The notes under the pieces: generated by a model
Told to the model about the DNA's origin: nothing
Databases searched by the model: none
What the model saw: the letters and a program-made list of their open reading frames with translations, nothing else
Part shown: piece by piece, positions 1-64,000 of the stretch
How positions within the stretch are numbered: position 1 is the first letter of the stretch
Layout of the letters: each line of letters begins with the position of its first letter
Position numbers and translations under genes: made by a program
NCBI GenBank assembly: GCA_019359495.1
Contig: JAHHHF010000074.1
Span: 62,001 to 126,000 of the forward strand
Direction: 5' to 3'
Source: Goleter apudmare HA4340-LM2
GTDB taxonomy: Bacteria; Cyanobacteriota; Cyanobacteriia; Cyanobacteriales; Nostocaceae
DNA: 64,000 bases

Positions 1-890
1 TGAGCACCATCTAATAATAATTTATGCTGTTGCCAAGTAATCCATTGGATACGTCCTGGCCATTTGGTTTTTGCCATGCCGTTGATGATGGCTGATTCGG
101 TAATTTGCCAACCTTTTACTTGCAGAATTCCTAAAGCAGCTAAAGCTAATGCCGAATTAGTTAATTGAATTTGTCCTTGTAATGGCAAAGGATATTTAAT
201 TGATTCATACTCAGCCCATCCTGGTTCTAATTGGCGAGCACTTTGGGGTGTAACCAGGGGACATTGTAATTTGAGGATATGCGATCGCACAACTTTTTCA
301 GCATCTTCTGGCAATGGCCCAACCACCGCCGGACATCCGGGTTTGAGAATTCCAGATTTTTCTCTAGCAATGTCGGTAATAGTAGGGCCTAATTGCTGTA
401 TGTGATCACGGCTAATAGAAGTAATGATAGTAACTAGGGGTTGCAAACAAACATTAGTCGCATCCAAACGCCCTCCTAGTCCAACTTCTAATACTGCCAC
501 ATCAACTTGCTGCCGGGCAAAATATAACCAAGCAGCTGCGGTGACGACTTCAAACTGAGTGGGAGGTTCATCATCAGGAGAAATAGCAGATTGAACCTGG
601 AGTATTAATTGTGCCAACTCATCTGAACTAATAGGCTGTTCATTGATACAAATGCGTTCCGTCCAATCAACTAGATGAGGCGAAGTGTAGCGCCCCGTGC
701 GATAACCAGCCTCAGTCAAAACCGAGGAAAGATAGGCACAAACTGAACCTTTACCATTCGTACCAGCAACATGAATAATCGGCACCTGTTCATGGGGATT
801 TCCCAGATTTGCCAACAGCCGGAAAATGCGTGAGAGTCCCAGATTAATACCAAAGCGTTGCAGGGGATTTACAAGTGAGTCGATGTTCAT
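1..890 (-). CDS. folC: Bifunctional folylpolyglutamate/dihydrofolate synthase, 5' part (cut by window edge)
   Basis: A reverse-strand reading frame opens at an ATG at 890 and runs off the left edge, so only about 296 N-terminal residues are present. It encodes the Mur-ligase-like folate synthase that adds glutamate to dihydropteroate or folates in the cytoplasm. The family P-loop HVAGTNGKGS sits at about residues 40-49, followed by the RYTSPHLVDWTERI segment typical of FolC. The C-terminal domain lies outside the window. Identification is secure; nothing can be said about its 3' end. Confidence 0.92.
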   Translation of the reverse strand, partial: MNIDSLVNPLQRFGINLGLSRIFRLLANLGNPHEQVPIIHVAGTNGKGSVCAYLSSVLTEAGYRTGRYTSPHLVDWTERICINEQPISSDELAQLILQVQSAISPDDEPPTQFEVVTAAAWLYFARQQVDVAVLEVGLGGRLDATNVCLQPLVTIITSISRDHIQQLGPTITDIAREKSGILKPGCPAVVGPLPEDAEKVVRSHILKLQCPLVTPQSARQLEPGWAEYESIKYPLPLQGQIQLTNSALALAALGILQVKGWQITESAIINGMAKTKWPGRIQWITWQQHKLLLDGA

Positions 891-927
891 AGATGGGGAG
901 ATATGGGGGAGAAATAATTGTTGATCC

Positions 928-960
928 TTGTAGAGACGTTGCACTGCAACGTCTCTACAA
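928..960. repeat. Perfect palindromic repeat, 16-bp arms
   Basis: Two perfect 16-bp arms (928-943 and 945-960) with a one-base centre and the core GAGACGTTGCA. The same core forms a palindrome at 29276-29302, and related versions lie at 18949-18977 and inside a gene at 25055-25082. It is a dispersed small palindrome of the kind common in Nostoc spacers. Confidence 0.85.
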
Positions 961-984
961 ATGATAAATAACAAACCACCACAA

Positions 985-1018
985 AACCGACTGTCCCTAT
1001 CAAGAGAAACAGTCGGTT
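985..1018 (-). terminator. Stem-loop terminator downstream of psbY
   Basis: Arms 985-994 and 1009-1018 are perfectly complementary (10 bp) with a 14-base loop. Read on the reverse strand the stem lies 26 bases past the psbY stop and runs into a short T-rich stretch. This fits a Rho-independent terminator for psbY. Confidence 0.6.
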
Positions 1019-1043
1019 GCAGAATTTTGATATTCAGTCGAGT

Positions 1044-1169
1044 TTAGGCTTCTTTATTTAAGAAGTTTTGAAGTTGTTGCAGCGCCGCAGCCCCGATGTT
1101 AAAAGCCGCCCAACCAGCAGCAACGAGAACTGGTGCTAAAACAACCGCTACACGAAAATCGATGTCCAT
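1044..1169 (-). CDS. psbY: Photosystem II protein Y (PsbY)
   Basis: A 41-residue protein starting [13 protein letters not shown] and ending FLNKEA. This is the size and sequence type of PsbY, a low-molecular-weight photosystem II subunit with one transmembrane helix (about residues 7-36), located at the edge of the complex near cytochrome b559 in the thylakoid. It is hydrophobic and rich in Ala and Val, and the [12 protein letters not shown] stretch is characteristic. The gene stands alone, with a stem-loop at 985-1018 as its likely terminator. It is easily missed because of its length. Loss of PsbY is known to have mild effects in cyanobacteria. Confidence 0.92.
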
Positions 1170-1437
1170 TTTTAGAACCCCTCTGTTAAATAAATTAAAG
1201 TTTTGTCAACGGCTCTCACTTTTATTGTTAGCCGAAGTGGGCAATTTTTCCAGGCCTATCTGTAAAGAATATTTAATGAATTGGTGTTTGTCATTTGTCA
1301 AGAGTCCAGGGTCCAGGGTCAAGAGTCAAAAATTTTTTCTCCCTCATCTCCCTCATCTTCCCCATGCCCCATGCCCAATGGCGCCACTTGCTACAAGCCG
1401 GGGAACCCTAGTCGAGCAGTGGCTCCCCAATGCCCTT
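1170..1437. other. Spacer with short degenerate repeats
   Basis: A gene-free stretch of 268 bases between psbY and the next gene. Positions 1297-1333 hold a repeat built from GTCAAGAGTC and GTCCAGGGTC units, followed by a pyrimidine-rich run with CCCCATGCCC units. Both are common Nostoc spacer sequences and recur near 20250, 39960 and 60830. The psbY promoter should lie at its left end, but no clear -35/-10 pair stands out. Confidence 0.5.
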
Positions 1438-1962
1438 TCAGGCAGTGAACCCAATATCACTACCCTTGCCAGCATGAACTAGGGCTAATTTCTGGTAGCG
1501 TTGGGCGTGTTCGACGAGTTCTGCGGCTTCGGTGGCGGTTATTTGACGTAATATTTTGCCAGGAACACCTACCACCAGAGATAATGGCGGTACGTCCTTA
1601 GTGACTACTGCACCAGCGCCAATAATACTACCAGTGCCGACCCTAACTCCATCTAAAACTACTGCACCAATGCCAATCAAGCTGCCACGCTCAATATGAG
1701 CAGCATGTACCACGGCGCGGTGTCCTACGGTAACATGGTCTTCTAAAATTGTCGGCAGGCCAGGATCACCATGTAAGATTGCCCCATCTTGAATATTTGT
1801 ATATTCGCCAATGTCAATCCGTTCTACGTCTCCTCTAATCACGGCTCCATACCAGATGCTAGCTCCGGCGGCGATATTGACCGAACCAATGACAACGGCA
1901 TTGGGCGCAATGAAGGCTGCTAGAGAAAAATCAGGAGATGACCAGTAAGAAGCGGTAGACAC
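1438..1962 (-). CDS. Gamma-class carbonic anhydrase-like hexapeptide-repeat protein
   Basis: A left-handed beta-helix protein of 174 residues if translation starts at the GTG at 1962. The frame is open to an ATG at 2040, but the extra residues do not look conserved. Hexapeptide repeats run from about residue 15 to 150. The zinc ligands of gamma carbonic anhydrases appear at His64, His81 and His86, with Arg43, Asp45 and Gln58 also in place (numbered from the GTG). Relatives are YrdA, the CcmM N-domain and 'ferripyochelin-binding' proteins. Activity cannot be told from sequence, since many relatives lack measurable carbonic anhydrase activity. The gene is monocistronic. Confidence 0.8.
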   Translation of the reverse strand: MSTASYWSSPDFSLAAFIAPNAVVIGSVNIAAGASIWYGAVIRGDVERIDIGEYTNIQDGAILHGDPGLPTILEDHVTVGHRAVVHAAHIERGSLIGIGAVVLDGVRVGTGSIIGAGAVVTKDVPPLSLVVGVPGKILRQITATEAAELVEHAQRYQKLALVHAGKGSDIGFTA

Positions 1963-2192
1963 GATAGAATAGGAATATGGTACCCAGGAACACTGGAGAA
2001 ACTCTAACATTTGAGGCTGGTTGCACAACCAGAATATCACAGGGTCGAACCTCTAAACTGAGAAAAACACCCTGAAATACGGTTCCTACCGCGACTCAGT
2101 ATTCGTGTAGTAGTGAGCAGGTATCCCAAAGTAGCGGAGCCGAAGTGTAAAATCCAACCCACTGGTGCTGGTGAATCCAAAACTATGTTTCT

Positions 2193-2714
2193 ATGCACTT
2201 CATGATGAATCCAGGCTTGCAGTACCCAATATTTGGCCCCGAAATTCAGTGTCCCCACTGTCGCCAAACGATTCCGGCGCTGACACTCACAGATACGTAC
2301 TTATGTCCCCGACATGGGGCGTTTGAGGCGAATCCTAAAAATGGTGAATTAATTCATTTACAGTCAGGGCGTCATTGGCGGAAGTGGGATAATGAATGGT
2401 ACAGGCAACACACTCACCCAGATGGCATTCGCTTTGAAATCCACGAGGCATTGGATAAGCTGTACACTCAAGGCTATCGGGCAACGCGGGTGATTATTGC
2501 TCGGCGTTATCAAGAACTGATGAGTGGCTATTTAGAACGCAGTACCCCTTGGCGTTCTGGACAACCAGAGGGGGCTACGGCACGGCTTTATGGTTTACCT
2601 GTGGAGTTTAGTCTTGATAGCGCCGAAGATCCTTGTTGGGAAGTGATTAATTTTGACTTAGAAAAAGAGCCTGGTGTCCCTGTCCGTTATCCTTATTTCA
2701 GATTGTTTGAGTAG
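2193..2714 (+). CDS. Cyanobacterial conserved protein with N-terminal zinc ribbon (TIGR02652-like)
   Basis: A 173-residue soluble protein. A CPHC motif at residues 20-23 and CPRH at 38-41 suggest a small zinc-binding knuckle. The rest is basic and aromatic, with a HEALDKLYTQGYRATRVIIARRYQ-type helix split by conserved aromatic positions. I recognise it as a family found in essentially all cyanobacteria and named only by number; its function is unknown. Further ATGs at 2202 and 2205 could be the true start, and MNPGLQYPIFGP is the likely conserved N-terminus. It stands alone, divergent from the hexapeptide protein. Confidence 0.75.
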   Translation: MHFMMNPGLQYPIFGPEIQCPHCRQTIPALTLTDTYLCPRHGAFEANPKNGELIHLQSGRHWRKWDNEWYRQHTHPDGIRFEIHEALDKLYTQGYRATRVIIARRYQELMSGYLERSTPWRSGQPEGATARLYGLPVEFSLDSAEDPCWEVINFDLEKEPGVPVRYPYFRLFE

Positions 2715-2782
2715 TGGTCATTGGTCATTAGTCTTTTTGCCAAACGACTAATGACCGATGTCAAAGGACAAGGGACAAGATC

Positions 2783-3226
2783 ATGCACCACGCTTCGATT
2801 CGGACTGCGAATATTCACCGGGCGATCGCTTTTTATGAACAGTTAGGGTTTACAGTTTGTGAACGCTTCACTACAGGCTATACCCTGGCTTGTTGGATGG
2901 CAGGATTAGGCGGCAGAATTGAACTGATCCAAATTCCCCAACCCAAACCAGCCCCAGATGCATTTGCAGATGAGCATTATGTGGGGTATTATCATCTATC
3001 GTTTGATCTAACTGAAGTTACACCCGATTTGCCCAGTTATCTCAAAAGCTTACAAGAGAGTTTCGCTGTGGCGTCTCAAAGCCAACCAGAACAACTCCAG
3101 CCGCTCAAAGTTCTGTTAGAACCTATGCAGCAGCAAATAGGCGATCGCATTTTAGAAGTGGCTTTCATCGCCGATAGTGATGGCTTACCGCTTGAATTTA
3201 TCCGATTTGTTGCCAAAATATCCTAA
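2783..3226 (+). CDS. VOC (glyoxalase/bleomycin-resistance fold) protein
   Basis: A 147-residue protein with the start of a VOC module (MHHASIRTANIHRAIAFYEQLGF) and its end (FIADSDGLPLEFIRF). The N-terminal His and the C-terminal Glu are the positions that usually bind metal. The spacing between the two beta-alpha-beta halves is shorter than in standard glyoxalase I, and the substrate is unknown. The gene follows the zinc-ribbon protein by 68 bases, a gap made of short direct repeats, so cotranscription is possible but unproven. It contains one HIP1 site near each end. Confidence 0.78.
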   Translation: MHHASIRTANIHRAIAFYEQLGFTVCERFTTGYTLACWMAGLGGRIELIQIPQPKPAPDAFADEHYVGYYHLSFDLTEVTPDLPSYLKSLQESFAVASQSQPEQLQPLKVLLEPMQQQIGDRILEVAFIADSDGLPLEFIRFVAKIS

Positions 3227-3353
3227 TTGAGGTTTTCTGCGGCGAATTTTATTGATGGTGCTGCATATCACAGACTCATCAGAAGGATTAAACTATAGTC
3301 GTAACTAAAAACAAATATGTAGATCCGCTTACGTATATATCTAAAAAAATTAC

Positions 3354-6179
3354 ATGTCTGTGTTTTCTGCCTTGTATCGATATCGCATTCCTTTGTTACT
3401 GTTAAGTCTATGGATGGCAGTAGTATTTTTACTTGGAGAAAGGCCTGCTGAAAGCCAAGATGCGGTTATATCTAACTGGGCAAAGCCTCTGTCTACAGTC
3501 ATAGCACAAAAAACAACACCCCTAAAAGTGACAGAAAACGTTAACAAAACAGTACTCGATAATGGTCTGACTGTCTTAACCAAGGAAGTACACACTGCAC
3601 CGGTGGTAACTGTGCAAGTGTGGTATAGGGTGGGTTCTCGCAACGAAGAGGCGGGAGTCAATGGCATTGCTCACCAGTTAGAACACATGATGTTTAAAGG
3701 CACGAAAACCCGTCCCATTCAATTTGGACGATTATTTAGTGCTTTAGGTAGTGACTCTAACGCTTTCACTAGCTATGACCAGACAGCATATTATGGCACT
3801 GCGGAACGAGATAAGCTCAAAGCGCTACTAGTGCTAGAAGCAGACAGAATGCAAAATTCGCTGATTGATGTTGAGCAACTAGCAAGTGAAAAGCGGGTAG
3901 TGATTTCTGAGTTACAAGGTTATGAAAATAGCCCAGAATATCGTCTGAACCGTGCAGTCATGGAGGCGGCGTTTCCCAATCATCCTTATGGTTTACCTGT
4001 GGGTGGTACTAAAGCTGATGTCGAGAAATTTCAAGTCGAACAGGTGCAGAAGTACTACCGTCAGTTCTATACTCCTGATCATGCAGTTTTAGTGATTGTG
4101 GGCGATTTTCAAACCACAAAAACTTTGGCAACCGTGCAAGAGGTGTTTGGTAGTATTCCTAGGGGTCAAGAGTCAAGATTCAAAAATCAAGAGCCAAAAA
4201 CCAAGAGTCAACAGAACTCAGAACTCAAAACTCCTATCGTGTTGCGAGAACCGGGAGCAGGAGCAGCCTTTTTGCAAATAGTATATCCTTTACCTGATGT
4301 CAATCAACCGGATGTCCCAGCGCTGGACGTGTTGGATTACATTTTGACTGAGGGACGAAATTCCCGTCTGTATAAATTATTAGTGGAATCGGGTTTAGTT
4401 AGCGACGTCACAGCTCACGTTGCTAGCTTGCGGGAATTTGGTTGGTACGAAATGTTAGTGACAGCAGATTCCCAACTAAATTGGCAAAAAATTAACTCAG
4501 TATTAGATAAGGCGATCGCTAATCTGGTAAAAGGCGGTGTCACCCAAGAAGAAGTAGCACGCGCTAAAACCCAGTTAGAAGCTTCCGTAATTTTGACTAA
4601 TAGGGATGTCACTAATCAGGCAATGCAGTTGGGATATGATGAGACAACGGCTGGTGATTATCGCCATAGAGAACGATACATAGCCGCGATCCGCGAGGTG
4701 AAACCAGAGGATGTTGTCGATGTAGCTAAAAAGTACTTGAAAAAATCAGCGCGGACAGTAGGCTTTTTTGAACCTACCCTCAAGCAGGCAAAAGCAACTA
4801 TTAAGCCACACTCAATCCAAGCAACAGAGTCTTTTTCCGGAAACGGCAGTTTAAATCTTGATGAGGTGTTAAAGTATTTACCACCTACGGATAAAACAAC
4901 AGATACCAGCATTCAAGCATTGCCACAGCAATTTACACTTGATAACGGCTTGCAGGTATTGTTGTTAACCGACAAAAGTACTCCCACCATTACCTTAGCT
5001 GGCTACATCAAGGCAGGTACGGAATTTGACCCTGATAATAAAGCTGGACTGGCATCTTTTGTAGCAGAAAACTTGAGCAGTGGTACAAAAACTCAAGATG
5101 TGATGACGATTGCCAAAGCGTTGGAAGAACGCGGTGCGAATTTGGAATTTGAAGCTTACCGCGAAGGTATGCGGATTGAAGGCGATAGTTTAGCCTCAGA
5201 CTTGCCTGTTGTCCTCCGAACGTTGGCAGATGTAGTTAAAAATAGTACATTTCCTAAAAAAGAGTTAGAATTAAATCGCCAACAGGCTTTGACTACTCTG
5301 AAAGTGGAACTAAGTGAGCCATCAGAAGTAGCAATTAGAACATTTGTGCAGTCGGTTTATCCAAAAAAACATCCTTTACATACCTTTCCTACAGAAGAGA
5401 GTCTCAAGCAGATCAAGCGTGAGGATGTGGTGACGTTTAAAGCCCAACATTACCGCCCAGATAGTACAGTACTGGTAGTGGTGGGGGATTTTGACTCAGA
5501 GCAAGTGCGATCGCTAATCCTTGCCGAGTTTGGTGATTGGCGAGTCAACGGTAAAGCACCTACCTTAAAATATCCCACAGTTCCCAGACCAGACAAACTC
5601 ATACGGGTTAACCCAGTTTTACCAGGTAAAGCCCAAGCTGTGACATATATGGGCTACACCGGCATTAACCGTTTAGATTCCCGGTTTTATGCAGCCTTAG
5701 TCATGAACCAAATTTTGGGCGGTGATACCTTATCTAGTAGATTGGGAGCAGAAGTACGCGATCGCCAAGGTTTAACTTACGGTATTTATAGCAACTTTCA
5801 AGCAGGCAAAAACTTTGGCACATTTTTGATTGAGATGGAGACTAGTCCTGAAGATACCAGTAAAGCGATCGCTAGCACCCGCCAACTCCTCAAGCAAATC
5901 CATCAGCACGGTGTCACACCACAAGAAGTGGAAACAGCTAAACGGACTCTCATCAGCAACTACAGTGTTTCTCTCGCCAACCCAGAGGAATTAACAAAAA
6001 AAATCCTATTGAATCAGGTGTACGGATTAGACACATCTGAGCTACGTACTTTCACACAGAAAATCCAGCAAGTCTCCCTTGAGCAAGTAAATCAAGCCGC
6101 TCGTGAGTTACTCCACCCAGATAACATTGTTGTGGTGACAGCTGGGCCAGCTGTTGTAGCAGGGCAAAGTGTTAAGTAG
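3354..6179 (+). CDS. M16 family metallopeptidase with two fused M16 domains
   Basis: A 941-residue pitrilysin/processing-peptidase-type protein with an N-terminal hydrophobic segment (residues about 13-27), so it is probably exported or membrane-anchored. The first domain holds the inverted zinc motif HQLEH (His107, Glu110, His111) and a downstream Glu186, with 74 residues between as usual for M16. The second domain begins near residue 520 (FTLDNGLQVLLL) and lacks HxxEH, so it is the non-catalytic half. The fusion places both half-clamshells in one chain. Residues about 268-293 (4156-4232) are a Lys/Gln/Ser-rich insert encoded by repeat-like DNA. The exported cupredoxin gene follows. Confidence 0.9.
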   Translation: MSVFSALYRYRIPLLLLSLWMAVVFLLGERPAESQDAVISNWAKPLSTVIAQKTTPLKVTENVNKTVLDNGLTVLTKEVHTAPVVTVQVWYRVGSRNEEAGVNGIAHQLEHMMFKGTKTRPIQFGRLFSALGSDSNAFTSYDQTAYYGTAERDKLKALLVLEADRMQNSLIDVEQLASEKRVVISELQGYENSPEYRLNRAVMEAAFPNHPYGLPVGGTKADVEKFQVEQVQKYYRQFYTPDHAVLVIVGDFQTTKTLATVQEVFGSIPRGQESRFKNQEPKTKSQQNSELKTPIVLREPGAGAAFLQIVYPLPDVNQPDVPALDVLDYILTEGRNSRLYKLLVESGLVSDVTAHVASLREFGWYEMLVTADSQLNWQKINSVLDKAIANLVKGGVTQEEVARAKTQLEASVILTNRDVTNQAMQLGYDETTAGDYRHRERYIAAIREVKPEDVVDVAKKYLKKSARTVGFFEPTLKQAKATIKPHSIQATESFSGNGSLNLDEVLKYLPPTDKTTDTSIQALPQQFTLDNGLQVLLLTDKSTPTITLAGYIKAGTEFDPDNKAGLASFVAENLSSGTKTQDVMTIAKALEERGANLEFEAYREGMRIEGDSLASDLPVVLRTLADVVKNSTFPKKELELNRQQALTTLKVELSEPSEVAIRTFVQSVYPKKHPLHTFPTEESLKQIKREDVVTFKAQHYRPDSTVLVVVGDFDSEQVRSLILAEFGDWRVNGKAPTLKYPTVPRPDKLIRVNPVLPGKAQAVTYMGYTGINRLDSRFYAALVMNQILGGDTLSSRLGAEVRDRQGLTYGIYSNFQAGKNFGTFLIEMETSPEDTSKAIASTRQLLKQIHQHGVTPQEVETAKRTLISNYSVSLANPEELTKKILLNQVYGLDTSELRTFTQKIQQVSLEQVNQAARELLHPDNIVVVTAGPAVVAGQSVK
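4156..4232 (+). repeat. Spacer-type repeat lying in frame inside the M16 protease
   Basis: Tandem-like GTCAAGAGTCAAGATTCAAA units, ending in CAGAACTCAGAACTC, encode a charged, low-complexity loop. The same unit types lie in non-coding DNA at 1297-1333 and 39955-40010. The reading frame is kept through the insert, which follows a beta strand of the first M16 domain. Confidence 0.7.
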
Positions 6180-6295
6180 GGAATGGGGCATTGGCTATGG
6201 ATAATAGTGATAAGTGACGCTGGAACATTGCCCAACCAAAAATGACTAATGGCTGATAATAAATGCCTGATTCCTTCCCCTAGTAAATTAAAAAA

Positions 6296-6796
6296 ATGGT
6301 AAAAAATATTACTATACCCTCTGCGTTGACTTGGATACCAAACCGTATTTATGCGATGCTACTACTATTGCTGTGCTTTCTTTTGATTAATACGACTCCT
6401 GTAGTAGCAGCGAATTTTTCTGGTGATTTACTCAAGCACCCAGCGACAGAAACTATAGTTAGCTTGGGTAATTCGGCTAACGAACTCAAGTTTGAACCTA
6501 ATCGCCTAGAATTTCTGGCTGGCAAACGTTACACACTCCATCTCACCAATCCTAGCCAACTGAAGCACTATTTTACTGCTAAAGATTTTGCTGATGGTAT
6601 TTGGACACAAAAAGTTCAAGCTGGGAAAGTGGAAATTAAAGGAGCCATTCACGAGTTAGAACTCAAGCCAGGTGCTGAGGCGGAATGGATGTTTGTGCCT
6701 TTGAAGTCAGGAAAATATACCTTACGCTGTACCATCCCAGGGCATGCAGAAGCAGGTATGATGGGTGAACTTGTCATTGGCAATCAAAAAGTCTGA
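6296..6796 (+). CDS. Exported cupredoxin (type I copper) protein
   Basis: A 166-residue protein with a signal peptide (hydrophobic core residues about 19-31, cleavage likely after VVAA near 39). The C-terminal half is a cupredoxin fold with a full type I copper set: His91, Cys145, His150 and Met155, in the arrangement C-x4-H-x4-M. That spacing differs from classic plastocyanin (C-x2-H-x4-M), so this is not simply petE; it resembles plastocyanin-like domains of unknown partner. It would act in the periplasm or thylakoid lumen as an electron carrier or copper-binding protein. It lies 116 bases after the M16 protease on the same strand, and that gap contains short repeats. Confidence 0.82.
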   Translation: MVKNITIPSALTWIPNRIYAMLLLLLCFLLINTTPVVAANFSGDLLKHPATETIVSLGNSANELKFEPNRLEFLAGKRYTLHLTNPSQLKHYFTAKDFADGIWTQKVQAGKVEIKGAIHELELKPGAEAEWMFVPLKSGKYTLRCTIPGHAEAGMMGELVIGNQKV

Positions 6797-6960
6797 TCCT
6801 AAACACCTTCGTAGTCAGGGTCTGATCTCTGATGAGAACTGCTATAAACGTTAGAGTCTAAGATGAAAAATAAGTTAAGTTAAATAAAGATATTATTTCT
6901 CAACTAACCTCCAAAAAAATTCTGTTTTAAACTGCCAGCACCTATAATTTTTCATCCCCT

Positions 6961-7788
6961 ATGAACATCCTCACTAATTTACTTTTTCCCACAACTCAGC
7001 CAACAACCGCCAAAAAGCAACGCCGGGGTATCGAAATTAAATCACCGCGCGAAATAGAGATTATGCGGCAAGCAGCTAAAATTGTGGCAACAGTCCTCAA
7101 GGAAATTTCTGGTTTGGTGCAGCCAGGAATGACTACAGCTGATTTAGATGCCTATGCAGAAAGACGCATCCGCGAAATGGATGCAACGCCTAGCTTTAAG
7201 GGATATCACGGTTTTACTGGTTCTATTTGTTCCAGTATTAACAATGAAGTAGTGCATGGTATCCCTAATTCTAAGAAAGTAATTCGGACTGGGGATGTAT
7301 TAAAAGTAGATACGGGTGCTTATTACCAAGGTTTTCATGGTGACTCTTGTATCACAATTGGCGTCGGTGAAGTTACCCCAGAAGCGGCTAAACTAATTCG
7401 CGTGGCGGAAGAAGCCCTGTATAAAGGTATTGAACAAGTGAAGGCGGGTGCATACCTACTTGATTTGGCTGGGGCGATAGAAGACCATGTGAAAGCTCAT
7501 GGTTTTAGTGTAGTGGAAGAATTCACAGGACACGGCGTGGGGCGGAACCTACATGAAGAACCTTCTGTGTTTAACTTTCGCACACGGGAAATGCCAAATG
7601 TCAAGCTAAGGGCGGGGATGACTTTGGCAATTGAGCCGATTTTGAACGCTGGTTCTAAACATACACGCACCCTATCTGACCGTTGGACAGCAGTCACGGT
7701 AGATAATGCTTTATCGGCACAGTTTGAGCATACCGTGTTGGTGACAGAAACTGGTTATGAGATTTTAACCGATCGCACTTTGGTTTAA
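6961..7788 (+). CDS. map: Methionine aminopeptidase, type I
   Basis: A 275-residue enzyme that removes the initiator methionine from new proteins. All five metal ligands are present: Asp117, Asp128, His191, Glu225 and Glu256. The core matches type Ia enzymes, with an N-terminal extension of about 22 residues before [18 protein letters not shown]. Cyanobacteria often carry several map paralogues, and the extended form is probably one of these rather than the only copy. It appears monocistronic, preceded by a 164-base gap in which I see no clear promoter. Confidence 0.93.
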
Positions 7789-7833
7789 TTGAGAATGCGA
7801 TCGCGCTATAAAGATCGCACTTCTCACAATCTC

Positions 7834-8034
7834 CTATAAATCTTCCGGTAAAATCCATTTTGGCGGTTCTGTCATTCTTTTTCGCAGTCGTTCCTGTGCC
7901 AACTCCAGCATTTGATCTAAAGAAGTTTTTTCAATAAATTGGGCAGCTGCTTCTCTAAATTCAATATTGGGGCATTTATCCCCTAAAACACAACCGTTTA
8001 CGCAAGCTTGGGCGCAGTCAATCTTTTGCTCCAC
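7834..8034 (-). CDS. Small cysteine-rich conserved hypothetical protein
   Basis: A 66-residue protein with four cysteines near the N-terminus (Cys7, Cys11, Cys15, Cys21; C-x3-C-x3-C-x5-C), followed by an amphipathic helical part and the tail PPKWILPEDL. The clustered cysteines could hold a metal or an Fe-S cluster, but the spacing matches no ferredoxin motif I know. The gene converges on map with a 45-base gap. Coding is likely because the frame is clean, codon use is ordinary and the cysteine pattern is ordered. I recognise no function. Confidence 0.6.
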   Translation of the reverse strand: MEQKIDCAQACVNGCVLGDKCPNIEFREAAAQFIEKTSLDQMLELAQERLRKRMTEPPKWILPEDL

Positions 8035-8153
8035 AGCAAATTCCTCTCTACTTAGAGATTTATCTATTTTTCAGTAAATCTTACCTTGCCACAAGTAGAG
8101 AAATTCAATTTTGTGATCACCTCGTTTACCTCGTTCCCAGTTAAACTAGACGG

Positions 8154-8204
8154 GTTTCGGCTTCGCTCAACCCTCAGCCATCGAGAGTTGAGCGAAGCCG
8201 AAAC
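8154..8204. repeat. Long perfect inverted repeat (18-bp arms) in a 323-base spacer
   Basis: Perfect 18-bp arms at 8154-8171 and 8187-8204 carry the CTTCGCTCA motif that recurs in the 17-bp tandem array at 11228-11302 and inside mnmE near 14828. The surrounding spacer (8035-8357) holds no other supported feature, and the hairpin has no T-run. It is best seen as a dispersed palindromic element. Confidence 0.8.
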
Positions 8205-8357
8205 TCGGTTTATTGGTAGGTTTTAGCTTAAGTGGACACGTATGGGTTTCCCCGTCCTCATGCCCTCAACAGGTTTATCCCCGCATATTTACCCAAATAC
8301 GCAAAAAAAACCGCTACAATCGTTTAAAATAGCCGTAATTATACATAAAAATTCTAT

Positions 8358-8777
8358 ATGATAACTAAATCTAATGTTCAGATCACTATTGCCCTCACCA
8401 AACTGGACTTAGACGAAGAAGAACTACAAGCAGAAGTACAGAATTTGCTCCCCCAATTAAGAGAAGTAGATGGGGTAGAAGACGCAAATTTAGTTGCAGT
8501 TACAGATGTACCACAAGGTTCTAAAGCTTTGGGTGGTTTCTCTTTAGGGACTTTCAAAGCACTAATTAATCCAACCTTAATTAAACCTGTGTTTGAATTC
8601 TTAGGCCGTTTGTCTACTAGAACCTTTGAAATCAAAGTAGAAGCCTACGGTGAGAAATTCGAGGGGAAAGCTAGTAGTAAAGAAGATTTGGCATTTATCA
8701 CCCAGGAAGTCCAAACTTTTTTGAACAACGCCAAAAACAGACAAGACAGCAAAGATAAAGACAGCGATAATGGCTAG
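8358..8777 (+). CDS. EACC1-like effector-associated protein
   Basis: A 139-residue soluble protein. An N-terminal strand (VQITIALTKLDLD) is followed by a helix with LLPQLREVDGVEDANL, a Gly-rich turn (GSKALGGFSLGTFKALI), a hydrophobic helix and a C-terminal FEIKVEAYGEKFEGKASS strand pair. This order matches the Effector-Associated Constant Component 1 proteins described in predicted NTP-dependent conflict systems, where they sit beside caspase or other effector genes. Here its end overlaps the caspase gene by eight bases, so the two are surely co-translated. It presumably links the sensor and effector parts. The family assignment is from memory of the pattern. Confidence 0.68.
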   Translation: MITKSNVQITIALTKLDLDEEELQAEVQNLLPQLREVDGVEDANLVAVTDVPQGSKALGGFSLGTFKALINPTLIKPVFEFLGRLSTRTFEIKVEAYGEKFEGKASSKEDLAFITQEVQTFLNNAKNRQDSKDKDSDNG

Positions 8778-10767
8778 GATAGCACTGCTCATCGGCATTA
8801 GCGAATATCAGCCAGGATTAGCACCGCTACCCAATGCTGTGAAAGATGTGGAGGCGATGCGGCGAGTTTTGCTTAACCCAGAAATGGGTGCTTTTATGCC
8901 AGAAAACGTCAAAGTCCTGAAAAATCCCCAACGGCAAGAGATGGCTTATGCAATTGAGGATTTATATACTAATTGTCAGAAAGGTGACTTGGTACTGTTC
9001 TATTTTTCTGGTCATGGTATCACCGTAGACAATGGTGATTTTTACTTTTCAACTCGCAACACCGAGAAAAATCAGGGAAAATTGCGGACAGCTTCAGCCG
9101 TAACCGCTAGAGATGTACACGCCTTGATGAATAACTGCAAATCTAAGCATCTAGTAGTAATTTTAGATTGCTGCTTTAGTGGTGCTTTTGGCAAAGGTTT
9201 GTCACCCAAAAATAGCGGTATTGATCTAGAGAATAAATTAGGGGGTGAGGGTAGGGCAATTCTCACAGCTTCCACCTCTACACAATATGCCTTTGAGTCC
9301 GATGGTTTAGACCTGTCAATTTACACCCATTATCTCGTAGAAGGGATTGAAAAAGGCGCAGCAGATATAGATGGGGATGGTTTGATTTCGGTAGATGAGT
9401 TACATGGCTATGCGAAAAGCAAGGTGCAAGAAGCAGCACCCGCCATGACACCAGAGTTTTATCCTCATAAAGACGGGTATCGGATTGTTTTGGCGAAGTC
9501 GCCCAAGGATGATCCTAAGCTGAAGTATCGGAAGGAAGTTGAGATAATTGCTCTTGAGGATGAAGGAGAAATTTCTGATATCAACAGAGATTATTTAGAT
9601 GAGTTGCGAAAAACCTTGGGATCATCTGTTTCTGTTGATGAGGCTAATGCAATCGAATTTGAGGTGCTTGAACCTTATCGTAAACGCCAAGAAAAATTGC
9701 AACGTTATCAGCGGACGTTTTCTCGACTGAAACAGTTTCCACCTAGTCAAAAAGAACGCAATGCTTTAAATCGCTTGCAAAATATCTTAAGCTTGCGAGA
9801 TGAAGATGTTGCACCGATAGAACAAAGGATTATTGGTGAGCAAAAGCCATCTGCATCTGTAGAACAATTACCTGAACCTATTGAACAAAATCAAGCCCAT
9901 CAATTTGAGTTTGACATAGTGCAGGTAAATGCTCAAGGAAAAATCATTAACCGTAGTCAAGGACGCGCTGAGTATTTTACAGAAGACTTGGGTAATGGTG
10001 TCCTGTTAGAAATGGTATCGATTCCTGGCGGTAAATTCCTCATGGGTTCGCCAGAGAACGAAGAAGGACGAAGCAATGATGAAAGTCCACAACATACTGT
10101 CACAGTTCCACCTTTTTTCATGGGGAAGTTTCCCGTCACCCAAGGGCAATGGCAAGTCGTTGCTGGGTTTGATAAGGTGAATATTGATTTAAATCCTGAT
10201 CCATCCAATTTTAAAGGTGCGAATCGCCCTGTGGAATGCGTTTCTTGGGATGATGCAGTGGAGTTTTGCACCAGGTTGTCGAAGAAGACTGGCAAAATCT
10301 ATCGCTTACCCAGTGAAGCGGAATGGGAATATGCTTGTCGTGGGGGAACAACTACGCCGTTTTACTTTGGTGAAACGATTACCACTGATTTAGCGAATTA
10401 CCAAGGTACAGACTGGGAATATCAAGGAACCACATACCCTGGTAATTATGGTAAAGGATTGAAGGGTGAATATCGAGAGCAAACAACTGATGTGGGAAAA
10501 TTTCCTGCCAACCCCTTTGGTTTATTTGATATGCATGGTAATATATGGGAATGGTGTCAGGATGAGTGGCACAATAGCTATAACAATGCACCAACCGACG
10601 GCAGTGTTTGGTCAGGTGATAATGATAATCAAAAACGACTGCTGCGCGGTGGTTCGTGGCTCAGCTTTCCCAGGTGTTGCCGTTCGGCGGATCGCGGCAG
10701 GGACGCGCGTGACGTCAGGGACAGCCTCGTGGGTTTTCGGGTTGTGTGTGTGCGGGGCAGGACTTAG
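8770..10767 (+). CDS. Caspase-like protease fused to an FGE-sulfatase (C-type-lectin fold) domain; probable DGR target
   Basis: A 665-residue protein in three parts. Residues 1 to about 245 form a C14 caspase-like domain with catalytic His82 in FSGHG and Cys135 in DCCFSG. Residues about 255-365 form a charged helical linker. From about 395 to the end is a formylglycine-generating-enzyme/sulfatase-modifying domain, a C-type-lectin-like fold (LEMVSIPGGKFLMGS, RLPSEAEWEYACRGG, GNIWEWCQDEW). The last 40 codons fit a diversity-generating retroelement variable region, and an Avd gene and an RT fragment follow. The likely role is a binding domain that triggers proteolysis, perhaps cell suicide. No transmembrane segment is seen. 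The binding partner is unknown. Confidence 0.88.
   Translation: MARIALLIGISEYQPGLAPLPNAVKDVEAMRRVLLNPEMGAFMPENVKVLKNPQRQEMAYAIEDLYTNCQKGDLVLFYFSGHGITVDNGDFYFSTRNTEKNQGKLRTASAVTARDVHALMNNCKSKHLVVILDCCFSGAFGKGLSPKNSGIDLENKLGGEGRAILTASTSTQYAFESDGLDLSIYTHYLVEGIEKGAADIDGDGLISVDELHGYAKSKVQEAAPAMTPEFYPHKDGYRIVLAKSPKDDPKLKYRKEVEIIALEDEGEISDINRDYLDELRKTLGSSVSVDEANAIEFEVLEPYRKRQEKLQRYQRTFSRLKQFPPSQKERNALNRLQNILSLRDEDVAPIEQRIIGEQKPSASVEQLPEPIEQNQAHQFEFDIVQVNAQGKIINRSQGRAEYFTEDLGNGVLLEMVSIPGGKFLMGSPENEEGRSNDESPQHTVTVPPFFMGKFPVTQGQWQVVAGFDKVNIDLNPDPSNFKGANRPVECVSWDDAVEFCTRLSKKTGKIYRLPSEAEWEYACRGGTTTPFYFGETITTDLANYQGTDWEYQGTTYPGNYGKGLKGEYREQTTDVGKFPANPFGLFDMHGNIWEWCQDEWHNSYNNAPTDGSVWSGDNDNQKRLLRGGSWLSFPRCCRSADRGRDARDVRDSLVGFRVVCVRGRT
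10642..10767 (+). other. Probable DGR variable region (VR) at the 3' end of the caspase/FGE gene
   Basis: The segment encodes LLRGGSW, a variable stretch, then GFRVVCVRGRT and the stop. Conserved codons (TGG, CGT TCG GCG, CGC, AGG) alternate with codons at sites that are usually Asn in FGE-type templates: 10660-10668, 10672-10677, 10690-10692, 10696-10698, 10702-10707, 10711-10716 and 10720-10728. Nearly all of these variable codons end in C or T (CTC, AGC, TTT, TGT, GAT, GGC, GAC, GTC), as expected if AAY codons of a template were changed at the adenines. The GC-rich end (10741-10765) would be the initiation-of-homing site. No template copy was found nearby. Confidence 0.72.
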
Positions 10768-10830
10768 TATCCCTTTACACTTTTGCCCTTTTGCCCTTTG
10801 CAGTTTTTCCCTCTACCCTTCTTTATCCCT

Positions 10831-10843
10831 CGCGCGCAGCGCG
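10831..10843. other. GC-only hairpin downstream of the VR
   Basis: Perfect 5-bp CGCGC/GCGCG arms with a 3-base loop, 63 bases past the stop of the caspase/FGE gene and before avd. DGRs often need a GC-rich hairpin after the VR, but those usually lie closer and have longer stems. This is recorded as a candidate only. Confidence 0.3.
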
Positions 10844-10867
10844 ATCAAATTTCTTTAGATTTTTCAG

Positions 10868-11305
10868 ATGAGTGATTTACCCATAATACAGAAAACATAC
10901 GATTTAATCAAGTGGTACGTGCCAATTTTAAACCGTCTACCGAGAGATCATAAATTTTTGTTAGGCAACCGGATGATCACAGGACTATACGATTTACTAG
11001 ATGTGCTACTCACAGCAAGGTACGCAAAACAGAAATTAACTTATTTAGAACCCTTGAATAGTAAGTTAGATATCTTACGTCATCAAACTCGCCTCCTATT
11101 AGATTACAACTTAATTAAAACTGAACGTTACGAGTACGCCCAAAGGCTGTTAAATGATGTTGGCATTGATTTGGGTGGATGGATCAAACAACAAAAAAAC
11201 AGAGACACCGATGAAAAGAACGGGCTTCGACTTCGCTCAGCCCTCGACTTCGCTCAGCCCTCGACTTCGCTCAGCCCTCGACTTCGCTCAGCCCTCGACT
11301 CTTAA
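10868..11305 (+). CDS. avd: DGR accessory protein Avd, with a repeat-derived C-terminal tail
   Basis: A 145-residue protein. The first 113 residues are a four-helix bundle of the Avd/S23-like family (LIKWYVPILNRLPRDHKFLLGNRM, GLYDLLDVLLTARYA, LDILRHQTRLLLDYNLI, YEYAQRLLNDVGIDLGGWIKQ, quoted in pieces). Avd binds the DGR reverse transcriptase and is required for mutagenic homing in the known systems. The tail from about residue 120 is read from four 17-bp tandem repeats (11228-11302) and is not part of the fold, so the original stop was probably lost. It lies 100 bases after the target gene and 261 before the RT fragment, the usual DGR gene order. Confidence 0.85.
   Translation: MSDLPIIQKTYDLIKWYVPILNRLPRDHKFLLGNRMITGLYDLLDVLLTARYAKQKLTYLEPLNSKLDILRHQTRLLLDYNLIKTERYEYAQRLLNDVGIDLGGWIKQQKNRDTDEKNGLRLRSALDFAQPSTSLSPRLRSALDS
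11228..11302 (+). repeat. Four 17-bp tandem repeats at the 3' end of avd
   Basis: Four exact copies of CGACTTCGCTCAGCCCT at 11228, 11245, 11262 and 11279, then a partial fifth. Because 17 is not a multiple of three, each copy is read in a different frame, giving a non-repetitive Arg/Ser/Leu-rich tail to Avd. The motif is shared with the hairpin at 8154-8204. Confidence 0.9.
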
Positions 11306-11566
11306 TTGAATAGACTTAGACAATAAAATCTATCAATTTAGTTTGGGTATAGCGTTTCTCAATCCAATGAAGTACACCCCACCCACCTTACTAAGAGGTG
11401 GGTTGGGGAGGGGTAGTTTTGTATCTCATCAGAGTGAAAAAGGCTATAATAACTAGCAACAAAATTCATCAATGTAGCTTGGGTTGAGGCTTTGCGAAAC
11501 CCAACACTTGATCTAGATTCAACAGGAATTACTACAAATATTACAAGTTTTTAATCGAAACATAAC
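11306..11566. other. Spacer between avd and the RT fragment; no template repeat visible
   Basis: This 261-base stretch is where a DGR template repeat could lie. I see no sequence resembling the variable region. Instead there is a hairpin-forming CCCCACCCACCTT/AGGTGGGTTGGGG segment (about 11376-11413) and a GCTTGGGTTGAGGC-type element (about 11477-11505), both of spacer-repeat character. The template may have been deleted or replaced by these elements. Confidence 0.5.
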
Positions 11567-12133
11567 ATGAAAAGATACGGTAATCTTTGGCATGAAATTA
11601 TAACATTTGATAACTTACTATCAGCAGCCCAGAAAGCACAAAAAGGTAAACGTTTTCGAGAAAATATTTTAGCTTTCAACTACAACTTAGAACAAGAACT
11701 ATTTCAACTGCAAGCACAATTACAGTCAAAAACATACTGTCCAGGAACATACCACACATTTCAAATCTATGAACCCAAACCGCGCCTGATTTCGGCGGCT
11801 CCCTATCGTGATCGAGTTGTGCATCATGCCCTCTGTAACGTTATTGTCCCCATATTTGAGCGCACATTTATTAGTGACTCCTACGCCAATCGTCTGGGTT
11901 TTGGTTCTCATCGTGCTTTACGTCGCTTCACTCAATTTGCTCGTTCAAGTCGTTATGTCTTGCAAGCTGATATCCGTAAATATTTTCCGAGTATCGACCA
12001 TGAAATTTTAAAGTCACTCATATATCGTAAAATTAAATGTCTTGATACTCTGTGGTTAATTATAGCGTTTCTTGCTTGGATACCATGTGTCCAAGGGTGG
12101 GGAAACCCCGCCCCTACGGGTTTTGTGATTTAA
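11567..12133 (+). pseudogene. Truncated DGR-type reverse transcriptase
   Basis: The first ~165 residues are a clear DGR reverse transcriptase: [77 protein letters not shown], and motif [13 protein letters not shown] with the first catalytic Asp. Homology stops after CLDTLWLI (about 12060). The remaining residues are read from a repeat element and end at 12133. The QG/LPIG region, the YxDD box of motif C and the thumb are all missing, and nothing downstream resumes them. The enzyme cannot be active alone. It follows the target and avd genes on the same strand. Confidence 0.88.
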
Positions 12134-12403
12134 AACTGTACTTCATTGGTATGAAAACCGCCATAATACAATTATTGATAATTTTACTTAATAGCCTTTC
12201 TCGGTTGAACGCAACATAATCAAGGGCGGGGAAACCCCGCCCCTACGGGTTTTGTGATTTAAAACTGTACTTCATTGGTATGAAAACCGCCATAATACAA
12301 TTATTGATAATTTTACTTAATAGTCTTTCTCGGTTGAACGCAACATAATCAAGGGCGGGGAAACCCCGCCCCTACGGGTTTTGTGATTTAAAACTGTACT
12401 TCA
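12099..12403. repeat. 129-bp tandem repeat, about 2.4 copies
   Basis: Copies begin at 12099, 12228 and 12357 with an exact period of 129 bases and very few differences. Each opens with a GGGCGGGG-AAA-CCCCGCCC palindrome followed by CTACGGGTTTTGTGATTTAAA. The last copy breaks off at about 12403, where the Rpn pseudogene begins. The array replaces the 3' part of the reverse transcriptase gene. It is not CRISPR-like, since the copies are contiguous without unique spacers. Confidence 0.92.
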
Positions 12404-12404
12404 T

Positions 12405-12755
12405 GAGTTAGGTACTTCCAATACTCAACCAATAGGTATTAATTTAATGCAATTGACTATTGCCTCTGATGAAACCATGCCCGCCCAAGCAAGACAATTA
12501 ATTGACAGGGTACAATCAGAATCAACAGACGCACTGCCAAGAAACGAAATTATAGATATCATCACCTCAATTGCTGTTTACAAGTTTTCGTCTTTGAGTA
12601 GGGAGGAAGTTGAGGCTATGCTAGGGCTGACTTTACAAGAAACCTGAGTTTACCAAGAGGCTAAAGCCGAAGGTCGAGCCCAACGGTAAGCGGAAATGTT
12701 GCAAGTTACTGTACCCTTGCTACTAAAATGCCTGTTACAGACCAGCTTCAGTAAA
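12405..12755 (+). pseudogene. Remnant of an Rpn-family (DUF2887-type) recombination-promoting nuclease/transposase
   Basis: Only the C-terminal part of a cyanobacterial Rpn/PD-(D/E)XK 'putative transposase' remains. In-frame homology starts at 12405 (QPIGINLMQLTIASDETMPAQ) directly after the tandem array, continues through IITSIAVYKFSSLSREEVEAML, and is broken by a TGA at 12645 and a TAA at 12687. After these stops the frame still reads the typical VYQEAKAEGRAQR and AEMLQVTVPLLL. The nuclease core is absent. A 66-residue frame from 12447 is open, but it is only part of this relic. Confidence 0.78.
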
Positions 12756-13640
12756 TGCTTGGCTCAAAACATTAACCAAATCCAAACTTTCTGCCCATTG
12801 TGTCAGGTATGTGTAATCCAAACCTTCTCCCTGCAACTTTAATATCCCTAACACATCGCGCCACTGTTTTTCAGATTGACTCCCTTTACCCCAACGCAAT
12901 TTCTGTAAAATTGTATCTTCTGCCGAAGCCACCCAAAACTTAGGTATTCCTTCTAAGTCAATTAGCTGGCGACGTAACATTTGGGATACTGCAAATGCTG
13001 AATCGTCAGTGATATATAAGTCGGCATTAGCAATGGTTTCAGTATGTGTAATATTCAGGATGCTCTCGCTTCCTTGCTTTAAACCCTCAACCGCACCTGC
13101 TGGACAATAGTATCCTGCACCTTCAAGTGTTTCTACCAGCAAATTGATTTGCTCTGGTTGGACTGCAATTACCAAATCTAAATCACGAGTCGAACGCGGT
13201 TCTCCATGTAGCGAAGCTGCAACACCACCAGTTACATAGTAAGGGATATTAGTTGACTCAAAAATTTGGTGTAACTCTGCTGCTAATGATATAGAGTCCT
13301 GAATCCACATATTTTCATCATGACCTTTGGGGTGAAAATCAACCCGATATTTTTCTGCTAGTACAGCACGGGTAAATACATGAAGTATTTGCTCTAAAGA
13401 TGCTCCATGATGTCGAGATTTAATTCCTGCAAGGCAAAGTTTCTTCACTCCTCGCTCATGAGTCATGAACATTTCTAAGCGTTGGGAAAGTGAAAGTTGC
13501 CGCAGGCGAGCGAAAAGATATATATCTGCCTCAATGTTTGTATCAGTTGCTTGTGGCTGGTAAGTCAGTTTTGAATTGATTGTTATTTTAACTAACTGCA
13601 TATTCTGTAAACTGACGCTTGCATGGCGAATGAAAACCAA
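12735..13640 (-). CDS. Nucleotidyltransferase-fold protein (AbiEii-like)
   Basis: A 301-residue protein. The C-terminal half has the minimal nucleotidyltransferase motif: GG at residues 138-139, followed by RSTRDLDLVI with Asp153 and Asp155 as likely metal-binding residues. A helical tail contains EDTILQKLRWGKGSQSEKQWRD, as in AbiEii/MNT proteins. The N-terminal 110 residues contain a conserved segment (LSLSQRLEMFMTHERGVKKL) probably for substrate or partner recognition. ATG codons at 13640 and 13601 both fit; the second is more likely. Such proteins act as toxins or tRNA-modifying NTases in abortive-infection systems, but no antitoxin gene is adjacent. Its 3' end meets the Rpn pseudogene. 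Confidence 0.72.
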   Translation of the reverse strand: MVFIRHASVSLQNMQLVKITINSKLTYQPQATDTNIEADIYLFARLRQLSLSQRLEMFMTHERGVKKLCLAGIKSRHHGASLEQILHVFTRAVLAEKYRVDFHPKGHDENMWIQDSISLAAELHQIFESTNIPYYVTGGVAASLHGEPRSTRDLDLVIAVQPEQINLLVETLEGAGYYCPAGAVEGLKQGSESILNITHTETIANADLYITDDSAFAVSQMLRRQLIDLEGIPKFWVASAEDTILQKLRWGKGSQSEKQWRDVLGILKLQGEGLDYTYLTQWAESLDLVNVLSQAFTEAGL

Positions 13641-13759
13641 TTATAGTATTAAATTTTTAATTTTCATCCCTTCATTCCGCAAGTCCCAAAATTCTGATCA
13701 CCCCATCACTTGAGAACACAGATTAGTATTAGGATGGCTGTAGATATGATGTGGTGCTG

Positions 13760-15178
13760 ATGTCGGAAATCTTTGCTACTACTGGAACCATTGCCGCGAT
13801 CGCTACTGCTGTTGTCCCGCAACAAGGTAGTGTGGGTATTGTGCGGGTTTCTGGTGATCAGGCTTTGGCGATCGCTAAAACTCTATTTCACACACCAGGA
13901 CGACAAGTTTGGGAAAGTCACCGCATACTTTACGGCTACATCCGCCATCCCCAGACGCAACAACTGGTAGATGAAGCCCTGTTGCTGATTATGCTTTCCC
14001 CCCGTTCCTACACCCGTGAAGATGTGGTGGAATTCCATTGCCACGGGGGAATTATTGCGGTGCAGCAGGTGTTGCAACTGTGTTTAGAAAATGGTGCTAG
14101 ACTCGCCCAAGCAGGGGAATTTACCCTCCGCGCCTTCCTCAACGGGCGACTAGATTTAACCCAAGCCGAAAGTATTGCTGATTTGGTAGGAGCGCGATCG
14201 CCCCAAGCTGCTCAAACTGCTTTAGCTGGGTTGCAGGGGAAATTAGCTCATCCTATCCGGGAGTTACGCGGGCGGTGTTTGGATATCTTAGCGGAAATTG
14301 AAGCCCGTATCGACTTTGACGAAGATATGCCCCCACTGGATTATAAAAGTATCATATCAGAAATTGAGAGCATTACTAACCAAATCAGCAAATTAATTGC
14401 CACTAAAGACAAAGGTGAATTGTTACGCACCGGGTTAAAAGTGGCCATTGTCGGGCGTCCCAATGTGGGGAAATCCAGCTTGTTGAACGCTTGGAGTCAG
14501 AGCGATCGCGCGATCGTCACCGACTTACCAGGCACAACCCGTGATGTGGTGGAATCGCAGCTAGTAGTCGGCGGCATACCTATACAGGTGCTAGATACAG
14601 CAGGCATTCGGGAAACAGCAGACCAAGTAGAAAAAATTGGCGTCGAGCGATCGCGCCGTGCTGCCAATGCAGCTGATTTAGTCTTGCTCACCATCGATGC
14701 TACCGCCGGGTGGACGGCAGATGACCAAGAGATTTACGCCCAAGTACAACACCGTCCTGTGATTCTTGTGATTAACAAAATCGACTTAATAGATGAAGCA
14801 GCATGTAAAATTCTCCAATCTAAAATCGTTCGACTGAGCGAAGCCGAAGTTCCAAATCTGAAATCTAAAATTGTCACAGCCGCCGCCCAAAACCAAGGCA
14901 TTGATAGTTTAGAAACAGCCATTTTAGAGATAGTACAAACAGGAAAAATCCAAGCTGCTGATATGGATTTAGCAATTAATCAAAGGCAATCCGCCGTGTT
15001 AATTAAAGCTAAAATATCCTTGGAGCAGGTACAAGATACCATTGCCCAGCAATTACCCCTAGATTTTTGGACAATTGACTTACGAGATGCCATTCACGCC
15101 TTGGGAGAAATCACCGGAGAAGAAGCCACGGAATCGGTGCTTGATAGGATTTTTTCTAGATTCTGCATTGGGAAATAA
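13760..15178 (+). CDS. mnmE: tRNA modification GTPase MnmE
   Basis: A 472-residue protein from the ATG at 13760 (GTG codons just upstream at 13751 and 13754 are less likely). MnmE works with MnmG to modify the wobble uridine of certain tRNAs. The N-terminal tetrahydrofolate-binding domain, central helices and inserted Ras-like G domain are all present: G1 GRPNVGKSS (232-240), G2 GTTRD, G3 DTAG (279-282), G4 NKID (339-342). The C-terminal CIGK box carries the catalytic Cys. Between G4 and G5 a stretch at 14828-14850 reads as a spacer-type repeat (VRLSEAEV). HIP1 sites are frequent. The stop abuts the next frame. Confidence 0.96.
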
Positions 15179-15217
15179 ATGACTAGTTACAAAAAAAATC
15201 TTAAAATTAACAACCAC

Positions 15218-15730
15218 ATGCAAATCTCAATTCGCCAAGCAAGCATACAAGATACCTTCATAATTTCCGACATACTGCAAGAAGTAGCAACCTGGCTTCA
15301 GCAGCGTGGTATACCTCTGTGGGATGATAGCGAACTTGCACCAGAGAGAATCTCTCAAGATGTTGCTGACGGTTTATTTTTTATAGCTGACTTTGCGGGT
15401 GAGCCTGCTGGTACAATTAGGTTTCAGCTTGAGGATTTGCTTTTCTGGCCTGATGTTGTGCAAGAAGACTCAGCATTTTTACATCGCTTTGCTGTGAGAC
15501 GGCATTACTCTGGTGGTAAAGTATCATCAGCATTGTTAAATTGGGCAGTCACACATGCACAAACACTTGGTAGAAGCTATTTACGTCTAGATTGTGATGC
15601 TGCGCGTCCGCGTTTAAAAGCAGTATATGAAAACTTTGGTTTTCGTCATCACAGTGACAGACAAATTGGCGTTTATTTTGTCTCTCGCTATGAATATAAA
15701 ATACTTCCGCCCAACGATCAAAAACCTTGA
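15218..15730 (+). CDS. GNAT-family N-acetyltransferase
   Basis: A 170-residue protein starting at the ATG at 15218 (MQISIRQASIQD). An ATG at 15179 directly after the mnmE stop gives 13 more residues that look unconserved. GNAT features are the strand FFIADFAGEPAGTIRF, the helix preceded by HRFAVRRHYSGGKVSSALLNWA (an R-x-x-x-G-x-V/S acetyl-CoA loop, slightly degenerate) and YLRLDCDAARPRLKAVYENFGF near the C-terminus. Substrate is unknown. Cotranscription with mnmE is plausible because only 39 bases separate them. Confidence 0.8.
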   Translation: MQISIRQASIQDTFIISDILQEVATWLQQRGIPLWDDSELAPERISQDVADGLFFIADFAGEPAGTIRFQLEDLLFWPDVVQEDSAFLHRFAVRRHYSGGKVSSALLNWAVTHAQTLGRSYLRLDCDAARPRLKAVYENFGFRHHSDRQIGVYFVSRYEYKILPPNDQKP

Positions 15731-15813
15731 TTTTGTTGATTTCAACCTAAATTTATTTTTCTCGTCAGAATGCCTTTTTATGGTATTTATTAATTACGAA
15801 CTACGAATTAGTA

Positions 15814-15919
15814 TATAGCAATCCTAAATGATTTGTAAAATCTTACATGTAGGGTTGTTGACTGTTGAGTGTCAACAGTCAAAACCGATATTGTTCACAA
15901 CTGAAATAGGATTGCTATA
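15814..15919. repeat. MITE-like element with 13-bp perfect terminal inverted repeats
   Basis: A 106-bp element bounded by TATAGCAATCCTA (15814-15826) and its exact complement (15907-15919). A second perfect palindrome inside has 11-bp arms at 15858-15868 and 15872-15882. There is no coding capacity. It ends three bases before the SDR start codon, so the element may supply or replace that gene's leader. This structure fits a non-autonomous miniature transposable element. Confidence 0.8.
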
Positions 15920-15921
15920 AT

Positions 15922-16692
15922 ATGACTTTTATTGACGAAATTAATCCTGTTAATACTTTAATTGTGGGAGCAAGTCAAGGTATTGGTCTAGGCTTCGTAA
16001 AAAAGTTACTACAAGATGTAAGAATTACTAAAATTTATGCAACCTATCGTCAGGCAGAATCTGCTCCTGATTTATTAGCTATAGAAAGGGAATACTCCAA
16101 CATATTAACTTGCCTCTCTCTGGATATCACAAATGAACAAAACATAGTTGCAAGTATCCAAAAGATAGGCACTGAAGTGAAGCAATTACATTTAGTAATT
16201 AACTGCGTAGGAATTTTACATGCAGATAACTTGCAACCAGAAAAGAGTTTAAAGCAACTCAATTCTGAAAACTTGCTGCATTACTTTCAAGTTAATAGCA
16301 TTGGGGCTGTGCTATTAGCTAAACATTTATTACCCTTTTTCCGTCATGGAGAACGCAGCGTGTTTGCAACTATTTCTGCCAAAATAGGTAGTATTGGTGA
16401 TAATCAACTGGGTGGATGGTATGGTTATCGCGCCTCCAAAGCCGCGCTGAATATGTTTATGCGAACTGCGGCAATTGAGTATGCTAGAAGCAGTCCTAAA
16501 AGTTTAGTAGTAACTTTGCATCCAGGGACAACCGATACACGCCTTTCTCGTCCGTTTCAAAAAAATGTCCCCACAGATAAATTGTTTTCCGTGGAACGTA
16601 CCGTTAGCCAATTATTGAGTGTGATTGAGGAGCTACAAGAAGGCGATAGTGGACAATTTTTCTCCTGGGATGGGAGTAGATTGCCTTGGTAG
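15922..16692 (+). CDS. Short-chain dehydrogenase/reductase, C-factor-like
   Basis: A 256-residue Rossmann-fold oxidoreductase. The nucleotide-binding loop GASQGIG is at residues 16-22, the NCVG equivalent of the NAG motif at 94-97, the catalytic Ser in TISAKIGS near 152, and the Tyr169-x3-Lys173 pair in YRASK. The GSIGDNQLGGWYGYRASKAALNM region is typical of the CsgA/C-factor subgroup, whose substrate is uncertain. No ribosome site is obvious because the start codon lies right beside the MITE-like element at 15814-15919. Confidence 0.85.
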   Translation: MTFIDEINPVNTLIVGASQGIGLGFVKKLLQDVRITKIYATYRQAESAPDLLAIEREYSNILTCLSLDITNEQNIVASIQKIGTEVKQLHLVINCVGILHADNLQPEKSLKQLNSENLLHYFQVNSIGAVLLAKHLLPFFRHGERSVFATISAKIGSIGDNQLGGWYGYRASKAALNMFMRTAAIEYARSSPKSLVVTLHPGTTDTRLSRPFQKNVPTDKLFSVERTVSQLLSVIEELQEGDSGQFFSWDGSRLPW

Positions 16693-16748
16693 GATGAAAG
16701 GTGCGTTACCCTGGTGCTAATCAAGGTATGTGAATTGTAAATAAATAT

Positions 16749-17069
16749 ATGAAGTTTTTTGTACCCGCAGCCAAAGATGACGATAAAGCCGAGCAGGTGT
16801 ATAGTGCGTTAGCTAATTCTGTCAAAGCACCAATAACCGAACAGCGAATTTGGCAGTTACAGTGGCGTCACAATGATATAGATATAGAAGCCGAGGTGGG
16901 AAAACCCTTACCATCTTCTTTTCAAACAGGTAAAGAGCTAGTTCTGGCAATTTTTGATTGTGAAAAATTGTACAAAATATGTACTCTTAGTCGTGGAGGC
17001 GTCAAGGGTGAACCTATTATGGTAGAACAAAATATCAACCCAGCAGTCACTTATTTTTCAGAGCAATAG
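16749..17069 (+). CDS. Hypothetical protein
   Basis: A 106-residue soluble protein starting MKFFVPAAKDDDKAEQVY. It contains a Trp-rich segment (RIWQLQWRHNDIDIEAEVGKP) and a FDCEKLYKICTLSRGG stretch. It resembles short cyanobacterial proteins of unknown function, but I cannot assign a family. The gene follows the SDR by 56 bases on the same strand, so it may share its transcript. Codon use looks ordinary. Confidence 0.55.
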   Translation: MKFFVPAAKDDDKAEQVYSALANSVKAPITEQRIWQLQWRHNDIDIEAEVGKPLPSSFQTGKELVLAIFDCEKLYKICTLSRGGVKGEPIMVEQNINPAVTYFSEQ

Positions 17070-17166
17070 ACATCTTCAGAAATGATGTAAGGGCGTAGGC
17101 TCTTTGAGTTCTCCGCAGGAGTACTAAATGGCTGACAAGGTGGACCACCTGTTACTAAGTCTACTG

Positions 17167-17325
17167 GCGTGTCAACGCTAAAATGGTGCAAAAATAAAAT
17201 TTGTAGTGGGAGCATCTTGCTCCCTAATGTCCAGGAAGCGGGCTAGAGAGCCATCACTACAAAAAAATAAATTTACACATTTGGGATGCTCCCAAATTGT
17301 TTGCAACATTTTAGTCTAGACACGC
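17167..17325. repeat. MITE-like element with imperfect inverted ends
   Basis: A 159-bp element with ends GCGTGTC-n4-CTAAAATG at 17167-17185 and the complementary CATTTTAG-n4-GACACGC at 17307-17325. A further complementary pair inside is TTGTAGTG near 17201 against CACTACAA near 17255. It fills most of the 271-base spacer after 17069 and has no coding content. Similar ends are common in Nostoc spacers. Confidence 0.65.
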
Positions 17326-17340
17326 TACTACATTGTAGTG

Positions 17341-17637
17341 TTAGGTTCGCGTCGGCCAGGATTTTGGATCTCTGCGACCATGAAAAATTGCCGTCACTAT
17401 TACTCGACTTGACACAATTCGATAGTACACAGCATAGGGAAATCGTCGCACTACTGCTCGTCGAATATCACCGTAGACAATTACATAGGATTCTGGTAGC
17501 TGAGAAATTCGATTCACAGTTTCGTCTACACAGTCTAAAAACTCGTCACCCAGACCCGGTTTCTGGCTCTCATACCAACTGTACGCTTCATTGAGTTCTT
17601 CTCTAACCTCAAGGCGAAACACCAGGACATAATTCAT
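17341..17637 (-). CDS. ParE/RelE-type toxin
   Basis: A 98-residue protein of the ParE/RelE plasmid-stabilisation family: MNYVLVFRLEVREELNEAYSWYE, GLGDEFLDCVDETVNRI, and RRAVVRRFPYAVYYRI near the end, followed by VIVTAIFHGRRDP. ParE members poison DNA gyrase and RelE members cleave mRNA on the ribosome; the sequence is nearer to the ParE group. Its start overlaps the stop of the antitoxin gene by four bases, the usual translational coupling. The toxin is complete, so the pair is probably functional. Confidence 0.88.
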   Translation of the reverse strand: MNYVLVFRLEVREELNEAYSWYESQKPGLGDEFLDCVDETVNRISQLPESYVIVYGDIRRAVVRRFPYAVYYRIVSSRVIVTAIFHGRRDPKSWPTRT

Positions 17638-17858
17638 TGTTGTCCCTTAATTGATGCTTTAATTTCCTCCCAATTCAGCACATTGTCTGGATTTGAATCG
17701 TAGTCAGCAATTCGACGATCAAGCTCTTGCTTTTGTGCATCGGTTAAATCAGGGTAAACTTGCTCGGCTGCGATGCTATCCCAAATTGCCTGCACGATAC
17801 AGATTCTATCTTCAACACTCAGAGTTGCGATTTCGTTCAAAGTAGCTGTGATATCCAT
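17634..17858 (-). CDS. Antitoxin of the ParE-type pair (putative addiction module component)
   Basis: A 74-residue protein from the ATG at 17858 (MDITATLNEIATLSVEDRICIVQAIWDSIA, quoted in part). An upstream ATG at 17957 would add 33 residues that look like untranslated leader. It has the helical repression part LSVEDRICIVQAIWDSI and the acidic toxin-binding tail RRIADYDSNPDNVLNWEEIKASI of the small addiction-module antitoxins. It precedes and overlaps the toxin gene and is expected to repress the operon together with the toxin. Confidence 0.85.
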   Translation of the reverse strand: MDITATLNEIATLSVEDRICIVQAIWDSIAAEQVYPDLTDAQKQELDRRIADYDSNPDNVLNWEEIKASIKGQQ

Positions 17859-18121
17859 GCTGATTAACTTGGAGTGAGGAAGCGAGTAGTACACCTTAAA
17901 TATAACGGAGAAGATTTTGTCTATCAAATTGAACGCTGTATATGTTTTGCTGCTCAACAGTGTGTGCGACGTCTATTAACGTCTTTGCTCCCTGATTTTC
18001 ACTCTTGGCATCGCCTATTCCAGAAATGCCCGACTCGTTATACCTTTTAACTAATACGTAGGTAGATCCATGTTCTGCTATAGCCTGTTACTTGCTCAAC
18101 ATATAGCCGTGATGGTAATCA

Positions 18122-19064
<943 letters not shown>

Positions 19065-20177
19065 ATGACCATATTTTCATCACGTAATATGCAAAGAATA
19101 GAAGTTGAACAAAGAGCAATTTTCATTGGTTTAGCAGGTAGCCACGGCTACGGATTAAATCGTCCTGAGTCTGATTTTGACTATCGGGGTGTATTTATTG
19201 CACCCAAAAGATACTACTTAGGATTTGACCGCATAGAACAGAAAGAAAACGGTTGGGATGAACCAGGTATTTTTCCCTTTCTAGATAGCAATAAAGACAC
19301 AGTTATCTATGAATTAAAGAAAGTCATTCAATTATTATCTGGAGCCAATCCCAACGTTTTAGAATTACTGTGGTTGCCTGGCTATCCTGTATTAACCCCG
19401 GTAGGAGAGCATTTAATTAACCACAAACAGCTATTTTTGAGCAAGAAGGTAAAACACACTTATACTGGTTACGCTTTTGCTCAAATCAAAAAAATGGAAA
19501 CTCATCGCAAGTGGTTGTTGCATCCACCAGAAAAGAAACCACTACCATCTGATTTTGGCATAGAAGATGAGACGCCATTAATTAAAGATGAGCTAAATGC
19601 TTTTTTGGAGTATCTGTATAACTTAATTAGAGGCCGGATTGAGTTTTTAGAAGAGGCGGAACAACTATATCAACTACTAACAGCAGATATTGATTTCAAA
19701 GGCATACTGAAACAATATACTTTGCCTGATGCAACTTTAGAATATACTCAAAAACTCACCAACAGTCGCAAAGACTTTATTCGCCTGCTGCAAAAAAGTC
19801 AAACTTATCAAGTATCTTTAAGAGAATGGAAAGCTTATTTATCCTGGCAAGAAAATAGAAATCCAGCTAGGGCGGAAATGGAAAGAAAGTCTGGTTTTGA
19901 CCTGAAGCATGGGATGCACTGCATTAGATTGCTCCGCAGTGGGCTAGAAATATTAAAAACAGGTAATGTGATTGTAGATAGAAGAATAGCGGGTGATGTT
20001 GAGGATTTAAAAGCGATTCTTAAGGGTGAGTATACTTATGAGCAGGTGATGCAAATGGCAGAGGATTTAGTGGCTGAAATGGATGTCGTTTACGAAAAAT
20101 CTACTCTGCCGCATAAACCTGACTTGGAACAAATTAATCTATTGTGTATGGAATTGGTGGAAATGCAGGGATGGTAA
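19065..20177 (+). CDS. Predicted nucleotidyltransferase, YcgL/COG3541 type
   Basis: A 370-residue protein with the polymerase-beta-like motif GLAGSHGYGLNRPESDFDYRG (in two parts) at residues about 22-44: GSHGYG then the Asp pair in SDFDYRG. It is followed by the long helical part characteristic of COG3541 proteins (NVLELLWLP, AYLSWQENRNPARAEMERKSGFDLKHGMH quoted in part). The family is predicted to transfer nucleotides to RNA or protein; members appear in RNA-repair gene neighbourhoods. ATG at 19065 is the first in frame; an ATG at 19089 (MQRIEVEQ) is also possible. It appears monocistronic. Confidence 0.8.
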   Translation: MTIFSSRNMQRIEVEQRAIFIGLAGSHGYGLNRPESDFDYRGVFIAPKRYYLGFDRIEQKENGWDEPGIFPFLDSNKDTVIYELKKVIQLLSGANPNVLELLWLPGYPVLTPVGEHLINHKQLFLSKKVKHTYTGYAFAQIKKMETHRKWLLHPPEKKPLPSDFGIEDETPLIKDELNAFLEYLYNLIRGRIEFLEEAEQLYQLLTADIDFKGILKQYTLPDATLEYTQKLTNSRKDFIRLLQKSQTYQVSLREWKAYLSWQENRNPARAEMERKSGFDLKHGMHCIRLLRSGLEILKTGNVIVDRRIAGDVEDLKAILKGEYTYEQVMQMAEDLVAEMDVVYEKSTLPHKPDLEQINLLCMELVEMQGW

Positions 20178-20192
20178 TTGATTATTTGTGAA

Positions 20193-20259
20193 GACGCGAT
20201 TATTCTCTTACGAGAAGCCGCTCTACGAGCGTCTACGCGTCTTTACAAGGTCAAGAGTC
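20193..20259 (+). repeat. Dispersed repeat, copy A (inverted relative to 54142-54207)
   Basis: About 66 bases containing CTTACGAGAAGCCGCTCTAC and GTCTACGCGTCTTTACAAGG. The reverse complement occurs at 54142-54207 with only about two mismatches. The inner part is itself partly palindromic. It is a mobile-looking spacer repeat with no coding content. Confidence 0.85.
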
Positions 20260-20290
20260 AAGGGTTATTTTTTCCATCCCCAATGCCCAA

Positions 20291-20587
20291 TCAAAGAGTA
20301 TTAATTAAATCAGCAAAGCCATAAAAACTAATGAATAATAATAGCAGCGCTGTTAATTTGGTGATTCGGGATTGGTGTGAGGGAGCGATCGCTTCTCTGA
20401 CTAAAATGGAAATGGATGCTCCCACTACTAGACTCAGACCCAGTACCAAGTAGGGTCTGTCTGGTAAAATTGTGCCAATGGCTAGCATAGCGATCGCTAC
20501 CGTTAGCATCAATAATTCTACAAATCGGGGTGGGTTATACTGACTAGCTAAAATAAAGCTATTTAACCAAAAGTGCCAAACTCTCAT
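20291..20587 (-). CDS. Small membrane protein, unknown function
   Basis: A 98-residue protein with three predicted transmembrane segments (about residues 27-42, 46-64 and 79-96), separated by short loops with a YNPPRFVELL segment near the start. It is probably inserted in the plasma or thylakoid membrane. No family is recognised. It lies downstream of chlI on the same strand with a 121-base gap partly made of short repeats near 20610-20650, so readthrough from chlI is open. Confidence 0.6.
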   Translation of the reverse strand: MRVWHFWLNSFILASQYNPPRFVELLMLTVAIAMLAIGTILPDRPYLVLGLSLVVGASISILVREAIAPSHQSRITKLTALLLLFISFYGFADLINTL

Positions 20588-20708
20588 ATTTTCTTGGTTT
20601 TGGGAATAGGGTATGGGGCACTTGTACTGAGCGTAGTCGAAGTATTGGGCATTGGTGAAGTAAATTTAACAAATGACAAATTACAAACACCAAACCCCAA
20701 ATGACAAA

Positions 20709-21830
20709 TTACCTAACACCAGTTTTTAGTTGACCTGTGCCATTTTTTTGTGCTGTATCTTCTGGTAGTTCTACACCAAAGACTCGCGCAAAAGCTTTTT
20801 CTACTTTATAGCCAGAATCAATTGACTCTAAGGGGTCTTTGCGGAGTCGGTGACGCAGACATAATGTGATGACGCGACGGATATCTTCAACTGTGACTTC
20901 GGTGCGTCCTTCAAAAGCCGTCAATGCTTTGGCGGCGCGATTGGTAACAATGTCACCCCGTAAACCATCCACATCTAACTCTGAGCAAATTTCCGAAATT
21001 TTCACCCTGAGATCATAATCACTTTTGACTTCTGGTAACAGCTTTTGAGCATTGACAATTCGCTGTTGTAGTGCTTCTTGCTCAACTTTGCACTTTTCTA
21101 CAAATGGCAAAGGATTTTGGTCAAATTCTGCTCGCTGTTCCACAATTTGCACCCGCAAGGCTGGTTCTTTGACTGTGTGGATTTCGGCGTGCATCCCAAA
21201 GCGGTCTAGGAGTTGGGGGCGTAATTCACCTTCTTCTGGGTTCCCGGAACCAACTAGCACAAACCGGGCTGGGTGACGGATAGAGATACCTTCCCGTTCT
21301 ACGGTGTTCCAACCACTGGCGGCGGAGTCGAGTAACACGTCTACCAGGTGGTCATCCAGTAAGTTGACTTCATCTACATAGAGAATCCCTCTGTTAGCTT
21401 TAGCCAGTAGTCCAGGTTCAAAGGCTTTCACACCTTCAGATAAAGCTTTTTCAATGTCAATAGTGCCGCAAACCCGATCTTCTGTGGCTCCTAGTGGCAA
21501 GTCTACCATTGGAACTTTTTTGAAGTCCACAGGAATTTCTGCCCCTTGCCCTAGCAATTGGCGGACTTCATCACTCATCATATCGGGGTCGCTGGGGTCG
21601 CTGTTGAAGGGGTCATTAGCAACCACGGAAATTTCTGGCAACAGGTCGGCCAGGGCCCGAATAGTTGTGGTTTTGCCGGTACCGCGATCGCCCATAATCA
21701 TTACACCGCCGATTTTGGGGTCAATCACGTTTAGCAGCAGAGCCAGTTTCATTTCTTCCTGACCCACAATTGCTGTAAACGGGAACACTACACGTCGCGC
21801 ACTCGCCGTGGTTTGAGCAGTAGGACTCAC
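20709..21830 (-). CDS. chlI: Magnesium chelatase subunit I (ATPase)
   Basis: A 373-residue AAA+ ATPase, the usual length for cyanobacterial ChlI. With ChlD and ChlH it drives insertion of Mg2+ into protoporphyrin IX, the first committed step of chlorophyll synthesis. Walker [10 protein letters not shown] lies at residues 47-55, followed by [16 protein letters not shown], the family insert. Walker B is [12 protein letters not shown] near 150, and a sensor arginine lies in the [14 protein letters not shown] segment. The 308-base upstream region holds an inverted repeat at 21959-21981. Identity is certain. Confidence 0.97.
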
Positions 21831-21958
21831 TAAATTACCTTATCAAGATTTTCTTATCACCGTTCTTTATTGTGCCACAGTTGGGGTCTTACGAGATAAA
21901 GGGATGGGATAACAAGGGTATTTTTGTCTAAATATATTTATTTATTATGCTAAAATTT

Positions 21959-21981
21959 CCGAATTTTTACGTAAAATTCGG
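21959..21981. promoter_or_regulatory. Inverted repeat in the divergent chlI / ATPase spacer
   Basis: Perfect 9-bp arms CCGAATTTT and AAAATTCGG with the 5-base centre TACGT, in the 308-base spacer between chlI and the P-loop ATPase gene. Symmetry and position fit a regulator binding site for either gene, but a simple hairpin cannot be excluded. The rest of the spacer shows nothing definite. Confidence 0.4.
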
Positions 21982-22138
21982 TTTGTGTGTTGTATGTAAT
22001 TGTGTTCTTATGCTTAAAAGATTAAGGAATAGGTAAACCATCCTCATTGCTTTGTGGCTTTTCCTCTTCACCTGTTCTCGGCTTCTATAAGCAGTCTACA
22101 AATAACCAGGGCGACTAAAATAACTACTTACTAAATTT

Positions 22139-23494
22139 ATGGCTATAGATTTACGGCAATTTTACCAAGCGACAGACCCCGGACGCACTCTGGTGATCAA
22201 TAACGAGGCAGATGGAAAGTACTACATTGACTTTTCTGCGGTGCGGGGTGGTGACATCATCAACAAACTCAAGCAAAAAATTACTTTTTTTAAGCCGAAT
22301 GAACCCACCTGCACCCTGTTTACTGGGCATATTGGTTGTGGTAAATCGACGGAACTTTTGCGGCTAAAGGCAGAATTAGAACAGCAGGGCTTTCATGTGG
22401 TCTATTTTGAGTCTAGCGACGACTTGGAAATGACTGATGTAGATATTGCCGATGTGCTATTGGCGATCGCTCGGCGTGTGAGTCAAAGTCTAGATAAAAT
22501 TACCCTGGAGGAAACTAGCCGTTTACAAGAGTTGTTGCAAGGTGCGCGCCGGGTTTTAAACTCTGAGTTGACGGGGGTAAAATTCAAGGTACCACTACCA
22601 GGCATTGGTAATGTTGGTGTTGAGGCTGAAAAAGACAAGTTCTCTTTATCCTTGGGAATTGGCGAAATCACCGCCAAGACTAAAGGCGACCAGCACCTAC
22701 GGGAAAAATTGAATCAATATCTCGCACCGCAAAAAACCAAACTACTAGAAGCGATTAATCAAGAACTCATCGAACCTGCGATCGCTAAACTCAAACAACA
22801 AGGTAAAAGTGGTCTAGTGGTCATTGTCGATAATCTTGACCGCATTGATAATCGCCCCAAATCTTGGGGTCGTCCACAACAAGAATACCTGTTTGTTGAT
22901 CAAGGCGAGTTTCTCACCAAGCTTAATTGTCATCTAGTTTATACCATGCCCCTATCCTTGAAGTTTTCCAATGATTACGGAATGCTCACCCAGCGATTCA
23001 CAGAAGACCCCAAGGTGTTGCCGATGGTACCTGTAAAATGGCCTGATGGCAGTGTCCATGAACAGGGAATGGCACTCATAGAACAGATGGTATTAGCACG
23101 AGCCTTTCCTGACTTGCAGCCAGATGAGCGTCAAAGTCATATTACTGAGCTATTTGATAGTTCTGCCACTCTCGAACGCCTGTGTATATTGAGCGGCGGA
23201 CATGTGCGAGACTTGCTCAGGCTACTGAATACCTGGATTATGGAAGAAATGGCTTTGCCTTTGTCTAGTGATACTTTAGACCAAGTTGTCCGCGCTCGTC
23301 GCAACGAAATGATGTTACCGATTTCTGATGAGGAGTGGCAATTACTCCGTCATGTCAAGCAAACCAAAAAAGTCAGTGATGACCACGGCTATCAAAAACT
23401 GATTCGCAGTCGCTTTGTATTTGAATATCGGGATGGTGGCGAATCTTGGTTTGATGTTAATCCCATCTTGGCTGAGGCGAGGGAATTAAAATAA
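22139..23494 (+). CDS. P-loop ATPase partner of the STAND-WD40 gene
   Basis: A 451-residue AAA/STAND-like NTPase: Walker A GHIGCGKST (residues 63-71), Walker B LVVIVDNLDRID (226-237), and a helical C-terminal part with CILSGGHVRDLLRLLNTW, typical of ORC/STAND-type sensor regions, ending with a small winged-helix-like segment (EEWQLLRHVKQTKKV, FEYRDGGESWFDVNPIL). The N-terminus (FYQATDPGRTLVINNEADGKYYIDFS, split) is seen in cyanobacterial proteins encoded beside large signalling NTPases. It lies 96 bases before the giant STAND-WD40 gene on the same strand, so they probably act together. The exact role is unknown. Confidence 0.75.
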   Translation: MAIDLRQFYQATDPGRTLVINNEADGKYYIDFSAVRGGDIINKLKQKITFFKPNEPTCTLFTGHIGCGKSTELLRLKAELEQQGFHVVYFESSDDLEMTDVDIADVLLAIARRVSQSLDKITLEETSRLQELLQGARRVLNSELTGVKFKVPLPGIGNVGVEAEKDKFSLSLGIGEITAKTKGDQHLREKLNQYLAPQKTKLLEAINQELIEPAIAKLKQQGKSGLVVIVDNLDRIDNRPKSWGRPQQEYLFVDQGEFLTKLNCHLVYTMPLSLKFSNDYGMLTQRFTEDPKVLPMVPVKWPDGSVHEQGMALIEQMVLARAFPDLQPDERQSHITELFDSSATLERLCILSGGHVRDLLRLLNTWIMEEMALPLSSDTLDQVVRARRNEMMLPISDEEWQLLRHVKQTKKVSDDHGYQKLIRSRFVFEYRDGGESWFDVNPILAEARELK

Positions 23495-23590
23495 TTCATA
23501 ATTTGTAATAAGCAGGAATAAAAAGAAATAGGTTACGAAAGGTCAATATACCTCAAACCCTTACCAATGCCAAACGATAAATGACGACCT

Positions 23591-26500
23591 ATGACCGCAT
23601 CAACACCACAGGAAGATCACCTATCAAACAGCGATGTCTACGACGGGCTGCGCCTACGCTCTCTGCAACAATTAGCTTGGGCGATTGAGGCTTCTGTGGG
23701 GCAATTTAAGCTGATTTTGGCACGGTGTAATTATGTCAATTTGCGCGATCGCTTGGTAGAGCAATTGCAAGAAATTTGTCAGGTCAAAATTAGTATATTG
23801 CATTTAAAAGAATCCAACCGCACGCTTTACACTGCTATTCGTGAGGAATTCGAGGAAGAATTACCGGCTTGCTTGGCAGTTTTGGGCTTAGAATCGGTCA
23901 GCAATTTAGCCCAAATGTTGACCTCAGCCAATCAGGTGAGGGAGGAGTTCCGCAAGCATTTTACTTTTCCTTTAGTGTTGTGGATCGATGACCAAGTCTA
24001 CAAACAACTGATGCAAGTCGCACCAGATTTGGAGAGTTGGGCAATTACAAGGAATTTTGCTATTTCCCAACCTGAATTATTAGACTTTATCATCCAAACT
24101 GCTAATCAATGGTTTAGTGATCACTTAAACCTGAGCTTACAGAGATATATAAAACTAGAAACTGAATTAGAATCAGCACAACAAGATTTAATTAGTAATG
24201 GGTGGGATAAAAATCTAGAAGTCAAAGCTGATTTAGAATCCTTGTTGGGTGCTATAAAACAAGTTAATAACAAAAAAGATGCGGCTTTAGAACATTATCA
24301 AAAATCTTTGCAACTTTGGCAGCAAGTTAACAATATAGAATGGCGAGTAAAAATCCTCGGCGAGATGGCTTATTGTTATTATCTCAAAGCTTTTAATAAT
24401 CAAGATCAAAGTCATGCAGATTGGCAATCTACTTGGCATTATGTTGAAGAATATATAATTTTTTTGACTCAAGTTGAAAGCCCAGATTTAATTGCTAAAT
24501 CCATAGTTAAACTTGGAGAAATTCTCAGTGACTTGCAAAAGTGGGAACCATTGAAAAATTTTGCCGAAAAGGCTTTAGCAGTACATCAAGCCAACAATCA
24601 ACCTAAAGAATTAGCTAGAGATTATGGTTTTTTAGCTGAAGTGGCACTGGCTCAAGAAAACTGGTTAGAAGCCAATCAGTTTGTTCAACAGGCTTTAGCA
24701 ATTTCTTCAACAACTCCTCATCTACAATCACTGAATGTCTCAGAGTTTTTGTCTGAACTACCAGAAAAGCTTTTCAATTCTCGTGATTTGAGTCTATATT
24801 GGTTTATTCTAGGACGATCTCAAAAGCATTTAGGACAAATTCAAGAGGCAGTTCAAAGTTTAGAAGCTGCCAAAGAAATAGGTAAACCACAAGAAAACGT
24901 CACATTTTATCTGGAAATTCTCGATTTTTTACAACAGCTTTATTTTGAGCAACGAGAATATCTCAAAGCTTATGAAATTAAACAGCAAAGGCGTTCTATT
25001 GAACAACGATTTGGCTTGCGGGCGTTTATTGGTGCAGGTAGGTTAGAAGCATTAGTAGAGACATTACATGTAACGTCTCTACATGTAACGTCTGCACCAC
25101 AGGAAAATATCGCTACGGAAATCGCTGCATCTGGTCGCCAACTTGATGTAGAACGTTTAATTCAACGCATTGGCGAACCCAGTTATAAGCTGATAGTTAT
25201 TTATGGGCAATCTGGTGTAGGTAAAAGTTCCCTCGTGAATGCAGGAATTTTGCCAGCTTTGAAGCAGAAAGCGATCGGCATTCAAGATAATTTACCTATA
25301 GTCATGCGCGTTTACACCAATTGGGAGGAAGAATTGGGACGGTTGTTAGGAGGGAAGCATGAAGATGGAGGAGATGCGGGGAAGTCAGAACCTCAATCGA
25401 CCTCAGAACTCGGTTCATCACCCTCATATCCCCACCACCTCACTTCCCTCCTCGCACAGTTGCGTGAAAACGAGCAGCGCAACCTCCGCACGGTGCTAAT
25501 TTTTGACCAATTTGAAGAATTTTTCTTTGTATACACCGAACCAGCACAAAGAAAGCGGTTTTTTGAGTTTCTGGGAGAGTGTCTCAATGTTTTGTCGGTG
25601 AAGGTAATTTTATCTTTGCGGGTCGATTACCTACATTACTTGCTGGAGTGTAATCGTTTGCCCAGCATGAAAATTATTGGTAATGATATTCTCAGCAATA
25701 ATGTGCTTTATGAGTTGGGTAATTTCTCACCTGTTGATGCTAAATCAATTATTCAGCGTTTAACTGAGAAGACTAGCTTTCGTTTAGAACCTGCTTTAGT
25801 TGCTCAATTAGTGGAAGATTTAGCTGAAGAATTGGGTCAAGTGCGCCCCATTGAGTTGCAAGTGGTTGGGGCGCAACTGCAAACAGATAACATTACAACT
25901 CTGGCAGAATATCAGCAGCGTGGTACTAAAGAACAATTAGTTAGGCGTTACTTAGAAGCAGTTATTCAAGATTGTGGTGAGGAAAATCAAGAAGCGGCGG
26001 AATTATTACTGTATTTGCTGACGGATGAAAAGGGAACTCGTCCTCTTAAGACTCGTGCAGAATTGGAACGGGATTTAAAACAGTATCTCTCGGTGAGGGA
26101 AGTTAAGTCTTCGGAGAACCCTCCACCCCCTCTGAAAAAGCAGGGACACATTCTCTTCACCTCCTTGTTACAGGAGTCACCGCAGACGGGAGACACAAAT
26201 ACTAAAGGGAATCAAGCTTTTGGTATCAGTAAATTAGATTTGATTGTAGAGATTTTTGTGAAGTCTGGCTTGGTGGTTTTGTTACCAGAGAATCCAGCTG
26301 ACCGTTATCAACTAGTGCATGACTATTTAGCCACATTTATCCGCCAGCAGCAAGAACCGAAGTTAAAGCAGGTAATAGCAGAATTAGAAAAAGAAAGAAG
26401 GCAAAGAAAACTCAGTGACGAAAAGCTAAATCACGTGCTCAAACGTGCCCTTTTTAGTTCAGTAGCGGCAGGATTAATATTAGCTGTTCTCGCAGGGGTA

Positions 26501-29242
26501 TCATGGCGCTGGGCAAATGAAGCAGAAGAACAAAAAAGAAAAGCTGATGTGAATGAAATTAATGCCCTCAATAATTCTTCAGACGCATTTTTTCTCTCGG
26601 CACAACATCCAGATACTTTACTAGAAGCCTTAAAAGCCAGTGAAAAACTCAAAAGTACACCTTGGATTTCGGCAAGATCCGATATCCAAATGCAAACCGT
26701 CGCAACTTTACGACAAGCTGTTTACTTACAACCAAACGAGAAACTCGAAAACCGCATCGTTGAGGTAAATACTTTTGAGGGTCATGAAAATTCAGTTACC
26801 AGCATTGTTTTTAGCCCAGATGGGTTGACATTGGCTTCTGCTAGTAGTGATAAGACGATCAAAATCTGGGATGTCGCTACTGGTCAAACTCTCAAAACCC
26901 TCAAAGGACACAACAATTCAGTCACCAGCGTTGCTTTTAGCCCAGACGGGCTGACACTGGCTTCTGGTAGTCTTGATAAAACAATCAAACTCTGGGACGT
27001 TACCACTGGTAAAACCCTCAAAACCCTCAAAAGACAAAATAACTCAGTTACTAGCATTGCTTTTAGCCCAGATGGACAAAAGTTGGCTGCTGCTGGTGTT
27101 GACACAACTATCCAACTTTGGGATGTCACCACTGGTCAAACCCTCAAAACCCTCACAGGACATGATAAGTGGGTCAGTAGCGTCGCCTTTAGCCCTGATG
27201 GGCAACGGTTGGCATCTGGGAGTTGGGACAAAACCATCAAACTCTGGGATGTCGCCACTGGTAAAAACCTTAAAACCCTCCCAGGGCATGACAATTGGGT
27301 TAGTAGCGTCACCTTTAGCCCTGATGGGCAACAGTTGGCTTCTGGGAGTTGGGACAAGACCATCAAACTTTGGGATGTTGCCACTGGTCAAACCCTTAAC
27401 ATCTTCAAAGGACACAATAATTCAGTTATTAGTCTGGCCTTTAGCCCCAATGGACGACAATTAACTTCTGGGAGTTGGGACAAGACCATCAAAGTTTGGG
27501 ATGTCGCCACTGCGCGCAACCTCAAAACTCTCAAAGGACATAACGATTCAGTCACCAGCGTTGCTTTCAGTCTCAATGGTCAGCAGTTGGCTTCTGGTAG
27601 TGGTGACAAGACAATCAAACTCTGGGATATTGCCACTGGTCAAATCCTGCCAACCTTCAAGGGGCATAGTGGTTTAGTTTATGACGTCGCCTATAGTCTT
27701 GATGGACAACAGTTAGCTTCTGGTAGTGGTGACAAGACGATCAAAATCTGGGATGTCGCCACTGGTCAAATCCTCAAAACCCTTAAAGGACATAACAATT
27801 GGGTCTATAGTGTTGCCTTCAGTCCTGATGGCAAACAGTTAGCCTCTGCCAGCGTTGACAAGACGATCAAACTTTGGGATGTCGCCACTGGTCAAATCCT
27901 CAAAACCCTCAAAGGCCATGATGATTCAGTCACCAATGTTGCCTATAGTCCCGATGGACAACAGTTGGCCTCTGCTAGTGATGACAAGACCATCAAAATT
28001 TGGGATGTCGCCACCGGACAAACCCTCAAAACTTTTACAGGACATGATAATTCAGTCACCAGTGTCGCCTATAGTCCCGATGGGCAGCAGTTGGCTTCTG
28101 CTAGTGGTGACAAGACGATCAAAATCTGGGATATCGCCACCGGACAAACCCTCAAAACCCTTAAAGGCCATGATGCGGAGGTCGTGAGTGTCGTCTTTAG
28201 TCCCGATGGGCAACTGTTGACTTCTGGGAGTTGGGACAAGACCATCAAACTCTGGGATGTTCCTACTGGCAAGACCCTCAAAACTTTCAAAGGCCATGAT
28301 GGTGAGGTGATGAGTGTCGTTTTTAGCCCCGATGGGCAACAGTTGGCTTCTGGGAGTTGGGACAAGACGATTAAACTCTGGAATGTTGCTAATGGTAAAA
28401 ACCTGAAAACACTGAAGGGACATGAGGATTTTGTTTATAGTGTTGCCTTTAACCCCAATGGACAACAGCTGGTTTCTGCGGGTTTTGATAAGACAGTGAT
28501 TATGTGGGATTTAAATTTTAATGATTTATTACTCAGTGGTTGCAGTTTACTCAATAATTACTTAGTTGCTCATCCAGAGGTGCTAGAACAGCTAAAAGAA
28601 TGCCAAACGCCATCTCGCTTATTAAATGCGGCTACAGTATTGGTGATTCAAGGCGAAAAGTTAGCCGTAAATAATGATACCAGCAATGCTGTTGCTAAGT
28701 TTCGCAAAGCCAAGCAATGGTATGCTGATTCCAAATCAGACCCATTGGCAGTTACGGTAGCATTAGTACAAGAAGTTGCTGATTTTACATTTGACCCAGA
28801 AGCAAAAGCAGAAGTATTTGCCAATCGAGGCCAGGCTCAACGTTCCGTGAGAGAAGGCGAGGCTTTTGTCATTAAGGGAGAGATTCAGAAATCCCTAGCA
28901 GCTTATGCAGAAGCGAAAAAGTTAGACCCCAAAATTGAAATTTCTGCGGATTCTTGGGACATACTTTGTCGCCAAGGTAGTTTAAGGGGATTTGCCAAAG
29001 AAGTGTTGTTTGCTTGTGAAAAAGCTGTTTCTCTTGAACCCACTAATGGATTAATTCGTGATAGTCGTGGATTGGCGAGGGCATTAACGGGTGATAATAA
29101 AGGAGCGATCGCCGATTTTACAGTGTACATTGCCCAGACTGAAGATCAAGATATTAAATTAAAACGACAACGCTGGGTGAAGGATTTACGAGCCGCAAAG
29201 AATCCGTTTACAGAAGCAGAGTTGAAAAGTTTATTATTTTAG
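23591..29242 (+). CDS. Giant TPR - STAND NTPase - WD40 protein (NLR-like architecture)
   Basis: An 1883-residue protein. Residues 1 to about 175 form an N-terminal helical domain that could be an effector-associated or adaptor module. TPR-like helices run to about 480. A novel-STAND NTPase follows with Walker A YGQSGVGKSS (537-546) and Walker B TVLIFDQFEEFF near 640. A transmembrane helix lies at about 952-972. Then come 14 WD40 repeats (about 1061-1646), enough for two seven-bladed propellers, and a C-terminal TPR-like part. The repeats are nearly identical, differing mainly at blade-loop residues. It is probably a sensor/signalling scaffold of the bacterial NLR type. Three low-complexity inserts (487-505, 585-615, 837-875) come from spacer-like DNA. 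Confidence 0.88.
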   Translation: MTASTPQEDHLSNSDVYDGLRLRSLQQLAWAIEASVGQFKLILARCNYVNLRDRLVEQLQEICQVKISILHLKESNRTLYTAIREEFEEELPACLAVLGLESVSNLAQMLTSANQVREEFRKHFTFPLVLWIDDQVYKQLMQVAPDLESWAITRNFAISQPELLDFIIQTANQWFSDHLNLSLQRYIKLETELESAQQDLISNGWDKNLEVKADLESLLGAIKQVNNKKDAALEHYQKSLQLWQQVNNIEWRVKILGEMAYCYYLKAFNNQDQSHADWQSTWHYVEEYIIFLTQVESPDLIAKSIVKLGEILSDLQKWEPLKNFAEKALAVHQANNQPKELARDYGFLAEVALAQENWLEANQFVQQALAISSTTPHLQSLNVSEFLSELPEKLFNSRDLSLYWFILGRSQKHLGQIQEAVQSLEAAKEIGKPQENVTFYLEILDFLQQLYFEQREYLKAYEIKQQRRSIEQRFGLRAFIGAGRLEALVETLHVTSLHVTSAPQENIATEIAASGRQLDVERLIQRIGEPSYKLIVIYGQSGVGKSSLVNAGILPALKQKAIGIQDNLPIVMRVYTNWEEELGRLLGGKHEDGGDAGKSEPQSTSELGSSPSYPHHLTSLLAQLRENEQRNLRTVLIFDQFEEFFFVYTEPAQRKRFFEFLGECLNVLSVKVILSLRVDYLHYLLECNRLPSMKIIGNDILSNNVLYELGNFSPVDAKSIIQRLTEKTSFRLEPALVAQLVEDLAEELGQVRPIELQVVGAQLQTDNITTLAEYQQRGTKEQLVRRYLEAVIQDCGEENQEAAELLLYLLTDEKGTRPLKTRAELERDLKQYLSVREVKSSENPPPPLKKQGHILFTSLLQESPQTGDTNTKGNQAFGISKLDLIVEIFVKSGLVVLLPENPADRYQLVHDYLATFIRQQQEPKLKQVIAELEKERRQRKLSDEKLNHVLKRALFSSVAAGLILAVLAGVSWRWANEAEEQKRKADVNEINALNNSSDAFFLSAQHPDTLLEALKASEKLKSTPWISARSDIQMQTVATLRQAVYLQPNEKLENRIVEVNTFEGHENSVTSIVFSPDGLTLASASSDKTIKIWDVATGQTLKTLKGHNNSVTSVAFSPDGLTLASGSLDKTIKLWDVTTGKTLKTLKRQNNSVTSIAFSPDGQKLAAAGVDTTIQLWDVTTGQTLKTLTGHDKWVSSVAFSPDGQRLASGSWDKTIKLWDVATGKNLKTLPGHDNWVSSVTFSPDGQQLASGSWDKTIKLWDVATGQTLNIFKGHNNSVISLAFSPNGRQLTSGSWDKTIKVWDVATARNLKTLKGHNDSVTSVAFSLNGQQLASGSGDKTIKLWDIATGQILPTFKGHSGLVYDVAYSLDGQQLASGSGDKTIKIWDVATGQILKTLKGHNNWVYSVAFSPDGKQLASASVDKTIKLWDVATGQILKTLKGHDDSVTNVAYSPDGQQLASASDDKTIKIWDVATGQTLKTFTGHDNSVTSVAYSPDGQQLASASGDKTIKIWDIATGQTLKTLKGHDAEVVSVVFSPDGQLLTSGSWDKTIKLWDVPTGKTLKTFKGHDGEVMSVVFSPDGQQLASGSWDKTIKLWNVANGKNLKTLKGHEDFVYSVAFNPNGQQLVSAGFDKTVIMWDLNFNDLLLSGCSLLNNYLVAHPEVLEQLKECQTPSRLLNAATVLVIQGEKLAVNNDTSNAVAKFRKAKQWYADSKSDPLAVTVALVQEVADFTFDPEAKAEVFANRGQAQRSVREGEAFVIKGEIQKSLAAYAEAKKLDPKIEISADSWDILCRQGSLRGFAKEVLFACEKAVSLEPTNGLIRDSRGLARALTGDNKGAIADFTVYIAQTEDQDIKLKRQRWVKDLRAAKNPFTEAELKSLLF
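25055..25082. repeat. Palindromic spacer repeat in frame inside the STAND-WD40 gene
   Basis: Arms of 14 bp (GTAGAGACATTACA and TGTAACGTCTCTAC, one mismatch) form the same type of palindrome as at 928-960, here translated as ETLHVTSLHVTS just before the STAND domain. The following TACATGTAACGTCT is a partial second copy. Confidence 0.8.
26771..28530 (+). repeat. 14 tandem 126-bp WD40-coding repeats
   Basis: Fourteen units of 42 codons follow each other without linkers, each ending in a form of DKTIKLWDVATGQTLKTL. Several neighbouring units differ at only a handful of codons, and the DNA is highly similar between units. This indicates recent amplification or gene conversion, and repeat number is likely to vary between strains. 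Antisense frames through this array are artefacts of the repetition. Confidence 0.95.
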
Positions 29243-29275
29243 GCATTGGGCATAAATCAATTCAATGACCCAATG

Positions 29276-29302
29276 TTGAGACGTTGCAGTGCAACGTCTC
29301 AA
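29276..29302. repeat. Palindromic repeat, 13-bp arms
   Basis: Perfect arms TTGAGACGTTGCA and TGCAACGTCTCAA with a one-base centre, in the 78-base spacer between the convergent STAND-WD40 and chlP genes. It shares its core with 928-960. It could also slow transcription from both sides, but has no T-run. Confidence 0.85.
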
Positions 29303-29320
29303 CCAAATGACAAATGACTG

Positions 29321-30541
29321 TTAGGGTGCTAAGGCGTTACCGCGAATCAGGCTACCTATAGTCTTGGCTGTGATTTTGAGTTGGGTGATGGGATTGGCGG
29401 GTACAACTGTTTTATACAGATAGCTATCGAATGTGAGCTTTTGTACATCCAAGTCGCCGCACATTTCTACAAATGCCTCGCGGGTAGCGTCTGAACGATA
29501 GAATACGGTTTGCAAGATGTCTAATACCTTGTAGGTCAGTCCGTATTTCTTATCCCAGCGCTTCAGATAAACTTTAAGGTCATTCTCTGTAGGAATGCGG
29601 CTACCACCATTGGACATTTCAACAATGGTTTCAGCACACATGCGCCCAGATTTGGCGGCAAAGTAAATACCTTCACCAGAAGACTTGGTAACGTAACCAG
29701 CCGCATCTCCGACCAAAGCGATGCGACCGACAACCCGACGAGGACGGGGATGTTCGGGGATGGGATGGGCTTCTACTTTGATGATTTTACCGCCGGCTAA
29801 CTTTTTGGAAGCACGGGCGCGGATACCAGCTTGTAACTGTTTGATGCTGGCTTTATGGACTTGCATAGTGCCAGTACCCACGGCTACGTGGTCATATTTG
29901 GGGAATACCCAAGCGTAGAAGTCTGTAGAAACGTCATCGCCAACATACATTTCGGCGAGGTCGTTGTAGTATGCCATTTTGTCTTCGGGTAAGCGAATCC
30001 GCTCTTGGAAGGCGATCGCATAATTGTAATCCCCAGCATCCATTTCTTTGGCAATGCGAGAATTTGCGCCATCCGCCCCGATGACTAAATCTACTTTTAG
30101 GGTTTTGGCAATACCTTGTGATCCCCCTTCTGTATGGTCAACATAATGGATGGTGTAGGGGTCGGTATTGTTGCCGGGGATATCTAATTTATGTACAGTC
30201 GCATTAATTAAAATTGCACCTAGTTTTGCTGCCCGATCCCGCAGAAAACCATCCAGTACCTCACGGCGACACATGCCGATATATTCATCTTCGTTTACCA
30301 GATTGATATCAACCTCACGATTTGAGGGCGAAATCATTTTCATCTTCCGCACACGGCGATCAATAATCTCTGGTGGTAAGTCAAACTCACTCACCATACA
30401 TAGGGGAATCGCCCCGCCACAAGGCTTGGCATTGTCTAGCTTCCGCTCTATCAGGTAAGTTTCAATTCCAGCTTTTGCCAATGTTTCGGCGGCAGATGAA
30501 CCAGCTGGGCCTGAACCAACAACAGCAACCCGTAGTGTCAA
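29321..30541 (-). CDS. chlP: Geranylgeranyl reductase
   Basis: A 406-residue flavoprotein that reduces geranylgeranyl groups to phytyl groups for chlorophyll and tocopherol synthesis. The N-terminal FAD/NAD loop reads VGSGPAGSSAAETLAKAG (GxGxxG at residues 9-14). ERKLDNAKPCGGAIPLCMV and RIALVGDAAGYVTKSSGEG are hallmark ChlP motifs. The TTG at 30541 is chosen as start because GGGAG lies seven bases upstream and the product then has the family length. The frame extends to an ATG at 30577, but that has no ribosome site. Gene identity is certain; only the start is open. Confidence 0.95.
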   Translation of the reverse strand: MTLRVAVVGSGPAGSSAAETLAKAGIETYLIERKLDNAKPCGGAIPLCMVSEFDLPPEIIDRRVRKMKMISPSNREVDINLVNEDEYIGMCRREVLDGFLRDRAAKLGAILINATVHKLDIPGNNTDPYTIHYVDHTEGGSQGIAKTLKVDLVIGADGANSRIAKEMDAGDYNYAIAFQERIRLPEDKMAYYNDLAEMYVGDDVSTDFYAWVFPKYDHVAVGTGTMQVHKASIKQLQAGIRARASKKLAGGKIIKVEAHPIPEHPRPRRVVGRIALVGDAAGYVTKSSGEGIYFAAKSGRMCAETIVEMSNGGSRIPTENDLKVYLKRWDKKYGLTYKVLDILQTVFYRSDATREAFVEMCGDLDVQKLTFDSYLYKTVVPANPITQLKITAKTIGSLIRGNALAP

Positions 30542-30750
30542 AGGTTTTCTCCCAATCTTCACATTTACCGAGAGCATCGTATCACGGAGTTTTGCCTCAT
30601 TTCGCAGTCTTACCCCTAGTTTTGAGAGAAACGCAATATTCCTTAATTTTTTGATACGAATTATTGACTGTTGGGGGCAGTGTAAACTACATAGGGAAAT
30701 TTTTCAACTAGGGGAGTATTAATTTACAAAAAAGGTATTTGTATTAGGAC

Positions 30751-30916
30751 TAGCCCTTTCAAGGTGCATCAAAATTCTTGAAAATAAAGACCTGTATAAC
30801 CTCTTACCACTGTGTCCTCTGCTCCTCTGCGGTTAAATTAATTACTTTTTAACCGCAGAGAAGCGGAGTCAGCAGAGAGAAAAAAAGAAATTTCACGAGT
30901 CACCTTGAAAGGGCTA
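30751..30916. repeat. MITE-like element with 16-bp perfect inverted ends
   Basis: A 166-bp element framed by TAGCCCTTTCAAGGTG and its exact complement CACCTTGAAAGGGCTA. The middle contains a second large imperfect palindrome around CTCTGCGGTTAA / TTAACCGCAGAG (about 30825-30862). It has no coding capacity. It stands directly beside another MITE-like element at 30921, within the 785-base spacer upstream of chlP. Confidence 0.85.
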
Positions 30917-30920
30917 AAAT

Positions 30921-31110
30921 TAGGACTTACGCACTGTACAAATTAGTCATGATATGCATCACGAAAATATGCTATTTTCGGCTGTGATTAATCATTTTTT
31001 GATGTTACATCAACCCGCGATTTAGGGACAGAGCAGTGCTGTACCCCTACGAAAAATGTGGTTTTCTCAACCACCCATATTTTGTATTTCGTGTTAATGC
31101 GTAAGTCTTA
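30921..31110. repeat. MITE-like element with TAGGACTTACGCA ends
   Basis: A 190-bp element with left end TAGGACTTACGCA (30921-30933) and right end TGCGTAAGTCTTA (31098-31110), complementary at 12 of 13 positions. It lies four bases after the element at 30751-30916. The rest of the spacer to 31326 is AT-rich and shows no further gene or clear promoter. Confidence 0.8.
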
Positions 31111-31326
31111 GTTTCAAACATGTGTTAATAACAACAGCAAAATCCGCGAATAAATCCAAGTATTTAGGAATACATACTTTTTAAGCAATTTCGACATACC
31201 ATGATTTGGGTAGTTTTGTCAAATCTTGTAAGATTTACACGGTATAAATACAACTTTTTTCTATTCATATAGAGTGGCAAAATATTGTCTACAATTTATC
31301 ATTTGGAATAGAGATAAAAAATTACT

Positions 31327-31710
31327 GTGGGAATAATAAAAGACGCACTTGTAACATTGGCATCAGTCAACAATGAGGATTTAGTAAATTTTTATACGCA
31401 ATTATTAGAAATAAAACCCAGAACCATCATCCCAAACATCTATGCTGAGTTTCAGGTTTCTGGGTTAAAATTAGGTATCTTTAAACCAAAAAAGACAAAC
31501 GAATCTGAATTTGAAGCGAGTACTAAAAGTCAGATAAGTTTGTGTTTAGAGGTAAGTAATTTAGAAGATGCGATCGCCCACCTGCAAGCTTTGGGTTATC
31601 CCCCACATGGAGACATTTCTATTGCTTCCCACGGTCGAGAAATTTATGCCTATGACCCCGATGGTAATCGGCTCATCTTGCATCAAGCTGTAACGGGGAA
31701 TGGGGAATAG
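31327..31710 (+). CDS. VOC family protein (glyoxalase fold)
   Basis: A 127-residue single-module VOC protein starting at a GTG. It has the typical opening (NEDLVNFYTQLLEIKPR), a LEVSNLEDAIAHLQALGYPPHGDI middle (split) and the closing EIYAYDPDGNRLILHQ. The usual first metal ligand (His or Gln at the N-terminal strand) is not clear, so it may bind a ligand rather than catalyse. It is unrelated in detail to the VOC protein at 2783. The leader lies just after MITE-like elements. It is followed after 59 bases by rbgA on the same strand. Confidence 0.75.
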   Translation: MGIIKDALVTLASVNNEDLVNFYTQLLEIKPRTIIPNIYAEFQVSGLKLGIFKPKKTNESEFEASTKSQISLCLEVSNLEDAIAHLQALGYPPHGDISIASHGREIYAYDPDGNRLILHQAVTGNGE

Positions 31711-31769
31711 GAACTGGGTGCAGTACAACGTGTCTCCAAATGACCAAGACCAATGACAAATAACAACTT

Positions 31770-32651
31770 ATGTCCTTAACTCAAAATTATAAATTAAACG
31801 TTATTCAATGGTATCCAGGGCATATTGCCAAAGCTGAGAAGAACCTCAAAGAACAGCTCAAGCGGGTAGATGTAGTACTGGAGGTGCGAGATGCGCGCAT
31901 TCCTTTAGCGACAAATCATCCTCAAATTGGCGAGTGGGTGGGTAATAAGGCGAGGGTTTTAGTGCTCAACCGATTAGATATGATTACTCCTCACATGCGA
32001 TCGCTGTGGCTAGAATGGTTCAAGAGTCAGGGAGAAGTAGCCTATTTTACCAATGCTCAACAAGGTCAAGGTGTAACAGCGATTGCGAAAGCCGCACAAG
32101 CAGCTGGAATAGAACTCAATCAACGAAGACGCGATCGCGGAATGTTACCTCGTCCAGTCCGGGCTGTAGTTATTGGTTTTCCTAATGTTGGTAAATCAGC
32201 TTTAATTAACCGCCTGTTAGGAAAACGAGTAGTAGAAAGCGCCGCCCGTCCTGGAGTGACTCGCCAACTACGTTGGGTGAGAATTTCTGAACAGTTAGAG
32301 TTGTTAGATGCACCTGGAGTGATTCCACTGAAGTTGGAAGATCAAAGTGCGGCTTTAAAATTAGCCATTTGTGATGATATTGGTGAAGCAGCTTACGACA
32401 ATCAATTAGTAGCAGCTGAATTTGTCGATATACTTAATCATCTCCAAGAAATAGCTCCTAATTTGCTACCAAATAAGCCATTAGAGTCACGCTATGGACT
32501 AGATTCCACACCCCACACAGGAGAAGCATACTTACACGCCTTAGCAGAACATCGCTATAAAGGTGATGTTGAAAGAGGCGCAAGACAACTGTTAACAGAT
32601 TATCGTAAGGGGTTAATAGGTACTATACCCCTAGAGATTCCGCCGAATTAA
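31770..32651 (+). CDS. rbgA: Ribosome biogenesis GTPase YlqF/RbgA
   Basis: A 293-residue circularly permuted GTPase needed for late 50S ribosome assembly. As usual for this family the G4 motif comes first (LNRLDM near residues 73-78), followed by G1 GFPNVGKSALINRLLG (134-149) and G3 DAPG near 178. The N-terminal IQWYPGHIAKAEKNLKEQL is a signature for YlqF, and the C-terminal RNA-binding part is present. The start ATG has no strong ribosome site. Expression is presumably tied to growth; no regulatory site is seen. Confidence 0.93.
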   Translation: MSLTQNYKLNVIQWYPGHIAKAEKNLKEQLKRVDVVLEVRDARIPLATNHPQIGEWVGNKARVLVLNRLDMITPHMRSLWLEWFKSQGEVAYFTNAQQGQGVTAIAKAAQAAGIELNQRRRDRGMLPRPVRAVVIGFPNVGKSALINRLLGKRVVESAARPGVTRQLRWVRISEQLELLDAPGVIPLKLEDQSAALKLAICDDIGEAAYDNQLVAAEFVDILNHLQEIAPNLLPNKPLESRYGLDSTPHTGEAYLHALAEHRYKGDVERGARQLLTDYRKGLIGTIPLEIPPN

Positions 32652-32877
32652 GATGCACCGCAATACTTTATTATACCAATTTGAAAAAGGTGGGAAAGTA
32701 TGCATTGTTTGGATTGAGTGTTAGACACTAGTACAACTCATTAATGAGCGCCCACGATTACGTTTCACAGGAGGAAATACCTTCAAGAAATTTCCTATTA
32801 ATTTACGGTGAGAAAGCAACTGATTTTTCCCATCTTGCGAACAATGGGCGAACGGGTGTTGCCTAGGCAATGATTTT

Positions 32878-34407
32878 TCAGCTTTTTGGTGATAAATTCG
32901 GTGGAATACAAACATCAGGCGCACATAAACCAGCAAATTTTAGCGTTGTCACTTCAAACGTATTTAAATCTACTTGGCGAATTGCATGATTGTTAGTATC
33001 AGCAACATATAAATTAGAATCTAAAACACTCAATCCTGAAGGTTCAAAAAATTTACTTTTCTTACCTTCACCATCCCGCAAACCTACTGAACCATCACCT
33101 AAAACTGTTTGACAATTCCCTGTAATCGGGCTGACTAATTTAATTTTGTGGTTATATGTATCTGCTGCCCACAAATAATTCTCTGCATATTCCACCCCCA
33201 AGCAATGCTGTAGGCGGACAATTTCACTTTGTCCATCTACATCACCAAAACCAAATAAGTCTCCACTACCGCAGATAGTTCGCACTTGTTGTGGTTCTAC
33301 TAATCTCACACCGCGAATGGAACTTACTTCACTATCAGCAATATATAATTCGTTACCATCAGTTGTAATGCCGCTAGGTTGAGCAAAAGCAGATTCCATG
33401 AGGGAACCATCAACACAAGCTTCCGCACCTCTACCAGCATAAGTTTTGACGATACTGGTTTTTAAATCCATCGTCCAGATTTGATGAAATCCCGCCATCG
33501 CAATAAACAAAGCATTCCCCACTTTCACCACATCCCAAGGTGAATTCAGCGCAGTTTCTAAAGCAGCACCACTATTTAGGTGGATATTACGGCTTTGTTT
33601 ACCAGTTCCTGCAATGGTTTCCACAACTTGACGCTTGAAGTCAACTCCCCGCAAAGCATGATTTTCTGTATCAGCAACGTAGAGAATTTGCTTGTTTGCA
33701 TCAAATGTCATTCCTTGGGGTGCAAAAAACTGGGCGGTGCTAAAAACACCATCAATGAAACCAGGTTTTCCTGTCCCAATTACATGCAGAATTTCGCCAT
33801 CAAAGCTAGCCATTACCAGGCGATGATGTCCAGAGTCAGCGATGAATAAACCTGCTGGGGTAGCCAGGACTTTACCAGGAAAAGCTAGGGGTGTAATTAA
33901 TGGTTGACGTTGTTTTTCTAAGGTTAAGCTGAGTTCTTGGGAGTTAATTGTGCCTTGTTCATGGTGTTTCTGAATTAGTTTGATAATTAATTCATCTAAA
34001 ACATCTCGATTTCCTTCACCAGGAAAATAACCAATTACATAACTTTCTGGGCTAATTACTATTAAAGTAGGCCAAGCGCGTACAGTATACTCTTCCCACA
34101 CCCGAAAATTTCTGTCTACTAAAACTGGATGTTCAATGTCGTAGCGCAGGATAGCTTGGCGAATATTTTCAGTTTCTTTTTCGTTGTCAAATTTTGCGGA
34201 ATGAACACCGATAACTGTGAGGCTATCTTTATATTTTTGTTCTAAATATTTGAGGTCTGGTAGGATGTGCAGACAGTTGATGCAGCAATATGTCCAAAAG
34301 TCTAAAATTACGACTCTACCCTTGAGTTGCTTGAGAGATAAGGGTTTGTCGGTGTTGAACCATGTGTAACTTTGCGGTAATTCTGGCGCTCTTACACGAG
34401 GAGTCAT
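32878..34407 (-). CDS. Thioredoxin-like domain fused to NHL-repeat propeller (NHLRC2-like)
   Basis: A 509-residue protein. The N-terminal thioredoxin fold (residues about 5-150) has a CINC active site (Cys42, Cys45) in the segment DFWTYCCINCLHILPDL. The rest is a beta-propeller of NHL repeats, seen as recurring LYVADTENHALR, LYIADSEVSSIR, LWAADTYNHKIK and LYVADTNNHAIR segments. The architecture matches NHLRC2-like proteins found from bacteria to humans, whose substrate is unknown. There is no signal peptide, so it is probably cytoplasmic. It is monocistronic. Confidence 0.9.
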   Translation of the reverse strand: MTPRVRAPELPQSYTWFNTDKPLSLKQLKGRVVILDFWTYCCINCLHILPDLKYLEQKYKDSLTVIGVHSAKFDNEKETENIRQAILRYDIEHPVLVDRNFRVWEEYTVRAWPTLIVISPESYVIGYFPGEGNRDVLDELIIKLIQKHHEQGTINSQELSLTLEKQRQPLITPLAFPGKVLATPAGLFIADSGHHRLVMASFDGEILHVIGTGKPGFIDGVFSTAQFFAPQGMTFDANKQILYVADTENHALRGVDFKRQVVETIAGTGKQSRNIHLNSGAALETALNSPWDVVKVGNALFIAMAGFHQIWTMDLKTSIVKTYAGRGAEACVDGSLMESAFAQPSGITTDGNELYIADSEVSSIRGVRLVEPQQVRTICGSGDLFGFGDVDGQSEIVRLQHCLGVEYAENYLWAADTYNHKIKLVSPITGNCQTVLGDGSVGLRDGEGKKSKFFEPSGLSVLDSNLYVADTNNHAIRQVDLNTFEVTTLKFAGLCAPDVCIPPNLSPKS

Positions 34408-34492
34408 AGGGAACCTTTTGTACTAAATACAGCTTGGCATAAATCAGTCAGAAATTTCCCAGGGCACTGCTGTATATTACTGATGAATTTGA

Positions 34493-34843
34493 GTGATTTT
34501 ATCAGTTTCCAAAACTGTAACGTCAGCAGCAAACTTCTGCTTAAGTGTCACATTAGTAGCATCAGATGAGGCGATCGCTGCTGCTGAAAAAGATGCCATT
34601 AATGCAGCCTCAAAAGATGCTCGCTCTCAAGCAGAAGCAGCTCTTGGTGCTTTGCAACTGAAGCAGCAAGAAATTGTTAGTATTCAAATTAATAGCGCTC
34701 GTCCATCATTACCAGCACCAATGTCCTCAGTGTATTCACAGAACAATGTTGTGGGGGATATGGCAATTTCATCTGTGGTGGCGGGAGAACAAAAGGTACA
34801 GGCTTTTGTGACACTACAGGTTCGCTATCAACCTGCTCAGTAA
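34493..34843 (+). CDS. Short SIMPL-like (DUF541 C-terminal) protein or fragment
   Basis: A 116-residue frame beginning at a GTG directly after an in-frame stop. The C-terminal half (LQLKQQEIVSIQINSARPSLPAPMSS, and SSVVAGEQKVQAFVTLQVRYQ) resembles the end of SIMPL/DUF541 periplasmic proteins, but there is no signal peptide and the N-terminal half of that fold is missing. The N-terminal part is rich in Ala/Asp/Glu. It is probably a truncated remnant, though the frame is intact. It sits 21 bases before the glutaminase gene. Confidence 0.5.
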   Translation: MILSVSKTVTSAANFCLSVTLVASDEAIAAAEKDAINAASKDARSQAEAALGALQLKQQEIVSIQINSARPSLPAPMSSVYSQNNVVGDMAISSVVAGEQKVQAFVTLQVRYQPAQ

Positions 34844-34864
34844 CAGATTGAGAGAATTTAAAAT

Positions 34865-35779
34865 TTGAAAGACCTGACAACACTAACAGCTACGGAGTTA
34901 TCAGTTTGGGTACAGCAAGCCAAAACCCAAGCTGAAGCAGGACGAGTTCCAAACCACATCCCACAGTTAGCTATTGCTGATCCTGGTTGGTTTGCTGTTC
35001 ATATCTGCTGTGCATCTGGACAAACGATCGCCTCTGGGGATACAACTTGTGTGTTTCCTCTGATGAGTGTTATCAAGCCATTTTCATTTCTCTATCTCCT
35101 TGAACTGTGGGGTGCAGATCAAGTTTTGCAATGGGTGGGTGTGGAACCGTCAGATGCACCATTTAACTCCCTAGAGCAATTAATTAGCGATCGCGGATAC
35201 CCCCGCAATCCGATGATTAATAGTGGTGCAATTACCCTTGCTGATAAGTTACCAGGAAAAGACGCTAGTGATCGCACTCACACATTTTGTCACTGGCTGA
35301 ATCAATTCACAGGCTGTCATTTGACATTAGATGAAGTCATGCTGGCTTCTGTGCGTGCATCGCGTTCCTCAACTAACCAAGCGATTGCTCATCATCTTCA
35401 TACTATCGGGCATCTAGAAAATCTAGAAATAGCTCTTGACACTTACGAGCAAATCTGCTGTCTCTCTGGCACAGTTGCAGATTTAGCCTTGCTGGGTAAA
35501 CTCTTTGCTTGTGATCATGAAATTTTAAAATTACAAAACCGCCGAATTGTCAATGCTGTAATGTTAAGCTGTGGATTGTATGAAGCTTCTGCCCAGTTTG
35601 CCGTCAAGATTGGTCTACCGATGAAATCGGGTATTGGCGGTGGACTGTTAGCAATAGTACCAAATAAAGCAGCGATCGCTTGTTACAGTCCTCCCTTGGA
35701 TTCTGTAGGCAATCCTGTAGGTGCGATCGCTTTTGTTGAGGCTTTATCCCAAAGTTTACAATTGAGCGTTTTTCTGTAG
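34865..35779 (+). CDS. glsA: Glutaminase (serine-dependent beta-lactamase-like family), divergent active site
   Basis: A 304-residue enzyme expected to hydrolyse glutamine to glutamate and ammonia. The Ser-x-x-Lys pair is present (Ser68, Lys71 in PLMSVIKPF), as are NPMINSGAI (Asn119) and the C-terminal GLPMKSGIGGGL. The usual SE...RN box reads ASVRASRSSTNQAIA, so the conserved Glu is replaced by Val163 and the spacing to Asn171 is one longer. Activity is therefore uncertain. The start is a TTG at 34865. Its 3' end overlaps the convergent lipoprotein gene by 24 bases. Confidence 0.85.
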   Translation: MKDLTTLTATELSVWVQQAKTQAEAGRVPNHIPQLAIADPGWFAVHICCASGQTIASGDTTCVFPLMSVIKPFSFLYLLELWGADQVLQWVGVEPSDAPFNSLEQLISDRGYPRNPMINSGAITLADKLPGKDASDRTHTFCHWLNQFTGCHLTLDEVMLASVRASRSSTNQAIAHHLHTIGHLENLEIALDTYEQICCLSGTVADLALLGKLFACDHEILKLQNRRIVNAVMLSCGLYEASAQFAVKIGLPMKSGIGGGLLAIVPNKAAIACYSPPLDSVGNPVGAIAFVEALSQSLQLSVFL

Positions 35780-37294
35780 GGGCGTAGCCGCAGGTGGGAG
35801 ACTTGTTTCAGGTTCTGGTGCTGGTGTAGCAGGTTCAATAATCTCGGGTAGTGTGGGAGATGGCGTCACTGTGGGAAGAGGGCGACGCTGGAAATATTCA
35901 CTGAATTTCCGTCTCTGTGGCTTTGGCGCTACTTTTTCAGGTAATTCAGTAGCTTGGGGTGTTGGCGTGACTTCTGGCTGTGGTTCCGGCGTCAGCGTAG
36001 GCGTGGGTGTAACTGTTGGTTGTGCTGGCTGTGTTTTGGCTGTCTCTGGTATCTCTACTTCTGGAATCGGTTGTCTTTCTACCTGTGGTGGTATTTGAGG
36101 AGTTGCAGTCGCTGTTGGCTCAGGCGTGGGTGCTGGTGTTTCTACCTGTGGTGGTATTTGAGGAGTTGCAGTCGCTGTTGGCTTGGGCGTGGGTGCTGGT
36201 GTTTCTACCTGTGGTGGTATTTGAGGAGTTGCAGTCGCTGTTGGCTCAGGCGTGGGTTGGGTAGGTGGAATCTTGACAACATAGCTGGGGTCTACAATGC
36301 TACGCACATCATCAGCTTTCAGTTCCCCTCTGACGATTCTGGAGAGAGTATCTTGACCCTGGGGCTGGTAGTTAATTAACCTAACTGTAGTGTTAAAAGC
36401 ATTTTTAACCGGATTTCCCTGATTATCTAGAAATTCTAGCTTTACCCAGTTTTCTCCAGGCTTGAAGCCTTTGAGATAAATTGCTTGCCAGCGATCAAAA
36501 ACGAAGCTTTCACCATTGATTGTGCAACGAATACGCCAATCGCTAATTACATCGTTGGGATCTTCCTGAGCCAGGATTTGTAGAGGCGCGTTAGTTAAAT
36601 AAAAGTCCAGTAAAATTGGTTCTGCTCCGTAGTCACCTTTGGGACTGTTATAAGTCAGTAGTGGTAGAGCTGGATCAGGGTGATTGTCATCCGTTTTAGC
36701 GAAAATGTGAAATGTGGTCTGGGCGTAAGCACCTTCATTTTTAAAACTTTCATCCCAAGGACGGGAAGCAAAGACACGCAGAGTATGAGTCCCTGGTGAC
36801 AAGTCTCGCAGAACTAGGGGCTGATTTAGATCATAAACAGTTTTATAAGTCTGGTTATCAAGAATTACTTCCAAATGGGGGCCTAGTTCGAGTTCTGGGT
36901 CTTGGAATATGGGTAAATCCTTAACCTGCAACCGGACTGTAACTCTGTTGTCTTCTAGGACTTCATCAGGTTGGGGAGTAACAATACTGACCTGCGGCTG
37001 ATCAGCTTCCAAGGCTGACCGTAGGTCTTGAATTGTATCTGGCGGGGAAACTTCCGAAAATTGTTTGGAAATCAGTTGTGGTTTTTCACCATAGCCAGTA
37101 GACACATCTTGGCTGACAGCTTTCTCTCCACAACTGGTCAAACTGACAACCAATAAAAACGTCATTAGCCATCTCAAAAGAGCGAACCTCTTGGCGAGGA
37201 GATTCTCCAACACCGTCTTCTGCCACGAGTTCATGCCGTTTACCCAATGATAGTCTTTAACAACTGAACAAATATTTTGGCTCGAAATGTCCAT
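35756..37294 (-). CDS. Proline/threonine-rich lipoprotein with tandem repeats
   Basis: A 512-residue frame, unless translation starts at a later ATG (for example 37234). A hydrophobic stretch RWLMTFLLVVSLTSC ends in a lipobox cysteine (Cys55), so the mature protein is lipid-anchored. The central part (about 75-330) is a folded beta-rich domain with HTLRVFASRPWDESFKNEGAY, unknown. The C-terminal third is low complexity: three 21-residue repeats ETPAPTPEPTATATPQIPPQ encoded at about 36069-36255, then more Pro/Thr runs. It may span the cell wall. Confidence 0.75.
   Translation of the reverse strand: MDISSQNICSVVKDYHWVNGMNSWQKTVLENLLAKRFALLRWLMTFLLVVSLTSCGEKAVSQDVSTGYGEKPQLISKQFSEVSPPDTIQDLRSALEADQPQVSIVTPQPDEVLEDNRVTVRLQVKDLPIFQDPELELGPHLEVILDNQTYKTVYDLNQPLVLRDLSPGTHTLRVFASRPWDESFKNEGAYAQTTFHIFAKTDDNHPDPALPLLTYNSPKGDYGAEPILLDFYLTNAPLQILAQEDPNDVISDWRIRCTINGESFVFDRWQAIYLKGFKPGENWVKLEFLDNQGNPVKNAFNTTVRLINYQPQGQDTLSRIVRGELKADDVRSIVDPSYVVKIPPTQPTPEPTATATPQIPPQVETPAPTPKPTATATPQIPPQVETPAPTPEPTATATPQIPPQVERQPIPEVEIPETAKTQPAQPTVTPTPTLTPEPQPEVTPTPQATELPEKVAPKPQRRKFSEYFQRRPLPTVTPSPTLPEIIEPATPAPEPETSLPPAATPLQKNAQL
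36069..36255 (-). repeat. Three 63-bp in-frame tandem repeats
   Basis: Three nearly identical 63-bp units encode 21 residues each of a Pro/Thr/Ala-rich linker (TPEPTATATPQIPPQVETPA). Differences are limited to Glu/Lys swaps. This number is likely variable between strains. Forward-strand frames here are artefacts. Confidence 0.9.
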
Positions 37295-37674
37295 ACGGAA
37301 CTATAGCGTGAACTACCCATACTGACTATGAGTATTTTTGTGTCAATAGCAGCAACAAAAACAGACAAAATACTAGTTTCGTGCCCTTGAAGGATAAGTT
37401 TTACGAATTGTTATCCTTTGTAAATAAAATGAATAATCTATTGACTTTTTGCCCATTGCCTCAAAGTTAAAAGGTAGTTCAGGCAATTATTTCAGTGATT
37501 TTGAATTATTGTTAACATCTCTCCAACAATGTACAAGTAGAGACTCTATAATTCAACAGAAACAAACTTCCACATTGGGTCTTCATCGCTGCTCCAGTCA
37601 ATTTCTGGAGAGAGCGGTAATGATTAACTTTGTGGTTTCCTGAGTCCTCATTCCTTATCTTGAGAGGAGGTCGA
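37295..37674 (+). promoter_or_regulatory. psaA upstream region
   Basis: A 380-base gene-free region before psaA that should contain its light-regulated promoter. A TTGACT hexamer at 37440-37445 lies in an AT-rich context, but no convincing -10 or RpaB-type direct repeat can be placed. A strong ribosome site AGGAGG (37665-37670) precedes the psaA ATG and decides the start at 37675 over an in-frame upstream ATG at 37630. Confidence 0.45.
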
Positions 37675-39933
37675 ATGACGATTAGTCCTCCGGAGCGAGA
37701 GGAAAAAAAAGCCAGAGTGATTGTCGATAACGATCCTGTACCTACCTCATTTGAGAAATGGTCACAACCAGGACACTTCGACAGGACTTTAGCTAGGGGT
37801 CCCAAAACCACCACATGGATTTGGAACCTACATGCCCTCGCCCACGATTTTGATACACACACAAGCGATTTAGAAGACATATCCCGCAAGATATTCGCTG
37901 CACACTTCGGTCATTTGGCCGTAGTAGCTATCTGGTTGAGCGGGGCGCTATTCCACGGCGCTAAGTTTTCCAACTATGAGGCTTGGTTAAGCGATCCTTT
38001 GAACGTAAGACCCAGTGCTCAAGTTGTTTGGCCCATCTTTGGGCAAGACATATTGAATGCTGACGTTGGCGGTGGATTCTACGGCATTCAAACCACCTCT
38101 GGCTTGTTCCAGGTATGGCGCGGCTGGGGTATTACCAACTCCTTCCAGCTTTACTGCACTGCCATTGGCGGCTTGGTATTAGCAGCCTTGCTACTATTTG
38201 CTGGTTGGTTCCACTATCACAAACGCGCTCCCAAACTGGAATGGTTCCAAAATGTGGAGTCGATGATGAATCACCACCTGCAAGTGTTGCTAGGTTGTGG
38301 TTCCTTGGGTTGGGCAGGACACTTAATTCATGTGTCAGCACCAATCAACAAGCTTTTGGATGCAGGCGTTGCAGCTAAAGACATACCCTTGCCCCACGAG
38401 TTCATCTTGAACTCATCCTTGTTGACTGATCTGTATCCCAGCTTTGCCCAAGGTTTAGCGCCATTCTTCACGCTGAACTGGGGTGTATATTCTGACTTCC
38501 TCACCTTCAAGGGAGGTCTAAACCCCGTAACAGGCGGCTTGTGGATGACCGACATCGCTCATCACCACTTGGCGATCGCAGTATTATTCATCATCGCTGG
38601 TCACCAGTACCGTACCAACTGGGGTATTGGTCACAGCATGAAAGAGATCCTGGAAAACCATAAAGGGCCCTTCACTGGTGAAGGTCACAAGGGTCTTTAC
38701 GAAAACTTGACCACCTCTTGGCACGCTCAATTAGCAACTAACCTTGCCTTCTTGGGTTCGTTGACCATCATCATCGCGCACCACATGTACGCGATGCCCC
38801 CCTATCCATATTTGGCAACTGACTACGCTACCCAGTTGTGCATATTCACACACCACATGTGGATCGGTGCTTTCCTGATCGTTGGTGGAGCCGCTCACGC
38901 TGCCATCTTCATGGTGCGGGATTACGATCCTGTTGTGAACCAAAACAACGTATTGGATCGGGTAATTCGTCACCGTGATGCGATCATCTCTCACCTGAAC
39001 TGGGTGTCTATTTTCCTCGGCTTCCACAGCTTTGGACTGTACATCCACAACGACACAATGCGTGCCTTGGGTCGTCCCCAAGACTTGTTCTCGGATACAG
39101 GTATTCAGTTACAGCCAGTGTTTGCCCAGTGGGTACAAAATCTACACACCTTGGCCCCTGGTACAACTGCACCCAATGCCCTAGAACCAGTTAGCTACGC
39201 CTTTGGCGGTGGTGTATTGGCTGTAGGCGGTAAAGTAGCGATGATGCCCATCGCTCTGGGTACAGCTGACTTCCTGATTCACCACATTCACGCTTTCACC
39301 ATTCACGTCACCGTCCTCATCCTGCTCAAGGGTGTGCTATTTGCCCGCAGTTCTCGTCTGATTCCAGACAAGGCTAACTTGGGCTTCCGCTTCCCTTGTG
39401 ACGGGCCTGGTCGTGGCGGTACATGTCAAGTGTCTGGTTGGGACCATGTGTTCCTCGGACTTTTCTGGATGTACAACTGCATATCTATTGTGATTTTCCA
39501 CTTCAGCTGGAAGATGCAATCGGATGTCTGGGGAACTGTAGACGCAGCAGGTAATGTGACTCACATTACTGGTGGTAACTTTGCCCAAAGTGCCATCACA
39601 ATCAACGGCTGGTTGCGTGACTTCTTGTGGGCACAAGCGTCACAAGTAATCAACTCCTACGGAAGTGCGCTGTCTGCCTACGGACTACTCTTCTTGGGTG
39701 CTCACTTCGTTTGGGCGTTCAGCTTGATGTTCCTGTTCAGTGGTCGCGGCTACTGGCAAGAACTAATTGAGTCCATTGTTTGGGCGCATAATAAACTGAA
39801 AGTAGCACCCACAATTCAGCCTCGCGCTCTGAGCATCACTCAGGGTCGGGCAGTAGGTGTGGCTCACTACCTCCTGGGAGGTATCGCCACTACCTGGGCT
39901 TTCTTCCACGCACACATCCTTTCAGTAGGGTAG
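37675..39933 (+). CDS. psaA: Photosystem I P700 apoprotein A1
   Basis: A 752-residue thylakoid protein with eleven transmembrane helices, binding P700, most antenna chlorophylls and half of the Fx cluster. The Fx loop [12 protein letters not shown] is at about residues 576-587 with its two cysteines. The N-terminus [18 protein letters not shown] and the end [10 protein letters not shown] are characteristic. The start is fixed by the AGGAGG at 37665-37670. psaB follows after 122 bases, and the two are usually transcribed together. The spacer between contains short repeats. Confidence 0.98.
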
Positions 39934-40055
39934 CAATTAGTCTATGGAGTGCTGAGTGCTGGGTGCTGGGTGCAAACTCATAACTCAGGACTCAGGACTC
40001 AGAACTTCAGAAACTGATACCTGATGGCTAAAGGTCAGAGGAATTATCAAAACCT
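39934..40055. repeat. Short direct repeats in the psaA-psaB spacer
   Basis: The 122-base spacer contains a GTGCTGAGTGCTGGGTGCTGG run followed by ACTCATAACTCAGGACTCAGG units (quoted in part), the type of decaying repeat seen in other spacers of this window. An AGAGGA ribosome site lies before the psaB ATG. In many cyanobacteria this spacer is repeat-free, so the insertion may be specific to this lineage. Confidence 0.6.
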
Positions 40056-42287
40056 ATGGCAACAAAATTTCCAAAATTTAGCCAGGATCTCGCACAAGAT
40101 CCGAGTACGCGTCGGATATGGTATGCGATCGCTACAGGTAACGACTTTGAAAGCCACGATGGCATGACAGAAGAAAATCTTTACCAAAAGATTTTCGCTA
40201 CTCACTTCGGTCATTTGGCAATCATCTTCCTGTGGGCGTCCAGCCTCCTGTTCCACGTCGCCTGGCAAGGTAACTTTGAGCAGTGGATTAAAGATCCTCT
40301 GCATGTACGCCCAATCGCCCACGCGATTTGGGACCCCCACTTCGGTAAACCAGCAATTGAAGCTTTTACCCAAGCGGGCGCTAGCAATCCCGTAAACATC
40401 GCTTACTCTGGTGTCTACCACTGGTGGTACACCATCGGTATGCGGACAAATAGCGAACTGTACACCGGTTCAGTGTTCTTGCTGCTGTTAGCATCACTGT
40501 TCTTGTTCGCTGGTTGGTTGCACTTGCAACCCAAGTTCCGTCCCAGCCTCTCTTGGTTTAAGAGTGCTGAACCCCGCCTCAACCACCACTTAGCTGGTTT
40601 GTTTGGCGTCAGTTCCTTGGCTTGGACTGGTCACTTGGTTCACGTTGCTATCCCTGAATCTCGTGGTATTCATGTGGGTTGGGATAACTTCTTGACAACC
40701 TTGCCGCACCCAGCAGGTTTAACACCTTTCTTTACAGGTAACTGGGGTGTTTACGCTCAAAACCCCGACACTGCTGGTCACGTATTCAGCACCTCTACTG
40801 GTGCAGGTACAGCGATTCTGACTTTCTTGGGTGGCTTCCATCCCCAGACAGAATCCTTGTGGTTGACTGACATGGCTCACCACCACTTGGCGATCGCTGT
40901 GATCTTCATTGTTGCAGGTCACATGTACCGGACTAACTTCGGCATTGGTCACAGCATCAAAGAAATGCTGAACTCCAAAGCTGGTTTAGTACCTGGTACA
41001 AAGAGTGAAGGGCCGTTCAACTTGCCTCACCAAGGCTTGTACGACACCATCAACAACTCCCTGCACTTCCAACTGTCACTAGCTTTGGCAGCTTTGGGAA
41101 CCGTCACCTCTCTGGTGGCACAGCACATGTACTCCCTGCCTCCCTACGCATTTATTGCGAAGGACTACACCACACAGGCAGCGCTGTATACCCACCACCA
41201 ATACATTGCAGTATTTCTGTTGGTAGGTGCTTTTGCTCACGCAGCAATCTTCTGGGTTCGTGACTACGACCCCGAACAAAACAAAGGTAACGTACTCGAC
41301 CGTGTGCTACAGCACAAAGAAGCGATTATCTCCCATCTCAGCTGGGTGTCTCTCTTCTTGGGCTTCCACACCCTCGGCTTGTACGTCCACAACGACGTTG
41401 TGGTTGCTTTTGGTACTCCTGAAAAGCAAATCTTGATTGAGCCAGTATTTGCTCAATTCATCCAAGCTTCTCACGGTAAGGTACTCTACGGCTTAGACAC
41501 CTTGTTGTCTAACCCCGATAGCGTTGCCTACACAGCCTACCCCAACTACGGTAACGTTTGGTTGGCTGGCTGGCTGGATGCCATTAACTCTGGTACCAAC
41601 TCCCTCTTCTTAACAATTGGCCCTGGCGATTTCTTGGTACACCATGCGATCGCTCTTGGTCTGCACACCACCACCTTAGTACTCGTTAAAGGTGCTTTGG
41701 ATGCCCGTGGTTCTAAGCTGATGCCCGATAAAAAGGACTTCGGCTATGCTTTCCCCTGTGACGGCCCCGGTCGTGGCGGTACTTGCGACATCTCCGCATG
41801 GGATGCCTTCTACCTCGCTCTGTTCTGGGCATTGAACACAGTTGGTTGGCTAACCTTCTACTGGCACTGGAAACATTTAGGTATTTGGCAAGGTAACGTT
41901 GCTCAGTTCAACGAAAACTCCACATACCTCATGGGCTGGTTCCGTGACTACCTCTGGGCTAACTCCGCTCAGTTGATCAACGGTTACAACCCCTATGGCG
42001 TGAATAACCTGTCTGTTTGGGCTTGGATGTTCCTATTTGGACACCTAGTTTGGGCAACTGGCTTCATGTTCTTAATCTCCTGGAGAGGTTATTGGCAAGA
42101 GTTGATTGAAACCCTTGTTTGGGCACACGAGCGCACTCCTCTAGCTAACTTGGTTCGCTGGAAAGACAAGCCCGTTGCTCTATCCATTGTGCAAGCTCGT
42201 TTGGTTGGTCTAGCTCACTTCACAGTCGGCTACGTCTTTACCTACGCAGCGTTCTTAATTGCCTCCACGGCTGGTAAGTTCGGTTGA
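40056..42287 (+). CDS. psaB: Photosystem I P700 apoprotein A2
   Basis: A 743-residue partner of PsaA with eleven transmembrane helices, the second half of the P700/Fx heterodimer. It begins [20 protein letters not shown] and contains the Fx loop [19 protein letters not shown]. The length is close to that of other heterocystous cyanobacteria. It ends 33 bases before a strong terminator at 42321-42342, which closes the psaAB operon. Confidence 0.98.
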
Positions 42288-42320
42288 TCTGGCTACTAGT
42301 TTTGTAGGTGAGTAATAAAA

Positions 42321-42348
42321 TCCCCCGTCGTGAGGCGGGGGATTTTTT
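42321..42348 (+). terminator. Rho-independent terminator of psaAB
   Basis: A GC-rich stem (TCCCCCG at 42321-42327 with CGGGGGA at 42336-42342) followed directly by TTTTTT. Position, stem strength and T-run all fit an intrinsic terminator for the forward operon. Confidence 0.92.
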
Positions 42349-42391
42349 GTTGGAATCTTGAAATAATTTACCGAATAGGATAATTTTTAGA

Positions 42392-42829
42392 CTAGCGCAC
42401 CGACGCATAAGAATATAATTCAGTCTGGAGGAAACCCTTAAAAATCCTTTGAAGTGAACGTTTTTTAATCTGCTGGATAGCAGTAGTAAGTTCTAGCCAC
42501 TGTCTTTGTCTGTGACTTGCTTCTGGATAATCTTCACTGAATATTTCCACAGGTAATAAATATATCTTCACTTTATAAGTATTGCCTCGCTTGCGATATT
42601 TGTAAGTACCGATTTCGTCAGCATTTACCCGCCCAATTACCCCGGCTTCTTCCCAGGCTTCTTTAGCTGCTGATTCGGGTGGACTCATGCCGTTTGATAT
42701 TCCTCCTTTAGGTATAACCCAGCGTTGGCGATCGCGGGTAGTAATTAATAAGACTTCGATTTTGCCGTTTTGCATTCTGTAAGGAATTACTCCAGACTGC
42801 TGATATATTTTCTTGATTTTTCGACTCAT
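42392..42829 (-). CDS. NUDIX hydrolase (DIPP-like)
   Basis: A 145-residue NUDIX protein. The box runs from about residue 42 to 64 (GGISNGMSPPESAAKEAWEE, then AGV). The metal-binding glutamates (57, 60, 61) are present, while the first Glu is Met48 and the usual Arg is Lys56. This variant is frequent in the diphosphoinositol-polyphosphate/Ap4A-type subgroup, so hydrolysis of a dinucleoside or inorganic polyphosphate substrate is likely. It is convergent with psaB beyond the terminator and stands alone. Confidence 0.85.
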   Translation of the reverse strand: MSRKIKKIYQQSGVIPYRMQNGKIEVLLITTRDRQRWVIPKGGISNGMSPPESAAKEAWEEAGVIGRVNADEIGTYKYRKRGNTYKVKIYLLPVEIFSEDYPEASHRQRQWLELTTAIQQIKKRSLQRIFKGFLQTELYSYASVR

Positions 42830-43264
42830 GTAAATTGAATCCTATAGTGTCATTTAGGCATTGTTTACTGTTCACTGCTAATCGTCAGATAATTGAGACG
42901 TTGATTTTTAAAGTTCGTTCGTATAACTGTACTGATTTTTCCAAAATTTGTCAGTTAAATAGAGATTTTTTCAGCCCAACGGCTGATGATTTATATTAAT
43001 TCACCCATCAACAAAGATAACAATGCTGTTTGAGGCAACGTTGCTGTGAGCTTTTTTTTGTCTTTCTTAAATAAACTAATTATCTCTTTTGCAGAATACA
43101 AGTCTACAGTCTTCAGATAGAGTTTAAAATCCTGACTTTTAAGTATTATCGGCAACTAGAAGCTGCGTACCGCAATCAACCCATACCCATAGCCACAGAT
43201 ATCTACACCTCTAAAATTCCCCAATCATACCAAGTTGCGATTCTTAGATAGTCTGGGAACATTT
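42830..43264. other. 435-base spacer, no feature seen
   Basis: An AT-rich, gene-free stretch between the divergent NUDIX and GH31 genes. I see no clear palindrome, tandem repeat or RNA gene. It should contain both promoters, but none can be placed with confidence. Confidence 0.4.
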
Positions 43265-45673
43265 ATGGATTTCTGGAAACAAATATCATTGAGGCTGCGT
43301 ATCGTCAAATTACGACGATTTTTTGGATCACTATTCTATCCACTCCAACGCGACTGGTTAGAAAAACCGTTTCAAAGTTATCACAAAGTGTTTGCCCAAG
43401 TCGGTAACATCCTTCGTTTTGAACCTACAGCAAGTGGTGGACATTTCTATTTTCCCCAGGTTGAATTAGAAATCTGTTTTTTAACTAGTGATTTAGTCAG
43501 TGTTAATTGGCTACCTGGGATACCTCCTATTCCCTATGCTATTTCCCGTCAAGACGGTTTGGGGGTAGAGACGACTTTTCAGGAACTGGGCGATCGCTGG
43601 GTCATATCCAACGGTTCACTCAGAGTAATCGTAGAATCAAGTGGTAGCCTAGAATTTCAGAATGCTTTTGGCAAAACCATCCGTAGAGAACTACCTCCCC
43701 AGCAAAAATCCTCTGGTTGGCTACATCAAGCACACATGCGCCCAGAAGAACACATTTATGGATTGGGAGAACGAGCAGCCCCACTGAATTTACGTACAAC
43801 AGCAGATGGGGAACCAGGCATCACCAGCTACAAAATGTGGAACTATGATGCTGGAGGTAAATATAGTTCAGGAACCGATCCACTTTATTTGTGCATTCCT
43901 CTTTATATGGGTTTGCATGACTTTGGCAGTTATTTAATTTTTTATGAAAATACCCACCACGCCACATTTAGCTTCAACGGTTTCACTGCGGCCGATTTTG
44001 ATGGGGGAGCGCTGCGCTATTATCTGAGTATCGGTTCACCCGCACAACTACTAGATCGTTACACACAGTTAACAGGTCGCCCAACTCTACCACCCCGTTG
44101 GGCATTTGGTTATCATCAGTCACGCTGGGGATATGAGACAGAAGCCGCAGTCCGAGAAGCAGCTGAAGGATTTATCATTCATGACCTGCCCTTGAGTGCT
44201 ATCCATTTGGATATCGACTGTCAAGATGGATTTCGTTCTTTCACTATTGACCCTGATCGTTTTCCTAAATTAGCTGAATTTAACCAAGAATTGATTGCTA
44301 AAGGTGTACGTTTAATTGCGATCGTCAATCCCGGAGTGAAAGCAGACCGTAAGAGCAAGCTATTTGAGGAGGGGCGAGCACAAGATGTCTTTTGCAAACT
44401 TCCCAATGACAAACTCGTAATTGCTCCTGTCTGGCCCGGATTATGCGCTTTTCCAGATTTCACCAACCCCCAAGCCCGCCACTGGTGGAGTCGGCAATAT
44501 GAATATCTCCTGGATTTAGGCTTTACTGGTTTTTGGCATGATATGAATGAGCCTGGAGTATTTGTCTTGTGGGGAGATCCCAGCCTACCCCAGCACTCAA
44601 CCCAGCACTTTCTGGAAGGTAGAGGCGGTGACCACCTAGAAGCCCACAATGTCTATGGTTTACTACAAGCTGAGGCTGCCTACGAAGCATTAGGCGAGTA
44701 TAAACCAGAACTCCGCCCCTTTATTGTGTCCCGCTCCGGTTGGGCAGGGTTGCAACGTTATGCCTGGACTTGGACAGGAGATATTGAAACCAGTTGGCAA
44801 GGACTATATCAGACTATCCCCACGGTGCTGAACTTGGGTTTATCGGGAATTCCCTACAGTGGTGCTGATATTGGCGGTTTTAAAGGCGATCCCAGCGCCG
44901 AACTGTATTTACGCTGGTTCCAAATGTCATGTTTTTTACCTTTTTTCCGCACCCACTCTGCCAACAACGTCAAACCGCGTACACCTTGGAGTTTTGGTGA
45001 ACCAGTCCTGAGCATCGTCCGGGAATTCCTCAAATTGCGCTATCGACTGCTGCCATATTTTTACACCCTAGCTTGGGAAGCCAGCCAAACTGGTTATCCT
45101 CTGGTGCGGCCGTTGTTTTGGGCTGATAGGGACGATGTTAACCTCTGGAGTGTGGATGATGCGTTTTTATTAGGCGATACTCTTTTGGTGTACGCCATTG
45201 TGATAGAAGGCGCAACTTCAAGAGCAGCAATCCTACCTAAAGGATATTGGTATAACTTTTGGGATGATACATTACTGGAGGGTGGAAAGCAGATAGAAAT
45301 CCCCGCACCACAAGAACAGATACCATTGCTAGTGAAGGCGGGAAGCATTTTGCCAATGGAGGAAGGTCAACAACTAATTCTGCATGTTTATCCATCTGTG
45401 AATTGTAGCAATGAAGGTCAAATTTATAGCGATGCGGGAGATGGATATGGCCCGTGGCGGTTGGATAGATTTTACTTGAGATGCGATCGCTATCGGTTAG
45501 AACTGTCTTGGGAGCAGCAGGGAGATTATCCTTTCCCTTATCGAAGAGTACAACTTAACTTTCATGGTTGGGAAATTCAACAAGCCTTGGTAGACGGCCA
45601 AGCAGTAAATCATCAGCATAATACTCTGGATGTCGAACAGTTTCAAAAAGTCTGCTTGCAGAGAGTAAGCTGA
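43265..45673 (+). CDS. GH31 alpha-glucosidase
   Basis: An 802-residue glycoside hydrolase of family 31. The nucleophile Asp426 lies in the hallmark GFWHDMNEP. Other GH31 signatures are PPRWAFGYHQSRWGYETE, HLDIDCQDGFRSF and WTGDIETSWQGL, and GIPYSGADIGGF. It would release glucose from alpha-glucans, perhaps from glycogen breakdown or imported sugars. No signal peptide is evident, so it is probably cytoplasmic. The ATG at 43265 has GGGA upstream; a TTG at 43235 could add ten residues. It stands alone. Confidence 0.93.
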   Translation: MDFWKQISLRLRIVKLRRFFGSLFYPLQRDWLEKPFQSYHKVFAQVGNILRFEPTASGGHFYFPQVELEICFLTSDLVSVNWLPGIPPIPYAISRQDGLGVETTFQELGDRWVISNGSLRVIVESSGSLEFQNAFGKTIRRELPPQQKSSGWLHQAHMRPEEHIYGLGERAAPLNLRTTADGEPGITSYKMWNYDAGGKYSSGTDPLYLCIPLYMGLHDFGSYLIFYENTHHATFSFNGFTAADFDGGALRYYLSIGSPAQLLDRYTQLTGRPTLPPRWAFGYHQSRWGYETEAAVREAAEGFIIHDLPLSAIHLDIDCQDGFRSFTIDPDRFPKLAEFNQELIAKGVRLIAIVNPGVKADRKSKLFEEGRAQDVFCKLPNDKLVIAPVWPGLCAFPDFTNPQARHWWSRQYEYLLDLGFTGFWHDMNEPGVFVLWGDPSLPQHSTQHFLEGRGGDHLEAHNVYGLLQAEAAYEALGEYKPELRPFIVSRSGWAGLQRYAWTWTGDIETSWQGLYQTIPTVLNLGLSGIPYSGADIGGFKGDPSAELYLRWFQMSCFLPFFRTHSANNVKPRTPWSFGEPVLSIVREFLKLRYRLLPYFYTLAWEASQTGYPLVRPLFWADRDDVNLWSVDDAFLLGDTLLVYAIVIEGATSRAAILPKGYWYNFWDDTLLEGGKQIEIPAPQEQIPLLVKAGSILPMEEGQQLILHVYPSVNCSNEGQIYSDAGDGYGPWRLDRFYLRCDRYRLELSWEQQGDYPFPYRRVQLNFHGWEIQQALVDGQAVNHQHNTLDVEQFQKVCLQRVS

Positions 45674-45755
45674 TGCACGTCTAATTTAGAGAAACACAAG
45701 TCCAAATAAATAGAGATGTGATAGCAAACATTCATGAATCAATTCAAAATGAAAA

Positions 45756-45775
45756 AAGCCTGCATTGGCAGGCTT
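45756..45775 (-). terminator. Rho-independent terminator of the trxA-SDR-nitroreductase-GST cluster
   Basis: Perfect 8-bp arms AAGCCTGC and GCAGGCTT with loop ATTG. On the reverse strand the stem is followed by a run of six Ts (forward AAAAAA at 45752-45757). It lies 27 bases after the stop of the glutathione-S-transferase gene. Confidence 0.9.
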
Positions 45776-45802
45776 AGTCTGAGAATCTTTGAGTTATAAA
45801 AT

Positions 45803-46501
45803 TCAACGTTGAACCGTGTTTGCTGACTGATTAAATAACAACTCCCGAGACCTTTCCACATCCAAGGGCTGAGTTTTCAAGGCGTCCGCTTTTTCGTAGG
45901 CGCGAATTGTCGCCGGACGGGCTTTAATTGTCTCGAACCAACGCTTGAGATTGGGAAAATCATTTAAGTTTTGGCTTTGGCGTTCATGGGGTAAAATCCA
46001 CGGATAAGCGGCAATATCTGCGATGGAATAATCACCCGCCACAAATTCTCGGTCTGCTAGTCGCTGATTTAAGACTGCATATAACCGCCCTGTTTCTTTG
46101 ACATAGCGGTTAATTGCATACTCAATCTTTTCGGGAGCATAATTACTAAAGTGGTGGTTTTGACCAGCCATTGGCCCCAAACCCCCCATTTGCCAGAATA
46201 ACCATTGCAGGACTTCGACGCGATCGCGGATGTCTTGAGGAATCAATTTCCCGGTTTTTTCTGCTAAATACAACAAAATAGCCCCAGACTCAAACACAGA
46301 AATTGGCTCACCACCATTTACAGGTTCACGATCAATAATGGCAGGGATGCGATTGTTGGGAGAAATCTTCAGAAAATCAGGTTGAAATTGATCACCAGCG
46401 CCAATATTGACGGGAATGATCGTGTAGGGAAGTCCCACTTCTTCCAAGAAAATTGTGATTTTATGGCCGTTGGGAGTTGTCCAATAGTAAAGCTCAATCA
46501 T
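45803..46501 (-). CDS. Glutathione S-transferase family protein (YfcG-like)
   Basis: A 232-residue GST. The N-terminal thioredoxin-like half contains YYWTTPNGHKITIFLEEVGLPYTI (split), the TPNGHK loop typical of YfcG/Ure2-type disulfide-bond oxidoreductases. The all-alpha C-terminal half carries FVAGDYSIADIAAYPWI, the N-capping box. It probably uses glutathione to reduce disulfides or electrophiles. As the last gene of a reverse-strand run after trxA, SDR and nitroreductase, it is probably part of a RexT-controlled redox-stress unit. Confidence 0.88.
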   Translation of the reverse strand: MIELYYWTTPNGHKITIFLEEVGLPYTIIPVNIGAGDQFQPDFLKISPNNRIPAIIDREPVNGGEPISVFESGAILLYLAEKTGKLIPQDIRDRVEVLQWLFWQMGGLGPMAGQNHHFSNYAPEKIEYAINRYVKETGRLYAVLNQRLADREFVAGDYSIADIAAYPWILPHERQSQNLNDFPNLKRWFETIKARPATIRAYEKADALKTQPLDVERSRELLFNQSANTVQR

Positions 46502-46579
46502 GGTTTTTTCCTAGTTTGTGCATTTTAGAGAAATTCTCGCCACCAGGACGCAATTCTTCTTCACCACAGAATCAGATCA

Positions 46580-47245
46580 CTAACCTGGATATGGATTACC
46601 TATTCTGTCCACAGACACGTTGTAGGAAAATGGTAAGCGACCAGGATCTAAGCGTGGTTCTGCTGCATAACCAACGGGAACTAAAACAGCGATCGCTAAA
46701 TCTGGTTTGTCAGCCGCACCAATCACTTCTTTGACTTGCTCCTCAATCCAACCATTCATAAAGCAGGTGGATAACCCTAAACTTTCTGCTGCTAATACTA
46801 AATGAGTAGCAGCAATGATGGCATCTTTCACGGCATATTCTCGGCGTTTGTCTCCTAATGATGCTTGAAATTGGGGAATGGCATTTTTGAAATAGTTGAC
46901 TGTACCTTCGTTCCAGGCTCCAGTTTGTAGGGCTTGCTCATAAACTGGGGTTAAGTCTTGTTCGCCTGCGTTCGGATCAGCAGCAAAGACGAAGGTTACA
47001 GGTGCTTGGATAATTTGTTGTTGATTCCATGACGCAGCTGATAGGGCTGCTTTTTGCGCTTCATCTTGGACGAGAATAATTTGCCAGTCCTGCATATTAA
47101 AACTGCTAGGGGCAGCCACAGTCAACTCTACCAGTTGCTTCAGCAGTTCTGGGGCAATGGGGTCTGTTTTAAAAGTTTTGATGGAACGACGCTTGATGAT
47201 TGCACTTGGTACATCTAGAGCTTGTGTTTGGACTAACGGATTCAT
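46580..47245 (-). CDS. Nitroreductase family flavoprotein
   Basis: A 221-residue NAD(P)H-dependent FMN enzyme of the nitroreductase fold, with KRRSIKTFKTDPIAPELLKQL at the N-terminus (the FMN-binding RRS motif), AAPSSFNMQDWQI and ESLGLSTCFMNGWIEEQVKEV, and the C-terminal PVGYAAEPRL. It reduces quinones, nitro compounds or flavins. Its place between an SDR (33 bases) and a GST (78 bases) gene points to a shared transcript. Confidence 0.9.
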   Translation of the reverse strand: MNPLVQTQALDVPSAIIKRRSIKTFKTDPIAPELLKQLVELTVAAPSSFNMQDWQIILVQDEAQKAALSAASWNQQQIIQAPVTFVFAADPNAGEQDLTPVYEQALQTGAWNEGTVNYFKNAIPQFQASLGDKRREYAVKDAIIAATHLVLAAESLGLSTCFMNGWIEEQVKEVIGAADKPDLAIAVLVPVGYAAEPRLDPGRLPFSYNVSVDRIGNPYPG

Positions 47246-47278
47246 GAGATTCTCCTGAAAGTTGAATTGATGATTTGA

Positions 47279-48073
47279 CTAAACAATCGACCGAATGACG
47301 CCGCCATCTACCCGCACAGCTGCGCCATTGGTTGCTGAAGCTAGAGGACTCGACAAGTAAACTACGAGTGCTGCGACTTCTTCATTAGTTGCAAAGCGTT
47401 GAATCAGGGATGTTGGGCGCACATTTTGAAAGAATTCGGCTTCGACTTCAGCAGAACTAATATTACGCTCATTCGCTAGCTTGGTGATAAAGTCTTCTAC
47501 ACCTTCTGAACGGGTTGGCCCTGGTAAAACGGAATTTACCGTCACTCCACTACCAATGGTGATTTCTGCTAAACCTCTAGCGATCGCTAACTGAGCAGTT
47601 TTAGTTGTGCCATAGTGAATCATTTCTACGGGAATTTGCATACCCGATTCGCTGGAGATAAATATAATCCGTCCCCAGTTTTGCGCTAACATCTTTTGCA
47701 AGTATTGCCGACTCAGGCGAATTCCACTGAGTACGTTCACCTCAAATATGTGCAGCCAATCTTCATCACTAATATCAAAGAAAGGTTTTGGCTCGTAAAT
47801 ACCGAGATTGTTAATCAGAATATCAACATGAGGAACTTGTCGAAATATTTGCTCTACTCCTGCTTTGGTAGCTGCATCTGCAACTACACCAGAAACCAAA
47901 GCTCCCGGAGTACTTTGCTGAATTTTCGCGATCGCCTCTGCAACTCGTGGTTCTGAACGACCATTGACAATCACTGATGCACCTTCTTGCGCTAAGATTT
48001 GAGCAATCGCCAAACCAATACCTGCGGTTGAGCCGCTCACTAGCGCAGATTTACCCTGTAACTTGAAGTCCAT
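47279..48073 (-). CDS. SDR family oxidoreductase
   Basis: A 264-residue classical SDR: cofactor loop GSTAGIG (residues 14-20), NNLG at about 88-91, catalytic Ser in FISSESG near 143, and Tyr-x3-Lys in YGTTK near 154-158. PGPTRSEGV after the active site and the C-terminal GAAVRVDGGVIRS are typical. Substrate is unknown. It lies 118 bases after trxA and before the nitroreductase on the same strand. Confidence 0.9.
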   Translation of the reverse strand: MDFKLQGKSALVSGSTAGIGLAIAQILAQEGASVIVNGRSEPRVAEAIAKIQQSTPGALVSGVVADAATKAGVEQIFRQVPHVDILINNLGIYEPKPFFDISDEDWLHIFEVNVLSGIRLSRQYLQKMLAQNWGRIIFISSESGMQIPVEMIHYGTTKTAQLAIARGLAEITIGSGVTVNSVLPGPTRSEGVEDFITKLANERNISSAEVEAEFFQNVRPTSLIQRFATNEEVAALVVYLSSPLASATNGAAVRVDGGVIRSIV

Positions 48074-48191
48074 ATCAATTCCTACTAGTTTTTCACTAGC
48101 TAACAGAAATTCCCCTACCTAAATCCACTATCCAAAAGTTGAGTATTTACGTAGATCGGGCAGACAAATTGCCCACCCCGCTTTTACCTTG

Positions 48192-48515
48192 TTAAATATA
48201 CTGTGATAAAGTCTTGCTTAAGGTGGTTTTCGGCACTGCTCCCACGACTATATCAACTTGCCGACCCCCCTTAAATACCATGAGTGTGGGAATACTACGA
48301 ATTCCATAGTGGCTAGCAACTGTGGGATTTTGATCTGTGTTCAGCTTCACCACTTTTACTTGTCCTTCGTATTCGCCAGCAACTTCATCCACAACCGGAG
48401 CTACCATCCGACAAGGGCCACACCAAGGTGCCCAAAAGTCCACTAAGACAGGAAGTTGGCTTTCCAGCACTTCTTGTTTAAATGTGGCCTCTGTGACATT
48501 TGTAATGGATGACAT
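48192..48515 (-). CDS. trxA: Thioredoxin, probably TrxA2
   Basis: A 107-residue thioredoxin with the WCGPC active site in [20 protein letters not shown] and the cis-Pro in [11 protein letters not shown]. The ATG at 48515 is the start because AGGAGGA lies just before it; an upstream ATG at 48566 has none. It is divergent from a RexT-like regulator, with an operator-like palindrome at 48544-48560 between them. In Anabaena PCC 7120 RexT represses the adjacent thioredoxin gene trxA2, so the same control is expected here. Confidence 0.93.
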
Positions 48516-48543
48516 GATTTGTCCTCCTGGACTTAATTCAGTA

Positions 48544-48560
48544 ATTCGATATTGTCGAAT
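48544..48560. promoter_or_regulatory. Putative RexT operator
   Basis: A 6-5-6 palindrome ATTCGA-TATTG-TCGAAT in the 82-base spacer between trxA and rexT, 28 bases upstream of the trxA start. Its symmetry, size and location fit an ArsR-family operator controlling both genes. Confidence 0.7.
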
Positions 48561-48597
48561 AATCAAAATATACGCTATTCCATGAGATAATGCAACT

Positions 48598-48948
48598 ATG
48601 AGATTTCTGTATCACCCAGACCGAAAAGATATTTCTTTACCAGGAGTGTTGTATGCCCTGGGCGATCCAGTGCGGCTAGAGATTGTGAGGTTACTGGCGA
48701 CTCAAGGAGAACAATGTTGTGCTGGGTTTGACTTTGCGATCGCTAAATCTACCATGTCCAATCACTTCAAGATTTTACGAGAGTCAGGGGTAGTCTTGAC
48801 CCGTAAAGAAGGAACACAGCATATTAATCAATTGCGGTGTGAAGATTTAGAAGCTTTGTTTCCGGGGTTGCTGGATGCAGTTTTGCGATCGGCTCAACCA
48901 TTAGGTGTGTGTCCGTCCATCGCGCAAACCACGGCCTCGCAAATCTAA
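48598..48948 (+). CDS. rexT: ArsR/SmtB-family redox-sensing repressor, RexT-like
   Basis: A 116-residue winged-helix protein: [21 protein letters not shown] followed by the recognition helix [21 protein letters not shown]. The vicinal cysteine pair is at Cys40-Cys41 (GEQCCAGFD), the position reported for the disulfide-forming pair of RexT in Anabaena PCC 7120, where oxidation releases DNA. It should repress trxA and perhaps itself through the palindrome at 48544-48560, and be relieved by peroxide. It is divergent from trxA. The assignment rests on cysteine position and neighbour, not on sequence comparison. Confidence 0.85.
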
Positions 48949-49005
48949 GGAATTCTCCCCAAATATACTGTATTTAGCTGAATGCAAGTTTAGATCACAT
49001 CAGCT

Positions 49006-49941
49006 ATGCAACGCCGAAAAAAAAGCGATCATCGACGATTTTGGATAATTGCTGGTATCAATTTACTGCTATCACCATTAGTATTATATGCTTTGCTGTG
49101 TTTGTCTCGCCCACCCCGAACCAATCAAGAGCAAATTTTGTTTAATGGTGTTGTCTATCAACGCCGTGCTTTATCCACACCACGTCTGGTGATGATGCAT
49201 ATCGTCACAGTTGACTTGACAGCAGCAGGGGTGAAACCTTTGGTAACTCCTGGAATCCCAAATCAAGAGCAGGGAACCACCAAAGCCAGGACTACAACAG
49301 AATTTCTGCGTGAATTCCAGCTGCAATTAGCCATCAATGCTAGCTACTTTTATCCTTTTCGTGAAAATAACCCTTGGGACTACTACCCCCACAGTGGTGA
49401 TATTGCCTATCCTTTAGGGGATGCGATCGCTAATGGCTCTCGTTACGCTAAACCACAACAGAGTCGAGGTGTAGTGTGCTTTTCTCCCAAAAATGTTGCC
49501 AAAATTTTAGCAAGTGGTCAGTGTCCTCAAGATACAGTCCAAGGGGTTGCAGGTAAAGAGATTTTGGTTACTGATGGTAAACCTGTGATTTCTCAGTTAC
49601 CTGATGACCAACCTTATTCACGGGTGGTAGTGGCTGTCAACAAAGAAGGGACAAAACTGTGGTTGATTATTGTTGATGGTAAGCAACCATTCTACAGCGA
49701 TGGACTAACGATCCCTGAGTTAAGCAAAACAGTAGCAGACCTAGGTGTATATACAGCACTCAAAATGGATGGTGGTGGTTCCACTACACTAGCAGTTACA
49801 ACCAGCGACGGAGTTAAGGTACTCAATGCACCCATTCATACCCACGTCCCCATGCGTGAGCGCCCAGTCGCCAACCACTTAGGGTTTTTCGCTTTAAATA
49901 GGGAATCAGGAAGAAGGGGAAGGAGAGATGAGGGAGGATAG
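49006..49941 (+). CDS. Phosphodiester glycosidase family (NAGPA/DUF2233) protein
   Basis: A 311-residue protein with an N-terminal membrane anchor (residues about 11-34), otherwise outside the cytoplasm. The NAGPA domain is recognised by LAINASYFYPF, ILVTDGKPVIS, LWLIIVDGKQPFYSDGLTIPELSKTV (split) and TALKMDGGGSTTLAV. Family members hydrolyse phosphodiester-linked sugars or act on cell-wall polymers. The last ten residues (GRRGRRDEGG) are read from purine-rich spacer-repeat DNA, so the original stop may have been displaced. Confidence 0.85.
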   Translation: MQRRKKSDHRRFWIIAGINLLLSPLVLYALLCLSRPPRTNQEQILFNGVVYQRRALSTPRLVMMHIVTVDLTAAGVKPLVTPGIPNQEQGTTKARTTTEFLREFQLQLAINASYFYPFRENNPWDYYPHSGDIAYPLGDAIANGSRYAKPQQSRGVVCFSPKNVAKILASGQCPQDTVQGVAGKEILVTDGKPVISQLPDDQPYSRVVVAVNKEGTKLWLIIVDGKQPFYSDGLTIPELSKTVADLGVYTALKMDGGGSTTLAVTTSDGVKVLNAPIHTHVPMRERPVANHLGFFALNRESGRRGRRDEGG

Positions 49942-50092
49942 TGAAGAATAATCAATGCCCCATTCCCAATAACCGCACCTAAACGGACGGACACCACGAC
50001 CGTTACAAAGATTAAAATTACTTAATACTTCGTTACACTATAAACATCGAGAGAAAAACAAACCTCTCAAACTGAAATCAAAGGTGAACGAC

Positions 50093-51217
50093 ATGAATGG
50101 CACAATTCGCGTTGGTAATCTCTTCGGTATTCCCTTCTATATCCATCCTTCCTGGTTCCTAGTGCTGGGCTTAGTAACTTGGAGCTATAGCAATGGACTA
50201 GCGGCGCAATTTCCCCAATTGTCTGGGGGGTTAGCCTTGTCACTGGGATTGATGACAGCGCTGTTGCTATTCGCCTCTGTCGTCGCCCATGAATTAGGTC
50301 ACAGCTTCGTCGCTATTCGCCAAGGCATTGATGTTAAATCCATCACATTATTTATATTTGGTGGGTTAGCCAGCCTAGAGAAAGAATCGAAAACCCCAGG
50401 TGAAGCTTTTTGGGTAGCGATCGCTGGGCCTTTGGTAAGCTTATTACTGTGTGGAATACTTACAGTTATTGGTGTAGCGACATCTGTATCAGGCGCAGCA
50501 GCAGCCATCCTCGGCGTTTTAGCTTCTGTGAACCTGGCATTAGCACTGTTTAACTTGATTCCTGGCTTACCTTTAGATGGTGGGAATATACTGAAGGCGC
50601 TAGTTTGGAAGGTTACAGGTAATCCTTACAAAGGTGTGACCTTTGCTAGCCGAGTTGGACAAGTATTTGGTTGGGTAGCGATCGCTTCTGGTGTCCTGCC
50701 ACTGATACTATTTGGTAGCGCTGCCAACTTCTGGAACTTAATCATCGGTTTCTTCTTGCTGCAAAACGCAGGTAACGCCGCCCAATTCGCCAGGGTACAA
50801 GAAAAACTCACAGGCTTAACAGCTGAAGATGCAGTCACTCCAGATAGCCCGATTATCTCTGCTGATCTTAGCCTGAGACAGTTTGCCGATGAGCAAATCA
50901 TGCGTGAGCACAGATGGTATCGGTTCTTAGTCACAGACAACGAAGGCCAATTAGTAGGCGCGATGACTGCGAACGACTTACGAACCATCCCCACAACCCA
51001 ATGGTCAGAAACTCAAGTCAAAGAAGTCATGCGACCAATCGCCGAGTCTACCACAGTCCAATTTGACCAACCACTATTAGAAGTAGTGCAACTGCTAGAA
51101 CAACAAAAGCTTTCCGCGCTTCCCGTAATTCGTGACAACGGCGTACTGGTGGGAATCTTAGAAAAGGCAGCGATTATCCAGCTACTTCAAAGTAAATCTC
51201 AATTGAATCCTGCATAG
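50093..51217 (+). CDS. Site-2 protease (M50) with tandem CBS domains
   Basis: A 374-residue multi-pass membrane protease, of the family that cleaves membrane-bound regulators within the bilayer. The zinc motif HELGH is at residues 66-70 and the third ligand is Asp162 in LPLDGGN. Two CBS domains (about 240-374) follow, probably sensing adenylates. ATG 50093 is preferred over GTG 50084 because AAGG lies upstream. It appears monocistronic with a terminator at 51249-51270. Its substrate is unknown. Confidence 0.92.
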   Translation: MNGTIRVGNLFGIPFYIHPSWFLVLGLVTWSYSNGLAAQFPQLSGGLALSLGLMTALLLFASVVAHELGHSFVAIRQGIDVKSITLFIFGGLASLEKESKTPGEAFWVAIAGPLVSLLLCGILTVIGVATSVSGAAAAILGVLASVNLALALFNLIPGLPLDGGNILKALVWKVTGNPYKGVTFASRVGQVFGWVAIASGVLPLILFGSAANFWNLIIGFFLLQNAGNAAQFARVQEKLTGLTAEDAVTPDSPIISADLSLRQFADEQIMREHRWYRFLVTDNEGQLVGAMTANDLRTIPTTQWSETQVKEVMRPIAESTTVQFDQPLLEVVQLLEQQKLSALPVIRDNGVLVGILEKAAIIQLLQSKSQLNPA

Positions 51218-51248
51218 TTCCCTCACTTAAAATACTCCTTCTCGAATC

Positions 51249-51277
51249 AACCTCAGATATTTCTGAGGTTTTTTTAT
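51249..51277 (+). terminator. Rho-independent terminator after the M50 protease
   Basis: Arms AACCTCAGA (51249-51257) and TCTGAGGTT (51262-51270), loop of four bases, followed by TTTTT. It lies 32 bases past the protease stop. Confidence 0.9.
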
Positions 51278-51461
51278 GTCAAGTTTTTTGTGGTTGGGTG
51301 TCAAAGGGAGCGATCGCACAAGTTAAAGATGAGTCAACTAGAATTTAACCAAGGATGCGATCGCGTGGCGTCTCTCTTAGGACAAGGTATGTTATCCAAT
51401 GGTCGTTTTTATATTCGAGGCTGATTGCTAAAATACTTACAGAACATTCTCGTGGCGGTAT

Positions 51462-51881
51462 ATGTCAGCCAAAGATAAATTTCACGACGCCGTCAAAGTA
51501 GCACTACAAAAAGATGGGTGGGTGATTACCGATGACCCATTACGCATTCGTATCAGCTCTACAACGAAACTTTACATAGACTTGGGAGCAGAAAAAATTA
51601 TTGCAGCTGAACGAGATGAACAAAAAATAGCTGTTGAAGTCAAAAGCTTTTTGGGTGCTTCTGCAATGGCTGAATTCCATACAGCAATAGGACAGTATAT
51701 TAACTACCGCTATGCTTTAGCCGACTTTGGCTATGAGCAAACTCTATATTTAGCAGTAACCTCGGTTATTTACAATGAGTTTTTTGTACAGCCATTTGTG
51801 GATAAAGTAGTTCAACGTAGTCAAGTTAATTTACTAATATTTGATGATAAAAAAGAAGAGGTTATAGGATGGCAAAGCTAA
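51462..51881 (+). CDS. xisH: XisH-like protein
   Basis: A 139-residue protein of the XisH family, first known as a factor controlling excision of the fdxN element in heterocysts. It has the endonuclease-like core IDLGAEKIIAAERDEQKIAVEVKSFLG (split), with the E-x-K segment resembling a PD-(D/E)XK active site. The end overlaps xisI by 13 bases, so the two are co-translated. Paralogous xisHI pairs are common in Nostocales away from fdxN elements, and no xisF lies nearby. Role here is unknown; a toxin-antitoxin-like function has been suggested for such pairs. Confidence 0.93.
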   Translation: MSAKDKFHDAVKVALQKDGWVITDDPLRIRISSTTKLYIDLGAEKIIAAERDEQKIAVEVKSFLGASAMAEFHTAIGQYINYRYALADFGYEQTLYLAVTSVIYNEFFVQPFVDKVVQRSQVNLLIFDDKKEEVIGWQS

Positions 51882-52204
51882 AAAAATATAGAGAGTGTAT
51901 TGAGCAATTACTCACACAATATGCGGCACGTGACTCAGGTGAAGATGGTGTAGAAGCACAAAAGATTTTTGATACTGAGCATGACCATTATCAGCTGATC
52001 TATGTTGGCTGGCATAATGAACGCAGGGTATATGGCCCCGTGATGCATTTAGATATTAAGGATGGCAAAATTTGGATTCAGTGGAATGGTACGGAAGATG
52101 ATATCGCTGCTGAATTAATGGAGATGGGTGTATTAAAACAAGATATTGTGTTGGGATTCCATCTACCCCGGATGCGTCAGTTTACGGATTTTGCCGTGGG
52201 GTAG
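51869..52204 (+). CDS. xisI: XisI-like protein
   Basis: A 111-residue partner of XisH with the conserved opening MAKLKKYRECIEQLLTQYA, HYQLIYVGWHNERRVYG and IWIQWNGTEDDIAAELMEMGV, and the end FHLPRMRQFTDFAVG. The pair is translationally coupled. XisI is needed together with XisH for fdxN rearrangement in Anabaena. No excision site or att-like repeat is visible near these genes. Confidence 0.93.
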   Translation: MAKLKKYRECIEQLLTQYAARDSGEDGVEAQKIFDTEHDHYQLIYVGWHNERRVYGPVMHLDIKDGKIWIQWNGTEDDIAAELMEMGVLKQDIVLGFHLPRMRQFTDFAVG

Positions 52205-52434
52205 CTAGCTGATTACAGCTATGAGGCATTTAAATTGTATATTTCGTGCTCAGGTTGTCAAGAGTCGAAAGTCCAAGCTAGCCTTTGAATACAGGACAGG
52301 CTACAAGCGAGACTGTTGCGACTATGTGCGGATCATTTCTGTATCCTAGGCAATTAAGAACCGCTACAGAGTAGATGCAATGCGATCAGGCAACGGTTAC
52401 ACTAGTACCGGCACAGTCACAATCAAAGGAAACT

Positions 52435-53040
52435 ATGATGAGCGATCGCGACTATACCTTAATTCTTGACAAAAGCGGCAGTATGTCTACCCCCGATCAA
52501 GCGGGTGGGAAAAGCAGATGGGATATCGCCCAAGAATCTACCCTCGCTTTAGCCAGAAAAGCCGAACAGTTTGATCCTGATGGAATTACCGTTTACTTAT
52601 TCTCTGGCAGATTTAAACGCTACGATGATGTGACATCAGCGAAAGTCGCCCAGATATTTCTCGAAAATGACCCGGCTGGTACAACTAATTTAGCGGGTGT
52701 ACTCCTAGATGCAACCAATAATTACTTTCAGCGTAAAGCTGCTGGTAAAACCAAACCCAATGGCGAGACAATATTAGTAGTCACCGATGGCGAACCAGAC
52801 GATCGCAAAGCAGTATTTGAGGTGATTATCAACGCTACCCGCCAGATGGATCGTGATGAAGAGTTAGGAATTTCCTTCATTCAGGTAGGTTCAGACCCCC
52901 AGGCGACTAAGTTTCTCAAAGCTTTAGATGACCAATTGCAAAGTGTCGGTGCTAAATTTGATATCTGCGACACCGTTACTTTAGACGACTTGGAAGAGAT
53001 GAGTCTTGCAGATGTCTTAATGAATGCGATCGCTGACTAA
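52435..53040 (+). CDS. VWA-domain protein, first of a tandem pair
   Basis: A 201-residue cytoplasmic von Willebrand A domain. The MIDAS motif DKSGS is at residues 12-16 (LILDKSGSMSTPDQ), with the Thr in PAGTTNLAGVL and Asp in VVTDGEPDD completing the metal site. The start at 52435 has AAAGGAAA upstream; the frame is open to 52375. It is about three-quarters identical, by eye, to the next gene and clearly a tandem duplicate. Such stand-alone VWA proteins accompany tellurium-resistance-like or MoxR systems, but neither partner is seen nearby. Confidence 0.88.
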   Translation: MMSDRDYTLILDKSGSMSTPDQAGGKSRWDIAQESTLALARKAEQFDPDGITVYLFSGRFKRYDDVTSAKVAQIFLENDPAGTTNLAGVLLDATNNYFQRKAAGKTKPNGETILVVTDGEPDDRKAVFEVIINATRQMDRDEELGISFIQVGSDPQATKFLKALDDQLQSVGAKFDICDTVTLDDLEEMSLADVLMNAIAD

Positions 53041-53069
53041 ATTATTATTAACAATTGAGGGATAAAAAT

Positions 53070-53675
53070 ATGCTAGAAAATCGTGACTATACGTTGATTA
53101 TTGATAAAAGTGGCAGCATGGCTACCCCAGATCAAAAGGGTGGTAGAAGCAGATGGACAGTTGCACAAGAATCAACTTTAGCGCTAGCTAGTAAGTGTGA
53201 GCAATTTGACCCTGATGGTATTACCATCTATGTATTTTCTGGTAGATTTAAGCGCTATGAAAATGTGACAGCAGCGAAGGTGGCGCAAATTTTCCAAGAA
53301 AATGACCCATCTGGCACCACTGATTTAGCTGCGGTTTTGAAACATGCAACTGATGATTACTTTCAACGCAAAGGTGCTGCTCAAACTAAGCCAAATGGTG
53401 AGACAATTTTAGTGGTTACTGACGGTGAACCGGACGATCGCAAAGCCGTAATGAAGGTAATTATCGAGGCTTCACGTCGCATGGATCGGGATGAAGAACT
53501 AGCTATTTCCTTCATTCAAGTTGGGACAGACGCTCAAGCTACGCGTTTTCTGAAAGTCTTAGATGATGATCTCCAAGGTGCTGGTGCTAAGTTTGACATC
53601 TGTGACACAATTACAATGGAAGACATGGAAGATATGAGTCTATCAGAAGTGCTACTCAATGCCATTAATGACTAG
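53070..53675 (+). CDS. VWA-domain protein, second of a tandem pair
   Basis: A 201-residue paralogue of the preceding gene with the same intact MIDAS site (IIDKSGSMATPDQ, SGTTDLAAVL, VVTDGEPDD). The ATG at 53070 follows a GAGGG ribosome site; a TTG at 53055 is less likely. The gap to the first copy is 29 bases, and to the coiled-coil gene behind it 26 bases, which suggests a three-gene operon. Confidence 0.88.
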   Translation: MLENRDYTLIIDKSGSMATPDQKGGRSRWTVAQESTLALASKCEQFDPDGITIYVFSGRFKRYENVTAAKVAQIFQENDPSGTTDLAAVLKHATDDYFQRKGAAQTKPNGETILVVTDGEPDDRKAVMKVIIEASRRMDRDEELAISFIQVGTDAQATRFLKVLDDDLQGAGAKFDICDTITMEDMEDMSLSEVLLNAIND

Positions 53676-53701
53676 CCATTCTATTTACGGAACTTGAAAT
53701 A

Positions 53702-54097
53702 ATGGATGCCATTGACAAGCTGTTAGCTGAACTGGAAACTGAATATAAAGAAGCAAAACCGACTCCCCAACAGCCACAACAACATACAGCTAAACCATCT
53801 ATTCCAGCATCACCAAAATCTCTGTCTTTAATAGATAGCCTTTTGGATGAAGTCAAATCTGATTTCATCGAACGGGATCAGGCCGAGGAGTTGAAAAAAC
53901 AGCAAGAATTAGAACAGGAAAGAATTCGTCAAGAACAACTCAAAGCAAAACAACTAGAAGCTTTAACAAATCAGGCAAAAGCATGGCTAGATCAATTAGA
54001 TTCATTCTCCCCTGAAGGGCTTTGGTTTGAAAGATTTGCTGAAGGATATCCCTCAAAATTAGCAGCAGCGATTGAATATTTACAAACTAATCAATAG
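53702..54097 (+). CDS. Slr1339-type salt-stress-related coiled-coil protein
   Basis: A 131-residue protein. A short N-terminal helix (MDAIDKLLAELETEYKE) leads into a Pro/Gln linker, a second related helix (SLIDSLLDEVKSDFIE), a charged coiled coil (EELKKQQELEQERIRQEQLKAK split) and the C-terminal LTNQAKAWLDQLDSFSPEGLWFE. The pattern matches the cyanobacterial Slr1339 family, named as salt-stress proteins, as far as I recall. It is the last gene in the apparent VWA operon, suggesting a joint function. Confidence 0.72.
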   Translation: MDAIDKLLAELETEYKEAKPTPQQPQQHTAKPSIPASPKSLSLIDSLLDEVKSDFIERDQAEELKKQQELEQERIRQEQLKAKQLEALTNQAKAWLDQLDSFSPEGLWFERFAEGYPSKLAAAIEYLQTNQ

Positions 54098-54141
54098 GGA
54101 ATAAGGAGATGGGGGAGATGAGGGAAATGGGGAGAATTTTA

Positions 54142-54207
54142 ACTCTTGACCTTGTACAGACGCGTAGACGCTCGTAGAGCGGCTTCTCGTAAGAGTATAA
54201 TCGCGTC
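54142..54207 (-). repeat. Dispersed repeat, copy B (inverted relative to 20193-20259)
   Basis: The reverse complement of the repeat at 20193-20259 with about two mismatches, in the spacer between the VWA operon and the HxlR gene. The two copies lie 34 kb apart in opposite directions and could support inversion. Confidence 0.85.
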
Positions 54208-54235
54208 TCTCTCCTGATAAATGATATTTGAATTC

Positions 54236-54577
54236 CTAAGGCTGGTTTACCTGCGATGAATGATGCATACCCCATTCATGCATTGCATAGAGAATTGGTT
54301 CTAGGCTTTTTCCCAAAGGGGTCAATGAATATTCTACTTTTGGGGGAATCTGTGCATAAACTTCCCGATGAATAATACCATCTTCCTCCATTTCTCTTAG
54401 TTGCTGGGTGAGCATTTTTTGGGTAATTCCTGTTAAACCCCTTTGCAATTCACCAAAACGCTTGACACCTGCCATTAATTCTCTAATAATTAAAACCTTC
54501 CAGCGTCCGCCAATTACCTTGAGGGTAGTTTCTACTTCACAAGTTAGCCTAGTGTGATTTTCTGCTTCAGCTTTCAT
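54236..54577 (-). CDS. HxlR-family (DUF24) transcriptional regulator
   Basis: A 113-residue winged-helix protein: [51 protein letters not shown] (split), [13 protein letters not shown] single conserved N-terminal Cys13 (LTCEVE) matches the redox cysteine of YodB/HypR-type regulators. It is divergent from an azoreductase gene with 153 bases between, and a TACT-TTTT-AGTA palindrome lies directly before its start. By analogy with the YodB-AzoR1 pair of Bacillus it probably represses the azoreductase until quinones or electrophiles modify the cysteine. Confidence 0.88.
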
Positions 54578-54580
54578 AGT

Positions 54581-54597
54581 TACTTTTTAGTAAGTAC
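54581..54597. promoter_or_regulatory. Putative HxlR operator
   Basis: TACTTTTTAGTAAGTA with the inner palindrome TACT-TTTT-AGTA at 54581-54592, three bases upstream of the hxlR-type start codon. A related ACTTTTAAGTGCCTACTTTT stretch follows at about 54602-54621. The arrangement resembles the YodB box TACTATTTGTAAGTA as I recall it, so it fits autoregulation and control of azoR. Confidence 0.55.
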
Positions 54598-54730
54598 ATT
54601 ACTTTTAAGTGCCTACTTTTCATATTAACTTTACATAGTTTAAAGTCAATTCGGCAACCATTTTTTACCTCGACTGTAACTTTGTTAATTATCTACAGGC
54701 GCGGTTCTCTAGAAAAAATTTAATTTATTT

Positions 54731-55384
54731 ATGGCAAATATCCTCCACATTGATTCTAGCCCCCGTGGCGTAGACCCAGAGGGGCTTGTCGTTAGACATC
54801 GCTCTATTTCCCGCTCCCTCTCCTACGAGTTCGTTACATCCTGGAAAGATGCTCACCCTGGCGATACAGTTACCTACCAAGATTTAGGACACAACCCCGT
54901 TCCTCACGTAGACGAACCGTTCATTGCTGCTTCTTTTACACCCGCAGATGCACGCACACCGGAACAAATTGATTTACTAAAGGTATCAGACAGTCTAGTG
55001 GATGAGCTATTAGCGGCTGACTGTTTGGTCTTTGGTATACCGATGTACAACTTTAATGTCCCCTCCACCTTCAAAGCTTACATCGACCAAATTGTTCGCC
55101 CTGGGCGCACTTTCACAGTCACCGAGAATGGCTATCAAGGTTTAGTGGATAGCAGTAAAAAGGTACTCGTGATTACAGCGCGTGGTGGTACATTCCCCAC
55201 TGGTACCCCTGCGGCTGCGTATGACCATCAAGAACCCTTTCTGCGTACTGTTTTCGGTTTTATGGGTCTGACTGATGTCACTTTTATCCACGCTGATAGC
55301 CTGAACTTGGGTGCTGAAGCACGTGAGAAGTCTCTAGCAGATGCCAAAAGTGCGATCGCTCAACTTGTCGCTAGTTGGTCTTAA
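54731..55384 (+). CDS. azoR: FMN-dependent NADH-azoreductase
   Basis: A 217-residue flavodoxin-fold enzyme reducing quinones and azo compounds. The FMN phosphate loop is at HIDSSPRG near the N-terminus, followed by RSISRSLSYEFVTSWK, and the flavin-binding segment PMYNFNVPSTFKAYIDQI and VLVITARGGTF are typical of AzoR. Codon use is ordinary. It is divergent from the HxlR-type regulator and probably under its control. A palindrome at 55484-55505 lies 100 bases downstream and may end the transcript. Confidence 0.92.
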   Translation: MANILHIDSSPRGVDPEGLVVRHRSISRSLSYEFVTSWKDAHPGDTVTYQDLGHNPVPHVDEPFIAASFTPADARTPEQIDLLKVSDSLVDELLAADCLVFGIPMYNFNVPSTFKAYIDQIVRPGRTFTVTENGYQGLVDSSKKVLVITARGGTFPTGTPAAAYDHQEPFLRTVFGFMGLTDVTFIHADSLNLGAEAREKSLADAKSAIAQLVASWS

Positions 55385-55483
55385 AATCCAGACAGCAGTA
55401 ATGTCCAGCCAACATGGCTCCACATAAAATATCAAACCCGATATTATTGGACAGTTGGAACTACAAAACCCTTTACTTGATTT

Positions 55484-55505
55484 CCCTCCTAGAGTTCTAG
55501 GAGGG
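55484..55505 (+). terminator. Possible terminator after azoR
   Basis: Perfect 10-bp arms CCCTCCTAGA and TCTAGGAGGG with a two-base centre, followed by CTTTCTG. The T-run is weak, so the call is tentative. The remaining spacer to glgA is AT-rich with no other feature. Confidence 0.45.
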
Positions 55506-55640
55506 CTTTCTGATGGTATTGAACGTACCCTAATTAATCAAATTTTTTTGGATATCACCCACTTAGACACTTGTCAATAAGTACATCTTTCATGTACTGA
55601 TAGAAATATAGTAAACATAAAGTTTTGTGAACTAAGGGAC

Positions 55641-57119
55641 ATGTACATAGTACAAATTGCCTCAGAATGCGCTCCTGTAATTAAAGCTGGAGGTTTGGGG
55701 GATGTTGTTTACGGACTCAGCCGGGAATTAGAGATTCGGGGAAATTGCGTCGAGATTATTTTGCCCAAGTACGACTGTATGCGGTATGACCATGTTTGGG
55801 GGTTGCATGAAGCCTTCCTCAACTTGTGGGTACCCTGGTATGGTGCGGCGATTCACTGTTCAGTTTACTGCGGTTGGGTGCATGGCAGGCTGTGTTATTT
55901 CATTGAACCCCACAGTGAAGACAATTTCTTTAATCGCGGCTGCTATTACGGTTGTGATGATGACAATATACGCTTTGCATTCTTCAGCAAAGCCGCTTTA
56001 GAATTTTTATTGCAAAGCAACAAGCGACCCGATATCATCCACTGTCATGATTGGCAGACAGGCTTAGTTCCAGTCATGCTCTCGGAAATCTACAAATATC
56101 ATGGCATGGAGCATCAGCGCGTTTGCTATACCATCCACAACTTTAAACATCAGGGAATAGGTGGTATCCAAACTCTCTTGGCTACAGGTTTAAATCAAGC
56201 AGCCTATTACTTTCAGTACGACAAACTGCGCGACAACTTTAACCCCTTTGCCTTGAATTATATGAAAGGGGGTATTGTTTACTCTAATGCAGTGACGACA
56301 GTTTCACCGAACCATGCTTTAGAAGCTAGTACTACAGATGTGGGCTGTGGTTTAGGTCATACCTTGTATTCGCAGCGAGATAAATTTCAAGGGATTCTCA
56401 ACGGGATTGATTACGATTTTTGGAATCCTGAAATCGACCGCCACATCCCTGATAACTACAGCCATGATGATTTTGCACAAAAAATATATAACAAAAAAGC
56501 TTTGCGGGAGCGCTTAATGCTCCACCAAACCGATAAACCAATTGTGGCTTATATTGGTCGTTTAGATAATCAAAAAGGTGTGCATCTTGTGCATCATGCT
56601 ATTTACCATACCCTAAATAAAGGAGCACAATTTGTATTACTAGGTTCAGCCACAGAACCAGGAATTAACGCTCACTTCCGCCATGAAAAACAGTTTTTAA
56701 ATGATAATCCTGATGTTCATTTAGAATTGGGATTTAATGAAGAATTATCCCACCTAATTTATGCCGGGGCAGATATGATTATTGTCCCCAGCAACTATGA
56801 ACCCTGTGGTTTAACCCAGATGATCGGCTTAAAATACGGCACTGTTCCCATTGTTCGCGGTGTTGGTGGACTGGTAAATACAGTCTTTGACCGAGACTAC
56901 GACCAGAATTTACCACCAGAAAAACGCAATGGCTATGTGTTTTATGACACGGATAATTATGCCCTAGAGTCAGCTATGAATCGAGCCATTGATTTGTGGT
57001 ATCAATCTCCCGCAGAGTTCCGTAAACTAGCTATTCAAGGGATGAAGTATGACTACTCGTGGAACACTCCAGGTGCAGAATATTTAGATATTTACGACTG
57101 GATAAAACACAAGTGGTAA
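55641..57119 (+). CDS. glgA: Glycogen synthase (ADP-glucose)
   Basis: A 492-residue GT5 glycosyltransferase that extends glycogen from ADP-glucose. The N-terminal ADP-glucose-binding KAGGLGD lies at residues 15-21. IHCHDWQTGLVPV, RLDNQKGVHLV and the C-terminal PSNYEPCGLTQMIGLKYGTVPI are signatures. Cyanobacteria often have two glgA genes; this one resembles the GlgA2 group by its short, MYIVQIASECAPV start, but I cannot be sure. It is monocistronic. Confidence 0.95.
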   Translation: MYIVQIASECAPVIKAGGLGDVVYGLSRELEIRGNCVEIILPKYDCMRYDHVWGLHEAFLNLWVPWYGAAIHCSVYCGWVHGRLCYFIEPHSEDNFFNRGCYYGCDDDNIRFAFFSKAALEFLLQSNKRPDIIHCHDWQTGLVPVMLSEIYKYHGMEHQRVCYTIHNFKHQGIGGIQTLLATGLNQAAYYFQYDKLRDNFNPFALNYMKGGIVYSNAVTTVSPNHALEASTTDVGCGLGHTLYSQRDKFQGILNGIDYDFWNPEIDRHIPDNYSHDDFAQKIYNKKALRERLMLHQTDKPIVAYIGRLDNQKGVHLVHHAIYHTLNKGAQFVLLGSATEPGINAHFRHEKQFLNDNPDVHLELGFNEELSHLIYAGADMIIVPSNYEPCGLTQMIGLKYGTVPIVRGVGGLVNTVFDRDYDQNLPPEKRNGYVFYDTDNYALESAMNRAIDLWYQSPAEFRKLAIQGMKYDYSWNTPGAEYLDIYDWIKHKW

Positions 57120-57162
57120 GTATCGATTTTAAGCATCTTTGCGACTGATGTATGGTTAAGCA

Positions 57163-57182
57163 GGGCAAACGGTTGTTTGCCC
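57163..57182. repeat. Hairpin repeat in the glgA/2TM spacer
   Basis: Perfect arms GGGCAAAC (57163-57170) and GTTTGCCC (57175-57182) with loop GGTT. There is no T-run, and a related segment is at about 18880-18896. It may act as a bidirectional stop between the convergent genes. Confidence 0.6.
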
Positions 57183-57229
57183 CTACTAGGTATCCGTCCC
57201 GTTATGTTTTCAAAATGGTATTAAATTAA

Positions 57230-57736
57230 CTAAATCTGCAAAGCCTTAAACCACTTATTCACAACTGTATTGATAGTGCGTTTGATTTGATGCTTACGCT
57301 GCCATTTTTGGAACGCTGTTTCATATTCTTCACCCTGAGTTTGAAACGTATTCCAAACATCAAGCCCAACAGCGCATCCAGAGAATAGCAAAATATAAAG
57401 AGACCAAGCTAGACCGCCGCCACCAACCAGATCCAGCAGCATCAAAAAACCATTGACAATGGCATAATTGCCAATCCGCTTTTTAAATCTGCTACGGCGG
57501 TAGATATCAAAAGCCCGTCGCTGTTGCACTTCGCTTTGTTGTACCAGCCAATCATGTTCGGCAAGTTTTAACGTATCAAGAGGTATTTCTAATTCAGCCG
57601 CAATTTCTAACAACTGATCATAAGAAAATTCTTTGTTAGGATCGCTGTCAGCTTGACGAACGATCGCTAGATGTAGAATTTGTTGTACATCTTCTTGGCT
57701 ATAAGAACGGAGAATTTGAGGTTCAGATGCCGTCAT
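57230..57736 (-). CDS. 2TM-domain membrane protein
   Basis: A 168-residue protein. The N-terminal part is soluble and looks like a helix-turn-helix (YSQEDVQQILHLAIVRQ, FSYDQLLEIAAELEIPLDTLKLAE). A 2TM module follows with two hydrophobic helices at about 94-113 and 108-128, flanked by basic RRSRFKKRIGN and KWQRKHQIKRT segments. This matches the bacterial 2TM domain family, often attached to regulators. It is convergent with glgA and has no linked partner. Confidence 0.78.
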   Translation of the reverse strand: MTASEPQILRSYSQEDVQQILHLAIVRQADSDPNKEFSYDQLLEIAAELEIPLDTLKLAEHDWLVQQSEVQQRRAFDIYRRSRFKKRIGNYAIVNGFLMLLDLVGGGGLAWSLYILLFSGCAVGLDVWNTFQTQGEEYETAFQKWQRKHQIKRTINTVVNKWFKALQI

Positions 57737-57876
57737 AGTTTTTTCTCTGATAATATTTTTAATTACACAGCTACATGAATCACCAACACATATCTGCCAT
57801 TATCTCTACACTAACAAATTTAAAAGTTCGTAGTGAGGGCTTTAGCATACTTACTTAGTACTGTTGGTAGGTATTC

Positions 57877-58683
57877 CTATAATTGAGGTTGGGTTAGTTG
57901 AAAGGTGTATATCTCCTTGATTACTTCTACCCAACCATCAGAGACAGATGCCAAAATGCGATCGCCTTTTTCTTTCGTGGCTGTAGTAGCATCACCAATG
58001 ACGCCACTTTTACTAATATCCCGCGTCACCCAAGACACAGGCAGCTTACCTTCTAAACTTAATAAACTCCCTTCTGGTTGTGCTGGTGGATACTCAGCCA
58101 CAGCTCTTTCTAGCTTCACTTGATCTGGCAAAAGTGCCAGCATGATGCTAGTTTCCGCATCGCCGGCGTGCATTCCTAGCTGCGCCTCTTTCGGTGTCAG
58201 CAAATCCTTAGTAACATTAGGCACACGCCAAGTAAATAACGGAAACACCAAAAAGTCCTCATACTTGACATGTAAATCCCGCGCCGCCATTTGCATGACT
58301 TGCGGTTGTCCACCGTGGGAGTTCATCAACACCAACTTTCTAAACCCCGCCCGGTAAATACTGTCTCCCACTTCCATAATTGTGTTCGTGAGGGTTTCCG
58401 TACTCAGAGTAATTGTTCCAGGAAAGTGCCAGTGTTCGTTAGATTTACCATAATAAATGCTGGGCAAAGCATAAACAGGAATGCTGTCATCCAGCTTTTC
58501 TAACGCCTTTCCCAATACCCCCATACCAATCGCCGCATCCACAATCAAAGGTAAATGCGGGCCGTGCTGTTCAATAGCTCCTACTGGTTGAATAATTACC
58601 ACATTTTCCTTATCCGGCATTGCCTGGATATCAGTCCAACTTAGGTAGGGAAAAAAGCGTTCTGGGGGAATAAAGCTGTGCAT
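57877..58683 (-). CDS. Creatininase-family amidohydrolase
   Basis: A 268-residue enzyme of the creatininase/FAPy-deformylase family. The metal-site Glu and His are in GAIEQHGPHLPL, Asp in VDAAIG, and MNSHGGQPQ and GMHAGDAETSIML carry further ligands. Family members hydrolyse cyclic amides or formamides, and the cyanobacterial branch is uncharacterised as far as I know. It appears monocistronic. Confidence 0.9.
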   Translation of the reverse strand: MHSFIPPERFFPYLSWTDIQAMPDKENVVIIQPVGAIEQHGPHLPLIVDAAIGMGVLGKALEKLDDSIPVYALPSIYYGKSNEHWHFPGTITLSTETLTNTIMEVGDSIYRAGFRKLVLMNSHGGQPQVMQMAARDLHVKYEDFLVFPLFTWRVPNVTKDLLTPKEAQLGMHAGDAETSIMLALLPDQVKLERAVAEYPPAQPEGSLLSLEGKLPVSWVTRDISKSGVIGDATTATKEKGDRILASVSDGWVEVIKEIYTFQLTQPQL

Positions 58684-58812
58684 TTCACTATGAGCGCGCC
58701 ACTCTCATTTTAGCGGGGTCGGTGTTGTTAAGACTCTCGAAATATCTGGGGATCACCCAGAAATAGCAGCGCATAATAACCAAATAGGAAGAAGTGAACA
58801 GGAAATAACCCG

Positions 58813-59520
58813 ATGGTTGAAGACAATGGATCAATTCGCACCCTCTCTGTGGATATTGGTGGTAGTGGTGTCAAGGCGATAGTATTGGATGTTACCGGAA
58901 CTCCCCTGACAGAAAGGGGACGGTTAGAGACACCCCAGCCAGCAAAACCCGATACCGTAATTAATGCGATCGCAGTTTTAGCAGCAGCACAAGGGGAGTT
59001 TCATCGTGTTTCCGTCGGTTTTCCTGGTGTGGTACGGTGTGGCGTCACAGAAACAGCAGTCAACTTAGATCGAGATTGGATTGGATTTGATTTAGCAACA
59101 ACATTGTCACAGCAGTTAAATAAACCTGTGCGGGTAATTAATGATGCCGATATGCAAGGATTGGGAGCGATCGCTGGTAAAGGCGTAGAATTGGTGATTA
59201 CCTTAGGTACAGGCTTTGGTTCCGCATTGTTTGTGGATGGCAAACTCGTACCCAACATGGAAATGGGACATCATCAGTTCCGCAAAGGTGAAACCTACGA
59301 AGAACAACTGGGGCGGGCGACGTTGGAAAAAATTGGTGAGAAAAGATGGAATCGGCGTTTAGAAAAGGCGATCGCTTCTTTGCAACATCTGTTCAACTAT
59401 GATTGTCTCTACATCGGTGGTGGCGAAGCCGTCAGAGTAAATATCCATCTCCCCCTCAACGTCAAACTCATCCCCAACATCACTGGTTTATTAGGTGGTA
59501 TTGCCTTGTGGCGAAATTAA
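58813..59520 (+). CDS. ppgK: ROK-family polyphosphate glucokinase
   Basis: A 235-residue kinase of the ROK superfamily. It has the phosphate-binding VDIGGSGVKAIVLD (residues about 10-23) and the catalytic INDADMQGLGAI, and GTGFGSALFVDGKLVPNMEMGHHQF (split) carries the glucose-binding Glu. The short length and the absence of the zinc-binding ROK box match polyphosphate-dependent glucokinases. It would phosphorylate glucose using polyphosphate or ATP. It lies near glgA and the GH31 glucosidase in the window. Confidence 0.88.
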   Translation: MVEDNGSIRTLSVDIGGSGVKAIVLDVTGTPLTERGRLETPQPAKPDTVINAIAVLAAAQGEFHRVSVGFPGVVRCGVTETAVNLDRDWIGFDLATTLSQQLNKPVRVINDADMQGLGAIAGKGVELVITLGTGFGSALFVDGKLVPNMEMGHHQFRKGETYEEQLGRATLEKIGEKRWNRRLEKAIASLQHLFNYDCLYIGGGEAVRVNIHLPLNVKLIPNITGLLGGIALWRN

Positions 59521-59771
59521 CACCTTAACATAGCGATCGTGTGCGATACATCGCACCTTTCACTTTAACCAAAAATGGATCATCTTTCGTGCCGACAAAG
59601 CTCAACCTGTATGGGAAGAGCGGAAGTATACTCATACCGTCCCGCTAGTATAATTGATACTTCGCGTACCTCCGCGCTCTTCTCCCTTGAAAAAACACTC
59701 TCAGCAGACAGCATCACCGCTAAGATAAAGATAGACTTTGTTGAGATTTGTATCGTTAGGGATTAGCTGTC

Positions 59772-60791
59772 ATGGCTCCCGCCGTTTTAATTCAAAATCT
59801 GCGAAAGCATTATGGTGCTGTTGAAGCTGTCAAAGATGTCTCCTTCCAAGTAGAACCGGGGGAAATCTTTGGATTACTCGGCCCCAATGGTGCAGGTAAG
59901 ACAACCACCTTACGTGCTTTGTGTACACTCACAACACCAGATGCTGGCAAAATCGAAGTATCTGGCATCTCTGTATTAGATAACCCCAGAGTAGCAAGAC
60001 AACGACTGGGCTACGTAGCGCAGGAAGTCGCTTTAGATAAGGTGCTGACAGGCAAAGAACTGTTGCAATTACAAGCAGCCCTTTATCACCTCAAGGGCAC
60101 CGTCGGCAAACAGCGTATTGAAACAGTCTTGGATTTACTTGGCTTGCAGGAATACGCCAACAAAAAGACAGGAACCTACTCTGGTGGTTTACGGAAGCGC
60201 CTGGACTTAGCGGCGGGATTGCTTCATGCACCGGATGTTCTAGTCTTGGATGAACCAACGGTGGGACTTGACATAGAAAGCCGTTTCGTGGTGTGGGAAT
60301 TCTTGCGGAAATTACGCGCCTCTGGCACAACCGTAGTGATCACCAGCCATTATTTAGAAGAAATAGATGCCCTAGCTGATCGCGTGGCGATTATTGACCG
60401 AGGAATTGTCATTGCCTCTGGGACACCTTCCCAACTCAAAGATCAAGTTGGAGGCGATCGCATCACCCTAAGAATCCGTGAGTTTTCCCCCCTGGATGAA
60501 GCCGAAACCGCTAAACATCTCCTCCAAGATTTGCCGTTTGTGCAAGAAGCCATCATCAACACCGCCCAAGGTAACACCCTAAACTTGGTGGTGACGCCCC
60601 AAAATGATGCCCTGATTACCATCCAGCAAAAACTCAACGCCGTCGGCTTACCCATTTTCAGCATTGCCCAATCTCGCCCCAGCCTAGATGACGTTTACCT
60701 CGCCGCCACAGGCAGAACCCTCATGGATGCTGAACTAGCAGCGATCGCTAACCGTGACCCCAAAGCTGAGAAAAAGCAGAATATGAGATAG
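59772..60791 (+). CDS. ABC transporter ATP-binding protein (DrrA-like)
   Basis: A 339-residue ABC ATPase: Walker A GPNGAGKTT (37-45), Q-loop in GYVAQEV, signature YSGGLRKRLDLA near 137-148, Walker B VLVLDEPTVGLD near 158-169, and an H-loop in ITSHYLEE. The long C-terminal region after 225 is of the DrrA/drug-exporter type. It pairs with the permease gene 103 bases downstream, which would form a homodimeric exporter of an unknown substrate (often polyketide, lipid or antibiotic). Confidence 0.93.
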   Translation: MAPAVLIQNLRKHYGAVEAVKDVSFQVEPGEIFGLLGPNGAGKTTTLRALCTLTTPDAGKIEVSGISVLDNPRVARQRLGYVAQEVALDKVLTGKELLQLQAALYHLKGTVGKQRIETVLDLLGLQEYANKKTGTYSGGLRKRLDLAAGLLHAPDVLVLDEPTVGLDIESRFVVWEFLRKLRASGTTVVITSHYLEEIDALADRVAIIDRGIVIASGTPSQLKDQVGGDRITLRIREFSPLDEAETAKHLLQDLPFVQEAIINTAQGNTLNLVVTPQNDALITIQQKLNAVGLPIFSIAQSRPSLDDVYLAATGRTLMDAELAAIANRDPKAEKKQNMR

Positions 60792-60894
60792 GGAACAGAG
60801 GGAGATAGGGGAGAAAACTCTTCCTCATCCTCCCATGCCCCATGCCCTTGGGTAGAGCGGAGTCGAAACCCCATGCCCCAATCCCCAAATTACT

Positions 60895-61779
60895 ATGAGC
60901 GTTACACCTAAATCTGATCTCAATTGGCAACCCGCAATGTCACCGTCAGCAGACGCTGCTACTCCTAGCTTCGTCAGCGAACTGATACAGGAGACATTAG
61001 CCTTAACTCGGCGCTTATTCATTCAACTGCAACGCCGTCCCTCCACTTTGGTGGCGGGAATTATTCAACCAGTGATGTGGCTGGTACTGTTCGGTGCTTT
61101 GTTCCAAAACGCCCCCAAGGGTTTGTTTGGTGATACGACAAATTACGGTCAATTCTTGAGTGCCGGGGTAATAGTTTTTACTGCCTTTGCTGGGGCACTA
61201 AATGCGGGTTTGCCCGTCATGTTTGATCGAGAGTTCGGCTTTTTAAATCGGTTGCTGGTGGCGCCGCTAGCATCTCGGTTTTCTATTGTTTTTGCTTCAG
61301 CAATCTTTATTATTAGCCAAAGTTTGCTGCAAGCGGCAGTAATTGTGGCAGCCGCAGCCTTTTTAGGAGCTGGACTACCTGATGCATTTGGCCTTGGTGC
61401 GATCGCCTTGATTGTCTTTTTGCTAGCTTTGGGCGTAACTGCTATTTCTCTCGGTTTGGCTTTTGCCCTGCCTGGACATATTGAATTAATTGCTGTAATT
61501 TTTGTCGCTAACCTACCATTATTGTTTGCTAGTACTGCCTTAGCACCGCTATCCTTTATGCCCAAGTGGTTGCAAGTGATTGCTAGCCTCAATCCCCTCA
61601 GCTACGCCATTGAACCAATTCGCTATCTCTATGTTCACAATACTTGGGGATGGAATAGTATAGTCATGCAAGCACCTTGGGGTAATGTTACCTTTGGTGG
61701 AGCGTTGTTAGTATTGCTTGGCTTTGCTGTTGTGGCTCTGTTAAGCATTCAACCACAACTGCGGCGAACTCTTGCTTAA
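60895..61779 (+). CDS. ABC-2 type transporter permease (DrrB-like)
   Basis: A 294-residue membrane protein with about six transmembrane helices and the ABC-2 signature of the DrrB group (PSTLVAGIIQPVMWLVLFGALF at residues about 45-66, split, and NPLSYAIEPIRYLY near the end). The N-terminal 40 residues are soluble. It is the channel for the preceding ATPase. The 103-base spacer between them contains CCCCATGCCC-type repeats, yet the two remain on one strand and are probably still co-transcribed. Confidence 0.92.
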   Translation: MSVTPKSDLNWQPAMSPSADAATPSFVSELIQETLALTRRLFIQLQRRPSTLVAGIIQPVMWLVLFGALFQNAPKGLFGDTTNYGQFLSAGVIVFTAFAGALNAGLPVMFDREFGFLNRLLVAPLASRFSIVFASAIFIISQSLLQAAVIVAAAAFLGAGLPDAFGLGAIALIVFLLALGVTAISLGLAFALPGHIELIAVIFVANLPLLFASTALAPLSFMPKWLQVIASLNPLSYAIEPIRYLYVHNTWGWNSIVMQAPWGNVTFGGALLVLLGFAVVALLSIQPQLRRTLA

Positions 61780-61824
61780 GATATAAACATGACTTAAATA
61801 GTGAGGATTTTAGGGTAAAAAACC

Positions 61825-62226
61825 ATGAAAAATATGTTTTTACTTCCTAGCAGAATAGTTATGACAACTTTGGCAGGCATTGGCTTTGCTTCTTTGCTAA
61901 TGCCTCAAGCCAGTTTAGCCGATTTAGGACAACCAGATAACAGACCTGGTTTTGACTCATCAAATGGCAGTCCTTGTGGCGGTAGTCAAGACGGTTCTTT
62001 CAATATGTTTAACTTAATTCACTGCGCTAATCTGAATAATGGTCAATTTGATAGCAACCAAGGAAACGCCAGTTTAGATGCAGAAGCAGAGGCATTTGCA
62101 AAAAAGCAACAGCAAATTTTTCAAGGCAAGCAGCCACAGACAAATCCCGCGACATCAGGAAATCAACCTTTAGGCAATACACCTCTGGAAATCAGATTTC
62201 CATTAGTCACACCGTCAGGAAACTAA
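61825..62226 (+). CDS. Exported hypothetical protein
   Basis: A 133-residue protein with a signal peptide (hydrophobic region about residues 11-27, probable cleavage at SLA-DLG near 32). The mature part is rich in Asn, Gln, Ser and Gly, with two cysteines in SPCGGSQDGSFNMFNLIHCANLN that may form a disulfide, and a Pro-rich end. Gene spacing of 45 bases after the permease allows co-transcription with the exporter. No function can be assigned. Confidence 0.65.
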   Translation: MKNMFLLPSRIVMTTLAGIGFASLLMPQASLADLGQPDNRPGFDSSNGSPCGGSQDGSFNMFNLIHCANLNNGQFDSNQGNASLDAEAEAFAKKQQQIFQGKQPQTNPATSGNQPLGNTPLEIRFPLVTPSGN

Positions 62227-62332
62227 ATTTCCCATTATTAATGCTACGCCCTACGCCGCCCCACAAAATGGGAGGTGCAGGGCTTAGGCTCAAGTTAATT
62301 TGAAAGAATTTTAATTATTCAGTTCAAATCTA

Positions 62333-62770
62333 CTACATTCCCAGTGCCGCTAAAATATCGCCAGCGTGGGTTGCTGTGTTGACACCAGCATCGACATGAA
62401 TAATTTTGCCGTTGGGGTCAATTACGTAGGTGACGCGTTTGGCATAGCCACCGCCATCAACATCGTAGGCTGCGATCAGGCTTTTGTCTGTGTCAGCTAG
62501 TAGGGGAAAATTCAGATTATATTTGGCAGTGAATGCCTGATGGGAGGCTTCATCATCCGCACTTACTCCCAGCACTACAACATCTTTACCTTGATACTCT
62601 GATTGGGCATCTCGGAAGCTACAAGCTTGCTTGGTGCAACCTGGGGTATCATCTTTGGGGTAAAAATATAACACCACCGTCTTACCGACAAAATCAGAGA
62701 GCGAGACAGTGTTACCGTTAGTATCTTTGACGGTAAATGCAGGTGCATCCGTTCCGACTGCTAGAGGCAT
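62333..62770 (-). CDS. bcp: Peroxiredoxin Q / bacterioferritin comigratory protein
   Basis: A 145-residue peroxiredoxin of the BCP/PrxQ type, a thioredoxin-dependent peroxidase. The peroxidatic Cys45 sits in PKDDTPGCTKQACSFRD with the resolving Cys50 five residues on, as in the 'typical BCP' arrangement. VLGVSADDEASHQAF and VTYVIDPNGKIIHV are further marks. It would remove peroxides at the expense of thioredoxin. It is convergent with the exported protein. Confidence 0.93.
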   Translation of the reverse strand: MPLAVGTDAPAFTVKDTNGNTVSLSDFVGKTVVLYFYPKDDTPGCTKQACSFRDAQSEYQGKDVVVLGVSADDEASHQAFTAKYNLNFPLLADTDKSLIAAYDVDGGGYAKRVTYVIDPNGKIIHVDAGVNTATHAGDILAALGM

Positions 62771-62937
62771 AATGAACTTTTCCTGTTTCAGATTGTTGAT
62801 GCACTTGAAATTTTACAATAATTTACAATAACTAAATAAATTACCAGAAAATACAGTCAGCCAAAGACTGGAAAGAAGAGTCAACAGACGCGATTAATCG
62901 TACTCCAAATTTTGAATTGATTCGTGCCCCATCCCCT

Positions 62938-63336
62938 ATGCCCCATTCTAATCATCCCAAAACATTTTTCTATCTTCCTAGCACTGTAGAACGAGCCGAG
63001 CGATCGCTCTTATGTTCTCCCTTCAACATTGCTCTACTGTCAGTCATGCGTCAGCAGAGTGTACCATTGGGAGCGATCGCCGAAGATCGTGGTGTTAAGT
63101 ATGGCTACACTAAACGTCCTTTATCAGAACTAGCATGTGATAATGCTCTCAACTGGCTCATCCAAGTGGGTATACTGCGAAGAGAAGTTGATGGACAGGG
63201 AATTACGGATAGTTTTCGCCTCACTCCCCTAGGGTACCAGTTGGTAGAAAAATACCAGGGTAAAAATTGGCGCAGTCCCTCCTGGGGCGATCGCATCTAC
63301 AATCTGGTAATTCGTTGGTTGAGACTACCTTTTTAG
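62938..63336 (+). CDS. Cyanobacterial conserved protein, winged-helix-like (Npun_F0494 type)
   Basis: A 132-residue protein from the ATG at 62938; a TTG at 62917 would add seven residues read from repeat DNA. The opening HPKTFFYLPSTVERAERSLL, the middle NIALLSVMRQQSVPLGAIAED, and DNALNWLIQVGILRREVDGQ, DSFRLTPLGYQL look like a winged helix that may bind nucleic acid. I recall a cyanobacteria-only family of this type named after a Nostoc punctiforme locus, with no known function. It precedes cobQ by 273 bases. Confidence 0.65.
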   Translation: MPHSNHPKTFFYLPSTVERAERSLLCSPFNIALLSVMRQQSVPLGAIAEDRGVKYGYTKRPLSELACDNALNWLIQVGILRREVDGQGITDSFRLTPLGYQLVEKYQGKNWRSPSWGDRIYNLVIRWLRLPF

Positions 63337-63609
63337 AACGGAAAACTGAAAAGTTAGGATAAGGGCATAAAAGGGAACAATAATATACGCAAGCGTCAAC
63401 CCCATTTATTAAGTCTTTACCAAAACTATCCGAATTTGTGCGGTTCTTGGTAAGAAGCACCAGAATAAACATGGGGTAATTGAGGTTACAAAAAGTACTG
63501 GCATATCCTCCCATGACTTCTGACCTTGTAATCTGTTGACGAACGGATTGCCATATTACCGTTCTTCTCCAAACATCTGCCCCTAATTTTAAAAAACTGA
63601 TAGTAACCT

Positions 63610-64000
63610 ATGAAATCAATTATGGTAGTGGGAACAACATCCCACGCAGGGAAATCACTCCTAACTACGGCTATTTGTCGCATTCTTTCACGGCGTGGCT
63701 GGCGGGTGGCTCCCTTTAAAGGTCAAAATATGGCTTTAAATGCTTATGTCACCTCCAGTGGTGGAGAAATTGGCTACGCACAAGCAGTACAGGCTTGGGC
63801 TGCGGGAGTCATTCCTTGGGTAGAAATGAACCCGATCCTGCTGAAACCCCAAGGGGATATGACCTCCCAAGTGATTATCAAAGGTAGACCTGTAGGCAAA
63901 GTCAGCGCTGTAGACTACTACGAACAATATTTTGAACTCGGTTGGCGGACAATTGAAGAATCCCTACAGCATTTAGGGACAGAATTTGATTTGTTGGTTT
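63610..64000 (+). CDS. cobQ: Cobyric acid synthase, N-terminal part (cut by window edge)
   Basis: About 130 residues before the right edge. [26 protein letters not shown] (split) contains the P-loop-like [10 protein letters not shown] of the dethiobiotin-synthetase fold, followed by [39 protein letters not shown] and [13 protein letters not shown], all characteristic of CobQ. It amidates the side chains of adenosylcobyrinic acid diamide in cobalamin or pseudocobalamin synthesis. The glutaminase domain lies outside the window. Confidence 0.94.

What the first reader, a model, noticed from the sequence alone, without database searches (positions are those of the whole stretch)
11306..12403. DGR broken: RT truncated by a tandem array and no template repeat nearby
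RT homology stops after LWLI at about 12060, before motif C. A 129-bp element array follows and then an unrelated Rpn relic, so the RT's 3' part was deleted, not just interrupted. The avd-RT spacer holds repeat elements and no VR-like sequence. The target may be fixed at one variant, or an RT/template elsewhere may act in trans.
Basis: partly seen in the sequence, partly recalled or inferred. Interest (0 to 1): 0.7.

Follow-up and report, generated by a model that had tools for sequence, protein, structure and literature searches.

The report
Broken DGR with widespread RT-less relatives
A bacterial protein-diversifying machine has lost half of its copying enzyme and its template, and following the lost template led to many related cyanobacterial cassettes that keep a template and its folded RNA but carry no copying enzyme beside them.

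Summary
The window carries a DGR target (caspase-FGE; VR from 10639), an intact avd, and an RT cut at codon ~165, before motif C. A dispersed MITE-like element sits at the cut; each 129-bp unit is one element plus ~25 bp whose start matches the RT's next codons. The rest of the RT, the TR and the RNA domain that follows it in relatives are not in the assembly. The VR differs from a relative's TR at 17 of 26 adenines but 1 of 81 other bases: a real VR cut off from its template.

The genome also has a complete DGR (C16), whose TR does not fit this VR (17 of 77 non-A mismatches), and an orphan TR on C38. The ~150-nt RNA after the TR is a covarying domain without an Rfam match. Of 150 listed copies in 217 family genomes, 88 lack a linked RT; 32 of these are target+TR cassettes, 19 with at most 2 non-A TR/VR differences. 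One supported clade of 30 loci, C38 included, is wholly RT-less.

The window locus is an ordinary relic with a published parallel; the RT-less lineage is the new part, its RT supply unexplained.

The parts
8358..8777 (+). ORF139, small ORF that travels with the cassette; overlaps the target start
   Evidence: tblastn finds it upstream of the target in 9 of 14 related loci compared, 83% identical in G072; no Pfam or NCBIfam match
8770..10767 (+). DGR target: caspase (Peptidase_C14/EACC1-type) fused to FGE-sulfatase C-type-lectin-like domain, 665 aa, open throughout
   Evidence: PF00656 6e-23 and PF03781 6e-62; NF047832
10639..10763 (+). VR at the 3' end of the target
   Evidence: against the Nostoc CHAB 5844 (L070) TR: 17 of 26 A changed, 1 of 81 non-A in 107 nt; 5 non-A in 125 nt
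10868..11305 (+). avd, core intact; C-terminus extended by 17-bp tandem repeats at 11227-11300
   Evidence: NF033474 7e-40 over 1-104 of 104; repeats; dN/dS 0.02-0.11 against six relatives
11348..11450 (.). avd-RT spacer: element with TATAGCG.../...GCTATAA ends; no TR
   Evidence: read; no TR
11567..12061 (+). 5' part of the DGR reverse transcriptase (codons 1-165), no motif C
   Evidence: 93.9% identical to the G072 RT; 77% to the C16 RT; RVT_1 profile 8-97 of 205 only
12061..12166 (+). first MITE-like element, inserted in the RT after LWLI
   Evidence: dispersed family: 41 matching stretches at E<=1e-5 in the genome, the window array included and some copies counted as two stretches; solo copies with TTATAGC.../...GCTATAA ends
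12165..12189 (+). RT-derived remnant between elements (N-T-I-I-D-N codons), repeated at 12294-12318
   Evidence: first 18 bases identical to the L070 RT at the same place
12190..12404 (+). second full and third truncated array units (period 129)
12447..12647 (+). C-terminal relic of a DUF2887 (Rpn-type) gene, the far side of the presumed deletion
   Evidence: PF11103 8e-15, profile 142-200 of 200

Best explanation
The window locus is a DGR killed in cis. Shown: a MITE-like element sits in the RT gene after codon ~165; the element plus ~25 bp of RT is multiplied into a 129-bp array; the rest of the RT, the TR and the structured RNA domain behind the TR are absent, and a DUF2887 relic follows. 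Inferred: recombination or deletion between element copies removed that stretch in one step, and the target's VR has been frozen at its last variant since. Inferred: target and Avd may still be made, but the VR can no longer be refreshed, because the surviving DGR (C16) brings RT and Avd while neither template found in the genome fits this VR. Shown around it: such reduction is common in the family. Loci that keep the template RNA without RT or avd beside it (78) outnumber RT-linked ones (62) among the 150 listed RNA copies, and some keep matched TR/VR pairs.
For: RT cut and array. Dispersed element. RT 3' half, TR and RNA missing from the assembly (rated 99.97% complete). VR genuine and its lost TR of the L070/L158 type. 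In relatives TR and RNA stand behind the RT. Break probably recent. C16 complete, TR/VR differing at 21 of 30 A and 0 of 77 non-A. Counts.
Against: The deletion itself is inferred. The flanking genes tested (M16, MAP, NTase, MnmE and others) are not beside the cassette in the 14 related loci compared, so no undeleted orthologous locus was seen. No reads were available to exclude a collapse at the repeats.
Confidence: 0.85

Rival explanations
1. The window VR is still diversified in trans by the C16 RT/Avd, using the C16 or the C38 template.
For: C16 has an intact RT, avd, TR and RNA domain and a TR/VR pair that differs only at A; trans action has been inferred in Thiohalocapsa (PMC10907252, passages).
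Against: 17 of 77 (C16) and 17 of 83 (C38) non-A mismatches to the window VR, and different 3' ends, against 1-2 of 80-81 for three relatives' TRs; a VR written from either template would carry that template's non-A bases.
Confidence: 0.05
2. The break is an assembly artefact at the repeats and the living cell has an intact RT there.
For: The element family is dispersed in the genome and the assembly has 113 contigs.
Against: The missing RT half, TR and RNA are on no other contig. The array is only 2.4 units in 313 bp and carries RT-derived sequence between the elements, which a misjoin would not make.
Confidence: 0.05
3. The truncated RT and Avd were kept for a new job (for example an RNA-binding adaptor) and the locus is not dead but altered.
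For: Frame open to the cut, and low dN/dS of the RT stub and of avd. L073 keeps avd without RT, L071 and L075 with RT stubs of 27 and 36 codons.
Against: dN/dS is averaged over the time before the break as well; the stub lacks the catalytic motif and ends in repeat-coded residues.
Confidence: 0.05

Closest known systems
Degenerate DGR loci of Thiohalocapsa PB-PSB1 (Dore et al. 2024, PMC10907252; passages read)
   Same: MITE-like arrays replaced the RT (their DGR 4 and 5) or the TR (DGR 7); DGR targets in a multicellular bacterium; complete loci elsewhere in the genome.
   Different: Their DGR 4/5 VRs match the TR of another locus at all non-A sites; the window VR matches no template found in its genome. 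The passages I read do not describe loci with their own TR and RNA but no RT.
Cyanobacterial DGRs with FGE/C-type-lectin targets (Vallota-Eastman et al. 2020, PMC7517822; passages read)
   Same: C-type-lectin targets including kinase and caspase-like (orthocaspase) fusions; they note a PCC 7120 paralog (all3226) with remnant TR-VR homology and no RT nearby, and a bare RT remnant in Anabaena sp. 90.
   Different: No structured RNA domain behind the TR, no count of RT-less template loci and no RT-less lineage in the passages I read.
Partial DGRs of DUSEL4 Nanoarchaeota (Paul et al. 2015, PMC4372165; passages read)
   Same: Target genes with adenine-type VRs and no RT; the authors offer fossil or remote diversification.
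   Different: Described as target gene, VR and cis elements only; the class I cassettes here carry their own TR and RNA domain.
Bordetella BPP-1 DGR spacer RNA (Sp) (Handa et al. 2025, not held; recalled)
   Same: A structured stretch 3' of the TR is needed for cDNA synthesis by RT-Avd (recalled).
   Different: Homology between that Sp and the domain found here was not tested.

Membership tests
Functional DGR (window locus) | RT with catalytic motif C (YxDD) | tested here: not met
   cut at codon ~165; RVT_1 matched 8-97 of 205; YVDD seen in C16 and G072 RTs
Functional DGR (window locus) | template repeat linked to or fitting the VR | tested here: not met
Functional DGR (window locus) | VR differing from a TR at adenines only | tested here: met
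   against a relative's TR only: 17 of 26 A, 1 of 81 non-A
Functional DGR (window locus) | Avd accessory protein | tested here: met
   PF22296 and NF033474
Functional DGR (window locus) | C-type-lectin-type target with C-terminal VR | tested here: met
   FGE-sulfatase PF03781; VR lies at the end of the frame
Functional DGR (C16 locus, same genome) | RT, Avd, TR, RNA domain, target with A-only VR | tested here: met
   activity itself not tested
MITE (array element) | short, dispersed, inverted ends, TA-type site, no coding capacity | tested here: inconclusive
   41 matching stretches, ends TTATAGC/GCTATAA seen in solo copies, but the repeat finder reported no inverted repeat of 10 bases or more at the window array and no partner transposase was sought
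DGR with RT in trans (class I RT-less cassettes in relatives) | own TR/VR pair differing at adenines | tested here: met
   19 of 32 class I cassettes with at most 2 non-A mismatches: 248 of 502 A and 13 of 1588 other sites changed; the other 13 have 3-16
DGR with RT in trans (class I RT-less cassettes in relatives) | an intact DGR RT elsewhere in the genome | tested here: inconclusive
   an RT match in 10 of the 19 genomes (in G171 only a 203-aa frame), no intact one found in 9
DGR with RT in trans (class I RT-less cassettes in relatives) | observed cDNA or VR variation in living cells | not testable with these tools
   no reads held

The most novel reading that the evidence does not exclude
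Cyanobacteria carry a lineage of non-autonomous DGRs: compact cassettes of target, VR, TR and a structured template RNA without RT or Avd, inherited as such across genera and diversified by an RT acting in trans, which comes and goes like a helper. The orphan TR-RNA on C38 is a member that lost its target. In 23 further loci the VR runs straight into the RNA domain, so that the target's own mRNA end could serve as template.
Probability: 0.5. Interest if true: 0.85.

Novelty: new variant of a known kind. Interest (0 to 1): 0.6.

Why it matters
The large DGR survey of Roux et al. is built on the RT and says it would miss remote targets (PMC8144416, passages). A search from the RNA domain finds matches in 120 of 217 family genomes, against 55 with an RT of this kind at E<=1e-30 (the two cut-offs are not equivalent). 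If the RT-less cassettes are served in trans, the number of hypermutable genes is underestimated and DGRs have an autonomous/non-autonomous division like transposons. If they are relics, the family shows how hypermutation is switched off and a variant fixed. The covarying RNA domain gives a direct handle for testing which template RNAs an RT-Avd complex accepts. The window locus itself is a clean example of loss by element insertion.

Tried and rejected
Considered and dropped: C16 or C38 as the template of the window VR (17 non-A mismatches each). Synteny to show the deletion: the flanking genes are not beside the cassette in the 14 related loci compared. Rfam: no match at gathering scores in four loci. 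A phage source of the RT or RNA: a pattern-seeded scan, which reaches close relatives only, found 4 viral contigs with an RT relative, 28-42% identical, and none holds the exact RNA motif tried. Nodularia's '70 copies of a DGR1 ncRNA' (PMC3610870, passages): the model gives 4 matches in G102, whose contig length, 5,462,271, is that of the paper's scaffold, so the 70-copy element is probably something else; not followed. A self-templating role of class II loci: adenine content cannot separate it from a plain excision scar.

Against my own reading: 13 of 32 class I pairs have 3-16 non-A mismatches, that is, they decay. In the RT-less clade of 30, six of 13 class I pairs have at most 2 non-A mismatches (L224, L228, L264, L265, L267, L270), and five of those six sit in genomes without an intact DGR RT. 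Within that clade covariation is weak: 6 of 41 pairs with two-sided changes, further pair types reached by 123 of 500 shuffles, three pairs unformed in 25-29 of 30 sequences, though the other measures exceed all or nearly all shuffles; and that alignment was fitted to the model. So there I claim conserved sequence rather than proven structure. The census covers the 150 matches listed; more were not listed, and that search used stricter filters. 'Linked' means within 10 kb of a match to the window RT's first 164 aa at E<=1e-30. One linked match (G181:C298) was not fetched, so the tree has 149 rows. Benchmark: 31 of 46 avd-selected loci, most with a full RT (L092 has only an RT end), have at most 2 non-A mismatches; six of the 46 gave no usable pair (over 20). 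The VR of each class I cassette was picked as the best-fitting place in 2.5 kb, which favours few non-A mismatches; second-best places had 45-52 in the nine then-known cassettes with 0 or 1. One search's comparison with L025 was on the wrong strand and was redone. Loci L122, L135 and L146, with avd and no RT match, were not examined further.

Full report
WINDOW LOCUS. The window is G000:C74:62001-126000 of a 6.71-Mb, 113-contig assembly, a cyanobacterium judging by its nearest avd relatives (Nostoc, Atlanticothrix, Amazonocrinis). From 8358 it carries ORF139, a caspase-FGE target (8770-10767), avd (10868-11305) and an RT frame (11567-12133). The RT matches relatives only to 12061, codon ~165 of 352-359, 94% identical to G072 and 77% to the second DGR RT of its own genome. 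Motif C, seen in C16 and G072, is missing.

THE BREAK. The 129-bp array (12092-12404, 2.4 units, 98%) belongs to a dispersed family with 41 matching stretches at E<=1e-5 in the genome (the array is among them and some copies give two stretches). Solo copies run from TTATAGC to GCTATAA. The stretch between elements in the window starts with 18 bases identical to the Nostoc CHAB 5844 RT just after LWLI. So the element entered the RT, and element plus a piece of RT multiplied. Behind the third, truncated unit is a DUF2887 C-terminal relic. The RT stub has no stop and dN/dS of 0.08-0.12 with six relatives, against 0.07-0.15 among those relatives: the break is probably recent.

THE LOST TEMPLATE. 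In relatives the TR follows the RT (about 20 bases after it in C16, 90 in L158) and a conserved RNA domain follows the TR. The window VR differs from the L070 TR at 17 of 26 A and 1 of 81 other bases, from the L158 TR at 17 of 26 and 2 of 81. A 992-base stretch of L158 holding RT 3' half, TR and RNA finds in the own genome: C16 (RT part and TR+RNA), C38 (TR+RNA only) and the two VRs; the remaining matches are 20-37 bases. The window's own RT 3' half and TR are therefore not in the assembly.

WHAT ELSE THE GENOME HAS. C16 holds a complete DGR: kinase-FGE target, avd, RT of 352 aa, TR and RNA; TR and VR differ at 21 of 30 A and 0 of 77 other bases. Its TR has 17 of 77 non-A mismatches to the window VR. 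C38 holds a TR with RNA but no RT, avd or FGE target in the 13.7 kb fetched and no VR found in the genome by BLAST; 17 of 83 non-A mismatches to the window VR.

THE RNA DOMAIN. An alignment of 45 copies (C38 left out) gives 41 pairs, 31 with changes on both sides; 95.9% of cells pair against 82.2% in shuffles and 25-49% when the partners are slid; 0 of 500 shuffles reach any of the five measures. Rfam has no match at gathering scores in four loci tried. The model scores C16 at 143.2 (C16 was in the model) and the left-out C38 at 142.5 bits, and gives no hit in the window.

CENSUS. In 217 family genomes the model matches 120 at E<=0.001, while the window RT's first 164 residues match 55 at E<=1e-30. 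Of the 150 matches listed, 62 lie within 10 kb of an RT match (620-1179 bases from it) and 88 do not. All 88 were fetched and read: 32 target+TR (class I), 23 with the VR running straight into the RNA domain (class II), 19 without a target in the stretch (C38 among them), 7 with an RT fragment, 4 with a target but no matching TR, 3 with avd only. In 46 genomes with an unlinked RNA and no RT match, a full-length RT search finds no intact DGR RT: DGR-RT fragments in some, 22-34% matches that are presumably other RT classes, and no match at E<=1e-5 in 13.

ADENINE-TYPE PAIRS WITHOUT A LINKED RT. In 19 of 32 class I cassettes TR and VR differ at no more than 2 non-A sites: 248 of 502 A changed, 13 of 1588 others; in 8 of them no non-A site differs. 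Benchmark of avd-selected, mostly RT-bearing loci: 31 of 46. Ten of the 19 genomes have an RT match elsewhere (in G171 only a 203-aa frame), nine have no intact DGR RT. In G048, G049 and G167 the RT-less cassettes have identical TRs (0 of 110) and 1-3 of 150 differences in the RNA, while their VRs differ pairwise at 16-21 positions, every one a template adenine; target dS is 0.09, 0.59 and 0.68. That is strong conservation of template and RNA without a cis RT. G048 has an RT elsewhere; G049 and G167 have no DGR RT.

LINEAGE. On a tree of 149 RNA domains (61 linked, 78 unlinked without RT or avd, 10 with an RT or avd fragment) C38 lies in a clade of 30 unlinked rows without RT or avd in the stretches fetched (98/88; inner 28 rows 100/97), from six genera by the codes. 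Thirteen of its rows are class I, and six of these have at most 2 non-A mismatches (L224, L228, L264, L265, L267, L270). The simplest reading is that RT was lost before the clade spread and that VRs were written since, so in trans. Against it, five of these six genomes hold no intact DGR RT now; either the helper RT was lost again recently, or it lies outside the assembly, or it is unlike known DGR RTs. Elsewhere on the tree unlinked rows are scattered (22 changes of the label in all, at least 14 forced by well-supported branches), which means repeated independent losses; the window break would be one more kind of such loss, in which the RNA went too.

CLASS II. VR and TR are direct repeats around avd-RT. 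Recombination between them would excise avd-RT and leave VR joined to the RNA domain, which is the layout of 23 loci. This is inference from layout.

KNOWN PARALLELS. Replacement of RT or TR by MITE-like arrays and trans diversification are described in Thiohalocapsa (PMC10907252, passages); partial DGRs without RT in Nanoarchaeota (PMC4372165, passages); remnant TR-VR homology without RT in PCC 7120 (PMC7517822, passages); adenine-specific VR variation in N. punctiforme (PMC12691664, passages). Searches for RT-less or non-autonomous DGR cassettes with their own TR, or for a structured RNA behind cyanobacterial TRs, listed none that I recognised as such (open-licence PMC only, listings plus the passages named).

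VERDICT. The window locus alone is a new member of a known kind (degenerate DGR) and of modest interest. The RT-less template cassettes and their RNA domain, reached from it, are a new variant of a known kind and carry most of the score.

Noticed in passing
L150:12143-13244 (own genome C38): Four tandem, identical 73-aa ORFs with a leader-like start ending in a double glycine (LDVVAGG), like peptide-precursor genes.
   Followed up: no
window 11227-11300: 4.4 exact copies of a 17-bp repeat form the C-terminal end of avd.
   Followed up: no
L016:9331-9436 (C16 avd-RT spacer): The same MITE-like element family sits in the avd-RT spacer of the intact DGR of the same genome (C16:37330-37435).
   Followed up: partly
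L222 and L232 (G209, G204): Class II targets whose VR reads like an unmutated template (AAC/AAT-rich), as if the TR copy had replaced the VR on excision.
   Followed up: no
L071, L073, L075 (Nostoc): avd intact while the RT is absent (L073) or reduced to 27 and 36 codons (L071, L075), with a whole (L071) or partial RNA domain left behind.
   Followed up: partly
G090, G151, G159, G024, G198, G179: RT frames of 309-326 aa, only 28-32% identical to the DGR RT, occur in several genomes that hold unlinked DGR RNAs; their class was not determined.
   Followed up: no
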